Assembly: GCA_020832735.1 (NCBI GenBank)
Contig: JAFIEB010000117.1
Coordinates: 1 to 42,808, forward strand
From: Oceanicaulis sp.
GTDB taxonomy: Bacteria; Pseudomonadota; Alphaproteobacteria; Caulobacterales; Maricaulaceae
Length of the DNA stretch: 42,808 nucleotides
Direction: 5' to 3'
In this document: in pieces, positions 1-42,808 of the stretch
How positions within the stretch are numbered: the stretch's first letter is position 1
Layout of the letters: every line of letters begins with the position of its first letter
Translations under genes and position numbers: made by a program
Notes under the pieces: generated by a model
Seen by the model: only the letters and a program-made list of their open reading frames with translations
The model's database searches: none
Told to the model about the DNA's origin: nothing

Positions 1-1
1 C

Positions 2-346
2 CGGCGCCTGCGCCGCGGCCGGGTGGAGCTCGAGGCGCGCCTTGACCTTCATGGCCTGACCGCCGCTGCGGCGCGCGCGCAATTGCTGGGATTTCTCACC
101 CGCGCCCACGCCCGCGGCCTGCACACCGTGCTGGTGATCACCGGCAAGGGCGCCGGCGCGCGCGCGCTGGACGAAAGCCGGTTCGAGCCCTGGAGCCCGG
201 ATGCGCGCCCGCTTGCAGGCGTTTTGCGCCGCGCCTTCACCGGCTGGATGCGCGAGCCGGACTTTGCGCCGCTGTGCGCAGGCTACAGCGCCGCTCACGC
301 CCGCCATGGCGGCGACGGGGCGTTCTACGTCATCATCCGGCGCTGA
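2..346 (+). CDS. Smr (MutS2 C-terminal-like) domain protein, 5' end outside window
   Basis: The reading frame is open from base 2, so the start lies upstream of the window; the GTG at 23 is probably not the true start. The visible residues carry the hallmarks of the Smr fold: RLDLHG near the beginning, then VLVITGKG, and a C-terminal stretch ending in an aromatic/hydrophobic strand (GAFYVIIRR). Stand-alone Smr proteins of alphaproteobacteria have an N-terminal extension of about 80-100 residues, which would be missing here. The domain is known as a DNA- or RNA-acting nuclease in several families; no specific substrate can be read from this fragment. The gene converges on the TetR gene with only four bases between the two stop codons. 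Confidence 0.85.
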   Translation, partial: RRLRRGRVELEARLDLHGLTAAAARAQLLGFLTRAHARGLHTVLVITGKGAGARALDESRFEPWSPDARPLAGVLRRAFTGWMREPDFAPLCAGYSAAHARHGGDGAFYVIIRR

Positions 347-354
347 GCGCTCAG
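343..354. repeat. 12-base palindrome holding both convergent stop codons
   Basis: CTGAGCGCTCAG is a perfect palindrome. It contains the TGA of the Smr gene (344-346) and, on the other strand, the TGA of the TetR gene (351-353). No T-run follows on either strand, so a role as terminator is doubtful; it may simply reflect shared stop-codon context. Confidence 0.5.
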
Positions 355-977
355 GACGGGCCTGACAGGCTGGCCTGGACCATGTGAGACAGCGCGGCCC
401 GCGCCCGCGCCCAGGCCGCGTCGTCTTGCGCCCCGCCTGCGCGCCCCGCCCGCGACGCGCTGCGCGCCAGCACGATCTGGTGGACGGCCGCGATCAGGAG
501 GGCGTTCACCGCCAGCGCGTCGATCCCGTCAGGCGGGGCCAGGCGGCCCTGCCGGCGCGCGATCCAGCCCGCCAGCATGCGCGTGCGCGCCCGGCTGAAG
601 GGCGCCAGCGCCGGGCCGGGGGCGGTGAGCTCCTGAAGCATGAATTTCTGCGCCGCCGGATCCGCATCCAGCGCGTCGAGATAGGCCAGCACGAGCTGGT
701 TGATCAGATCGCCATAGCTGGCCGCCGGGCCGGGCGGGGCGCACGCCTCCAGCGCGGCGGCCAGACGCGCGCCCTGCGCCTCGCCCAGCGCGGATACAAG
801 CGCGTCCATGCCTCCGAAATAGCGGTAGATCAGCTGCTTGTCACACCGCGCCGCGCGCGCCACGGCGTTCACGCCCAGACCCTGAAATCCGTGCGTGGTC
901 AGCACGCTGCGCGCCGCCTCGATCAGGCGGGCCTCGGTGGCGGCGCGATTGCGCGAAGCCGGTATTGAAGGCGTCAT
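351..977 (-). CDS. TetR/AcrR-family transcriptional regulator
   Basis: 208 residues, the usual size for a one-domain TetR repressor. Residues about 12-58 form the N-terminal helix-turn-helix, with RLIEAARSVLTTHGFQGLGVNAVARAARC followed by the recognition-helix region DKQLIYRYFGGMDAL, in which the YRYF motif is typical. The remainder is an alpha-helical ligand/dimer domain that gives no clue to the inducer. The gene is transcribed away from the deacetylase gene at 1137. A minus-strand -10 candidate TATACT (1008-1013) directly abuts a long perfect palindrome at 1014-1050, the expected arrangement for autorepression. The start at 977 is the first ATG of the conserved region. Confidence 0.92.
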   Translation of the reverse strand: MTPSIPASRNRAATEARLIEAARSVLTTHGFQGLGVNAVARAARCDKQLIYRYFGGMDALVSALGEAQGARLAAALEACAPPGPAASYGDLINQLVLAYLDALDADPAAQKFMLQELTAPGPALAPFSRARTRMLAGWIARRQGRLAPPDGIDALAVNALLIAAVHQIVLARSASRAGRAGGAQDDAAWARARAALSHMVQASLSGPS

Positions 978-1013
978 GACGATAGTCCGTTATGGCGGGC
1001 AAGGGGCAGTATA

Positions 1014-1050
1014 TCACTGAGCGGTGACAGCGCGTGTCACCGCTCAGTGA
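1014..1050. promoter_or_regulatory. Perfect 16-bp inverted repeat, likely operator of the adjacent TetR regulator
   Basis: Left arm TCACTGAGCGGTGACA (1014-1029), 5-base spacer GCGCG, right arm TGTCACCGCTCAGTGA (1035-1050); the arms are exact reverse complements. Each arm is itself an imperfect palindrome of the form TCAC-N6-GTGA, so the element looks like two adjoining repressor-dimer sites. It lies in the 159-bp gap between the TetR gene and the divergent deacetylase gene and abuts the TetR gene's candidate -10 (TATACT, minus strand, 1008-1013). Assignment to this TetR protein is inference from position and symmetry. Confidence 0.75.
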
Positions 1051-1067
1051 CAGATGGGGCGCCTTCG

Positions 1068-1082
1068 TTAACGCTTCTTTAC
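1068..1082 (+). promoter_or_regulatory. Possible CtrA box (TTAA-N7-TTAC)
   Basis: TTAA at 1068-1071 and TTAC at 1079-1082, seven bases apart, match the CtrA full site TTAA-N7-TTAA in seven of eight positions. It stands 55 bp upstream of the deacetylase start. A short degenerate motif such as this can occur by chance. Confidence 0.25.
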
Positions 1083-1136
1083 CCGGCGCGGCGGCAGGGT
1101 GGGTGCGAATCAGCGCGTCACGGAAAGTCCACCGAC

Positions 1137-2270
1137 ATGCCTGCGCCCCGTCCCGATCGCTCGCCCCTGCGCGGCCCGATGCTGGCCGGGCTGGCCGCAG
1201 CGTGCGCATTCATCGCCGGGGCGGGCGTGCTGGCGGTGTTTTCCGGCGGTGAGCCGGGACCGGCTGGCGCCGGCGCCGACATCACGCCGCGCCCTGAACC
1301 GGTGATCACCGCCGAAGCCGCCCCGTACGTGCCCGAAGCGCCGTCCGCCCCGTTTGATGACGGCCCGGCCGACGATGTCTCCCTGCCGGGCGTGGCCGAT
1401 ACCGAAACGGCGCTCGGCGCCCCCCAGACGCCAGCCCAGATCCCTGCCCGCCCCGACGCCCCGCGCGCGCCGCTGCCGGGTCTGTTTGAGGACGGGCCGG
1501 GCGGACCCCTGCCGGTGATCAACGCGGACGGGCGGCGCCCCGACGAGGCCTATGCCCGCGCCCATGCGCCGCGCACCGGTCCGGTGGTGGCCCTGGTCGT
1601 TGGGGGGCTGGGCATGTCCGAGCGCCTGACTGCGCAGGCCATCGAGACCCTGCCGCCGGAAGTGACGTTGAGCTTTGCGCCCTATGCGCGCGATCTGCAG
1701 AGCTGGATCGACCGGGCGCGCGCGGCCGGCCACGAGGTGCTGATCGAGCTGCCCATGGAGCCGTTCGATTATCCCAATAACGATCCGGGCCCCTACACCC
1801 TGCTGGCCGAGGCCGGCGCGGCGGAGAACGAGCGCCGGCTGGCCTGGCTGCTCTCGCGCGGAGCGGGCTATGCCGGGGTGATCAATTATCAGGGCGCGCG
1901 TCTGGGCGCGGCCCAGGCGCCGCTGGCGCGCATCTTCACCCGGCTGGAGGCGCGCGGCCTGACCATGTTTCATGACGGCGCGGGCCGGCGCCCGGTGATC
2001 GAGGCGGCCGGGCGCGAGGCGGGCGCGCGACTGGTCATGGCCGACCGGGTGGTCGACGCCGATCCCAGCCCGCAGGCGGTGGAGCAGCGGCTTCTGGAGC
2101 TGGAGGCGCTGGCGCTGCAGAACGGCTCGGCGCTGGGCTCGGGCTTCGCCTATCCGGTGACGGTGGAGGCCGCCAGCGCCTGGGCCGAGGGCCTGGCGCG
2201 GCGCGGTTATGTGCTGGCGCCGGCCAGCCATGTCGCGCGCCTGCGCCGCGCGGACGGCCAGGAGACATGA
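1137..2270 (+). CDS. Divergent polysaccharide deacetylase family protein (YibQ/DUF610-like)
   Basis: 377 residues. The N terminus has one membrane anchor or signal segment at about 17-38 (LAGLAAACAFIAGAGVLAVF), then a long Pro/Ala-rich linker to about residue 140, then the conserved domain starting PVVALVVGGLGMSERLTAQA and including the strand motifs VTLSFAPYA, HEVLIELPMEP and YAGVINYQGAR. This is the divergent polysaccharide-deacetylase fold exported to the periplasm; a glycan substrate is presumed from the family and has not been established. The ATG at 1137 is preferred over the upstream in-frame ATG at 1047, which would fall inside the palindromic operator. The stop overlaps the rppH start by four bases (ATGA), indicating translational coupling, as is usual for this gene pair in related bacteria. 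Confidence 0.88.
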   Translation: MPAPRPDRSPLRGPMLAGLAAACAFIAGAGVLAVFSGGEPGPAGAGADITPRPEPVITAEAAPYVPEAPSAPFDDGPADDVSLPGVADTETALGAPQTPAQIPARPDAPRAPLPGLFEDGPGGPLPVINADGRRPDEAYARAHAPRTGPVVALVVGGLGMSERLTAQAIETLPPEVTLSFAPYARDLQSWIDRARAAGHEVLIELPMEPFDYPNNDPGPYTLLAEAGAAENERRLAWLLSRGAGYAGVINYQGARLGAAQAPLARIFTRLEARGLTMFHDGAGRRPVIEAAGREAGARLVMADRVVDADPSPQAVEQRLLELEALALQNGSALGSGFAYPVTVEAASAWAEGLARRGYVLAPASHVARLRRADGQET

Positions 2271-2770
2271 CCGGGCCGCACGATCCCTATCCCGATCATC
2301 GCCCCAATGCCGGCGTCGTGCTGTTCGACCGGCGCGGCCTGGTCTGGATGGGCAAGCGCTACGCCCAAGGCGGCCCCTGGGTCTGGCAGTTTCCGCAAGG
2401 CGGGCTGGATGCGGGCGAGGACCCGGAAACCGGCGCGCTGCGCGAGCTGTATGAAGAGACCGGAATCACGGACGATCTGGTCGAGAAGATCGGCGAGATT
2501 CCCGGCTGGCTGGCCTATGACTTTCCGCCCGACGTGCTGGCCCAGCGCCGGCGCAATGACTGGAAAGGCCAGAAACAGCGCTGGTTCGCCTTCCGCTTTC
2601 TGGGCACCGACGCCGCCTTCGACCTCAAGGCCGTGCCGCCGCAGGAATTCGAGGGTTTCCGGTGGACGCCGCTGGCCGATACGCCCGGCCTGATCATCCC
2701 GTGGAAGCGTCCGGTCTATGAGGCCGTGGCGAAAGCCTTCGCCCACCTTACAGGCCCGGCTGGTTCCTGA
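2267..2770 (+). CDS. rppH: RNA pyrophosphohydrolase RppH (Nudix)
   Basis: 167 residues. The Nudix box G-x5-E-x7-REUxEExGU is complete at residues 45-67, with catalytic glutamates in RELYEETG. The N-terminal YRPNAG-like motif (HRPNAGVVL), WQFPQGG, and the WKGQKQRWF segment are characteristic of RppH, which removes pyrophosphate from 5'-triphosphate mRNA ends and so starts RNase E-dependent decay in the cytoplasm. It overlaps the upstream deacetylase by four bases and converges with the next gene, overlapping its 3' end by 23 bases. Confidence 0.95.
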   Translation: MTGPHDPYPDHRPNAGVVLFDRRGLVWMGKRYAQGGPWVWQFPQGGLDAGEDPETGALRELYEETGITDDLVEKIGEIPGWLAYDFPPDVLAQRRRNDWKGQKQRWFAFRFLGTDAAFDLKAVPPQEFEGFRWTPLADTPGLIIPWKRPVYEAVAKAFAHLTGPAGS

Positions 2771-3383
2771 ACTGCGCGCCGCCATAGTCGGGGCAGCGCT
2801 CGACGGGCGTGTAGGCCTCCGGACCCGCCAGCCAGCACCGGTCCAGGATTGAGCAGAAACACAGCTCGGCCTCCATGACGCCGATCACGGCCATCAGGCG
2901 CGCGGCCTCGCCCGCGCCGCGCACCGACAGGACGGACGCCGATTCGCCCGGCGCGAAAATCCGCCCGGCGACATAGCTGTAGGAGCGTTCTGCGCCGTCC
3001 GCCTCGCCCATGCGGTCAAAGATGTCCTGGAAGCTGGTGACGGGCTCGCCGTCCAGCATGATCCGCATGGCCCGGATCTCGGCCGGGCCGACGCCATGAT
3101 TGGCGATCACGAACTCGAAGCTTTCGGTGCGTCCCGCGTCGGCGTTCATGTTCACATAGCTGACTATGCGCGGCCAGGTCTGGGCCTCAAGCTGGACGCG
3201 CGTGGCGTCGGCCTGGGTCCAGGCCGCATACATGGCTGCGCATGAAATCAGCACCGCCACCACCGCTGTGACGGTCTGGGCGGCGGCCATGCGCGCAAAG
3301 AAACGCTCGCTGGGCGACAAATGCCCCCTGGCGGCGGATTCAGGCGGGGGGGCGGGCGCGCCGGAAGGCGGATCGTCACTCAT
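2748..3383 (-). CDS. Single-pass membrane protein of unknown function
   Basis: 211 residues. A Pro/Ala-rich cytoplasmic N terminus (1-32) is followed by one clear transmembrane segment at about 33-54 (MAAAQTVTAVVAVLISCAAMYAAW), then an extracytoplasmic domain with predicted beta character (FEFVIANHGVGPAEIRAMRIMLDG), reminiscent of the small membrane proteins with a beta-sandwich tail seen across proteobacteria. The end is cysteine-rich (CFCSILDRC and a later Cys), suggesting disulfides. No function is recognised. It lies 27 bp downstream of the lipoprotein gene at 3929 on the same strand and probably shares its transcript. Its last 23 bases overlap rppH from the other strand. Confidence 0.7.
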   Translation of the reverse strand: MSDDPPSGAPAPPPESAARGHLSPSERFFARMAAAQTVTAVVAVLISCAAMYAAWTQADATRVQLEAQTWPRIVSYVNMNADAGRTESFEFVIANHGVGPAEIRAMRIMLDGEPVTSFQDIFDRMGEADGAERSYSYVAGRIFAPGESASVLSVRGAGEAARLMAVIGVMEAELCFCSILDRCWLAGPEAYTPVERCPDYGGAQFRNQPGL

Positions 3384-3410
3384 CCGGCGCCCCCTTCAGT
3401 CTTGCAGGCC

Positions 3411-3929
3411 CTAGCTGCGCGGCGCGCGCGCGACGGGGCCGAGATTGGCCACCACCTGGCGGGCGTCGAAGGCGTCCGGGCCGCCGGGCGATTCGCCGCG
3501 CGCGAGCACGATCTCGGCGGTGGCCTCAAAGCGCGTCACCTCGCGCACATGGACATCGTCCCAGAACGGATCGCGCCAGCCATACCAGCCGTAACTCGGA
3601 TGGAAATAGCGGTAGCCGAAGCCGTAGCGCGAACGGAACGGATCGCCCGTGCCGACAAAGCGCCGGTCGGTGTCAGTGTCGCGCCGCATCAGGATGAAGT
3701 GGTCGGCCCCGTTCTCCAGCGTCAGCTCGGCTGCGCGCAGGAGCAGGAAGGTCTCCACCGTCTCGCGGTCTGTGAGCGTATTGCCGCGGAAGCTGACCGT
3801 GTAGCGGTTATCCTCGATCTGCTGGTGCCGGTAGCCGAACCCGCCCGGTTCGGCCTGTTGATAGGGCGTGGGCGTGCTGCAGGCCGCCAGCGCGCCGCCC
3901 AGTGCGATGATTGCTAGAATCCTCAGCAT
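3411..3929 (-). CDS. CC0125/CC1285-family lipoprotein
   Basis: 172 residues. A type II signal peptide ends in the lipobox LAAC with Cys17. The mature part contains the NRYTVSFRGNTLTDRETVETFLLLRAAELTLENG region, where an ordered run of charged and helix-forming residues precedes the Tyr/Trp/Gly-rich FGYRYFHPSYGWYGW segment. This combination matches the lipoprotein family named after two Caulobacter genes; its role is unknown. The ATG at 3929 is chosen over the longer frame because it begins the signal peptide and has AGAAGGA about ten bases upstream. It probably forms a two-gene transcript with the membrane protein downstream. Confidence 0.85.
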   Translation of the reverse strand: MLRILAIIALGGALAACSTPTPYQQAEPGGFGYRHQQIEDNRYTVSFRGNTLTDRETVETFLLLRAAELTLENGADHFILMRRDTDTDRRFVGTGDPFRSRYGFGYRYFHPSYGWYGWRDPFWDDVHVREVTRFEATAEIVLARGESPGGPDAFDARQVVANLGPVARAPRS

Positions 3930-3966
3930 GGCTTGCCAGTCCTTCTCGTTCGCCCCCTGAGCCTCT

Positions 3967-3995
3967 AGTATGGTTAACTCGGGCCGGTCTGGAAA
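3967..3995 (-). promoter_or_regulatory. Candidate sigma-70 promoter for the lipoprotein gene
   Basis: On the minus strand TTTCCA (3990-3995) and CATACT (3967-3972) are separated by exactly 17 bases, 38 bp upstream of the ATG at 3929. Each hexamer matches the consensus in four of six positions. Confidence 0.4.
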
Positions 3996-4070
3996 GGCCG
4001 GAGCGTTCACGTTTCGCGCGGCGCCGCCTGATGGCGGGCCAGAGCGCGCAGAAATCGCGGGGCCGGGCAC

Positions 4071-4715
4071 ATGGACATGGCGATGCGCAGCTTCCTGCTG
4101 GCCGGCGTGCTGGCCCTGATCGCCGCCGCGGCGCTGGCCGGCTGGTGGTTCCTGGTCCGCGAGCCCGCGCCGGACAGCCTGCAGCTGGAGGACGATCCGT
4201 ATTTGCGCGGCGACGGCGCCCGCATTGAGGGCTCGCTGCGCGACGAGTTCGGCGAGCCGGGCCGGGCGGCGCGCGAGGATGAAATCCGCATCACGGTCGG
4301 CCAGGGCCTGGCCGGGCGCTCAGATCCCGGATCGGCGCTGGACGGCCCGCCGCGTTTCGCCGGGGCGGGCGGGTCTGATGATCCCGAAACCCCCTGGTGG
4401 CGCAGAGAGGGCGCGCCCTTCATCTCCGAGCCGGCGCGTGATCTGCCGCGCGGCACGCCCGCCGAGCGGGTCGAGGCCGATTGCCGCGACCGGGGCGGGC
4501 GCGCCTGGGCGTGCCGCTGCCTGGTGCGGGTGGCGCGCGCCCGGCTCAGCGATGAGGGGTTTGAGTTTCTGTCCCTGGCCGAAGAGACCGGCGACCGCGA
4601 CGCGCGCCTGACGCGCGCCCGCCTGCCTGTGCGCGCCCTGCCCGAGCTGTCGGCGGCCCTGATCGGGGTGCATGTGGAGGCCGACCGGCGCTGCGGCGCC
4701 GGCCTCACGCCCTGA
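4071..4715 (+). CDS. Membrane-anchored protein of unknown function
   Basis: 214 residues. One N-terminal transmembrane segment at about 8-28 (FLLAGVLALIAAAALAGWWFLV) is followed by an acidic, Arg- and Pro-rich region predicted to lie outside the cytoplasm. The C-terminal third has four cysteines (CRDRGGRAWACRC and a late Cys), compatible with disulfide bonding, and may form a small folded domain. The start could be ATG 4071, 4077 or 4083; no strong ribosome binding site separates them. It is divergent from the lipoprotein gene (141-bp gap) and converges with usg. I do not recognise the family. Confidence 0.65.
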   Translation: MDMAMRSFLLAGVLALIAAAALAGWWFLVREPAPDSLQLEDDPYLRGDGARIEGSLRDEFGEPGRAAREDEIRITVGQGLAGRSDPGSALDGPPRFAGAGGSDDPETPWWRREGAPFISEPARDLPRGTPAERVEADCRDRGGRAWACRCLVRVARARLSDEGFEFLSLAEETGDRDARLTRARLPVRALPELSAALIGVHVEADRRCGAGLTP

Positions 4716-4770
4716 TCCGGCGCCAGAGCGGCCTTTTTGGGGCGCCAGAGGGGCGTATTCTGGCGCCGGA
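4716..4770. terminator. Nested inverted repeats between convergent genes
   Basis: TCCGGCGCCAGA (4716-4727) and TCTGGCGCCGGA (4759-4770) are perfect 12-base complements. A second copy of the left arm, GGCGCCAGA (4741-4749), can instead pair with TCTGGCGCC (4759-4767) across a 9-base loop, so two exclusive hairpins are possible. A T5 run sits at 4733-4737, between the two left-arm copies. The position between the stops at 4715 and 4824 suggests bidirectional termination. Confidence 0.5.
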
Positions 4771-4823
4771 ACGCGGGATAGCGGCGCGGTGTATCCACGC
4801 CGCCATCATCAGCCTTGTCCGCG

Positions 4824-5096
4824 CTATTGCAGCCGCAATTCCAGATCGGCCCGGCGCCAGGCCATCGGCTTGATCAGCCCGGCATGGGCCACCTCCACCG
4901 TGTGGATAACCGCCTCGATCTCGCGCCGCCAGAAGTCGAGAAACTGCATCAGGCGCGGATAGTCCGGCGCCCGGTCCCAGGTCTGCCACAGGAAGCTCTG
5001 CAGCAGGCCGGGATGGTCGGGCATGTGGTACAGCACCGAGGCGGTGGTCAGGCGCGCCCCCTTCAGCGCGCGTTCGAAATCAGGATCTGTGCGCAT
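4824..5096 (-). CDS. usg: Usg family protein
   Basis: 90 residues, the normal length of Usg. The hallmark order is intact: DFERALKGARLTTASVLYHMPDHPGLLQSFLWQ, then DYPRLMQFLDFWRREIEAVIHTVEVAHAGLIKP. Usg is a small conserved alphaproteobacterial protein first described upstream of trpF in Caulobacter; its biochemical role is not known. The ATG at 5096 is chosen because GGAGGGA stands about six bases before it; an in-frame ATG nine codons upstream lacks such a site. Here it is a single-gene unit following the CDF exporter on the same strand, with a hairpin between the two. Confidence 0.9.
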   Translation of the reverse strand: MRTDPDFERALKGARLTTASVLYHMPDHPGLLQSFLWQTWDRAPDYPRLMQFLDFWRREIEAVIHTVEVAHAGLIKPMAWRRADLELRLQ

Positions 5097-5185
5097 GCTT
5101 TCCCTCCATGTGCAGGCCTGCAAGCTTGACAGCGCCGTGCGCCTGCATCAAGAGGATGCGCCCGCAAACATGAATGAAATCAATA

Positions 5186-5219
5186 CGCTGGCAGCGTTCT
5201 CCAGAGAGTGCTGCCAGCG
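5186..5219 (-). terminator. Hairpin just after the CDF exporter stop
   Basis: CGCTGGCAGC (5186-5195) and GCTGCCAGCG (5210-5219) form a perfect 10-bp stem with a 14-base loop. It begins three bases after the stop codon of the exporter gene. Read on the minus strand the stem is followed by TATTGATTTCATT, a weak T-rich tail, so it is a plausible but atypical terminator. Confidence 0.5.
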
Positions 5220-5221
5220 CG

Positions 5222-6202
5222 TCAGCCGCCGTCCGGTTCAGGATCGTCCGGCGGGCTGTCCGCGCCCTTGAACCAGGGGTGGCCGTGAAACGCGCCGGCG
5301 CTTGAGGGCTCTGGATGGATGATAACGTCGGCGGCCGGCCAGGCCTCGGCGATGCGCGCCTCGGCGGCCGACAGCACGTCATGGGCCTCGGCCAGGGACA
5401 GGGCGTCGTCTAGCTGCATGTGCATCTGAACGTGGATAAACGGGCCCGAGGCGCGGGTGCGCAGCTGGCTGACGCCGCGCACGCGCGGGTCATCGCCCGC
5501 CAGCGCCCGGATCTCGGCCCGGTCGGCGTCGGGCAGTTCACGATCCATGAGATTTTCCAAGGCCTTGCGGGCGATGTTGAGCGCCGTCCACACCAGCCAG
5601 AGCGCCACGCCCGCCGCGATCAGCGGATCGGCGCGCTCGACCCCGGCCACCGCCAGAAGAATCGCCGCCATCACGGCCAGATTGGCCCCCAGATCAGACA
5701 GGTAATGGGCCCGGTCCCCGGCCACCGCCAGTGAGCCCGTGCGCGCCACGGCCCGCGCCTGGGCGCGCACCAGCAGCACGGTGACGAGCGTTGAAATCAC
5801 CATGACGCCAAGGGCGATCCCGCCAGCGGCCACAGGCTGGGGGTCGAGAAACCTCAGCCAGGCCTCGCGCAGGATCAGCGCTGCGGAAAACGCCACCAGC
5901 ACCGCCTGGAACAGGCCCGCCAGCGCCTCGGCCTTGCCATGGCCGTAGCGGTGCTCGGCGTCGGCGGGGCTGGCCGCATAGCGCACGGCGAAAAATGTGA
6001 TCAGCGAGGCGGCCAGATCCAGCGCGCTGTCAGCCATGGAGGCCAGCATCGCCACCGATCCCGACATCAGATACGCCGCCAGCTTGATCGCCACCAGAAA
6101 ACACGCCGTCAGCACCGACAGGCGGGTGATGCGCGACGTGATGGCGCGTGCTTCCAGCGGGGCGAGCTTGCCCGGACCGCCGGGCGGGGCGTCATGGGGC
6201 AT
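5222..6202 (-). CDS. Cation diffusion facilitator (CDF/FieF-like) metal exporter
   Basis: 326 residues. Six hydrophobic helices lie between about 25 and 225, followed by a cytoplasmic domain of about 80 residues. The transport-site motifs of the Zn/Fe/Cd-exporting FieF type are visible: DSALD in the second helix (residues 58-62) and HYLSD in the fifth. HRYGHGKAEAL between helices two and three is also typical. The protein exchanges divalent metal for protons across the inner membrane; which metal cannot be read from sequence. The ATG at 6202 has GGGAG about eight bases upstream and removes a 14-residue non-conserved extension. The C-terminal domain carries the expected histidines (HVQMHMQL, VIIHPEP). 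Confidence 0.92.
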   Translation of the reverse strand: MPHDAPPGGPGKLAPLEARAITSRITRLSVLTACFLVAIKLAAYLMSGSVAMLASMADSALDLAASLITFFAVRYAASPADAEHRYGHGKAEALAGLFQAVLVAFSAALILREAWLRFLDPQPVAAGGIALGVMVISTLVTVLLVRAQARAVARTGSLAVAGDRAHYLSDLGANLAVMAAILLAVAGVERADPLIAAGVALWLVWTALNIARKALENLMDRELPDADRAEIRALAGDDPRVRGVSQLRTRASGPFIHVQMHMQLDDALSLAEAHDVLSAAEARIAEAWPAADVIIHPEPSSAGAFHGHPWFKGADSPPDDPEPDGG

Positions 6203-6301
6203 GGGGCGGGCTCCCGTCGGTGTGTGCTTGCGGGCTTGGCCCAAGCCCCGTATCAGCCCAGCATCGCGCTGTCATCATCCGCCTGCCCCGGGGACGTCCA
6301 C

Positions 6302-7102
6302 ATGACCCTGTTCACCCTGATCCTGCTCGCATTGGTGCAGGGGCTGACCGAGTTTCTGCCGGTTTCGTCCTCGGCGCACCTCATTCTAGCGCCCGAGGCG
6401 GCGGGGTTTGAGGATCAGGGGGTTTTGATCGACCTCATGGCCCATGTGGGCTCGCTGGTGGCGGTGCTGATTTATTTCCGGCGCGACGTGATGGCGGTGA
6501 TCACGGGCAAGTTCGCTCTGCTGCAGGGCAAGGTGACCGAGGGCGGGCGCCTCGCGCTGCTGATCGCCGTGGCGACGCCGCCCGTGCTGATCTTTGGCGG
6601 CATTCTCTATTTTGCAGGCCTCGCCGAAGCGATGCGCTCGCCGGCCTTGCTGGCCTGGATGCTGATCCTGTTCGCGATACCGCTGTGGGCGGCGGACCAT
6701 TTCGGGCGCAAGACCGTCACCACCGAGACGCTGGGCTTTCGCTCCGCCATCCTCCTGGGCCTGGCTCAGGCGCTGGCCCTGATCCCGGGCGCCAGCCGGT
6801 CTGGCGTCACCATGACGGCGGCGCGGGCGCTGGGCATGGAGCGCTCTGAAGCGGCGCGCTTTTCCATGCTGATGTCGATCCCGGTGATCGCCGCCTTTGG
6901 CCTGGTCGCCGTGATCGAGCTGTCGCGCGGCGGCGCACTGGGCGCCAGCCTGACCGACGGGCTGATTATCGCCGTCCTGTCCTTCTTCGCCGCCTATCTG
7001 GCCATCGCCGTGCTGATGCGCTTCGTCGCCCGGATCGGGTTTCTGCCCTTCGTGATCTACCGCTTCGCCCTGGGCGGGCTGATCCTCTGGCTGATGGTCT
7101 AG
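6302..7102 (+). CDS. uppP: Undecaprenyl-diphosphatase UppP (BacA)
   Basis: 266 residues, with eight hydrophobic helices. Both signature motifs are present: the N-terminal LVQGLTEFLPVSSSAHLIL and the later PGASRSGVTM, which carry the catalytic Glu/Ser/Arg residues. The enzyme dephosphorylates undecaprenyl pyrophosphate at the membrane, recycling the lipid carrier for peptidoglycan and other surface glycans. The ATG at 6302 follows GGGGA by seven bases; the much longer frame upstream overlaps the divergent CDF gene and is not coding. It converges with the LytTR gene, leaving a 9-bp gap. Confidence 0.95.
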   Translation: MTLFTLILLALVQGLTEFLPVSSSAHLILAPEAAGFEDQGVLIDLMAHVGSLVAVLIYFRRDVMAVITGKFALLQGKVTEGGRLALLIAVATPPVLIFGGILYFAGLAEAMRSPALLAWMLILFAIPLWAADHFGRKTVTTETLGFRSAILLGLAQALALIPGASRSGVTMTAARALGMERSEAARFSMLMSIPVIAAFGLVAVIELSRGGALGASLTDGLIIAVLSFFAAYLAIAVLMRFVARIGFLPFVIYRFALGGLILWLMV

Positions 7103-7111
7103 AGCCTGATT

Positions 7112-7963
7112 TCACAACTGGGCGCGGTAGCGCCGGCTCACGGGCAGTTCCTGGCTGTCAGACAGGCGCACCCGCGCGCCGCCATCGGCGCCGGGAATGA
7201 TCTCGCGGATGGCGGCGCGGGCGGCGAGGTGCGAGCGGTGCAGGCGCACCGGGTCTGCGCCAGCCTCCTCCAGCATGAGAGCGAGCTCCGACAGGGGGAT
7301 GCGGGCCAGATGCAAGCCGCTAGCGGTGCGCACCTGCGCGTAATTGCCCGCTGCGCTCGCCGACACGATCTCGCCCGCCGGCAGGCGGATCTCCCGCCCG
7401 CCGCAGCGCAGCGAGACAAGCCCCCCTTCGCGGGCGTCCATATGCATGGCGGCCGCCGCCATGCGCGCGCGCGTCAGGGCGCGCAGCAGCATCAGCACGG
7501 CCTGAAAGCTGATATAGGCCAGCGCATCCTTGCGCAGCTCATAGATGAAGGTCTGCGCCAGCGGACCAAAGCCCTGATAGGGGCGGTCCAGAAGCAGCGG
7601 CCAGAGCAGGCTGCGAAACCCGGTCATCAGCCCGGTGTGAAGGGCGGCGAAGGCGATGAGGCCAACGCCATGGACGATCAGGCTGACGCGCCAGCGTCCC
7701 GGCTCCAGGGGATAGGCCGCGCCCAGCGCCAGCGCGGCGGGCAGGAGCAGCAGAATCGCTGCGCCGCTGGCGCCCTCCAGAACATAGGGGTAGAGGCCCG
7801 GCGCGCCGCCGCCTCGGGCCATCTCGTCGGCCAGCGACACCGCGTTGATGGTCACCGCCGCCACCACCCCGATGGCGCAGGCGCCCAGCGCCATGAGCCA
7901 GGCGCGCCGGTCGGCGGCCCGGTCGCGGTCATGATCCTGCCTGGTCAGCTGGTTGTGACGCAT
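7112..7963 (-). CDS. Membrane-bound LytTR-domain DNA-binding regulator
   Basis: 283 residues with the start given. Four hydrophobic helices are seen at about 21-43, 62-83, 93-117 and 145-163, followed by a C-terminal LytTR domain from about 180. That domain shows the beta-rich pattern REIRLPAGEIVSASAAGNYAQVRTASG, the VRLHRSHLAARAAIREI segment and the terminal DSQELPVSRRYRAQL. A domain of this type binds direct-repeat DNA; here it is tethered to the inner membrane instead of being joined to a receiver domain, so signalling probably comes from the membrane helices. The start is uncertain: ATG 8011 and 8062 are in frame, and none has a good ribosome binding site. The target may be a neighbouring gene, but no repeat pair was identified. 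Confidence 0.82.
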   Translation of the reverse strand: MRHNQLTRQDHDRDRAADRRAWLMALGACAIGVVAAVTINAVSLADEMARGGGAPGLYPYVLEGASGAAILLLLPAALALGAAYPLEPGRWRVSLIVHGVGLIAFAALHTGLMTGFRSLLWPLLLDRPYQGFGPLAQTFIYELRKDALAYISFQAVLMLLRALTRARMAAAAMHMDAREGGLVSLRCGGREIRLPAGEIVSASAAGNYAQVRTASGLHLARIPLSELALMLEEAGADPVRLHRSHLAARAAIREIIPGADGGARVRLSDSQELPVSRRYRAQL

Positions 7964-8151
7964 CGCGGGCCAGTCTGCCGCGCCGGGGCCGCGGGCGCCA
8001 GTGGCGTTCATCCCGCGAGGGCGGGGTTTCGTCCCTGATGGCGGTGTCAGGCGCCGCCGCACGTCCCACCCATCCGGTGCTGGTCACTACAGTCGCGCTC
8101 GCCAGGGTTTCTCGGGGCAGTGTCCCGGCGCTGACAACTCCGGAGCCCGTG

Positions 8152-9321
8152 ATGACGCCGCCTGACCGCAGACCCGATCTCGACGCCCTGCGCGTCTTCG
8201 CCTTCGCCGTGCTGATTTTTTATCACACAGGCATGGGATACGTGACCTGGGACTGGCACGTGAAGAGCGTCTATGCCGGGCCCGTGCTGGAATCGCTCAT
8301 GGCGCTGTCGAGCCCCTGGCGCCTGCCCCTGCTGTTCTTCATTTCCGGCGTGGCGATGGCCATGCTCCATGGCAAGCTCGGCGCCGCCGGGTTCGCCCGC
8401 GACCGCGCCGTGCGCCTGCTCGCGCCGCTGATTCTGGCCATGGCCGTGATCGTGGTCCCCCAAGCCTATGGCGAGCTGCGCCAGTCCGGCGAGATCGAGG
8501 CGGGGTATTGGGCTTTCTGGGCGCGTTATCTGTCATTCCAGGGCGGTTTCTCCATCATCACCCCGACCTGGAACCATATGTGGTTCGTGGCCTATCTGGC
8601 GGTCTACGCTCTGGCGCTGGCGCCCGTGATCGCGCTTCTCAGCCGGGCGGGCGCCCGGTCGCTGGATGCGCGGCTCACAGGCTGGCGCGGCGCGATTTGG
8701 CTGCTCATCGCGCCGATTGCGCCGCTTCTCCTCATCCGCTTCACCCTCGCGGAATTCTTTCCCGTCACCCATGATCTGGTGAATGACTGGGCGACCCACG
8801 CCTTCAGCCTGACTTTCGTCCTGTATGGGGTCGCCATCGCCCGTTCAGGCGCCGCCTGGCGGGCGGTGGACCGGATCGGCCCGGCGGCCGGCGCATTGTG
8901 CCTCGCCGCCGGGGCGGTGCTGGTCGTGGTCTGGCAGAACTGGGACGTGATCGCCGCCCAGCCGCTTCAGGCGGCGGGCTGGCGCGCTTTGCGGCTCGCC
9001 TATGCCTGGTGGGTGATCCTCGCCCTGTTGTGGCTGGCGCGCCGCCTGGTGCGGCGCAGCGGGCCGGTCCTGCAGCGCATGAGCGCCCTGATATTCCCGG
9101 TCTACCTCATCCACCAGACCATCACGGTGATGGCGATTTACTGGATCACGGCGGCAGGCTGGCGCTTCGGTGCGGTCGCCGAGTTCACGCTGGTCGCCGG
9201 GGCGACCCTTCTGGGCTCGATCGGTTTTGCGCTGGCGGCGGAGCGCACGGGGCCCTTGCGGGTCTGGTTCGGGCTGAAGCCCCGTCTCAGCGGCGGCGGC
9301 CTCGGCGGCGCTCGGGGATGA
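8152..9321 (+). CDS. Acyltransferase family 3 membrane protein
   Basis: 389 residues with about ten transmembrane helices. The opening DLDALRVFAFAVLIFYHTGM contains the conserved Arg and the catalytic-type His of the acyltransferase-3 family (OatA/MdoC-like). These integral membrane proteins move acyl groups such as acetyl or succinyl onto sugars or glucans; the substrate here is unknown. The ATG at 8152 has GGAG six bases upstream, and the longer frame back to 8038 would overlap the LytTR gene's 5' region. Its last 35 bases overlap the 3' end of lolA on the opposite strand. Confidence 0.88.
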   Translation: MTPPDRRPDLDALRVFAFAVLIFYHTGMGYVTWDWHVKSVYAGPVLESLMALSSPWRLPLLFFISGVAMAMLHGKLGAAGFARDRAVRLLAPLILAMAVIVVPQAYGELRQSGEIEAGYWAFWARYLSFQGGFSIITPTWNHMWFVAYLAVYALALAPVIALLSRAGARSLDARLTGWRGAIWLLIAPIAPLLLIRFTLAEFFPVTHDLVNDWATHAFSLTFVLYGVAIARSGAAWRAVDRIGPAAGALCLAAGAVLVVVWQNWDVIAAQPLQAAGWRALRLAYAWWVILALLWLARRLVRRSGPVLQRMSALIFPVYLIHQTITVMAIYWITAAGWRFGAVAEFTLVAGATLLGSIGFALAAERTGPLRVWFGLKPRLSGGGLGGARG

Positions 9322-10051
9322 CGTCTTCGTCGTCCAGCACGAACAGGCGCGGTTCCAGGCGTATGCCGGTCTCCACATCGCTGAGCAGCACCTCGGTCAG
9401 CCCGCCCATGGCGTCCACGGCATACCAGCCGGCCAGCTGCAGGGTTTCGGCCGGCAAGGCGGGATCGGGATCCTCGAACACCAGGGTCAGGCGCCCGGCG
9501 TTTTCCCCGTCCGGATCGGCGAGCGTCACGTAAAGGCGGCCGCGGGCGTGGCCGGCGTCGGTGACGGCGCCGCTGGCGCTCAGCGACGGGCCGGCTCCCA
9601 GAACATGACGCAGAGGCGTCGAGGCGATGGGCGCGCGGTCAATGGTTTCCAGATCGAAATCGGCGATCGCCACAGTCGAGCCGTCCGCCACCATCAGCAT
9701 CGGGGTCGGGGCGTCATAGGCGAAGCGCGCCCGGCCCGGCTTGCTCAGGGCGAGATCGCCAGAGGTCAGCGTGCCGTCCGGCGCAATCTGTTCAAAGCGC
9801 GCGCGCAGCGTGGTCAGGGTCTCGAACCAGGCCTCGGCGCGGGCCACGCCCTGCATGCGCTCCATCTCGCCCGCCGCGTTCTCGCCGGCCGGCAGGGGCA
9901 CGATGGCGTCCGGATCGGGATCGGGCTGCGCGACATAGACAAAGCCGGCGCTGGCGATCAGGGGGGTGTCTGCATCCGGCGCCGCAGCTGCGCCGAGCGT
10001 CAGCGCGGCGGCGGTGAGGGCGGAGGCGGAAAGAAGGGCGGACAGGGTCAT
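9287..10051 (-). CDS. lolA: Outer-membrane lipoprotein carrier protein LolA
   Basis: 254 residues. A signal peptide occupies about 1-24 (ends GAAAAP), followed by a variable Asp/Pro-rich stretch of about 40 residues, then the LolA fold: ARAEAWFETLTTLRARFEQIAPDGTLTSGDLALSKPGRARFAYDAP is the diagnostic early region. LolA carries lipoproteins released by LolCDE across the periplasm to the outer membrane. In many relatives it follows ftsK; here it stands alone, between the acyltransferase and DUF2244 genes. The 177-bp gap upstream (10052-10228) shows no strong promoter. Confidence 0.9.
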   Translation of the reverse strand: MTLSALLSASALTAAALTLGAAAAPDADTPLIASAGFVYVAQPDPDPDAIVPLPAGENAAGEMERMQGVARAEAWFETLTTLRARFEQIAPDGTLTSGDLALSKPGRARFAYDAPTPMLMVADGSTVAIADFDLETIDRAPIASTPLRHVLGAGPSLSASGAVTDAGHARGRLYVTLADPDGENAGRLTLVFEDPDPALPAETLQLAGWYAVDAMGGLTEVLLSDVETGIRLEPRLFVLDDEDVIPERRRGRRR

Positions 10052-10228
10052 GGCCGGAACCGGTCTCGAATTGTGGCGCGGGCGGGGCGCCCGGGCGTCA
10101 TGAAGCGGACCTTAGTCACTGATTTTGGCGCGAGAAAGGCGTGCGCGTTCATCCAGCCTGCAGGATGCAGCGCCGGTTCGGGCCGCCGCCGCTGGGCGCG
10201 CGCTGACGCGGGCGCTATATTTGAAGCC

Positions 10229-10792
10229 ATGGAACGCCGCCGCATCTATGAAACCTGGCCGGCCGAACCGGCGCCCGCGCCTCTGGAGGCGGATGAGCCG
10301 CTGTATCTGGACGCCGAGGTGCGCCCCAACCGCTCCCTGCCCGATCCGGGCTTCTACGCCCTGATGGCGGCCATCGCGCTGGTCAGCTTCACCGCCGGGA
10401 TCGCCTTCATGCTGGCGGGCGCCTGGCCGGTGCTGGGGTTTTTCGGGCTGGACGTGCTGCTGGTCTGGCTGGCTTTTCGCATATCCTACCGCGACGGTCG
10501 GCGGCTGGAGACGATCCAGATCACCGGGCGCGAGATCCGGGTCGGGCGGCGCTATCCCACGGGCCATCAGACCTGGTTCCGCCTGCCGAGGGCCTGGACG
10601 CGCGTGGAGATCGCCGGCGCGGGCGAACCGGACGTGCAGGCGCGCCTGACGGCCATGGGCAAGACGCTGATCATCGGCGCCATGCTGTCCCCGCGCGAGC
10701 GTGAAAGCCTGGCCGCCGCCGTGCGCGAGGCGCTCGCCGCCGCCGCCGCGCCGGCGCAAGCGCAAGAATCAGGTGGCGGCGCCCCGGCCTGA
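10229..10792 (+). CDS. DUF2244 family integral membrane protein
   Basis: 187 residues. Two adjacent transmembrane helices at about 46-68 and 69-90 include the family signature AGAWPVLGFFGLDVLLVWLAFRISYRDGR, and the C-terminal cytoplasmic domain shows the beta pattern ending in MLSPRERESLAAAVREAL. DUF2244 proteins are common in alphaproteobacteria and have no known function. The ATG at 10229 is preceded by TATATT at 10216-10221, which could be a -10 giving an almost leaderless mRNA. The gene ends 16 bp before the Ada-like gene, so the two are probably co-transcribed. Confidence 0.88.
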   Translation: MERRRIYETWPAEPAPAPLEADEPLYLDAEVRPNRSLPDPGFYALMAAIALVSFTAGIAFMLAGAWPVLGFFGLDVLLVWLAFRISYRDGRRLETIQITGREIRVGRRYPTGHQTWFRLPRAWTRVEIAGAGEPDVQARLTAMGKTLIIGAMLSPRERESLAAAVREALAAAAAPAQAQESGGGAPA

Positions 10793-10808
10793 CGGGCACT
10801 TTGCCGCC

Positions 10809-11687
10809 ATGAGCGATTCCAGCACTCTTCCCCGCCCCGCCGCCCCCGCCCCGCTGGACGAGCGCGCGCGCGACTATCCCCGCATTGTCGCGGCGCTGGA
10901 TTTCCTGAGCGCCCGCTGGCGCGACCAGCCCGACCTGAACGCCGCGGCGGCGGCGGCCGGCCTGTCGCCGAGCCATTTCCAGCGCGTCTTCACCCGCTGG
11001 ACCGGTGCGAGCCCCAAACGTTTCGTCCAGGCCCTGACCCACGCCAGCGCGCGCCGCCTGCTGGTGGACGGGGCGAGTGTGCTGGACGCGGCGCTGGAGA
11101 CCGGCCTGTCCGGCCCCTCGCGCCTGCATGACGTGTTCATCGCCGAAGAGGCCGTGACGCCGGGCGAGGCCAAGGCTGGCGGGACGGGGATTGGATTTGT
11201 CTGGGGCGAGGCGCTGACGCCGTTCGGGACGGGCGTGTTCCTGATCGCGCCGCGCGGCCTGTCGGCGCTGGCCTTCGCCGGGCCGGACGGGACTGATGAC
11301 GCCTTCGCCGATCTGGCGTCGCGCTATCCCGGCGCAGCCTTCCAGCGCGACGACGCGCTGGCGCGCAGCTGGGCGGCGCGGATTTTCGATGCGCGCGCCG
11401 GCGAGGCGGCCCTGCCGCTGGCGCTCTATGGCACGCCCTGGCGCCGTCAGGTCTGGCGCGCGCTCCTGCGCATCCCGCCCGGCTGCACGGTGAGCTATGG
11501 CGATATCGCACGCGAGGTGTGCAGCGAACGCGCGAGCCGGGCGGTGGGCGCAGCGGTGGGGGCCAATCCGGTGAGCTGGCTGATCCCGTGTCATCGGGTC
11601 CTGTCAGGCGACGGGCGCCTCACCGGCTACCATTGGGGCGTAGAGCGCAAGCGCGCCATGCTCGCCTATGAGGCCGCAAGACGCTAA
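10809..11687 (+). CDS. AraC-type HTH / O6-methylguanine-DNA methyltransferase fusion (Ada-like, no N-terminal Ada domain)
   Basis: 292 residues. Residues about 20-120 form an AraC-type double helix-turn-helix (SPSHFQRVFTRWTGASPKRFVQAL). Residues about 125-292 are the MGMT half, with the active-site PCHRV holding Cys261, preceded by the conserved NPVSWLI and followed by GDGRLTGYHWGVERKRAML. The protein removes alkyl groups from O6-alkylguanine by irreversible transfer to Cys261, and the HTH half suggests DNA-targeted or regulatory activity. The zinc-containing phosphotriester-repair domain of E. coli Ada (with its Cys cluster) is absent, so self-activation by phosphotriester methylation is not expected. 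No LexA-type box was seen in the 16-bp gap upstream. Confidence 0.93.
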   Translation: MSDSSTLPRPAAPAPLDERARDYPRIVAALDFLSARWRDQPDLNAAAAAAGLSPSHFQRVFTRWTGASPKRFVQALTHASARRLLVDGASVLDAALETGLSGPSRLHDVFIAEEAVTPGEAKAGGTGIGFVWGEALTPFGTGVFLIAPRGLSALAFAGPDGTDDAFADLASRYPGAAFQRDDALARSWAARIFDARAGEAALPLALYGTPWRRQVWRALLRIPPGCTVSYGDIAREVCSERASRAVGAAVGANPVSWLIPCHRVLSGDGRLTGYHWGVERKRAMLAYEAARR

Positions 11688-11697
11688 ATAGCTGCGC

Positions 11698-12291
11698 ATG
11701 ATCGATACCGGACTGATTGTTTTCGCCGCCGCGCTTGCGGTCTTCATCCTGGTCTGCCTGGCGCGCTGGGCGCTGGCGGTGCGCGCGTTGCGCGCCGATG
11801 CGGCCGCCGAATACGCCGGGCGCGTCCGCGACAAGCCGGGCACGATCAAGGGGGTGAGCGAAGCGGCGTTCATCGGGCTGTATGTGCGCAGCTTCCAGCC
11901 GCGCTGGACGCTCTACGCCGCGATTGCGGCGAGCGCCGCGCTGGCGGTGACGCCAGTGGCGCTGACAATCGCGGGCTCGGGATATGAGCTGATCTGGCGA
12001 TCGGCCGGGGCGCCCGAATGGGGCGGACCGATCGGCTATGTCTACCAGTTCTCGCTGTTCTTCGGGACCATCGCCATCCTGGCGGTGATCGCCGGGGCGG
12101 TGGCGCGGGCCTATTGGCGCCGGGCGCCCGAGCCGTGGACCCATGCGCTCGCCCGGGCGCGGGGCGAACCCATCCCCGAAGAGACCACCTGGCGGCGCCG
12201 GCCCAAATGGGCGCGGCGCGTCCGTCCTGACGATGATGAAGACGGCGATGAAGACGGCGGCACGAATGCTGACCCGGACGCGGCCCGATAA
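11698..12291 (+). CDS. Three-helix membrane protein of unknown function
   Basis: 197 residues. Hydrophobic helices lie at about 3-25, 74-96 and 117-141, followed by a cytoplasmic basic and Trp-rich tail ending in an acidic low-complexity stretch (DDDEDGDEDGG). The sequence between helices one and two (PGTIKGVSEAAFIGLYVRSFQPRW) looks conserved in character. The family is not recognised. It starts 10 bp after the Ada-like gene and ends 10 bp before the glyoxalase gene, so it sits in the middle of what is probably a four-gene transcript running from 10229 to 12769. Confidence 0.75.
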   Translation: MIDTGLIVFAAALAVFILVCLARWALAVRALRADAAAEYAGRVRDKPGTIKGVSEAAFIGLYVRSFQPRWTLYAAIAASAALAVTPVALTIAGSGYELIWRSAGAPEWGGPIGYVYQFSLFFGTIAILAVIAGAVARAYWRRAPEPWTHALARARGEPIPEETTWRRRPKWARRVRPDDDEDGDEDGGTNADPDAAR

Positions 12292-12301
12292 GGAGACGGC
12301 T

Positions 12302-12769
12302 ATGGAATATCTGCACGCCATGGTGCGCATCAGCGATGTGGACGCGTCCTTGCGCTTCTATTGCGACGGGCTGGGCCTGAAGGAGGTGCGCCGCAAGGAG
12401 AGCGAGGCGGGCCGCTTCACCCTGATATTCCTCGCCGCGCCGGAGGATATCCGCCGCGCCGGCCTCAGCGATCTGGAAGATGGCCCGATGCCGTCGGGCC
12501 TGCCGATGATCGAGCTCACCCATAACTGGGACCCCGAAGACTATGAGGGCGGGCGCAATTTCGGCCATCTCGCCTTTCGCGTGGCGGACATTTACGCCCT
12601 GTGCGCCCGGCTGCAGAGCCTGGGCTATGTGATCAGCCGCCCGCCGCGCGACGGGCATATGGCCTTTGTGCGCAGCCCGGACGCTATCTCCATCGAGCTC
12701 TTGCAGCGCGGCGACCCCCTGGATCCGGCCGAGCCCTGGGCGAGCATGGCCAATACCGGGTCCTGGTAG
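12302..12769 (+). CDS. Glyoxalase I (lactoylglutathione lyase) family protein
   Basis: 155 residues in two beta-alpha-beta-beta-beta modules. The metal ligands of glyoxalase I can be placed: His5 in YLHAMVRI, Glu in MIELTHNWD, His in NFGHLAFRV, and Glu in AISIELLQ. The order and spacing match E. coli GloA, which converts the hemithioacetal of methylglyoxal and glutathione to lactoylglutathione in the cytoplasm. AAGGAGA lies about six bases before the ATG at 12302. A GloA assignment is likely, though the glyoxalase superfamily also contains close paralogues with other substrates. Confidence 0.88.
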   Translation: MEYLHAMVRISDVDASLRFYCDGLGLKEVRRKESEAGRFTLIFLAAPEDIRRAGLSDLEDGPMPSGLPMIELTHNWDPEDYEGGRNFGHLAFRVADIYALCARLQSLGYVISRPPRDGHMAFVRSPDAISIELLQRGDPLDPAEPWASMANTGSW

Positions 12770-12783
12770 GGCGCGCGCAAACG

Positions 12784-12798
12784 GAACATTAACCGAAC
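12784..12798 (-). promoter_or_regulatory. LexA/SOS box 1 (GAAC-N7-GAAC)
   Basis: GAAC at 12784-12787 and GAAC at 12795-12798 are separated by exactly seven bases. This is the alphaproteobacterial LexA operator (GTTC-N7-GTTC) in the opposite orientation. It lies just upstream of the TTGACA at 12803. Confidence 0.75.
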
Positions 12799-12802
12799 AT
12801 CC

Positions 12803-12831
12803 TTGACAAGCCGCCATGTTCCGCCTATGTT
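12803..12831 (+). promoter_or_regulatory. Sigma-70 promoter of the SOS-boxed small gene
   Basis: A perfect -35 hexamer TTGACA (12803-12808) and TATGTT (12826-12831) are separated by 17 bases. The promoter lies between and under two LexA-type boxes, box 2 covering the -10. AAGGAG (12841-12846) then precedes the ATG at 12854. Confidence 0.75.
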
Positions 12832-12832
12832 C
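12818..12832 (+). promoter_or_regulatory. LexA/SOS box 2 (GTTC-N7-GTTC)
   Basis: GTTC at 12818-12821 and GTTC at 12829-12832, seven bases apart, a full match to the alphaproteobacterial LexA operator. It overlaps the -10 hexamer. Start-to-start distance from box 1 is 34 bp, about three helical turns, so two LexA dimers could sit on one face of the DNA. Confidence 0.85.
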
Positions 12833-12853
12833 TGTTCTGAAAGGAGCAGTGTC

Positions 12854-13150
12854 ATGGCTTATGGCGCTTCAACTGCAGGATATGCCCGCAATGCCGGCAA
12901 GCGCTGGCGCGGCGAGGATCTGGCGCGGCTGCGCACACTGGCGCGCCAGGGCGCGCCCGTGCGCCTGATCAGCCTGCGCCTGGGCCGTCCGGACAGCGCC
13001 ATCCGCGCCAAGGCGGGCGAGCTGGGCCTGACCCTGTCCAGCGCCGAGCCGGTGATCGCGCCTGCGCCCGCGCGCACGCTGTCGCGCACGCCGCGCCTGG
13101 ACGTTCCGCCCGCCCGCGCCCATCAGGGCGATCTGTTCGCACACGCCTGA
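12854..13150 (+). CDS. Small basic HTH-like protein of unknown function, predicted SOS-induced
   Basis: 98 residues. The middle part, KRWRGEDLARLRTLARQGAPVRLISLRLGRPDSAIRAKAGELGL (about 16-60), has the tri-helical look of a Myb/SANT-like or sigma-4-like DNA-binding helix-turn-helix, with the Trp and Leu spacing of such folds. The rest is a Pro/Arg-rich tail ending GDLFAHA. The ATG at 12854 has AAGGAG at the ideal distance. Two LexA-type boxes flank and overlap its promoter, so induction by DNA damage is predicted. The next gene on the strand is polA, starting 87 bp downstream. The family is not recognised; DNA binding is an inference from the helical pattern. Confidence 0.8.
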   Translation: MAYGASTAGYARNAGKRWRGEDLARLRTLARQGAPVRLISLRLGRPDSAIRAKAGELGLTLSSAEPVIAPAPARTLSRTPRLDVPPARAHQGDLFAHA

Positions 13151-13171
13151 CCGGCGCCTGCCGCGCACGCA

Positions 13172-13200
13172 TTGCCCCCTCCGCCTCTCAGGCCTAGCTT
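13172..13200 (+). promoter_or_regulatory. Weak promoter candidate for polA
   Basis: TTGCCC (13172-13177) and TAGCTT (13195-13200) with a 17-base spacer, 37 bp before the polA ATG. The -10 matches the consensus poorly, so polA may also depend on read-through from the SOS-boxed promoter upstream. Confidence 0.3.
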
Positions 13201-13236
13201 GGCGCGTTCCCAACGCTTGCCAGCCGGAGCCTGACC

Positions 13237-16011
13237 ATGGCCGTGACCCGCCCCGTTGACGCCCAGTCCCATGTCTATCTGGTGGACGGGTCGGGCTTCA
13301 TCTTCCGCGCCTATCACGCCCTGCCGGCCCTGACCCGGACCGACGGCCTGCCCGTGGGGGCGGTGCAGGGCTTTTGCGCCATGGTGTGGAAGCTCTTGAA
13401 TGATCTGCGCGGCGAGGATGCGCCCACCCATCTCGCGGTCATCTTCGACCATTCCGCCACCACGTTCCGCAATGCGCTCTATGACGGATACAAGGCCAAC
13501 CGGCCCGAACCGCCGGAAGATCTGGTTCCGCAATTTGCGCTGATCCGCGAGGCCACCGAGGCGTTCAGCCTGCCTTCCATCGAGATGGAGGGGTTCGAGG
13601 CAGATGATCTGATCGCCACCTATGCGCGCCTGGCCGCCGCGGCGGGCGCGCGCGTCTCCGTAGCCTCGTCAGACAAGGATTTGATGCAGCTGGTCAATGA
13701 CCAGGTGACCTTGCTCGATCCCATGAAAGTGCGCCGCATCGGGCGCGAGGAAGTGATCGAGAAATTCGGCGTGCCGCCGGAAAAAGTCATCGACGTCCAG
13801 GCGCTGGCCGGCGACAGCGTGGACAATGTCCCCGGCGTGCCGGGCATCGGCATCAAGACCGCCGCCCAGCTGATCGGGGAGTACGGCGATCTCGACACGC
13901 TGCTGGCGCGCGCTGAAGAGATCAAACAGCCCAAGCGCCGCGAATCCCTGATCGCCCACGCCGATAATGCCCGCCTGTCGCGCGAGCTGGTGACGCTGAA
14001 ACTTGATGTGGATGTGGAGACCGGCCTTGAGAGTTTCGGCGCCGCCGAGCCCGATGGCGAGCGGCTTTTAAGCTTCTTGCGGACCATGGAGTTTCGCACC
14101 CTGACGCGCCGGATCGAGGAGGCGCTGGGCGCCGGCCCCGCCGATGAGACTGGCGACGCCACCGCGCCAATCGATCGTTCGGTCTACAAGGCCGTCCAGA
14201 CGCTTGATGAGCTTGACGCCTGGATCGCACGCGCCCGCGCCGCCCGGGTGATCGCGGTGGATGTGGAGACCGACGCGCTGTCGGCCAGTGCGGCCAGGCT
14301 TGTCGGCGTGTCGCTCGCCGTGCGTCCGGGCGAGGCCTGCTATATTCCGCTGGGCCATCTGGGGGGTGATCTCGCCGATGGCGGCGGGCGCCCTGAACAG
14401 ATTTCAGAGGCCGACGCGCTGGGGCGGCTTAAACCCCTTCTGGAAGACCCCGCCATCCTGAAAGTCGGCCAGAATATCAAATATGATCTGGCGGTGTTCG
14501 CGCGCTATGGCGTGTTCCCGGCGCCCATCGACGACACCATGCTGTTGTCCTACGTCCAGCATAGCGGGCTGCACGGCCATGGCATGGACGAGTTGTCCGA
14601 GCTGCATCTCGGCCACAAGCCGATGAGCTTCAAGGAGGTGTGCGGCTCTGGCAAGGCGCAGAAATCCTTCGCCGATATCGACCTGAAGACCGCTACCGAG
14701 TACGCCGCCGAGGACGCGGACGTGACCTTGCGCCTGTGGGAGATTCTCAAACCCTCGCTGGCGGCGGGCGGCCTCGCCACCGTGTATGAAACGCTCGAAC
14801 GCCCCCTGCCGGCGGTGCTGGCGCGCATGGAGCTCAATGGCGTCAAGGTGGATGTGGCCCAGCTCTCGCGCCTGTCTTCGGTGTTCGCCCAGAAAATGGC
14901 CGAGGCCGAAGACGCCGCGTTCGAGGCGGCGGGCACGCGCTTCAATCCCGGCAGCCCGAAGCAGATCGGCGATATTCTCTTTGGGGATATGGGTCTGCCC
15001 GGCGGCAAGAAGACCAAGTCGGGCGCCTGGTCCACCGACGCCGCCGTGTTGGAGGAGCTGGCCGCAGCCGGTCATGCCCTGCCGCGCGCGCTACTCACCT
15101 GGCGCCAGTTCGCCAAGCTGAAATCCACCTATTCCGACGCCCTGAAAGAGGCGATCAATCCGGCAACCGGCCGGGTGCATACCAGCTTCTCGCTGGCGGC
15201 GACCTCCACCGGGCGCTTGTCGAGCTCGGAACCCAATCTGCAGAATATCCCGATCCGCACCGAGGAGGGCCGCAAGATCCGCGAGGCCTTCGTGGCCGAG
15301 CCCGGCCATGTGATCGTCGCGGCGGACTATTCCCAGATCGAACTGAGACTGCTGGCCCATATCGCCGGGGTGGATGCGCTCAAAGACGCCTTCCGGGCGG
15401 GACAGGACATTCACGCCATGACGGCGTCTGAAATGTTCGGCGTGCCCATAGAGGGCATGGACCCGATGGTGCGGCGCAACGCCAAGGCCATCAATTTCGG
15501 CATTATCTACGGCATTTCCGCCTTCGGGCTGGCCAATAACCTCAGCATTTCGCGCGACGAGGCGAAGAGCTATATCGACAGCTATTTCAAAAAGTTCCCC
15601 GGCATCGCCGATTATATGGAGGCGATGAAGCGCGAGGCGCGCGACCGGGTCTATGTCGAAACCCTGTTCGGCCGGCGCATTCACCTGCCCGGCATTCGCG
15701 ACAAGAACCCGGCCATGCGCCAGTTCGCCGAGCGCCAGGCGATCAACGCGCCCATTCAGGGCGCCGCCGCCGACATCATCCGCCGGGCCATGGCGCGCAT
15801 GGACGCCGCGATTGCGCAGGCGGGCTTGAGCGCCCGCATGCTGCTTCAGGTCCATGACGAGCTGGTGTTCGAGGTTCCAGAAGGCGAGGCTGACAAGCTG
15901 ATCGCGCTGGCGCGCGACGTGATGAGCCAGGCCGCCGCCCCGGCGGTCGCCCTGTCAGTGCCGCTGGACGTGGATGCGCGCGCCGGCGCCACCTGGGGTC
16001 AGGCGCACTGA
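13237..16011 (+). CDS. polA: DNA polymerase I
   Basis: 924 residues, full length with three domains. The 5'-3' exonuclease occupies about 10-290 ([46 protein letters not shown]). The 3'-5' proofreading domain, about 315-510, keeps its acidic residues: Asp342/Glu344 in VDVETDAL, Asp in [11 protein letters not shown] and the [12 protein letters not shown] motif, so it should be active. The polymerase domain fills the rest, with motif A in ADYSQIELR, the O-helix [14 protein letters not shown] and motif C in QVHDELVFE. It fills gaps and replaces RNA primers in replication and repair. It lies after the SOS-boxed small gene and before hrcA. Confidence 0.98.
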
Positions 16012-16061
16012 AGCCGCGCAGCGATTGCGCTTGCCCGCGCGACACCCTAACTCTTGGCGCG

Positions 16062-17123
16062 ATGAGTGATCCCGTCCGCATGCCCAGTCTTGCCGAGCTT
16101 GATGCGCGCTCGCGCGATGTGTTCCGCGAGCTGGTGGAGACGTATCTGGACACCGGCGAGCCGGTGGGCTCGCGCACACTGTCGCGCAAGGGCGCGTTTT
16201 CCCTCTCGCCAGCCTCGATCCGCAACACCATGTCTGATCTGGCTGCGGCGGGCCTCCTGACGGCGCCGCACGCCTCGGCGGGCCGGATGCCCACCCATGC
16301 GGGCTTGCGCCTGTTCGTGGACGGATTGCTGCAGATCGGGGATCTGGATTCCGACGACCGGCGCGAGATTGACGAGCGCGTGGCTTCGGCCGGCCGGCGC
16401 ACCGAGGACGTGCTGGGCGAGGCTTCGACGCTGTTGTCGGGCTTGGCGGGCGGGGCTGGGCTGGTGGCCTCCCCGGCCAGCGAGGCGCCGCTGCGCCATG
16501 TGGAATTCGTCACGCTGGCGCCTGGCGAGGTGCTCGCCGTGCTGGTCAGTGAAAACGGGACGGTGGAGAACCGGCTCATGCGCGCGCCGGTGGGCTTGCC
16601 CCCGGCGGCGCTGATCGAGGCGGGCAATTACCTGTCCTCGCGCCTGCGCGGGCGCACGCTGGCCGAGGCGCTGGCCGAGATCCAGGCCGAGATAGCCGAT
16701 CGCCGCGCCCAGCTGGACGAAGCGGCCTCCGCGCTGGTCGAGCAAGGCGTGGCGGACTGGTCCGGCCCGGAGACGCGCCAGCTGATCGTACGCGGTCAGG
16801 CGCGCCTGCTGGAATCGGTGGGGGCGGCCGAGGATCTCGAGCGCATCCGCATGCTGTTTGAAGACATCGAGCGCAAGGAGGGCCTGCTGGCGCTCCTGGA
16901 CGAGGCGCGCAGCGGCCAGGGCGTGCGCCTGTTCATCGGCTCGGAGAACCCCTTGTTTTCGCTGTCGGGTTCCAGCGTGATCGTGGCGCCCTACCGCAAT
17001 CGCGACAACCGCATCATCGGCGCCATTGGCGTGATCGGGCCGACCCGCCTGAATTATGCGCGCGTCATTCCGCTGGTTGATTATACCGCCCGCGTCGTGG
17101 GCCGGCTGCTCGGCGCGCGCTGA
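16062..17123 (+). CDS. hrcA: Heat-inducible transcription repressor HrcA
   Basis: 353 residues. An N-terminal winged helix (about 5-80: [30 protein letters not shown], then [12 protein letters not shown] and [18 protein letters not shown]) is followed by a GAF-like domain and the typical end [38 protein letters not shown]. HrcA binds the CIRCE inverted repeat and represses chaperone operons, with GroEL modulating its activity. No CIRCE element (TTAGCACTC-N9-GAGTGCTAA) was found before hrcA, grpE, dnaK or dnaJ here, so its target is presumably elsewhere, most likely groESL. grpE follows after 47 bp. Confidence 0.97.
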
Positions 17124-17170
17124 GGCCCGCCCCTTGACCTCCCTGCTTCCTGACATGAAGACCTGATCCC

Positions 17171-17863
17171 ATGACCCAGACCGATCCCAATATGAATGAT
17201 GACAGCGAACGCCCCGAAGAGAACGGGGCCGGCGGCGCCCAGTCCCATGAGGATGATGTCACTGAAGCGGCCCAGGCTGAGGATGCGCCCGATCCTGAAG
17301 CCGTGATCGAAGGCCTGCGCGACCAGCTCTTGCGGGCGCTGGCCGAGGCGGATAACGCCCGCAAGCGCGCCCAGCGCGATGTGAAGGATGCGCGCGACTA
17401 CGCCGTCACCGGCTTTGCGCGCGACATGCTGGACGTGGCCGACAATCTGTCCCGCGCCCTGGGCGCGGTGAGCGAGGAGGCGCGCGCCTCGGCCGGACCG
17501 GCGCTGATGACATTGCTGGAAGGCGTGGAGCTGACCGAGCGGCGGCTGACCAGCACGCTGGAGCGTCACGGCGTGCGCAAGGTGGAGCCCGCGCCGGGCG
17601 ATCCGCTCGATCCCAACCGGCACCAGGCCGCCGCCACGGCGCCCGCGCCCCATCCCAAGGGCGCCATCGCCCATGTCATGCAGCCGGGCTATGTGATCGG
17701 GGAGCGAACTTTACGCGCCGCCATGGTGGTGGTCAGCGCCGGGCCTGCGCAGGGCGCGCCGGACGCTGGCGCCGAATCAGGCGCTGGCGAGGCGCCGGCT
17801 GATCCGGCGGCGGAGCCGGAGCGCCGCGAGCGCCCGGGCGGCGGGGTCGATGTGAGCGCCTGA
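17171..17863 (+). CDS. grpE: Nucleotide exchange factor GrpE
   Basis: 230 residues. An acidic N-terminal tail is followed by the long helix LRDQLLRALAEADNARKRAQRDVKDARDYA and the four-helix region, then the beta domain with the HGVRKVEPAPGDPLDPNRHQA motif and VMQPGYVIGERTLRAAMVVVS. GrpE releases ADP from DnaK. An Ala/Pro/Glu-rich C-terminal extension of about 35 residues (from roughly residue 193) is beyond the usual end and is probably disordered. It is transcribed with hrcA and terminates at the hairpin just downstream. Confidence 0.97.
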   Translation: MTQTDPNMNDDSERPEENGAGGAQSHEDDVTEAAQAEDAPDPEAVIEGLRDQLLRALAEADNARKRAQRDVKDARDYAVTGFARDMLDVADNLSRALGAVSEEARASAGPALMTLLEGVELTERRLTSTLERHGVRKVEPAPGDPLDPNRHQAAATAPAPHPKGAIAHVMQPGYVIGERTLRAAMVVVSAGPAQGAPDAGAESGAGEAPADPAAEPERRERPGGGVDVSA

Positions 17864-17884
17864 AGGCGCCAAGCTGAATGCAAA

Positions 17885-17910
17885 CAGGGCGGCCCGTGAG
17901 GGCCGCCCTG
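17885..17910. terminator. Strong GC hairpin after grpE
   Basis: CAGGGCGGCCC (17885-17895) and GGGCCGCCCTG (17900-17910) form a perfect 11-bp stem with a GTGA loop. It lies between the stop of grpE and the end of the convergent lipoprotein gene. On the minus strand the stem is followed by TTTG; on the plus strand there is no T-run. Probably works for both genes. Confidence 0.75.
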
Positions 17911-17939
17911 ACTGCGTCGCGGGGGAGAAAAGCTTCGTC

Positions 17940-18311
17940 CTAGCGGCGGCGCGGCGCGGTGCGCGGCTCGCCGTTCTGCCAGAAGGTCGCGCCTGTGTCG
18001 TAGTCCTCGTACCAGTAGCGGCCCGAGTACTGGTCGTAATACAGCTCGGAATGGCGCGCATTGTTCGGGTTGTGGCGGCAGCCGCCCGCACGGTGGCAGG
18101 CGATGGCTGCGCCGGCGACTGCGCCGCCCACGGCGCCGATAATGGCGCCGGTGCGGGCGTCGCCGCTGCCGGTGTTATTGCCGATGATGGCGCCGCCGAC
18201 AGCGCCGATGGCTGCGCCAGTGGCCGCGCCGCCGACTGCAGGCGAAGTGGTGGCGCAGGCGCTCAGAAGCAGGGGAGAGGCGGCGGCGGCGATGAGAAGC
18301 TTGCGGATCAT
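17940..18311 (-). CDS. Glycine-zipper lipoprotein
   Basis: 123 residues. The signal peptide ends in the lipobox LSAC with Cys19. Residues about 27-70 hold a double glycine zipper (GGAATGAAIGAVGGAIIG, then ARTGAIIGAVGGAVAGAAI), a pattern of Gly-x3-Gly repeats found in small outer-membrane-associated proteins such as the SlyB/OmpA-like group. The C-terminal part is rich in Tyr, Asp and Arg (ELYYDQYSGRYWYEDYDTGATFW). A structural envelope role is suggested by the class; the exact function is unknown. The ATG at 18311 has AGAAGGG upstream, and the frame continuing to 18377 lacks conservation. Confidence 0.85.
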   Translation of the reverse strand: MIRKLLIAAAASPLLLSACATTSPAVGGAATGAAIGAVGGAIIGNNTGSGDARTGAIIGAVGGAVAGAAIACHRAGGCRHNPNNARHSELYYDQYSGRYWYEDYDTGATFWQNGEPRTAPRRR

Positions 18312-18431
18312 GGCGGAGAGCCCTTCTGTTGATCTGAAATTCTGTTGGACCAGACGAGTCCGGCCCATGAGACACACTATATCACGCCAAAGGCTGAATT
18401 GAGGCTGAACGCCGCCGGTTCCATGAAAATA

Positions 18432-19067
18432 CTAGCGCACCCGGCGCAGGGTGAGATTGATCCGGCCCGGCCGCCAGGCGGCAGGCAGCAGCGACGAAGT
18501 CCCGGGATAGATGCGGTCCACGCCGTGATGGCAGCGCCGGGACGCTCCGGCGAGCACCACTACATCGCCCGAGCTCAGCACGAGGGACCCGGTGGGATCA
18601 TTGCGGCGCGGCCCTCCGATCCGGAACCGGGCCCGGTCGCCCAGGCTCACCGACACCACCGGCGCGTCGCGGGCGTCCTCATCGGCGTCCACATGCAGGC
18701 CCAGGCGGCTGTCTGCGCCATAGATATTCACTAGACAGGCCTGGGGCGGCTGCGGCCAGCCCGAGACCGCATCCCACAACGTCAGCAGCGCCTCCGGCAG
18801 GGGCGGCCAGGGCCGGCCCGTGACCGGATGGACCGGTTCATAGCGATAGCCGTCCCGGTCGCTGATCCAGCCCAGCGGGCCGAGATTGCTCATGGTCACG
18901 CTCAGGGGCGCGCCGGTGCGCGGCATGGACGGGCGGTAGGGCGGCGCATCGGCGAGGGCGGCGATCACGGCGCCGGCCAGAGCGCGCTGGTCAGCCGGAC
19001 TGAAATAGCCCGGCATGAGGCGGAATCCTTCCGGCGCAGAAAACCTGCCTGGCGCCGCCTGCGCCAT
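18432..19067 (-). CDS. AlkB-like 2-oxoglutarate/Fe(II)-dependent dioxygenase
   Basis: 211 residues, the size of E. coli AlkB. The iron ligands are His125 and Asp127 (LGLHVDADE) and His181 in CHHGVDR. Arg202 and Arg208 in GRINLTLRR are the 2-oxoglutarate-binding and active-site arginines. The VNIYGADSRLGLH run is also diagnostic of AlkB. The enzyme oxidatively removes methyl groups from 1-methyladenine and 3-methylcytosine in DNA or RNA. It begins four bases after the lipoprotein gene at 19072 ends, so the two are translated from one transcript. No LexA-type box was seen upstream of the pair. It complements the O6-methylguanine enzyme 8 kb away. Confidence 0.92.
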   Translation of the reverse strand: MAQAAPGRFSAPEGFRLMPGYFSPADQRALAGAVIAALADAPPYRPSMPRTGAPLSVTMSNLGPLGWISDRDGYRYEPVHPVTGRPWPPLPEALLTLWDAVSGWPQPPQACLVNIYGADSRLGLHVDADEDARDAPVVSVSLGDRARFRIGGPRRNDPTGSLVLSSGDVVVLAGASRRCHHGVDRIYPGTSSLLPAAWRPGRINLTLRRVR

Positions 19068-19071
19068 GGCG

Positions 19072-19731
19072 TTAGCGGTCGTGGCCGATGCCGGAGAGCG
19101 CCTGCCTGCCCTGTGACAGGTGCGCGTGCAAGGCGCTGGGATCCGGGCATTGCATGACCGCGCCGGACGGCAGCATCACGTTCAGGTTCTCGTACAGGAC
19201 GCGCGCGCGCTCGGCGGTCAGCCATTCGGGCGGCGCTGCGGGATCGAGCGCGCCGGCCCAGCGTGTCAGCGCCAACGCGTGGCGCTGCTCGGGGCGCTCC
19301 AGGCAACCCTGTGTCAGCGCGGACAGATCCGGGTCCGGCGCGGCCTCGTCCAGCATGATCACCAGAACCTCCATCTCGGCGGAGGCCCGGCCCAGACCAT
19401 TAATAAAGATCGCGGCCGCCCAGCCGTCCTCCATGCCTGGCGCGCGGGCGCGCACCAGCGTGGAGTCGGCGTGAACGCCTCCCGGGGCCAGCAGGCGGCG
19501 GCGCTCGCCCATGCGCGCCTCCAGCGTGAAGGCGCCGTCCGGTCCGGTGCGCACCGTCTCGGGATCGTCCAGCGCAGGATAGCTCACCAGAGCTCCGGCG
19601 ACGGGCGCGCCGCCGGCTGTGATCACCATCCCGGCGCTGTCGGGCGCCAGGAGGTAGTCTCTCTGGTTGAGGCAGCCGGCCAGCACGAACGCCGCCAGCA
19701 CGCCTGTCAGTGCAGGCCAGATCCTGATCAT
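19072..19731 (-). CDS. Lipoprotein with a carboxypeptidase-regulatory-like domain, function unknown
   Basis: 219 residues. The lipobox LAGC places Cys20 as the lipidated residue. Residues about 35-75 (GMVITAGGAPVAGALVSYPALDDPETVRTGPDGAFTLEAR) read like a carboxypeptidase-regulatory-like or transthyretin-like beta fold, which carries carbohydrate- or protein-binding surfaces. The C-terminal half has paired cysteines (QGCLERPEQ and MQCPDPS). The ATG at 19731 has GGGGAG upstream. It is the first gene of a pair with the AlkB-like gene, which is an odd functional pairing. I cannot assign a role. Confidence 0.72.
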   Translation of the reverse strand: MIRIWPALTGVLAAFVLAGCLNQRDYLLAPDSAGMVITAGGAPVAGALVSYPALDDPETVRTGPDGAFTLEARMGERRRLLAPGGVHADSTLVRARAPGMEDGWAAAIFINGLGRASAEMEVLVIMLDEAAPDPDLSALTQGCLERPEQRHALALTRWAGALDPAAPPEWLTAERARVLYENLNVMLPSGAVMQCPDPSALHAHLSQGRQALSGIGHDR

Positions 19732-19852
19732 GATCCATCTCCCCGGTTGCCAGGTCAGGGTCGCGCCGCCGGGACCGGGTGTCAATTGCGCGGCCGGACC
19801 TTCGCCGCCGGCCGGCTTGCCCCGCGCGACCGGCCGGAATTAGGGTGGCGCC

Positions 19853-20206
19853 ATGGTCCTGTTCGCGATCCAGCTGGCGCATTTCATCATCTATATTGCG
19901 GCCATGGCCATGCTGGCGGGCATGGCGGCCTATGCGCTGACCGGCCGTCTGGAGCGCTTCATGCCGGTGTGTCTCGGTTCCCTGCTGGTCATCCTGGCGG
20001 GTTATCTCGCCAATTCCAATCAGTGCATCCTGCAAACCTGGGCGCGCAGCCTGACCGGCGTGGAGGAGGGCTGGGCGCGCGATATTGTGTTCCTGCCGGA
20101 GATCGTGGCTGTGAACACCATGCGCGTGTGCATCCCGGTCTTCATGATCGCTGCAGCAGGCGTGACCGCGCGCTGGCTTGTGACTCGGCGGCGCATGATT
20201 TCCTGA
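19853..20206 (+). CDS. Small four-helix membrane protein of unknown function
   Basis: 117 residues with hydrophobic segments at about 4-27, 36-52, 78-93 and 93-110. Cys and Asn residues occur in YLANSNQCILQTWAR, between the second and third helices. There is no signal for secretion beyond the helices. It lies between the divergent lipoprotein/AlkB unit (121-bp gap) and dnaK (191-bp gap). No family is recognised. Confidence 0.6.
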   Translation: MVLFAIQLAHFIIYIAAMAMLAGMAAYALTGRLERFMPVCLGSLLVILAGYLANSNQCILQTWARSLTGVEEGWARDIVFLPEIVAVNTMRVCIPVFMIAAAGVTARWLVTRRRMIS

Positions 20207-20212
20207 TGCGCC

Positions 20213-20239
20213 CTTGCGCCGCGCCGCGCGTGTTCCTAA
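20213..20239 (+). promoter_or_regulatory. Possible heat-shock (sigma-32) promoter of dnaK
   Basis: CTTG (20213-20216) and CCTAAAT (20233-20239) lie 16 bases apart, close to the alphaproteobacterial sigma-32 pattern CTTG-N17/18-CYTATnT, with one mismatch in the -10. No CIRCE element is present in the dnaK leader. A perfect palindrome CACAGCTGTG (20265-20274) follows; its meaning is unknown. Confidence 0.3.
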
Positions 20240-20397
20240 ATCGCCGCATGACGCGCGTGGGTATCACACAGCTGTGACCGCCCCCGCTCAGACCATAAAC
20301 GCGAGCCTAACCGGGGGGCGGCTCCCGGCCGGTCGAGGGCGCTTCGGGCCCTTGCAGACGGCCCCGCCCCGCCGAACAAACAGGAGAGACGCACGCG

Positions 20398-22326
<1,929 letters not shown>

Positions 22327-22344
22327 GCGCGAGGGCTACGATTT

Positions 22345-22381
22345 GGGCCCCCAGCCCTGAAGCCGGGCCGGGGGTCCTTTT
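22345..22381 (+). terminator. Rho-independent terminator after dnaK
   Basis: GGGCCCCC (22345-22352) pairs with GGGGGTCC (22370-22377), with one G-U pair in RNA; an inner GCCC/GGGC pairing shortens the loop. TTTT (22378-22381) follows immediately. Confidence 0.82.
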
Positions 22382-22412
22382 CCGCTCATTCGGACCCACA
22401 AAGGGAAATGCC

Positions 22413-22850
22413 ATGGCTGCGCACGGCTACATGGATGTGCTGGAGGAAATCGTCGCAATCGCAGAACGAATGGCGGGTCCAGCTCCGTCTTGGCCGGATA
22501 AAGTTCTATCTAAAACCAGCAATCCGATTAAGCCAATTGAGGGCTTTCCAAAGGAACGTCCGCTACCTAATAGAAACAAGCGCAAGAAGCTTACTCGTCG
22601 CGAGGGCGCATCACTTGTTTATGCACTAAGAGCACAAGGTCTTAGTGCGGACTATTATGTTGCATTTGATCGTGAATTCATTTTGGGCGACAGGGTCCGC
22701 AGGGTCATTATTGAGAATGGCGTTCTTGGAGATTGGTTGCGGCTTGGCATGGTCGCTCATGACCCAGATGGCCATGAGGATCGCTTTATTCTTACAGGAC
22801 TCGGATTCCGTGAATTGTCCGATCATTTTCCAGGTGACGTTCTATCATGA
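22413..22850 (+). CDS. Low-G+C orphan protein between dnaK and dnaJ
   Basis: 145 residues, family not recognised. The N-terminal 20 residues look helical ([16 protein letters not shown]), then comes a Pro/Lys-rich linker with a basic patch [16 protein letters not shown] (about 54-69), then a more compact domain with [33 protein letters not shown] and [18 protein letters not shown]. By hand count bases 22501-22740 are 46% G+C, against roughly 65% in dnaK, and codons such as TTA, AAA, ATT and CTT are frequent, suggesting recent acquisition. AAGGGAAATG precedes the ATG at 22413. The stop overlaps the dnaJ start (ATGA), so dnaJ translation is coupled to this gene. The dnaK terminator lies just upstream. 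Confidence 0.75.
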
Positions 22851-24031
22851 GCAAGCGTGATTATTACGAGGTTCTGGGCGTGGCCCGCGACGCGGATGCG
22901 AAGGCGATCAAGAGCGCCTATCGCCGGCTCGCGATGAAGCACCACCCTGATCAGAACCCGGACAATCCCGAGGCCGAGGCGAAGTTCAAGGAGGTCGGCG
23001 AGGCCTATGCGGTCCTGTCTGACGCCGACAAGCGCGCCGCCTATGACCGCATGGGCCATGCCGCCTTCCAGAATGGCGGCGGCGGGCGCGGGCCGTTCGG
23101 CGCGGGCGGCGGCGCGTCCGCAGCCGATTTCGCCGACATCTTCGAGCAGGTGTTCGGCGACGCCTTCGGCATGGGCCGGCGCGGCGGCGCCCGGCGCAGC
23201 GGTCCGGCGCGCGGCTCGGACCTGCGCTATGACATGGAAATCACGCTCGAAGAGGCGTTCAGGGGCAAGGACACAGTGATCCGCGTGCCCACCACCGTGA
23301 CCTGCGAGCGCTGCGACGGCTCGGGCGCCGAACCTGGCACCGGGGTCACCACCTGCGAGACCTGCGCCGGCACGGGCCGCATCAGGCGCACCCAGGGCTT
23401 CTTCACCATGGAGCAGACCTGCCCGACCTGCGGCGGGCGCGGCGCCTATGTGGAATCGCCCTGCCGCTCCTGCGACGGAACGGGGCGGGTGCGCCAGATG
23501 CGCGAGCTGCGCGTGCAGGTCCCGGCGGGCGTCGAGGACGGCATGCGCATCCGCCTGTCCGGCGAGGGCGAGGCGGGCGCCCATGGCGGCCCGCGCGGCG
23601 ATCTCTACATATTCATCTCGGTGCGCCCGCACGATATTTACGAGCGCGACGGGCCCAATCTCTACTGCCGCGCGGCGGTGCCCATGGTCACGGCGGCGCT
23701 GGGCGGGAGCATTGATGCGCCCACCATTGACGGCGGCAAGGTGCAGATCAAAATTCCTGACGGCGCCCAGACCGGCGAACGCATGCGCCTGAAGCAAAAG
23801 GGCATGGTGCGCCTCAATGGCGGCGGCGCCCGCGGCGACATGTATGTGGAGCTGTTTGTGGAGACCCCGCGCAAGCTCACCGAGCGCCAGAAGGAGATAT
23901 TGCGCGAGTTCTGCGAGATCTCCGGCGAAGGCTGCAATCCCGAAAGCGACGGCTTCCTGCGCAAGGTGCGCCGCTTCTGGGACGAGGTGCGCGGCGACGA
24001 CCATCCCGACGGTCCAAGACCCGGGGCGTGA
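22847..24031 (+). CDS. dnaJ: Co-chaperone DnaJ (Hsp40)
   Basis: 394 residues. The J domain (about 1-70) has the HPD motif in [12 protein letters not shown]; a Gly/Phe-rich linker follows to about residue 125; four zinc-binding CxxCxGxG repeats ([32 protein letters not shown]) mark the type I class; two beta-barrel substrate-binding subdomains and the dimer region complete it. DnaJ delivers unfolded proteins and stimulates the DnaK ATPase. The start ATG at 22847 overlaps the stop of the low-G+C orphan by four bases. In most alphaproteobacteria dnaJ follows dnaK directly, so the intervening gene is an insertion in that order. Confidence 0.98.
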
Positions 24032-24089
24032 TACGCTTTCTTCACCGGATCAGGCGAGGACTTGCGCGTCTGGAAGGGTGAGGAGCGTC

Positions 24090-24911
24090 ATGTCCGACGA
24101 CACGCTGAAAATCTGCATCGCCGGGGTGTCCGGGCGCCTGGGGCGGTCCATCGCCCATGAGGTGATCCGGCGGCTCGACACCACGCTCACCGGCGCGCTG
24201 GTGAGCGCTGATTCGGTGCATCGCGGCGCCGACGCCGGAGAGATCGCCGGGACCGGGTATTTCGGGCTGGAGGCGGTGGTTTCGCTGGAGGCGGCGAGCA
24301 AGGGCGCCGATGTGATTATCGATTCCAGCATGCCTGATTTCACCGCCGCCATGGCCGGGCGCCTGGCCGCTGCGGGCGGTCCGGCGCTGGTGACCGGCGT
24401 GACCGGATTGTCAGATGAGCAACAACAGGCGGTCGAGGCCGCCGCGCGCCGCATTCCGGTGCTCCAGGCGAGCAATTTCTCCCTCGGCGTGGCGGTGATG
24501 GAGCGGCTGGTCGCCGAGGCCGCGCGGCTGTTGCCGGACGGCGAGTTTGATCTGGAGATCGTGGAGACCCATCACCGGCGCAAGGCCGACGCCCCCTCGG
24601 GCACCGCCCTGTCGTTCGGGCGCGCCGCGGCGCGCGCGCGCGGGGCGGCGCTGGAGACGCAGGCGGTCTATGCCCGCCCGCGCGCCGGCGGGACGCGCGG
24701 CGTGGGCGAGATCGGTTTCAGCGCGGTGCGCGGCGGCGGCGTGGTGGGCGAGCATGAAGCGCGCTTCCTGGCCGCCTTCGAAGAGATCGCCGTCACCCAC
24801 CGCGCCTTTGACCGCTTCATCTTCGCGCGCGGCGCAGTGACCGCCGCGCTCTGGCTCAGGGGCCGCCCGGCCGGGCTTTACACCATGCAGGACCTTCTGG
24901 GGGCGGCGTGA
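24090..24911 (+). CDS. dapB: 4-hydroxy-tetrahydrodipicolinate reductase DapB
   Basis: 273 residues. The N-terminal Rossmann motif is GVSGRLGRSI, and the catalytic/substrate motif ETHHRRKADAPSGTAL contains the key His-His, Lys and the SGTA loop. The end GLYTMQDLLG is also typical. The enzyme reduces hydroxytetrahydrodipicolinate with NAD(P)H in the lysine and diaminopimelate pathway, so it feeds peptidoglycan synthesis. GAGGAG precedes the ATG at 24090 by about six bases. The stop codon overlaps the start of the fzlA-like gene by four bases (GTGA). A dnaJ-dapB order is common in alphaproteobacteria. Confidence 0.97.
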   Translation: MSDDTLKICIAGVSGRLGRSIAHEVIRRLDTTLTGALVSADSVHRGADAGEIAGTGYFGLEAVVSLEAASKGADVIIDSSMPDFTAAMAGRLAAAGGPALVTGVTGLSDEQQQAVEAAARRIPVLQASNFSLGVAVMERLVAEAARLLPDGEFDLEIVETHHRRKADAPSGTALSFGRAAARARGAALETQAVYARPRAGGTRGVGEIGFSAVRGGGVVGEHEARFLAAFEEIAVTHRAFDRFIFARGAVTAALWLRGRPAGLYTMQDLLGAA

Positions 24912-25594
24912 CCGGCGCAGCGCGTCTGTATCATTTCCCGCTGGACCCGGCCTCGCGCCAGGCGCGTCTGGCGCTGGCGGAAAAAGGCGCGGCCTTCGAG
25001 CTCGTCATGACGCCGCCCTGGGAGCCGGGCGGCGTGCTCGGCGCGCTCAATCCCGCGGGCCTGCCGCCCGTGCTGGAGCATGAGGGCCAGGCCGGAGCGG
25101 TGCGCATATGCGGCGCGCGCCCGATTCTGGAGTATCTTGAAGAAGCCTCGCCCGAGCCGGCCCTCCTGCCCGGCGGGCCGGCCGAGCGCGCCGAGGCGGG
25201 CGGTCTGATGGACTGGTTCGACGGCAAATACGAGGCGTAGGTGAACGCCTGGCTGCTGCTCGAGAAAATCTAAAAGCGCCTGCAGGGCCTGGGCGCGCCC
25301 GATCCGGCGGCGATCCGCGCCGGACGCGACGCCCTGCGCTGGCATCTCGATTATCTGGGCGGGCTGCTGGACGCGCGCGAGGGGCTGGCCGGGCCGCGCT
25401 TCTCGCTGGCGGACATCGCGGCGGCGGCGCATCTGTCATGCGCCGATTATCTCGGCGAAGCGCCCTGGGACTCCTGCCCCCCGGCCAAGGCGTGGTATCA
25501 GCGCATCAAGTGCCGGCCGTCCTTCCGCGCCATCCTGGCCGACCGGCTGCCCGGCTTTGCGCCCGCCGACGGCTATCAGGACCTGGATTTTTGA
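24908..25594 (+). pseudogene. fzlA: Broken fzlA-like glutathione S-transferase gene with two in-frame stop codons
   Basis: The frame starting at GTG 24908 gives the thioredoxin-like N-terminal half of a GST (LYHFPLDPASRQARLALAEKG ... NPAGLPPVL ... ILEYLEE) up to codon 110, then TAG at 25238-25240 (codon 111), ten codons of recognisable sequence (VNAWLLLEKI), TAA at 25271-25273 (codon 122), and then over 100 open codons in the same frame ending at TGA 25592. The downstream part (FSLADIAAAAHLSCADYLG, KAWYQRIK, PSFRAILADRLPGF, final DLDF) matches FzlA, the FtsZ-binding GST homologue of Caulobacter. No frameshift is seen. Other drift is visible: the usual SDS-x-AI motif reads CGARPI. Most likely an inactivated copy; sequencing error cannot be excluded. 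queG as the following gene fits the fzlA neighbourhood. Confidence 0.8.
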
Positions 25595-25664
25595 GCTGTC
25601 CTGTGTCGGGCCCGGCGCGTGGCTCCGGAGGGTGGATGGATATGCAGCCTCGCCACCGTGTTTT

Positions 25665-25692
25665 CCCGGAATCCGCGCAGCGGATATCCGGG
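25665..25692. repeat. Imperfect palindrome after the broken fzlA
   Basis: CCCGGAATCCGC (25665-25676) and GCGGATATCCGGG (25680-25692) pair apart from one bulged base, around a GCA loop. No T-run follows on the plus strand. It may be one module of a dispersed intergenic palindromic repeat together with the one at 25747. Confidence 0.6.
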
Positions 25693-25746
25693 ACCTATCC
25701 CGCTACTTCTCAGCCGCCTCTAAGGCTCAGAGGATTGATGGATGGG

Positions 25747-25786
25747 TCCCGGGTCTCCCCCGGATCAGGTCCGGGGTCGCCCGGGA
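25747..25786. repeat. Two-step palindrome before queG
   Basis: TCCCGGG (25747-25753) pairs with CCCGGGA (25780-25786), and inside it CCCCGGA (25758-25764) pairs with TCCGGGG (25770-25776), leaving a 5-base loop. The CCCGGG/CCGGA core resembles dispersed intergenic repeats of alphaproteobacterial genomes; that assignment is inference. Confidence 0.65.
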
Positions 25787-25820
25787 AGGCAGGCCGTGAG
25801 CAGACCTCGATGAATTCCCT

Positions 25821-26954
25821 ATGACGGCTGACCCTGACACCCTCGCTGCCCGCGCCCGCGCGCTTGCGCTCGAAGCCGGCTTCTCCACCGCCCATATCGC
25901 GCGCGCCGATGAGCCGTGGGAGGCGGGCGATCATTTGCGCGCCTTCGTCGAGGCGGACCGGCACGGGTCCATGGCCTGGATGGAAGAGACGCTGGAGCGC
26001 CGCGTCCATCCCACGTCTATGTGGCCGGAGGCGAAATCGGCTGTGGTGGTGGGGCTCGACTATGGTCCGGACACCGATCCCATGGCGGGCCTTGCGCGCC
26101 CCCGCGAGCCAGTGATCTCGGTCTATGCGCACAACCGCGATTATCACGATGTGATGAAAAAGCGCCTCAAGGCGCTGGCGCGCGCCTTCCACGCCGAGAC
26201 GGGCGCCGCGGTGAAAGTGTTCGTCGACACCGCCCCGCTGATGGAAAAACCGCTGGCCGAGCGATCCGGCCTGGGCTGGCAGGGCAAGCACACCAATCTG
26301 GTCAGCCGGTCCTTCGGCTCCTGGCTGTTCCTGGGCGTGATGCTGACCGAGGCCGAGTTGGCGCCGGACGCACCCGAAGCCGATCATTGCGGCTCCTGCC
26401 GGGCCTGCCTCGATATCTGCCCCACCAACGCGTTTCCCGCCCCCTACCAGCTCGATGCGCGGCTGTGCATCTCCTACCTCACCATCGAACACAAAGGCCC
26501 GGTGGCGCGCGATCTGCGCCCTCTTCTGGGCAATCGCATCTATGGCTGTGATGACTGCCTGGCGGTGTGCCCGTGGAACAAATTCGCCCGTGTGAGCGCC
26601 GAAATGGCCTTTCACCCGCGCGAAAGCCTGACGGGCTTAACCCTGGCCGGGCTCAGCGCGCTGGACGACGCGGCGTTCCGGGCGCTGTTCACGGCCTCGC
26701 CGGTCAAGCGCATCGGGCGGGACCGCTTCGTGCGCAACGTGCTCTATGCGATTGGCAATTCAGGGGCGCGCGATCTGGCGCAGGCGGCGGTCGACCGGTT
26801 GAAGGATGACAGCGCCCTGGTGCGCGGCGCGGCGGTGTGGGCGCTGTCCCGGCTGGATCGTGCGCGCTTCGAGGCCGAACGCGCAGCGCACGCCGCATCC
26901 GAAGCGGACCGGGACGTGCGCGAGGAGTGGGCGGCCGCGCCGGACGGCGCCTGA
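25821..26954 (+). CDS. queG: Epoxyqueuosine reductase QueG
   Basis: 377 residues. Two [4Fe-4S] motifs are complete: [16 protein letters not shown] and the [11 protein letters not shown] cluster. The N-terminal cobalamin-binding DUF1730-type region ([32 protein letters not shown]) and the conserved [13 protein letters not shown] segment are present, and a C-terminal HEAT-like repeat region follows. The enzyme reduces epoxyqueuosine to queuosine in tRNA anticodons. The start at 25821 lies 226 bp after the fzlA-like frame. The stop is immediately adjacent to the stop of the convergent lipoprotein gene (26954/26955). Confidence 0.97.
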
Positions 26955-28418
26955 TCAGCTGGGACCGGCGGGGTCCATGATCCGGGGCGGGGGCGCGTCC
27001 TCGAACTGCTCCGGCGCGGGCGAGATCACCCGGAACTGTCCGCCCTGTATGGTGTAGACCGCCAGCGCGCGCTCGATCGTGCCGTCCGGGCGGAAACGGA
27101 ACAGGCCGTCCACGCCGTCAAATCCGCTGGGGCGCTCCAGAAGGGCGCGCACATCCTGTCCGCGTTCGCGCGCCATCATTGCGGCCAGCGCGACCGCGTC
27201 ATAGCCCAGCCCCGCCAGGCGCGAGGGGCGCTCGCCATACATCGCCTCATAGACCCGCTCGAAACGCGCGCGCGCTTCGGGTTCGGGGCCGGCGAACCAG
27301 CCGTGGGCGAGCGCCGGCTCGCGCGTTAGCGCCTGATCGCGCCACAGCCCGGTGCCGATGAACTTGACCAGCAGCGGATCGATATTTTCAAACATCAGCA
27401 CCGGTCCCAGCATGCGCAGCTGGTCGCCGCCCTCGGGCATCAGGACCACCTGGAAGGGCGAGCCCGGCGTCGGGCGCCAGTTGGCGCCGCTCATGCGCGC
27501 CGCCTCGCGCGGGTCAAGGCGCTCCACGCCCAGCCGCGCCAGGCGCCGCGCAGCCTGGGTCATGGCGTCCACGCCGCCGTCATAGAGCTCACTGGCCACC
27601 AGGCCGGTGCGGAAGGTGCGCTCGATCCGGCGCGGCTCGGCGCCCTCGGGCGCGCCGTCCGGCAGCGGAACCTCCACCGTGCTCACTTCGGGCAGCGGAT
27701 CGGGCCCGAGCCGGGCCGCGATGGCGGCGCCATAGGCGTCGATGGCCACGCGGCCGTAAGCGGTGTCGGGCGCCACGGCTGCAAACCGGGTCGCGCCCTC
27801 ATCAAGCACATGTTCGGTCACCCGGCGCACTTCCTCCTGGGGCGGGAAGCTGAGCAGGTAGAGCCCGTCGCCGGCGATCGTGGTGTCGGTGGAGAAGGCG
27901 ATCACCGGCTTGCGCGCCGCCCGCGCCACCCCGGCGGCGGCTTCCGCTGCAGCGCTGAACAGCGGGCCGATGATCAGATCGGCGCCGTCGGAGAGGGCTG
28001 ATTCGGCGGCCTCGCGGCCACCCTCGGCGGTGCCGCGCGTGTCCTTGGGCAGCAGCAGCACGGTGTCAACGCCCTGTTCGAACAGGGACAATTCCGCGCC
28101 GCGCAGAATGCGCGAGGCTTCGGCCCGCGCCGCCTCGCTGCGGGCGCTGAACGGCAGCAGCAGGCCGACGCGCAACAGCTCTCTTTCCTGCCCGGCCAGA
28201 TGGGCCGGGGTGTAAACACGCTCGATCATGTCCACGGCGGCGACCGCCGGTTCGGGCGCCTCGCCGATCACCGGGCGCGTTGTCTCCAGCGGGATCTGGC
28301 CGCTTGGCGCGCTTGGTCCGCATGCCGACAGGCCGGCCAGCGCCGCCGCCGCGAGCGCTCCGGCCAGACTTGGCCGGATACGCAGAGTGTTGGACACTGG
28401 CGCTGTCATGATCTGCAT
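26955..28418 (-). CDS. Penicillin-binding protein activator (LpoA-like periplasmic-binding lipoprotein)
   Basis: 487 residues. A signal peptide ends in the lipobox LSAC with Cys33 (Cys30 from the alternative ATG at 28409). The mature protein is a periplasmic-binding-protein fold: RVGLLLPFSARSEAARAEASRILRGAELSLFEQG, then LIIGPLFSAAAEAAA, KPVIAFSTDTTIAG and FAAVAPDTAYGRVA mark the first lobe. It corresponds to the C-terminal domain of E. coli LpoA, the outer-membrane activator of PBP1A; the N-terminal TPR domain of LpoA is absent. Divergent from yraN, as lpoA neighbours yraN in many proteobacteria. Activation of a specific PBP is inference. Confidence 0.85.
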   Translation of the reverse strand: MQIMTAPVSNTLRIRPSLAGALAAAALAGLSACGPSAPSGQIPLETTRPVIGEAPEPAVAAVDMIERVYTPAHLAGQERELLRVGLLLPFSARSEAARAEASRILRGAELSLFEQGVDTVLLLPKDTRGTAEGGREAAESALSDGADLIIGPLFSAAAEAAAGVARAARKPVIAFSTDTTIAGDGLYLLSFPPQEEVRRVTEHVLDEGATRFAAVAPDTAYGRVAIDAYGAAIAARLGPDPLPEVSTVEVPLPDGAPEGAEPRRIERTFRTGLVASELYDGGVDAMTQAARRLARLGVERLDPREAARMSGANWRPTPGSPFQVVLMPEGGDQLRMLGPVLMFENIDPLLVKFIGTGLWRDQALTREPALAHGWFAGPEPEARARFERVYEAMYGERPSRLAGLGYDAVALAAMMARERGQDVRALLERPSGFDGVDGLFRFRPDGTIERALAVYTIQGGQFRVISPAPEQFEDAPPPRIMDPAGPS

Positions 28419-28520
28419 CCCGTCTCGTCTTTATGCCTGTTGCGCGGCGCGCGCCTGCCGGGCTGAAGCTAACCGGGCGCGCCGTGGGGGGCAACCGCGC
28501 GCAGCGCCGGGGGCGTCGCC

Positions 28521-28910
28521 ATGAGCCGCGACCGGCGGCGCGCGGCCGAACGCCGGGGCCGCCGGGCCGAGGCGCTGGCGGCGCTTTGGCTGCAGCTGTC
28601 GGGCTGGCGCATTCTGGACCGGCGCGCGCGCACCGGGGCGGGCGAGCTGGATCTGGTGGCCCGGCGGGGCGGGGTGCTGGCCTTCATCGAGGTCAAGGAG
28701 CGCTCCAGCCTGGAAGCCGGGCTGGAGGCGGTGGGGCCGCGCCAGCGCGCGCGCCTGATCCGCGCCGGGTCGCTGTGGCAGTCCCGGCGCAGCGATCTGG
28801 CGGCGATGCAGCCGCGCTATGACCTGATCGTCATCGCCCCCTGGCGCTGGCCGCGCCATCAGGCGGCCGCGTTCGACGCCGATGCGCCCGGACTGCGCAA
28901 TCTGATCTGA
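28521..28910 (+). CDS. YraN family (UPF0102) putative endonuclease
   Basis: 129 residues, the usual length. The restriction-nuclease-like core is visible: GELDLVARRGGVLAFIEVKER holds the Asp and the ExK pair of a PD-(D/E)xK site, preceded by the AEALAALWLQLSGWRILDRRARTGAGE segment. The biochemical role is unproven; the family is thought to act on DNA or Holliday-like structures. It is divergent from the LpoA-like gene (102-bp gap). rsmI, commonly adjacent to this pair in other proteobacteria, is not present here. The BON lipoprotein gene follows 107 bp downstream. Confidence 0.93.
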   Translation: MSRDRRRAAERRGRRAEALAALWLQLSGWRILDRRARTGAGELDLVARRGGVLAFIEVKERSSLEAGLEAVGPRQRARLIRAGSLWQSRRSDLAAMQPRYDLIVIAPWRWPRHQAAAFDADAPGLRNLI

Positions 28911-29017
28911 GCGTCCGTAAACGGGCGCAGGGTGAACATCGCGTTAACCGCTTCTTGGCGAAGCCGCGCGAGAGTGAGCGCCGGGGGGAGATGCGCGCCG
29001 CACCGGAAGGTTCCATC

Positions 29018-29680
29018 ATGATGACGCTCAGACAAATCATCGTTCTCGCCGCCTGCCTTGCCGCCCTGCCCGCCTGCGCCGCCATGCAGGACCAGCGCTC
29101 GGCCGTGCGTCAGGTCGATGACGCCAACGCCTCCATCGCCATCAAATCGGCCATGCTGCGCGCGGAAGGCTTCGCGCTGTCGGGCGTGGATGTGGAGGTG
29201 ACCGAAGGCGTCGCGCTGCTGGGCGGAAGCGTCCCGCGCGAGGAGGACCGGCTCTACGCCGAGTGCCTGGCCTGGTCCGCACCGGCGGTGCGCAGCGTGG
29301 CCAACCACTTGAAGGTCGGGGAAGGCCGCGGTCTGCGCCGGGCGGCCGGCGATGTCTGGATCACCCAGCGCGTGCGCGCCCGGCTGGCCGGGGACGGCTC
29401 GGTGCGTTCGATCAACTACAATATCGAGACCCATCGCGGGGTGGTGTATCTGCTCGGCTTCGCCCGCGATGAAACCGAACGCGACCGTGCGGCCCAGCTG
29501 GCCTCTCTGGTCGGCGGCGTGGAGCGTGTCGTGTTGCTGGTGCGTACCGGCGGCGAAGCGCCGGACCTTCCCCCGCGCGGCGAGCTGCGCGCCGAGCTGT
29601 GCGATGCGGTCGCACGCGGCGAACCGCTTGCGCCAGAGCCGTCTGAGGAGGCGCCTCCCGCCAATGCGGACACCCCCTGA
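29018..29680 (+). CDS. Dual-BON-domain lipoprotein (DolP/YraP-like)
   Basis: 220 residues. The lipobox LPAC gives an N-terminal lipidated cysteine. Two BON domains follow: about 35-100 (ASIAIKSAMLRAEGFALSGVDVEVTEGVALLGGSV) and about 112-185 (VWITQRVRARLAGDGSVRSINYNIETHRGVVYLLGFA), then a Pro/Glu-rich tail. This is the architecture of E. coli DolP, an outer-membrane-integrity lipoprotein that lies near yraN and lpoA. The second of two adjacent ATGs (29018, 29021) could also be used; GGAAGG at 29004-29009 fits the first. TTAACC near 28944 with TTGG seven bases later is a poor CtrA-like half site. Confidence 0.88.
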   Translation: MMTLRQIIVLAACLAALPACAAMQDQRSAVRQVDDANASIAIKSAMLRAEGFALSGVDVEVTEGVALLGGSVPREEDRLYAECLAWSAPAVRSVANHLKVGEGRGLRRAAGDVWITQRVRARLAGDGSVRSINYNIETHRGVVYLLGFARDETERDRAAQLASLVGGVERVVLLVRTGGEAPDLPPRGELRAELCDAVARGEPLAPEPSEEAPPANADTP

Positions 29681-29713
29681 GAGGGTGCGCGTTAAGAATT
29701 ATTCCCTCACGGG

Positions 29714-29747
29714 TTGACAGCGCTCCGGCTCTGTTCCATGAATGTTC
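29714..29747 (+). promoter_or_regulatory. SOS-boxed promoter of comM/yifB
   Basis: TTGACA (29714-29719) is a perfect -35. GTTC at 29733-29736 and GTTC at 29744-29747, with exactly seven bases between them (CATGAAT), form a full alphaproteobacterial LexA operator covering the presumed -10 region. A short hairpin CAGCTC-ATGC-GAGCTG (29763-29778) and CGTTCA-T-TGAACG (29815-29827) lie in the approximately 80-base leader. Confidence 0.8.
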
Positions 29748-29836
29748 GCTCTTTGATCGCCTCAGCTCATGCGAGCTGTGGAAAGGTGCGGCGCAGCATC
29801 CGCACAGTCAAACGCGTTCATTGAACGGAGGGCGCC

Positions 29837-31387
29837 ATGAGCTTCCGGACCCATTCCGCCGCATTCGAGGGGGCGGTGGCCCGCCCGGTCGAGGTGCAGG
29901 TGCAGATCGCCGGCGGCCAGCCGAACTTCTCTGTCGTGGGGCTGGGCGACAAGGCGGTGGCCGAGAGCCGCGAGCGCATCCGCGCGGCGTTCGCCGCCAT
30001 CGGGCTGGCGCTGCCGAACAAGCGCCTGATCGTCAATCTGGCCCCCGCTGACCGGCCCAAGGAGGGCGCTCATTACGACCTGCCCATCGCCATGGGGCTG
30101 ATGGCGGCGGTGGGCGTCTTGCCGCGCGACGTGCTGGAGGGCCATCTGGTGATGGGCGAGCTGGGGCTGGACGGCTCCATCGCGCCGTGCCCGGGCGCCT
30201 TGCCTGCAGCCATGCTCGCCAGCGAGATGGAGCTGGCCTTCATCTGTCCCGAGGCGAGCGGGCCCGAAGCGGCATGGGCGGGCGGCGAGCTGGCCATACT
30301 GGCGCCGGCCTCGCTGATCCAGCTGGTCAATCATTTCAAGGGCGGGCAAGTGATCGCCCGGCCCGCGCCCGGCGATCTGATCGAGGGCGGGCCGGTTCCC
30401 GATCTGCGCGATGTGCGCGGCCAGGAGACCGCCAAGCGGGCGCTGGAGATCGCAGCGGCCGGCGGGCACAATCTCCTGATGGTCGGCCCGCCCGGCGCAG
30501 GCAAGTCCATGCTGGCGGCGCGCGCGCCGGGCCTGTTGCCGCCGCTGGACGCGCGCGAGCTGCTGGAAGTGTCCATGATCCAGTCTGTGGCCGGGATGGT
30601 GGAGCGCGGGCGGCTGTCGCGCACCCGTCCGTTCCGCGCCCCGCACCATTCAGCCTCCATGGCGGCGATGGTGGGCGGCGGATCGCGCATCAAGCCGGGC
30701 GAGGCCTCGCTGGCCCATCACGGCGTCCTGTTCCTGGATGAATTGCCCGAGTTCCATCCCCAGGTGCTCGACAGCCTGCGCCAGCCGCTGGAGACCGGGG
30801 AGATCGCCGTGGCCCGCGCCAATCAGCGCGTGACGTTTCCGGCGCGTTTTCAGCTCATTAGCGCCATGAACCCATGCCGTTGCGGATGGGCCGGGCAGAA
30901 CGGCCAGTCCTGCGGGCGGGGGCCGCGCTGTGTGGAATCCTATCAGGCGCGGGTCTCCGGCCCGATGATGGACCGGATCGATTTGCAGATCGACGTGCCG
31001 CCGGTGACGCCGGCCGATCTCGCCCTGCCGCCCGCGCCGGAAGGCACGGCCGAGGCCGCCGCCCGGGTCGCCCGGGCGCGCGCCGCCCAGACCGATCGCG
31101 GCGGGCTCAATGCGCGCCTGTCCGGGGACCGGCTTGACGCCGCCACGGCGCCCGACGCGGCCGGGCGCGATCTGCTGGCGCGCGCCAGCGAGGCCATGGG
31201 GCTGACCGCGCGCGCCTATCACCGCGTGCTGCGCGTGGCGCGCACCATCGCCGATCTGGACGGCGCGGACTCTGTGCGCCGCATCCATGTGGCCGAAGCC
31301 TTGAGCGCGCGCCGTGTGCGCGCCGCGCCGCAAGCCGTGTCCCGGCCCGCGGCGGCGTCCGGCGCGCCCGCAGGCTGGCAAGCCTGA
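29837..31387 (+). CDS. YifB/ComM family Mg-chelatase-like AAA+ ATPase
   Basis: 516 residues. The N-terminal ChlI-like domain (FEGAVARPVEVQVQIAGGQPNFSVVGLGDKAVAES) precedes the AAA+ core with Walker A GPPGAGKSM, the arginine/sensor region and a zinc-like CRCGWAGQNGQSC stretch, then the C-terminal MCM-lid-type helical region (ARAYHRVLRVARTIADLDG). In naturally competent bacteria ComM is a branch-migration helicase acting in DNA integration; in this organism a general recombination role is likely. The ATG at 29837 has CGGAGGG upstream. A LexA-type operator overlaps its promoter, suggesting damage induction. Confidence 0.93.
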   Translation: MSFRTHSAAFEGAVARPVEVQVQIAGGQPNFSVVGLGDKAVAESRERIRAAFAAIGLALPNKRLIVNLAPADRPKEGAHYDLPIAMGLMAAVGVLPRDVLEGHLVMGELGLDGSIAPCPGALPAAMLASEMELAFICPEASGPEAAWAGGELAILAPASLIQLVNHFKGGQVIARPAPGDLIEGGPVPDLRDVRGQETAKRALEIAAAGGHNLLMVGPPGAGKSMLAARAPGLLPPLDARELLEVSMIQSVAGMVERGRLSRTRPFRAPHHSASMAAMVGGGSRIKPGEASLAHHGVLFLDELPEFHPQVLDSLRQPLETGEIAVARANQRVTFPARFQLISAMNPCRCGWAGQNGQSCGRGPRCVESYQARVSGPMMDRIDLQIDVPPVTPADLALPPAPEGTAEAAARVARARAAQTDRGGLNARLSGDRLDAATAPDAAGRDLLARASEAMGLTARAYHRVLRVARTIADLDGADSVRRIHVAEALSARRVRAAPQAVSRPAAASGAPAGWQA

Positions 31388-31405
31388 GTTGGCGCCTGGC
31401 GCGCG

Positions 31406-32539
31406 CTACAGGCAGCGATAGGCCGCTTCAATCAGGGCTTTGGCGCGCGCGTCGCCGACCAGCACGTCCATCTGGCGGTTCATCACATAGGCCCCTGACA
31501 CCCCGCGCACCGGATCGGCGAAGGCGCAGCTGCCCCCAAACCCGTAATGACCGACGGCGCGCGGCTCAGGGCCGAAGGCGGCGCTGCCGCGGTTGACCAT
31601 CACGCCGGCCGCGAAGCTCAGATCAAAGGGCAGCACGCGGTCGGGTCCGGCCGTGCGCGGTTTCAGCGCCGCGGCCAGCGTGTCCGCGCCCAGAAAGGCC
31701 TCGCCGTCCAGCCGGCCCCCGCAGGCGAAAGGCGCCATCAACCGCGCCAGCGCCAGGGCGGTGGCGTGGGCGTTGGCGGCGGGCAGTTCAGCGCTGCGCC
31801 AGGCGGCTGCGCCCCGGCGCCCCGGCGAGGAGCCCGGCCGCAGGAAGGCGGCCTGTTTTTCCGCATTGAGCGGACCCAGATGCGGCGGGCGCGGCGGCAA
31901 GACGTGCTCGGCGGCGCGCGCATGCTCGCTTTCGGGCAGGCCGATATGGCAATCAATCGCGCGCGGCCCGGCGATCACCTCGCGCAGCAGCCCGCCCACC
32001 GTGCGCCCTTGAGGGTCGGCGCGGCGCACCGCGGCGTCGGCGAGCACGCCAAAGCTCAGCGGGTGATAGCCCGAACCCTCGCCCGGCGGCCACATCGGAG
32101 CCATGGCGGCGAAATAGGCCTCCATCTTGTGCCGGTCGAACCAGTCATCGGGCGCAATGTCCTCGCCCGGGCCGGGCAAGCCGGCCTGGTGGGACAGCGC
32201 CTGGGCCAGCGTGACCGCGCCCTTGCCATTGGCGGCGAAGTCCGGCCAGACGGCGCTGAGCGGCGCGTCGTAATCAAGCCGGCCCTGATCTGCGAGCCAG
32301 GCCACAACCAGCGCGGTGACGGCCTTGCCGGTGGAGAACACTGGAACCAGCGTATCGGCCGCCCAGGGCCGGGTGCGCGCCTTGTCGGCCCAGCCGGCGT
32401 GGAGATCGCAAAGCGTCTCGCCGTCACGGATCAGCGCAAAGGCTGCGCCCAACTCGCCTTGGTTGGCGAAGTTCTCTTCAAACGCATCGCGCACCGGCTC
32501 GAAGCCGGGCGACAGATGGCCGTGTATGGTGATGCTCAT
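31406..32539 (-). CDS. Serine beta-lactamase-like hydrolase (esterase EstB-like)
   Basis: 377 residues. The class C/PBP-like motifs are present: the nucleophile SxxK as STGK (in VPVFSTGKAVTALV), a Tyr motif YHPLSFG in place of YxN, and a later HYGFGG segment. These enzymes act on esters or amides; true beta-lactamase activity is not implied. There is no obvious signal peptide, so it is probably cytoplasmic. The ATG at 32539 begins the conserved part; the upstream in-frame stretch to 32659 is Arg/Ala-rich and not conserved-looking. It follows the fusion gene on the opposite side of a 40-bp gap (same strand, 32540-32579). Confidence 0.88.
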   Translation of the reverse strand: MSITIHGHLSPGFEPVRDAFEENFANQGELGAAFALIRDGETLCDLHAGWADKARTRPWAADTLVPVFSTGKAVTALVVAWLADQGRLDYDAPLSAVWPDFAANGKGAVTLAQALSHQAGLPGPGEDIAPDDWFDRHKMEAYFAAMAPMWPPGEGSGYHPLSFGVLADAAVRRADPQGRTVGGLLREVIAGPRAIDCHIGLPESEHARAAEHVLPPRPPHLGPLNAEKQAAFLRPGSSPGRRGAAAWRSAELPAANAHATALALARLMAPFACGGRLDGEAFLGADTLAAALKPRTAGPDRVLPFDLSFAAGVMVNRGSAAFGPEPRAVGHYGFGGSCAFADPVRGVSGAYVMNRQMDVLVGDARAKALIEAAYRCL

Positions 32540-32579
32540 GCCCGGCGAGCTAGCCCAGCCACGCGCGCCGCGCAAGCGC

Positions 32580-34205
32580 TTACGCCCAGATCGCCATGCG
32601 CAGCCCGCGCGCATCGCGCGGCGGGTCCTCCGGCAGGCGCAGGGCGGTTCCCGCCGCAATGCGCCGCGCGGTCAAAAGGCATAATCCCGCATCCACAAGG
32701 TCATCGGGCAAGGCCTCGGACTTCCTGAACGGGTGCGGCTCGAACAGCGCGCGCGGCAGGCCGTGCGCCTCAAGCAGCGCCAGCCGCTCGGCGCGCCCTT
32801 CAGGCGTCTTCTTGCCATGGCGCGCCGGCGCATCGGTCAGGGCGGCGATCACGGTTTCAGGGTGGGTTTCAAACACGCACCCCTCCAGCTGCGGGGTCAT
32901 GGCCGCGTCGATCTCGCGGATTTTCCTGAACAGGGCGAAGGACTGGGCGCCGACGCCGGATCCGCCCGCGGCGCGGCTGAGCGCGTCGACCTGCGCCCGG
33001 CTTGATCCGGCGAATGCGGCGCGCAGGGGCGTGGGGAAGATCGAGGTGCGGCGCGCGCCCAGCATCGCCCGCGCCGCCTGTTCGCAGGCGCGCCCGGACC
33101 GGCCATGGGCCAGCGGGACATCCGGCAAGCCTATGGGCATGTCCACCGCAATCACCTGTGCGCCGGATTCCAGCGCCTGCGCAAAGCTGGCGTAGAGGAC
33201 TGCAGACGGCGGTTCCAGCCCGTTGAGATCATACAGCACCCCGGCCCAGCCGCCCGGCGCGCCGTCCAGTCCCAGCGCATAGGCCGGGCGCGTTGCGCGC
33301 CCGCTTGCGGGCGGGGCGTACGGCAGCGGCCTGAAGGGCGCAGGCGCGGCGAGGGAGCCCTGCGAAATCGCCAGCGCAGGCGCGCCGGCCAGGGTGCGCG
33401 AAAGCACATGACTGACCCGGCCAGCGCCGACGCGCGCGGCGGCCTCCCAGGATGCGCCCGTGAGGCGCGCCGCCAGCGCGCGGGCGGCGAACAGATCGCC
33501 CGCGCCGTGCGGGGCGCGCCCGCCCGGCGCTGCGGCGTCCGGTGTTTCCAGATGCGTTTGCCCGCCGGGCGTGAGCACCATCAATCCAATCGCGCCGGGC
33601 CGGGCGGGGGCGGAGGTGATGAGCGCAGCCGGCGCCAGCGCGCGCGCCGCCCCGGCGGCGTCCTGCGGGGATGTGATGGCGCGTCCGGCCAGCCAGGACA
33701 GCTCGTACAGATTGGGCGTGATCACATCGGCGAGCGGGACCAGCGCGCCGGCCACCGCTTCGGCGGCCGGTCTCGGCACATACAGGCCCGCATCGCCCCC
33801 GTCCGCCGCGCCGTCGCCCAGGATCGGATCGACCATCACCAGAATGTCCGGGTTCGCTGCGCGGGCCGCGGCGATGAAGTCGGCCGCCGCTTCGGCCTGG
33901 GCCGGGCTGGCGAAATAGCCGGTCAGAATGGCGCGCGCCCGTGCAGGCGCGCCGGTCGCCGCCAGCGCGTCCAGCAGGCTCCTGAAGGCCGCGTCGTCCA
34001 TCGCCGCGCCGCCGGGCGCGCCCAGGCCGGGATGGCGTCCGAAGGCGACGGTGGGCGCCAGGCAGGTCTCCAACCCGGCGCCATGCAGCACGCGCACGCT
34101 CAGGCTTCCGCCCACCGGGCTTCCGGCCAGCTGGGAGCTGATCACGATCACCGGACCGTCTGCGGCGCGGGAGCCGGGGTGCGGGGTATGGCTGGCGCGG
34201 GTCAT
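32580..34205 (-). CDS. Pyridoxal-kinase-like protein fused to a DUF429 domain
   Basis: 541 residues in one uninterrupted frame. Residues about 15-285 form a PfkB/ribokinase-fold kinase of the pyridoxal kinase type: VISSQLAGSPVGGSLS at the vitamin-binding start, VDPILGD (125-131) and the GAGD motif (234-237) with the catalytic Asp. A 20-residue Pro/Ala linker (about 286-307) is followed by a DUF429 domain (about 308-541): GLDGAPGGWAGVLYD, VDMPIGLP (354-361), PTPLRAAF and the terminal DDLVDAGLCLLTARR. DUF429 is a predicted RNase-H-like fold of unknown activity. I do not recall this fusion as standard. The 34205 ATG is divergent from the CoA-ester lyase gene with only 24 bp between. Confidence 0.82.
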   Translation of the reverse strand: MTRASHTPHPGSRAADGPVIVISSQLAGSPVGGSLSVRVLHGAGLETCLAPTVAFGRHPGLGAPGGAAMDDAAFRSLLDALAATGAPARARAILTGYFASPAQAEAAADFIAAARAANPDILVMVDPILGDGAADGGDAGLYVPRPAAEAVAGALVPLADVITPNLYELSWLAGRAITSPQDAAGAARALAPAALITSAPARPGAIGLMVLTPGGQTHLETPDAAAPGGRAPHGAGDLFAARALAARLTGASWEAAARVGAGRVSHVLSRTLAGAPALAISQGSLAAPAPFRPLPYAPPASGRATRPAYALGLDGAPGGWAGVLYDLNGLEPPSAVLYASFAQALESGAQVIAVDMPIGLPDVPLAHGRSGRACEQAARAMLGARRTSIFPTPLRAAFAGSSRAQVDALSRAAGGSGVGAQSFALFRKIREIDAAMTPQLEGCVFETHPETVIAALTDAPARHGKKTPEGRAERLALLEAHGLPRALFEPHPFRKSEALPDDLVDAGLCLLTARRIAAGTALRLPEDPPRDARGLRMAIWA

Positions 34206-34229
34206 CGCCCTCTTGTAAGGCTGGGCGCC

Positions 34230-35138
34230 ATGACTGGCGAGACCCTGATCCGTCCGGCGCGTCTGCGCTCGGTGCTGTATGTGCCCGGCGACAAGCCCCG
34301 CGCGATCAGCAAAGCCCCCGGCCTGGGCGCAGACGCGCTGATTGTGGACCTTGAAGACGCCGTGGCGCCGCAAGCCAAGGCGGCCGCGCGCGCCGCCGCG
34401 CCGCAGGCGCTGGACCATTTCCGCGCCGCCGGGATCTATGGCGTTCTGCGCATTGGCGCGCCGGGCGAGGACGGATACGCCGCCGACATCGCCTGCGCGG
34501 CCCGGGCGCAGCCCGATGCGGTGCTGATCGCCAAGGCCGAGGACGCAAACGCCCTTGACGCCGCACGGGCGCAGTTGAAGACCGCCGGCTGGACCGGGCC
34601 GCTCTGGCTGATGATCGAGACCCCGCGCGGGCTGTTTCTGGCTGAGCGTTTGGCGTCCGATCGTTCGATCACTACGGCGATGGGCGCCAGCGTGCTGGTC
34701 GCGGGCTCCAACGATCTGGCCGAAGGTCTGCGCCTGCCGGCCGGGCCGGGGCGGCGCGCCGGGCTCAAGCCTCATCTCGCCCGACTGGTGCTGGCTGCGC
34801 GCGCGGCGGATCTGGGCGTGCTGGACGGGGTCTGGAACGCCTATCGCGACATGCCCGGCTTCGCCGCCGAGGCCGCCGGCGCGCGCGCCCTGGGCTTTGA
34901 CGGCAAGACGCTGATCCATCCAGACCAGATCGCGCCGTGTCATGACGCCTTTGCGCCGGCGCCTGAAGAGATCGAGACCGCGCGCGCCATCATCGCCGCC
35001 TTCGCCGCGCCTCAGGCGCAGGGACGCGGGGCGCTGGCGTTCCGTGGCGGAATGATCGAGCGGCTGCATCTTGACGCCGCCCGCGCCACGCTGGCCGCCG
35101 CCGGGCTCGACCCGGACATGGAGCAATCAGGAGGCTGA
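34230..35138 (+). CDS. HpcH/HpaI (CitE-like) CoA ester lyase
   Basis: 302 residues. Motifs of the citrate lyase beta-subunit / malyl-CoA lyase superfamily are in order: RSVLYVPGDKPRAISKA, the metal-binding region ADALIVDLEDAV, MIETPRGLF, VAGSNDLAEGL and GFDGKTLIHPDQI. These TIM-barrel enzymes cleave or make C-C bonds in acyl-CoA esters such as malyl-CoA or citramalyl-CoA; the exact substrate is not determined here. AAGG lies nine bases before the ATG. It overlaps the ArsC-like gene by one base (TGATG), so the two are translationally coupled. Confidence 0.9.
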   Translation: MTGETLIRPARLRSVLYVPGDKPRAISKAPGLGADALIVDLEDAVAPQAKAAARAAAPQALDHFRAAGIYGVLRIGAPGEDGYAADIACAARAQPDAVLIAKAEDANALDAARAQLKTAGWTGPLWLMIETPRGLFLAERLASDRSITTAMGASVLVAGSNDLAEGLRLPAGPGRRAGLKPHLARLVLAARAADLGVLDGVWNAYRDMPGFAAEAAGARALGFDGKTLIHPDQIAPCHDAFAPAPEEIETARAIIAAFAAPQAQGRGALAFRGGMIERLHLDAARATLAAAGLDPDMEQSGG

Positions 35139-35482
35139 TGATGGAATTCTGGCACAATCCGCGCTGTTCGAAATCGCGCCAGGCGCTGGCGCTGTTGCGC
35201 GAGCGGGGCGTGGAGCCGGCCGTGCGCGCCTATCTCGATGAGCCGCCGAGCGCGCACGAGCTGCGCGCGCTGGTCGCGGCGCTGGATTTCGCTTCGGCCC
35301 ATGAGCTGATGCGCACGGGCGAGGCCGAATACAAGGCGCGCGGCCTAGCGCCGGCGCTGGGCGAGGAAGCCCTCATTGCGGCCATGGCCGACTGCCCCAA
35401 GCTGATCGAGCGTCCGGTGCTTATACGAGGTGCGCGCGCCGTCATCGGACGCCCGCCCGAACGGGTGCTGAGCCTGCTCTGA
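35138..35482 (+). CDS. ArsC-family (arsenate-reductase-like, Spx-fold) protein
   Basis: 114 residues. The N-terminal HNPRCSKSRQAL contains the active-site-type Cys10 of the ArsC/YffB family, and LIERPVLI (residues about 89-96) is the conserved RP motif. True arsenate reductase needs glutaredoxin and the ArsC Arg triad, which can only be partly seen. It is coupled to the CoA-ester lyase with AGGAGG four to eight bases before the start (35138 or 35141). An arsenic role is not supported by neighbours, so it could act in another thiol reaction. Confidence 0.87.
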   Translation: MMEFWHNPRCSKSRQALALLRERGVEPAVRAYLDEPPSAHELRALVAALDFASAHELMRTGEAEYKARGLAPALGEEALIAAMADCPKLIERPVLIRGARAVIGRPPERVLSLL

Positions 35483-35514
35483 GTCTGCCCTGAGACTGCT
35501 CCGGGGCCGTTCGC

Positions 35515-37602
35515 CTAGCTGTCCAGGAAGCTGCGCAGTTTGCGCGACCGGCTCGGGTGCTTGAGCTTGCGCAGGGCCTTGGCTTCGATCTGGCGGATGC
35601 GCTCGCGCGTCACCGAGAATTGCTGGCCGACCTCTTCCAGCGTGTGGTCGGTGTTCATGCCGATGCCAAAGCGCATGCGCAGCACGCGCTCTTCACGTGG
35701 GGTCAGGCTGGCGAGCACCAGCGTGGTGGTTTCGCGCAGGTTTGAGTGGATCGCCGCGTCAATGGGCAGGACCGCGTTCTTGTCCTCGATGAAATCGCCC
35801 AGGTGTGAGTCTTCCTCATCGCCAATGGGCGTTTCGAGGCTGATCGGCTCCTTGGCGATCTTCATCACCTTGCGCACCTTCTCCAGCGGCATGGAGAGCT
35901 TCTCGGCCAGCTCCTCCGGGGTCGGCTCGCGGCCGATCTCGTGGAGCATCTGGCGGCTGGTGCGCACGATCTTGTTGATCGTCTCGATCATGTGGACCGG
36001 GATGCGGATGGTGCGCGCCTGGTCGGCGATGGAGCGGGTGATGGCCTGACGGATCCACCAGGTGGCGTAGGTGGAGAATTTGTAGCCGCGACGGTATTCG
36101 AATTTGTCGACCGCCTTCATCAGGCCGATATTGCCCTCCTGGATCAGATCCAGGAATTGCAGGCCGCGATTGGTGTATTTCTTCGCAATCGAGATCACCA
36201 GGCGCAGATTGGCCTCGACCATCTCCTTCTTGGCGATGCGCGCCTCGCGCGCGCCCTTCTGGACGGTGGCCACGATGCGGCGGAAATCATCCACCGGCAC
36301 GCCCGATTCCTGGGCCAGCGCGGAGATTTCGTCGCGGATGGCGCCGGCCTCGCTGGCCTCGCGCTCGACAAAGCGGGTCCAGGCCGCAGAGCGGCCGGCC
36401 ATGTTCTCCAGCCAGGCCGGGTCGAGCTCATGGCCCTGATAGGTCTTCAGGAAGTCCGTGCGTGACACGCCATGAGCCTCGGCCATGCGCAGCAGCTTGC
36501 CCTCCAGGGCCACCAGACGCTTGTTGATGGCGTCGAGCTGTTCGACCAGCGCCTCGATGCGCGCATTGTTCAGGTGCAGCGAATTGAGGTTGGCCACGAT
36601 GCGCTCGAACACGCCGTCATAGGTCTCGCGGTCTTTCTTGGACAGGTCCTTGCCCTCAAGGCGCAGGGCCACGAGCTTGTCCTGCAGGCGGCGGAACGCG
36701 TCGAAGTCAGAGGCGATGGCGTCCAGCGTGACCATCACGCCGTCGCGCAGCTCGGCCTCCATGGCCGCCAGCGACATGTTGGCGCCGTCATCTTCGTCAT
36801 CGTCGTCGTCAGTGCTTTCGCGGGTGGAGGCCCCGTCTTCGGACTCGTCCTTGGCGTCAGCGTCCTTGCCCGCGTCCTTGTCTGCGTCCTTGGTCTCGCC
36901 GGCCGCGCGCCCTTCGCCGCCTGAGGGGGCTGCAGCGCCAGCTTCGCTATCGCTGTCGTCCTCGCCGGCGTCTTCCTCCTCCTGGCTGGCCGCCTCGGCG
37001 CGTACGCCGCCGAGCGTGGCGTCCAGATCGATGATGTCGCGCAGCAATACCTGGCCGGTCTGCAGCTCGTCGCGCCACACCATGATGGCTTCAAAGGTCA
37101 GCGGGCTTTCGCAAAGCCCGCGGATCATGGCGTTGCGGCCGGCCTCGATGCGCTTGGCGATGGCGATCTCGCCCTCGCGCGACAACAGCTCCACCGACCC
37201 CATCTCGCGCAGATACATGCGCACCGGGTCGTCGGTGCGGTCCTGAGCCGACGTGGTGTTCTGGCCGGCGACCTCGGATTTGGCCTTCTTGGCCACGGCG
37301 CGCGGGCGGTCCTCGTCGCTTTCCTCCTCGCCGACTTCCGGGGCGGTCTCGTCGGAGTCCACATCGTCCTCGGAATCGACCACCGTGATGCCCATTTCGG
37401 AGAGCTGGGCGAGGATGTCCTCGATCTGCTCGGAGCTGTACTCCTCGCTGGGCAGGACCTTGTTGAGCTCGTCATGGGTGACGTAGCCGCGTTTTTTCGC
37501 GGCCTTGATCATCGCCTTGACGGTGGAATCGTTCAGGTCCAGAAGCGGCCCGTCCTGATTCTCGGCGGGCGCTTCGGCGGTTTCGGCGGCAGCTTTCGTC
37601 AT
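35515..37602 (-). CDS. rpoD: RNA polymerase primary sigma factor RpoD (sigma-70)
   Basis: 695 residues. Region 1.1 (about 20-90) and 1.2 ([21 protein letters not shown]) are followed by a large non-conserved region, then region 2 ([61 protein letters not shown]), region 3 and region 4 ending in the -35-binding [40 protein letters not shown] 67-residue acidic low-complexity stretch (about 207-273, nucleotides 36784-36984) lies inside the non-conserved region, with runs of Asp, Glu and Lys. It is the last gene of the yqeY-dnaG-rpoD unit, 45 bp after dnaG. Confidence 0.98.
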
Positions 37603-37647
37603 GCGGCGGCGGGCTCCCAGAGAGCGGCTTACAGCGCGGCGGTCGCG

Positions 37648-39477
37648 CTAACGCATTTTGCCCCGCCGCACTGCGGCGAGGCAGGATTTGAAGGCGTCAG
37701 GATCGTCGCTATTGAACGCATCCTCGATGCGGGCGCGATCCTCGGCTTTGCGGACGTCGTGTGCAACTTGCTCCATATAGGTAGCCGAAAGCCTGCGCCA
37801 AGCCTCGGCGCGGCTGCTGGCGTCAGCCTCACTCCCACCCAGGGCCGCGCGCGCAGCCGCCCGGTCGGCCGACAGACGCGCCAGAACGCCTGTCATGCCG
37901 CGCGCGGCCAGCTGGGCGCCCAACCCGTCTTCCGGCGCGAACGCCGGATCAAGGCAGGCGTCTAGAACCGCGTCCCGCAGGCTGTCAAGCGGTCCGAAGT
38001 CCAGCTCGGCCAGAGTCTCGGCCTCGCTGAAGGCGATTTCGGGGAATTCTATGGCCCCCGCCAGGACCTGGCGCGCCAGCGGCGAGGCGCGCTCCGGACG
38101 CGATTTACGCACAGACTCGACCAGATCACGGCTGGGCGCCGCGGGCGGCGTCCAGGCCTGCGCGCCGCGCCCTGTTCCCGATCGCCTGCGCGGCGCCCGG
38201 GCGAACAGGGCGTCCAGGCGCGCATCAAGCTCGGCGCGGTATTCAGCGCGCACGTCCGGGTCCGAGATGCGTGCGCACATGGCGCGCAGGCGCTTGCGGA
38301 ACGCCGCGCGCCGGTCGGGATCGTCCAGCGGGCCGGCCTGCACCTCGCGCTCCCACAGCACGTCGATCAGCGGGCGCGGCCGGGCCACCGCCTCGCGCAG
38401 CGCCTCGGGCCCCTTGTCGCGCAGCAGATCGTCGGGATCAGCGCCGTCGGGCAGGAACACGAAACGCAGCGTCTTGCCCGGCGCCAGCAGGGGCAGGGCG
38501 CGCTCGGCCGCCAGCGCGGCGGCGCGCTGTCCCGCCGCGTCGCCATCAAGGCAGATCACCGGCTCGCCGCCCGCGCGCCAGAGCAGCGCCATCTGGTTTT
38601 CCGTCAGCGCCGTGCCCAGCGGCGCCACAGCGTGGCCCATCCCGGCGCGCGAAAACGCGATCACGTCCATATAGCCTTCAGCCACGATCAGCCCGGAGGC
38701 GCCCGATTTGGGGTCGCTGGCGGCGGTTCTGGCCTCGGGATAGCGGTAGAGGGTCGAGCCCTTGTGAAACAGGGCGGTTTCGGGCGAGTTGAGATATTTC
38801 GCGCGCTGATCCTTGGACAGGGCGCGCGCCCCGAACGCCACCATGCGCCTGCGCGGATCGCGGATGGCGAACGTGATGCGCCCGCGAAACCGGTCATAGG
38901 CCTCGCCGCCGTCCTCAGGTTCGATCACCAACCCGGCTTCAGCCAGATCGCGCACGCTGGCGCCCTTTTGCATCAGCGCCTGGGTCAGGCCGCGGCGCTG
39001 GTCGGGCGCAAAGCCCAGCTCGAACCGGGCCATATCGTCCGCCGTCAGGCCCCGGCTTTCCAGATAGGCGCGCGCATGGCCGCCGGCCGGGGAGGCGAGC
39101 TGACGCGCGAACCAGGCCTGGGCCGCCTCGATCCAGTCGAGCGAGCGCTTGCGCCGGGCCTCGCGCTCGGGATCGGCGGGTTCGGATTTCGGCACGTCCA
39201 GCCCGGCCTCGCGGGCCAGCGCCTCGACCGCCTCCATGAAGCTCAGGCCCTGGGTTTTTTGCAGCCAGGTGAAGATGTCGCCGTGCTCCTGGCTGGCGAA
39301 GCAGTGATAGAAGCCCTTCTCGTCATTGACGAAGAAGGAGGGCGTGCGCTCTTTCTTAAAGGGGGAGAGGCCGGCGAACTCGCGGCCCTGGCGCTTGAGC
39401 GCCACGGTCCGCCCGATCAGCTCGGACGGGCGGATACGCGTCTTGATCTCGTCGATGAAACCGTCAGGAATCGCCAT
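37648..39477 (-). CDS. dnaG: DNA primase DnaG with degenerate zinc site
   Basis: 609 residues. The N-terminal region (FIDEIKTRIRPSELIGRTVALKRQGREFAGLSPFKKERTPSF), the TOPRIM domain with VAEGYMDVIAFSRAGMGHAVAPLGTALT, and the C-terminal helicase-binding domain are present. The usual zinc ligands CPFH ... CFGC read SPFK (residues 38-41) and CFAS (59-62), leaving only one Cys. DnaG makes the RNA primers of replication. Such loss may be lineage-typical for part of the alphaproteobacteria; I cannot confirm this here. It follows yqeY by 75 bp and precedes rpoD. Confidence 0.97.
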   Translation of the reverse strand: MAIPDGFIDEIKTRIRPSELIGRTVALKRQGREFAGLSPFKKERTPSFFVNDEKGFYHCFASQEHGDIFTWLQKTQGLSFMEAVEALAREAGLDVPKSEPADPEREARRKRSLDWIEAAQAWFARQLASPAGGHARAYLESRGLTADDMARFELGFAPDQRRGLTQALMQKGASVRDLAEAGLVIEPEDGGEAYDRFRGRITFAIRDPRRRMVAFGARALSKDQRAKYLNSPETALFHKGSTLYRYPEARTAASDPKSGASGLIVAEGYMDVIAFSRAGMGHAVAPLGTALTENQMALLWRAGGEPVICLDGDAAGQRAAALAAERALPLLAPGKTLRFVFLPDGADPDDLLRDKGPEALREAVARPRPLIDVLWEREVQAGPLDDPDRRAAFRKRLRAMCARISDPDVRAEYRAELDARLDALFARAPRRRSGTGRGAQAWTPPAAPSRDLVESVRKSRPERASPLARQVLAGAIEFPEIAFSEAETLAELDFGPLDSLRDAVLDACLDPAFAPEDGLGAQLAARGMTGVLARLSADRAAARAALGGSEADASSRAEAWRRLSATYMEQVAHDVRKAEDRARIEDAFNSDDPDAFKSCLAAVRRGKMR

Positions 39478-39552
39478 GCCTGCCGCCGTTTGCTGCGCGC
39501 ACTATACGCCCGGACCGCCCGGCGCGCATCCGTATGCTGCGCATCGGGCGCG

Positions 39553-40020
39553 TCAGGACGCGCCCTGCAGCAGCGCGCGCACTTCCTTGCCGGCGCGCGA
39601 GAAATCCATCCGCCCGGTATAGCGCTCCTTGAGCGCGCCCATGCATTTGCCCATGTCCTTCAGCCCGGCCGCGCCCAGCTCGTCGACCACGGTGCGGGCG
39701 GCCTCGGCGATGGCCTTGTCGTCCATGGGCTCGGGCAGGTAGCTGCGCACGATGCCGGCTTCCCGGCGCTCGCGCTCGGCCAGATCCAGCCGGCCGGCGG
39801 TTTCATAGACCCCGGCGCTTTCCTCGCGCTGTTTCACCAGCTTTTGCAGCAGGGCCAGGATTTCCTCCTGGCCGCAGCCCTCGCAGCGGTCCTCGGCGCG
39901 CGCGGCGATATCACGGTCCTTGATGGCCGCCTGGATCAGGCGCAGGGTCGACAGGCGCACCTCGTCGCGCGCGCGCATGGCGTCCTTGAGGTCGTGGGTG
40001 ATCTGCTCACGCAGGGTCAT
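39553..40020 (-). CDS. GatB/YqeY domain-containing protein
   Basis: 155 residues, the usual length. Family pattern: LREQITHDLKDAMRARDEVRLSTLRLIQAAIKDRDIAAR, then the ELGAAGLKDMGKCMGALKERYTGRMDFSRAGKEVRALL end. YqeY resembles the tail domain of the amidotransferase GatB and may act on tRNA; its function is unclear. The start at 40020 is the ATG that begins the conserved part; the longer frame to 40311 overlaps carA and is not coding. It is the first gene of the yqeY-dnaG-rpoD unit. Two cysteines in DRCEGCGQ are unusual and could bind metal. Confidence 0.93.
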   Translation of the reverse strand: MTLREQITHDLKDAMRARDEVRLSTLRLIQAAIKDRDIAARAEDRCEGCGQEEILALLQKLVKQREESAGVYETAGRLDLAERERREAGIVRSYLPEPMDDKAIAEAARTVVDELGAAGLKDMGKCMGALKERYTGRMDFSRAGKEVRALLQGAS

Positions 40021-40101
40021 GGATCGGGTCCGGATTGCGGGCGGCCTGCATATGACGGCCAAGCCCTTGAAAACCTTGATGTTCAGGCCAGTCAGCCATG
40101 C

Positions 40102-40130
40102 TTGACCGGGGCGCCGCGCACGCGTAGGGT
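40102..40130 (+). promoter_or_regulatory. Candidate promoter of carA
   Basis: TTGACC (40102-40107) and TAGGGT (40125-40130) with a 17-base spacer, about 60 bp upstream of the carA ATG in the 170-bp gap shared with yqeY. No pyrimidine or arginine operator was recognised. Confidence 0.45.
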
Positions 40131-40190
40131 CCGGCGCGTTTGTCCGCGAGGGTTCCCGCCCTTGCGCAGCCGGCGCGGAGGCGGTGAGGT

Positions 40191-41387
40191 ATGGCATCAG
40201 CGGTCGAGAATCAAGACCGGAGCGCGCCGGGCGGCGGCGAGCAGGCTGACGCCAGCGCGGCGCTGGTGCTGGCGGACGGGACCGTATTCTACGGCCAGGG
40301 CGCGGGCGCATCAGGCACAGTGGTGGGCGAGCTGTGCTTCAACACCGCCATGACCGGCCAGCAGGAAATCCTCGCCGATCCGTCCTATGCCGGTCAGATC
40401 GTGTGCTTCACCTTCCCTCATGTGGGCAATGTCGGCGCCAACGCCGAAGACGAGGAAGCCGCCAGCGAGCCCGCCCGTAAAGCCGCTGTGGGCATGGTGG
40501 CGCGAGCCCCGATCACGCCGCCGGCCAACTGGCGCGCCGAGCAGGGTTTTGACGAATGGCTGGCCGCGCGCGGCGTGGCCGCCATTACCGGGGTCGACAC
40601 CCGCGCCATCACAAGGCGCATCCGCGAGACCGGCATGCCGATGGCCGCGCTGCAGCATGCGCGCGACGGCAAGCTTGATATTCCCGCCCTGAAGGCGCTG
40701 GCCGCCGGCGCGCCGTCCATGGAGGGGCGCGAGCTGGCCCGGTCCGTCTCGCGCACCGGGACGGATGACTGGGACGAGGCGGGCTGGGAGTGGCCGGAAG
40801 GTTTCACGGCCGGGCCTGAAGACGGCCCGCTCGTTGTGGTGCTCGATTACGGGGTGAAGGCCAATATCCTGCGCCGCCTGGTCAGCGCCGGGGCGCGCGT
40901 GCGCGTGGCGCCGGGCTCGGTCTCGGCGGCGGACGTGCTGGCGATGAAGCCTGCGGGCGTGGTGATCTCCAATGGGCCGGGCGATCCGGCGGCCACAGGC
41001 GAATATGCGCTGGAAACCCTGCGCGGCGTGATCGATGCCGGCGTGCCGGTGCTGGGCATTTGCCTGGGCCATCAGATGCTGGCGCTGGCGGTGGGCGCGC
41101 GCACCGTGAAGATGGCCCAGGGCCATCACGGCGCGAACCATCCGGTGAAAAATCTCGAAACCGGCCAGGTGGAGATCGTGTCGATGAATCACGGCTTCGC
41201 TGTGGACCGCGATTCCCTGCCCGCCGACGCGGTGGAGACCCATGTCTCGCTATTTGACGGGTCCAATTGCGGCTTCCGCCTGACCTCGAAGCCGGTCATG
41301 GCCGTCCAGCACCACCCCGAAGCCAGCCCGGGTCCGCAAGACAGCTTCGCCGTCTTCGACGGGTTTGTAGGGTCGCTGCAACGCTAG
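40191..41387 (+). CDS. carA: Carbamoyl-phosphate synthase small subunit CarA
   Basis: 398 residues. The N-terminal half has the CarA signatures LVLADGTVFYGQGAGASGTVVGELCFNTAMTGQQEILADPSY, and the C-terminal class I glutamine amidotransferase has the nucleophile Cys in VLGICLGHQMLALA, with the His/Glu pair in VQHHPEASPGP. It hydrolyses glutamine and passes ammonia to CarB for carbamoyl phosphate, the precursor of pyrimidines and arginine. GGAGG is a few bases before the ATG at 40191. carB is not the next gene in this window; its place is taken by a subtilisin-family gene. Confidence 0.98.
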   Translation: MASAVENQDRSAPGGGEQADASAALVLADGTVFYGQGAGASGTVVGELCFNTAMTGQQEILADPSYAGQIVCFTFPHVGNVGANAEDEEAASEPARKAAVGMVARAPITPPANWRAEQGFDEWLAARGVAAITGVDTRAITRRIRETGMPMAALQHARDGKLDIPALKALAAGAPSMEGRELARSVSRTGTDDWDEAGWEWPEGFTAGPEDGPLVVVLDYGVKANILRRLVSAGARVRVAPGSVSAADVLAMKPAGVVISNGPGDPAATGEYALETLRGVIDAGVPVLGICLGHQMLALAVGARTVKMAQGHHGANHPVKNLETGQVEIVSMNHGFAVDRDSLPADAVETHVSLFDGSNCGFRLTSKPVMAVQHHPEASPGPQDSFAVFDGFVGSLQR

Positions 41388-41527
41388 GCCGTTCGCCTTC
41401 AACCTCTGCCCTGCAAGAGCGATTTTTATCTGGACAAGCGGATTAATCTCCGCACGCTGGGCGCGATGTGATCTGGCGCGCAATAGCCTGTTCAGCCGCT
41501 CCGATCATTGGCCGAGGGGAGGTGGTG

Positions 41528-42808
41528 ATGCGGACGACCCATGGATTTCGCAAGGCCTTGTTGGTGGCGGTGTTCACAGCGGCTGCGGCTGTTGTGGTGA
41601 CCGGATGCGGTGGCGGGGGCGGCGCATCGGGGCCGATCACCAATCCGGCGCCTCCGCCCCCACCACCGCCGCCCCCACCACCGCCGCCGCCTCCGCCCCC
41701 TCCGCCGCCGCCTTCAAGCGATCCGTCAGACTGGGAAACAACCGAATACGGCAGGCAGTGGGGCTTTCAGCATATCAACGCCTCCAATGCATACGCAGCA
41801 GGCGCGACCGGGGCCGGCATCACCGTGGCGGTGATCGATACGGGCATCAACACCAGCCACCCCGAATTCATCGGGCGGATTGACCCGGCCAGCACCGATA
41901 TCGTGGTCTCGCGCGGGAATTTTGAAGACATTGATGGTCACGGCACAGCGGTGGCGGGAGTTATCGCAGCCAATCGCGATGGCGTGCAGATGCACGGGCT
42001 GGCGTTCGAAAGCCAAGTCATGGCGATACGCACCGATTCGCCGGGCACTTGCGAGGATGATGATCCCGATGATGGCGGATGCCGCTTCTCTGACACCAAT
42101 ATCGCAGCGGCGATCGACTATGCGATCGCGAACGGAGCGCGTGTCATCAACATCTCACTGGGCGCCGCCCCGGCCGAGAACGATAATCTGACTTTAACCT
42201 TCGCGGCCTTGCGCCGGGCCGCGCAAGCTGGCGTCTTTCTGGTCATCGCAGCTGGCAATGATGGCGAGGAGGAGGACGGAAGCGGCGACAGTCCAGCGTT
42301 CCCGGCCAACTTCGCGGCAACAGCGGACGCCATGGGATTTGCGGTAGCCGTGGGCTCTATCGATCTGGATTACAATCGATCCAGCTTCTCCAACCGGGCG
42401 GGCGGGATGGGGGACTTTTATCTGCTCGCGCCGGGGCGGGGCATCTTTGCGCCTTACCTCAATTCACCCACGGGCGAGCCTCAATACGCCCACTTTAACG
42501 GGACCAGCCTGTCTGCACCGTTCGTGGCTGGCGCGCTTGCGCTCCTGCTCCAAGCCTTCCCGCATCTTCAGGGCAATGAAGCGCTGCAGATCTTGTTCGA
42601 GACCGCAGATTTGCTGGTCCTGAACAATCACAGCGCCGATGACGGTCGAGGCCTGATCAATCTTTACGCCGCCTTCCAGCCTGTTGGGAACAGCTCGGTG
42701 AGTTTCGCTGCCGGCGAGGCGGTTCCTCTGGGCGCGCTTTTGCAGGCGCCGACAGGGCCGTATGGCGACTGGCTGTGGCGCAGCGGTCTGGTGGAGGGCG
42801 CGGTGCTG
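41528..42808 (+). CDS. Subtilisin-family (S8) serine peptidase lipoprotein, 3' end outside window
   Basis: 427 codons are visible and the frame is open at the window edge. An N-terminal signal segment ends in the lipobox-like VVVTGCGG with Cys27. A Gly-rich patch, then 21 consecutive prolines (residues 42-62) form a stiff linker. The catalytic triad of the S8 family is complete: Asp104 in VAVIDTGI, His138 in DIDGHGTAVAGV, Ser327 in FNGTSLSAP. GAGGGGAGG precedes the ATG at 41528. Codons such as TTA, ATA, CGA and GCA are more frequent than in carA, hinting at a different history. A C-terminal autotransporter barrel is possible but not visible. Confidence 0.93.
   Translation, partial: MRTTHGFRKALLVAVFTAAAAVVVTGCGGGGGASGPITNPAPPPPPPPPPPPPPPPPPPPPPSSDPSDWETTEYGRQWGFQHINASNAYAAGATGAGITVAVIDTGINTSHPEFIGRIDPASTDIVVSRGNFEDIDGHGTAVAGVIAANRDGVQMHGLAFESQVMAIRTDSPGTCEDDDPDDGGCRFSDTNIAAAIDYAIANGARVINISLGAAPAENDNLTLTFAALRRAAQAGVFLVIAAGNDGEEEDGSGDSPAFPANFAATADAMGFAVAVGSIDLDYNRSSFSNRAGGMGDFYLLAPGRGIFAPYLNSPTGEPQYAHFNGTSLSAPFVAGALALLLQAFPHLQGNEALQILFETADLLVLNNHSADDGRGLINLYAAFQPVGNSSVSFAAGEAVPLGALLQAPTGPYGDWLWRSGLVEGAVL
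41651..41713 (+). repeat. Polyproline tract, 21 CCN codons
   Basis: Twenty-one consecutive CCN codons encode prolines 42-62 of the S8 peptidase, between the lipidated Cys27 and the catalytic domain. The codons vary (CCG, CCC, CCA, CCT), so it is not a simple slipped repeat. Confidence 0.9.

Follow-up and report, generated by a model that had tools for sequence, protein, structure and literature searches.

A small LexA-boxed helix-turn-helix protein with a putative sliding-clamp docking tail in Oceanicaulis and its relatives

Within a 42,808-nucleotide stretch of Oceanicaulis sp. DNA (the whole of which is referred to below as the window) we examined a gene for a small basic protein, designated P0001, and we propose with moderate confidence that LexA keeps this gene repressed until DNA is damaged, whereupon its product acts as an adaptor by binding DNA and docking on the sliding clamp. 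Control of the gene by LexA is almost certain, judging from the promoter sequence and its conservation in relatives, and docking on the clamp is probable from the form and invariance of a short motif at the C-terminus, while an effect on the replisome is a possibility to which we give slightly less than even weight. The C-terminal Q-x-x-L-F motif is conserved and had gone unnoticed in the initial annotation of this DNA, which described the boxes, the promoter and the reading frame. The coordinates of all features are given in Table 1.

Table 1. Features of the P0001 gene, its control region and its protein, in window coordinates
Feature	Position	Strand	Remarks
LexA box 1 (GTTCGGTTAATGTTC)	12784..12798	-	exact GTTC-N7-GTTC; immediately 5' of the -35
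Sigma-70-type promoter, TTGACA-17-TATGTT	12803..12831	+	-35 at 12803, -10 at 12826
LexA box 2 (GTTCCGCCTATGTTC)	12818..12832	+	exact GTTC-N7-GTTC; overlaps the -10
P0001, 98-aa basic protein	12854..13150	+	stop included; pI 11.6
Residues 9-60, G-Y-x-R-N-A-G arm and tri-helical GcrA/Myb-like HTH	12878..13033	+	from conservation and model
Residues 61-90, variable, disordered-looking linker	13034..13123	+	pLDDT blocks 69, 67, 56
Residues 91-95, QGDLF, putative beta-clamp (DnaN) docking pentapeptide	13124..13138	+	Q, L and F invariant in 23/23

Control region and its conservation

The two full GTTC-N7-GTTC boxes and the TTGACA-17-TATGTT promoter were exactly where the initial annotation had placed them, and its 98-residue basic protein was likewise recovered. 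The boxes face each other around the -35 element, with the downstream box covering the -10. A promoter scan returned one promoter-like site against a shuffle mean of 0.0, and the window as a whole contained three exact boxes where 0.48 were expected, a number reached by 1 of 100 shuffles. The third of these boxes (29733-29747) lies 89 nt 5' of a yifB/comM-like ORF named by eye. An AAAGGAG sequence resembling a ribosome-binding site precedes the ATG at 12854, which is kept in relatives and which we take as the start of P0001 in place of the TTG at 12803 given in the mechanical ORF list. No terminator-like site was found within 12700-13400, and read-through into polA is therefore possible in the closest clade.

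Scanning the 2.78-Mb genome (146 contigs) yielded 49 exact GTTC-N7-GTTC sites compared with 33 for a reversed control pattern, so the box pattern alone is weak evidence and conservation was used to decide. The lexA gene (Pfam PF01726, C103:82584) has an exact box of the same kind at C103:82523, and the boxed ORFs recognised by eye included recA, ssb, a Y-family polymerase, mmcB and a yifB/comM-type gene. The SOS consensus of Caulobacter is likewise GTTCN7GTTC in the excerpted texts of PMC12700426 and PMC12907096, and the former gives about 97% of Caulobacter SOS promoters as carrying one box. In this genome the P0001 promoter alone, among the 49 exact boxes, had a pair within 300 bases; a second site with one mismatch was observed beside the lexA, recA and yifB-like boxes when ten boxed promoters were picked for comparison.

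Conservation was assessed in a set of 23 distinct orthologues from four genera of one family, 17 of which came from 61 relatives (strong match, at least 72 bits) and six more from 299 genomes of the order (at least 95 bits). All weak hits at the level of the helix-turn-helix (HTH) were left out of this set, and the weak hits L049-L054 were judged to be chance on reading their loci and were dropped. The relatives belong to Alkalicaulis, Oceanicaulis, Marinicauda and Glycocaulis, or are unplaced Maricaulaceae or Alphaproteobacteria. The box over the -10 was exact in all 23, starting 35-41 nt 5' of the start codon, where shuffled 120-nt upstream regions would give 0.10 of 23, and TTGAC was observed within 75 nt 5' of the start codon in 22 of them. 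In an alignment anchored on the box, so that agreement in the half-sites follows from the choice of anchor, the flanking DNA showed a mean per-column agreement of 45% 36-60 nt further upstream and 53% between the -35 and the box. As the orthologues are related to one another, 23 of 23 does not equal 23 independent events. Conservation of this box and its presence upstream of lexA and a recA-like ORF both point strongly to LexA as the regulator, as had been suggested.

The facing box behaved differently from the one over the -10. It was exact in 11 of the 23 orthologues (with box starts offset by 34-36 nt) and carried one mismatch in a twelfth, and it was missing from the three QPDLF members and from genera g14 and g15. 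The double LexA control proposed earlier is thus real for this promoter, the sole exact pair in the genome, but with 11 of 23 the second box does not define the gene.

The HTH domain and the C-terminal tail

A total of 24 positions were invariant in the 23 orthologues, 21 of them up to the end of the HTH, counting M1, and the remaining three being Q91, L94 and F95. The mean top-residue frequency was 0.80 over residues 9-60, fell to 0.50 in the linker (61-90) and was again 0.80 over residues 91-95. An AlphaFold model from 17 sequences (mean pLDDT 72.6, pTM 0.49, pLDDT about 90 over residues 21-60) contained helices at residues 20-31, 36-43 and 47-57 with no helix or strand past residue 62, and the HTH-like middle noted from the sequence accordingly corresponds to a modelled three-helix domain at residues 20-57. 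The last two pLDDT blocks were 56 and 57, which would place the tail motif in a flexible, accessible-looking segment. The initial annotation recognised no family for the protein; this held for Pfam and NCBIfam, in which P0001 had no match and no enzyme domain was found, while PHROGs gave an HTH-level match to phrog_323 (D5-like transcription regulator, E 3.5e-07, residues 14-64).

Foldseek returned nothing below E 0.27. That value belonged to 2lvs, a CRISPR-repeat-binding protein that was also the closest solved structure by sequence when searched with a profile of 17 orthologues (E 3.9e-06, residues 16-61); its match covers the HTH only (rmsd 4.2), and 2lvs has no such tail. The DNA-binding domain of GcrA (5yiu) ranked second by E-value (0.62; rmsd 0.9 Å over 44 columns, 30% identity) and first by Z, at 7.5 (rmsd 2.4 over 48 residues), although this Z is within 1 of the Tc3A transposase and spliceosomal Myb-like rows and a value below 8 may reflect a common helical arrangement. 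The GcrA family PF07750 gave no hit for P0001 and weak hits for 4 of 17 orthologues (best E 0.0089), and a profile of the 17 orthologues matched GcrA with E 0.48. P0001 ends at residue 98 without the long C-terminal part of this genome's own GcrA; the C-terminal domain of GcrA is the one that interacts with the sigma factor. The R-N-A-V-I-G-K stretch of GcrA was also absent from P0001 when compared by eye. On the model, we class the N-terminal half as a GcrA/Myb-like HTH by resemblance of fold, and not P0001 as a GcrA. The genome's GcrA was itself observed as two halves on two contigs (L055 and L056; G000:C48 and C85); the halves share letters where they are cut, which suggests one gene split in assembly and not two genes.

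The HTH is joined to the tail motif by a linker that is 26-36 residues long and differs between orthologues in sequence as well as length. Q-x-x-L-F was present in all 23 orthologues, 0-3 residues from the C-terminus, and shuffled tails would be expected to place QxxLF within 9 residues of the C-terminus in about 0.02 of 23. The pentapeptides were QLELF (11), QGDLF (6, P0001 among them), QMDLF (3) and QPDLF (3), giving a second residue of L or M in 14, G in 6 and P in 3. The published consensus for beta-clamp partners, as it appears in excerpts of the sources, is a C-terminal QL[S/D]LF (PMC9690074), revised to Q-aliphatic-x-[L/M]-[F/L] (PMC13254535). The QGDLF of P0001 departs further from the consensus than the QLELF found in relatives, its second residue not being aliphatic.

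A terminal clamp-like pentapeptide was observed at 24 of 953 distinct ORF ends, comprising the 23 orthologues and one LexA-boxed radical-SAM-like protein encoded in this genome; these ends include shadow ORFs and come from loci chosen around such genes, so they are no random sample, and the pattern had been widened to G and P in second position after the P0001 orthologues were seen. The radical-SAM-like protein (named by eye; L006 1481-2647 / L125, G000:C29) ends in QMSLF and has relatives in several families of the order. In the loci read from the best 30 of its 45 matching genomes a box preceded the gene every time (30 of 30), and the protein ended in a terminal clamp-like pentapeptide in 25, in a six-residue form (QMALDL or QMRLAF) in four more, and in neither in one. 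Some of these relatives carry QPSLF or QGSLF, and the second position may therefore be lax in this group. Taken with the 23 of 23 above, these counts indicate a terminal clamp-like tag in two LexA-boxed genes of the group, and make the radical-SAM-like protein a second candidate clamp-docking SOS protein on sequence grounds.

The boxed Y-family-polymerase-like ORF of this genome (named by eye) carries QLDLF. Y-family polymerases and SocB have in common with P0001 a short linear motif of the Q-x-x-L-F type, which in P0001 would putatively fit the DnaN pocket; P0001 differs from the polymerases, which are clamp-docking SOS proteins, in that no enzyme domain was found in it. SocB of Caulobacter is described in the excerpted texts of PMC9690074 and PMC12795458 as a toxin that blocks elongation via the clamp pocket. 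It appears, by this description, to be the nearest functional parallel to P0001.

Neighbourhood, distribution and wider relatives

As the initial annotation had it, the next gene is polA; it was identified by PF00476 and lies 86 bases past the P0001 stop. This is true of the window, but the link is incidental: polA was 3' of the gene in 6 of 23 orthologues, the closest relatives, and a partnership with polA as a general feature was rejected. On the upstream side (flanks of about 1.5 kb) a VOC/glyoxalase-family gene was present in 21 of 23 orthologue loci and was preceded by a membrane-protein-like ORF in 20 of 23. Its own promoter and the turnover among its downstream neighbours suggest that the gene is an independent unit.

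Of the 299 order genomes, 19 had strong matches, too few for a core SOS function, and among 385 genomes in the class search the window's own genome was the only one with a strong match; both searches covered sampled genomes, with at most 16 (order) and 13 (class) candidates scored per genome, and may have missed some. In 14 of the 33 order genomes with matches, and in 10 of the 11 class genomes, the hits were weak and at the level of the HTH, with no more than 62 bits. We read 23 weak-match loci, from 11 of these 14 order genomes together with 12 loci of the 10 class genomes. The QxxLF tail was found in none of the 23, nor in two Pseudomonas phage proteins, and a GTTC-N7-GTTC site near two of the 23 loci (L086 and L114) was indistinguishable from chance; such sites beside tail-less relatives count against the adaptor reading. 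These small HTH-only proteins (RN-x-G ... NQSPY type), from the same class and from Pseudomonas phages, share the RN-x-G arm and the HTH with P0001, and several end in KPTNQSPYNR-like tails without QxxLF. The phage relatives (L155 1480-1680; L156 1513-1716) are annotated as hypothetical and have tails of this kind.

In one genome (L048/L092; G034:C15:46498-46650) a short HTH protein lacking both box and tail directly follows the VOC gene, which is 70% identical. A history in which an HTH-only gene gained LexA boxes and a clamp tail is plausible; for the L048/L092 genome, loss of box and tail is as possible as ancestral absence. A close-relative search of viral contigs found no relative of P0001, and the matches from 6 phage and 3 plasmid records were all below 60% identity. 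A phage or plasmid origin was rejected on these searches and on the conserved chromosomal place next to the VOC gene (21 of 23).

Proposed function and alternative explanations

In the proposed mechanism LexA would lie over the -10 and beside the -35 in undamaged cells, keeping the promoter silent. Upon DNA damage LexA would be cleaved and leave the boxes, and the strong promoter would fire. P0001 would then bind DNA through the HTH and its basic arm, and its tail would dock on DnaN, placing it at replication forks and clamp-marked gaps. Once docked, it would most likely compete with the replicative polymerase or help to exchange it while repair proceeds; recruitment to gaps is another possible effect. 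The outcome could be a brake on replication, easier polymerase exchange or the recruitment of some partner. The initial annotation had read the two boxes as the pattern of a division inhibitor or damage-specific regulator; the conserved clamp-like C-terminal motif points instead to the replication fork.

A stronger version of this proposal, which we offer tentatively and with some doubt, is that P0001 could be a dedicated SOS fork factor free of any enzyme domain, a LexA-repressed, DNA-binding adaptor tethered to the clamp, which would slow the replisome or remodel it during damage and which would have arisen from an HTH-only protein by acquisition of the tail and the boxes. Clamp-docking SOS effectors are already known, and P0001 as proposed is a variant of these; the known bacterial examples are mostly polymerases and other enzymes. 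If the proposal is true, the LexA regulon of this group deploys clamp docking repeatedly (in the adaptor, the Y-family polymerase and the radical-SAM protein), and bacteria would have, in a tiny LexA-boxed adaptor with a DNA-binding domain and a clamp-docking tail, a simple means of altering replication during damage. Three residues, Q91, L94 and F95, offer a concrete experimental target. No description of P0001 was found among the titles and abstract openings listed from open-licence PMC papers.

We consider it unlikely that P0001 is a plain secondary SOS transcription factor, with the HTH acting on promoters and QxxLF either structural or contacting a partner other than the clamp, such as RNA polymerase or a protease adaptor. 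The resemblance of the modelled HTH to the GcrA DNA-binding domain and the match to phrog_323, which is transcription-regulator-like, agree with such a role, and 14 of the 23 members end in LFxxA, which might be a degradation signal. Poor conservation of the residues past F (0.45) and the absence of LFxxA from 9 of 23 members speak against selection for a degradation tag. The tail also fits the published form of the clamp consensus, best in the 11 QLELF and three QMDLF members, and a like tail ends the LexA-boxed radical-SAM-like protein.

Less probable still is a dedicated inhibitor of replication or growth, checkpoint or toxin-like, which would occupy the clamp pocket as SocB does with the HTH merely concentrating the protein on DNA. 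Two LexA boxes would fit tight silencing of such a protein, and inhibition of elongation through the clamp pocket has been described for SocB in the excerpted sources (PMC9690074, PMC12795458), but 12 of the 23 orthologues have no exact second box and the conserved neighbours tested (the VOC gene and the membrane-protein-like ORF) include no antitoxin-like gene. A fortuitous box ahead of an ordinary small HTH gene is hardly credible given a box that is exact in 23 of 23 orthologues despite diverged flanks, common as exact sites are in the genome (49; reversed control 33) and even though the HTH-only relatives mostly have no box. We therefore retain the LexA-repressed, clamp-docking adaptor as the preferred reading.

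LexA-type boxes were also observed ahead of other genes. One lies directly 5' of an ORF that we take to be of the Panacea/SocA antitoxin type (L104 1509-2340; G000:C120:27608 onward), and is followed after that ORF by a small ORF and a transposase-like frame near the contig end. Another (L017 1501; G000:C59:17655) is 5' of what we presume to be a phage terminase-like gene pair, perhaps part of an SOS-controlled prophage.
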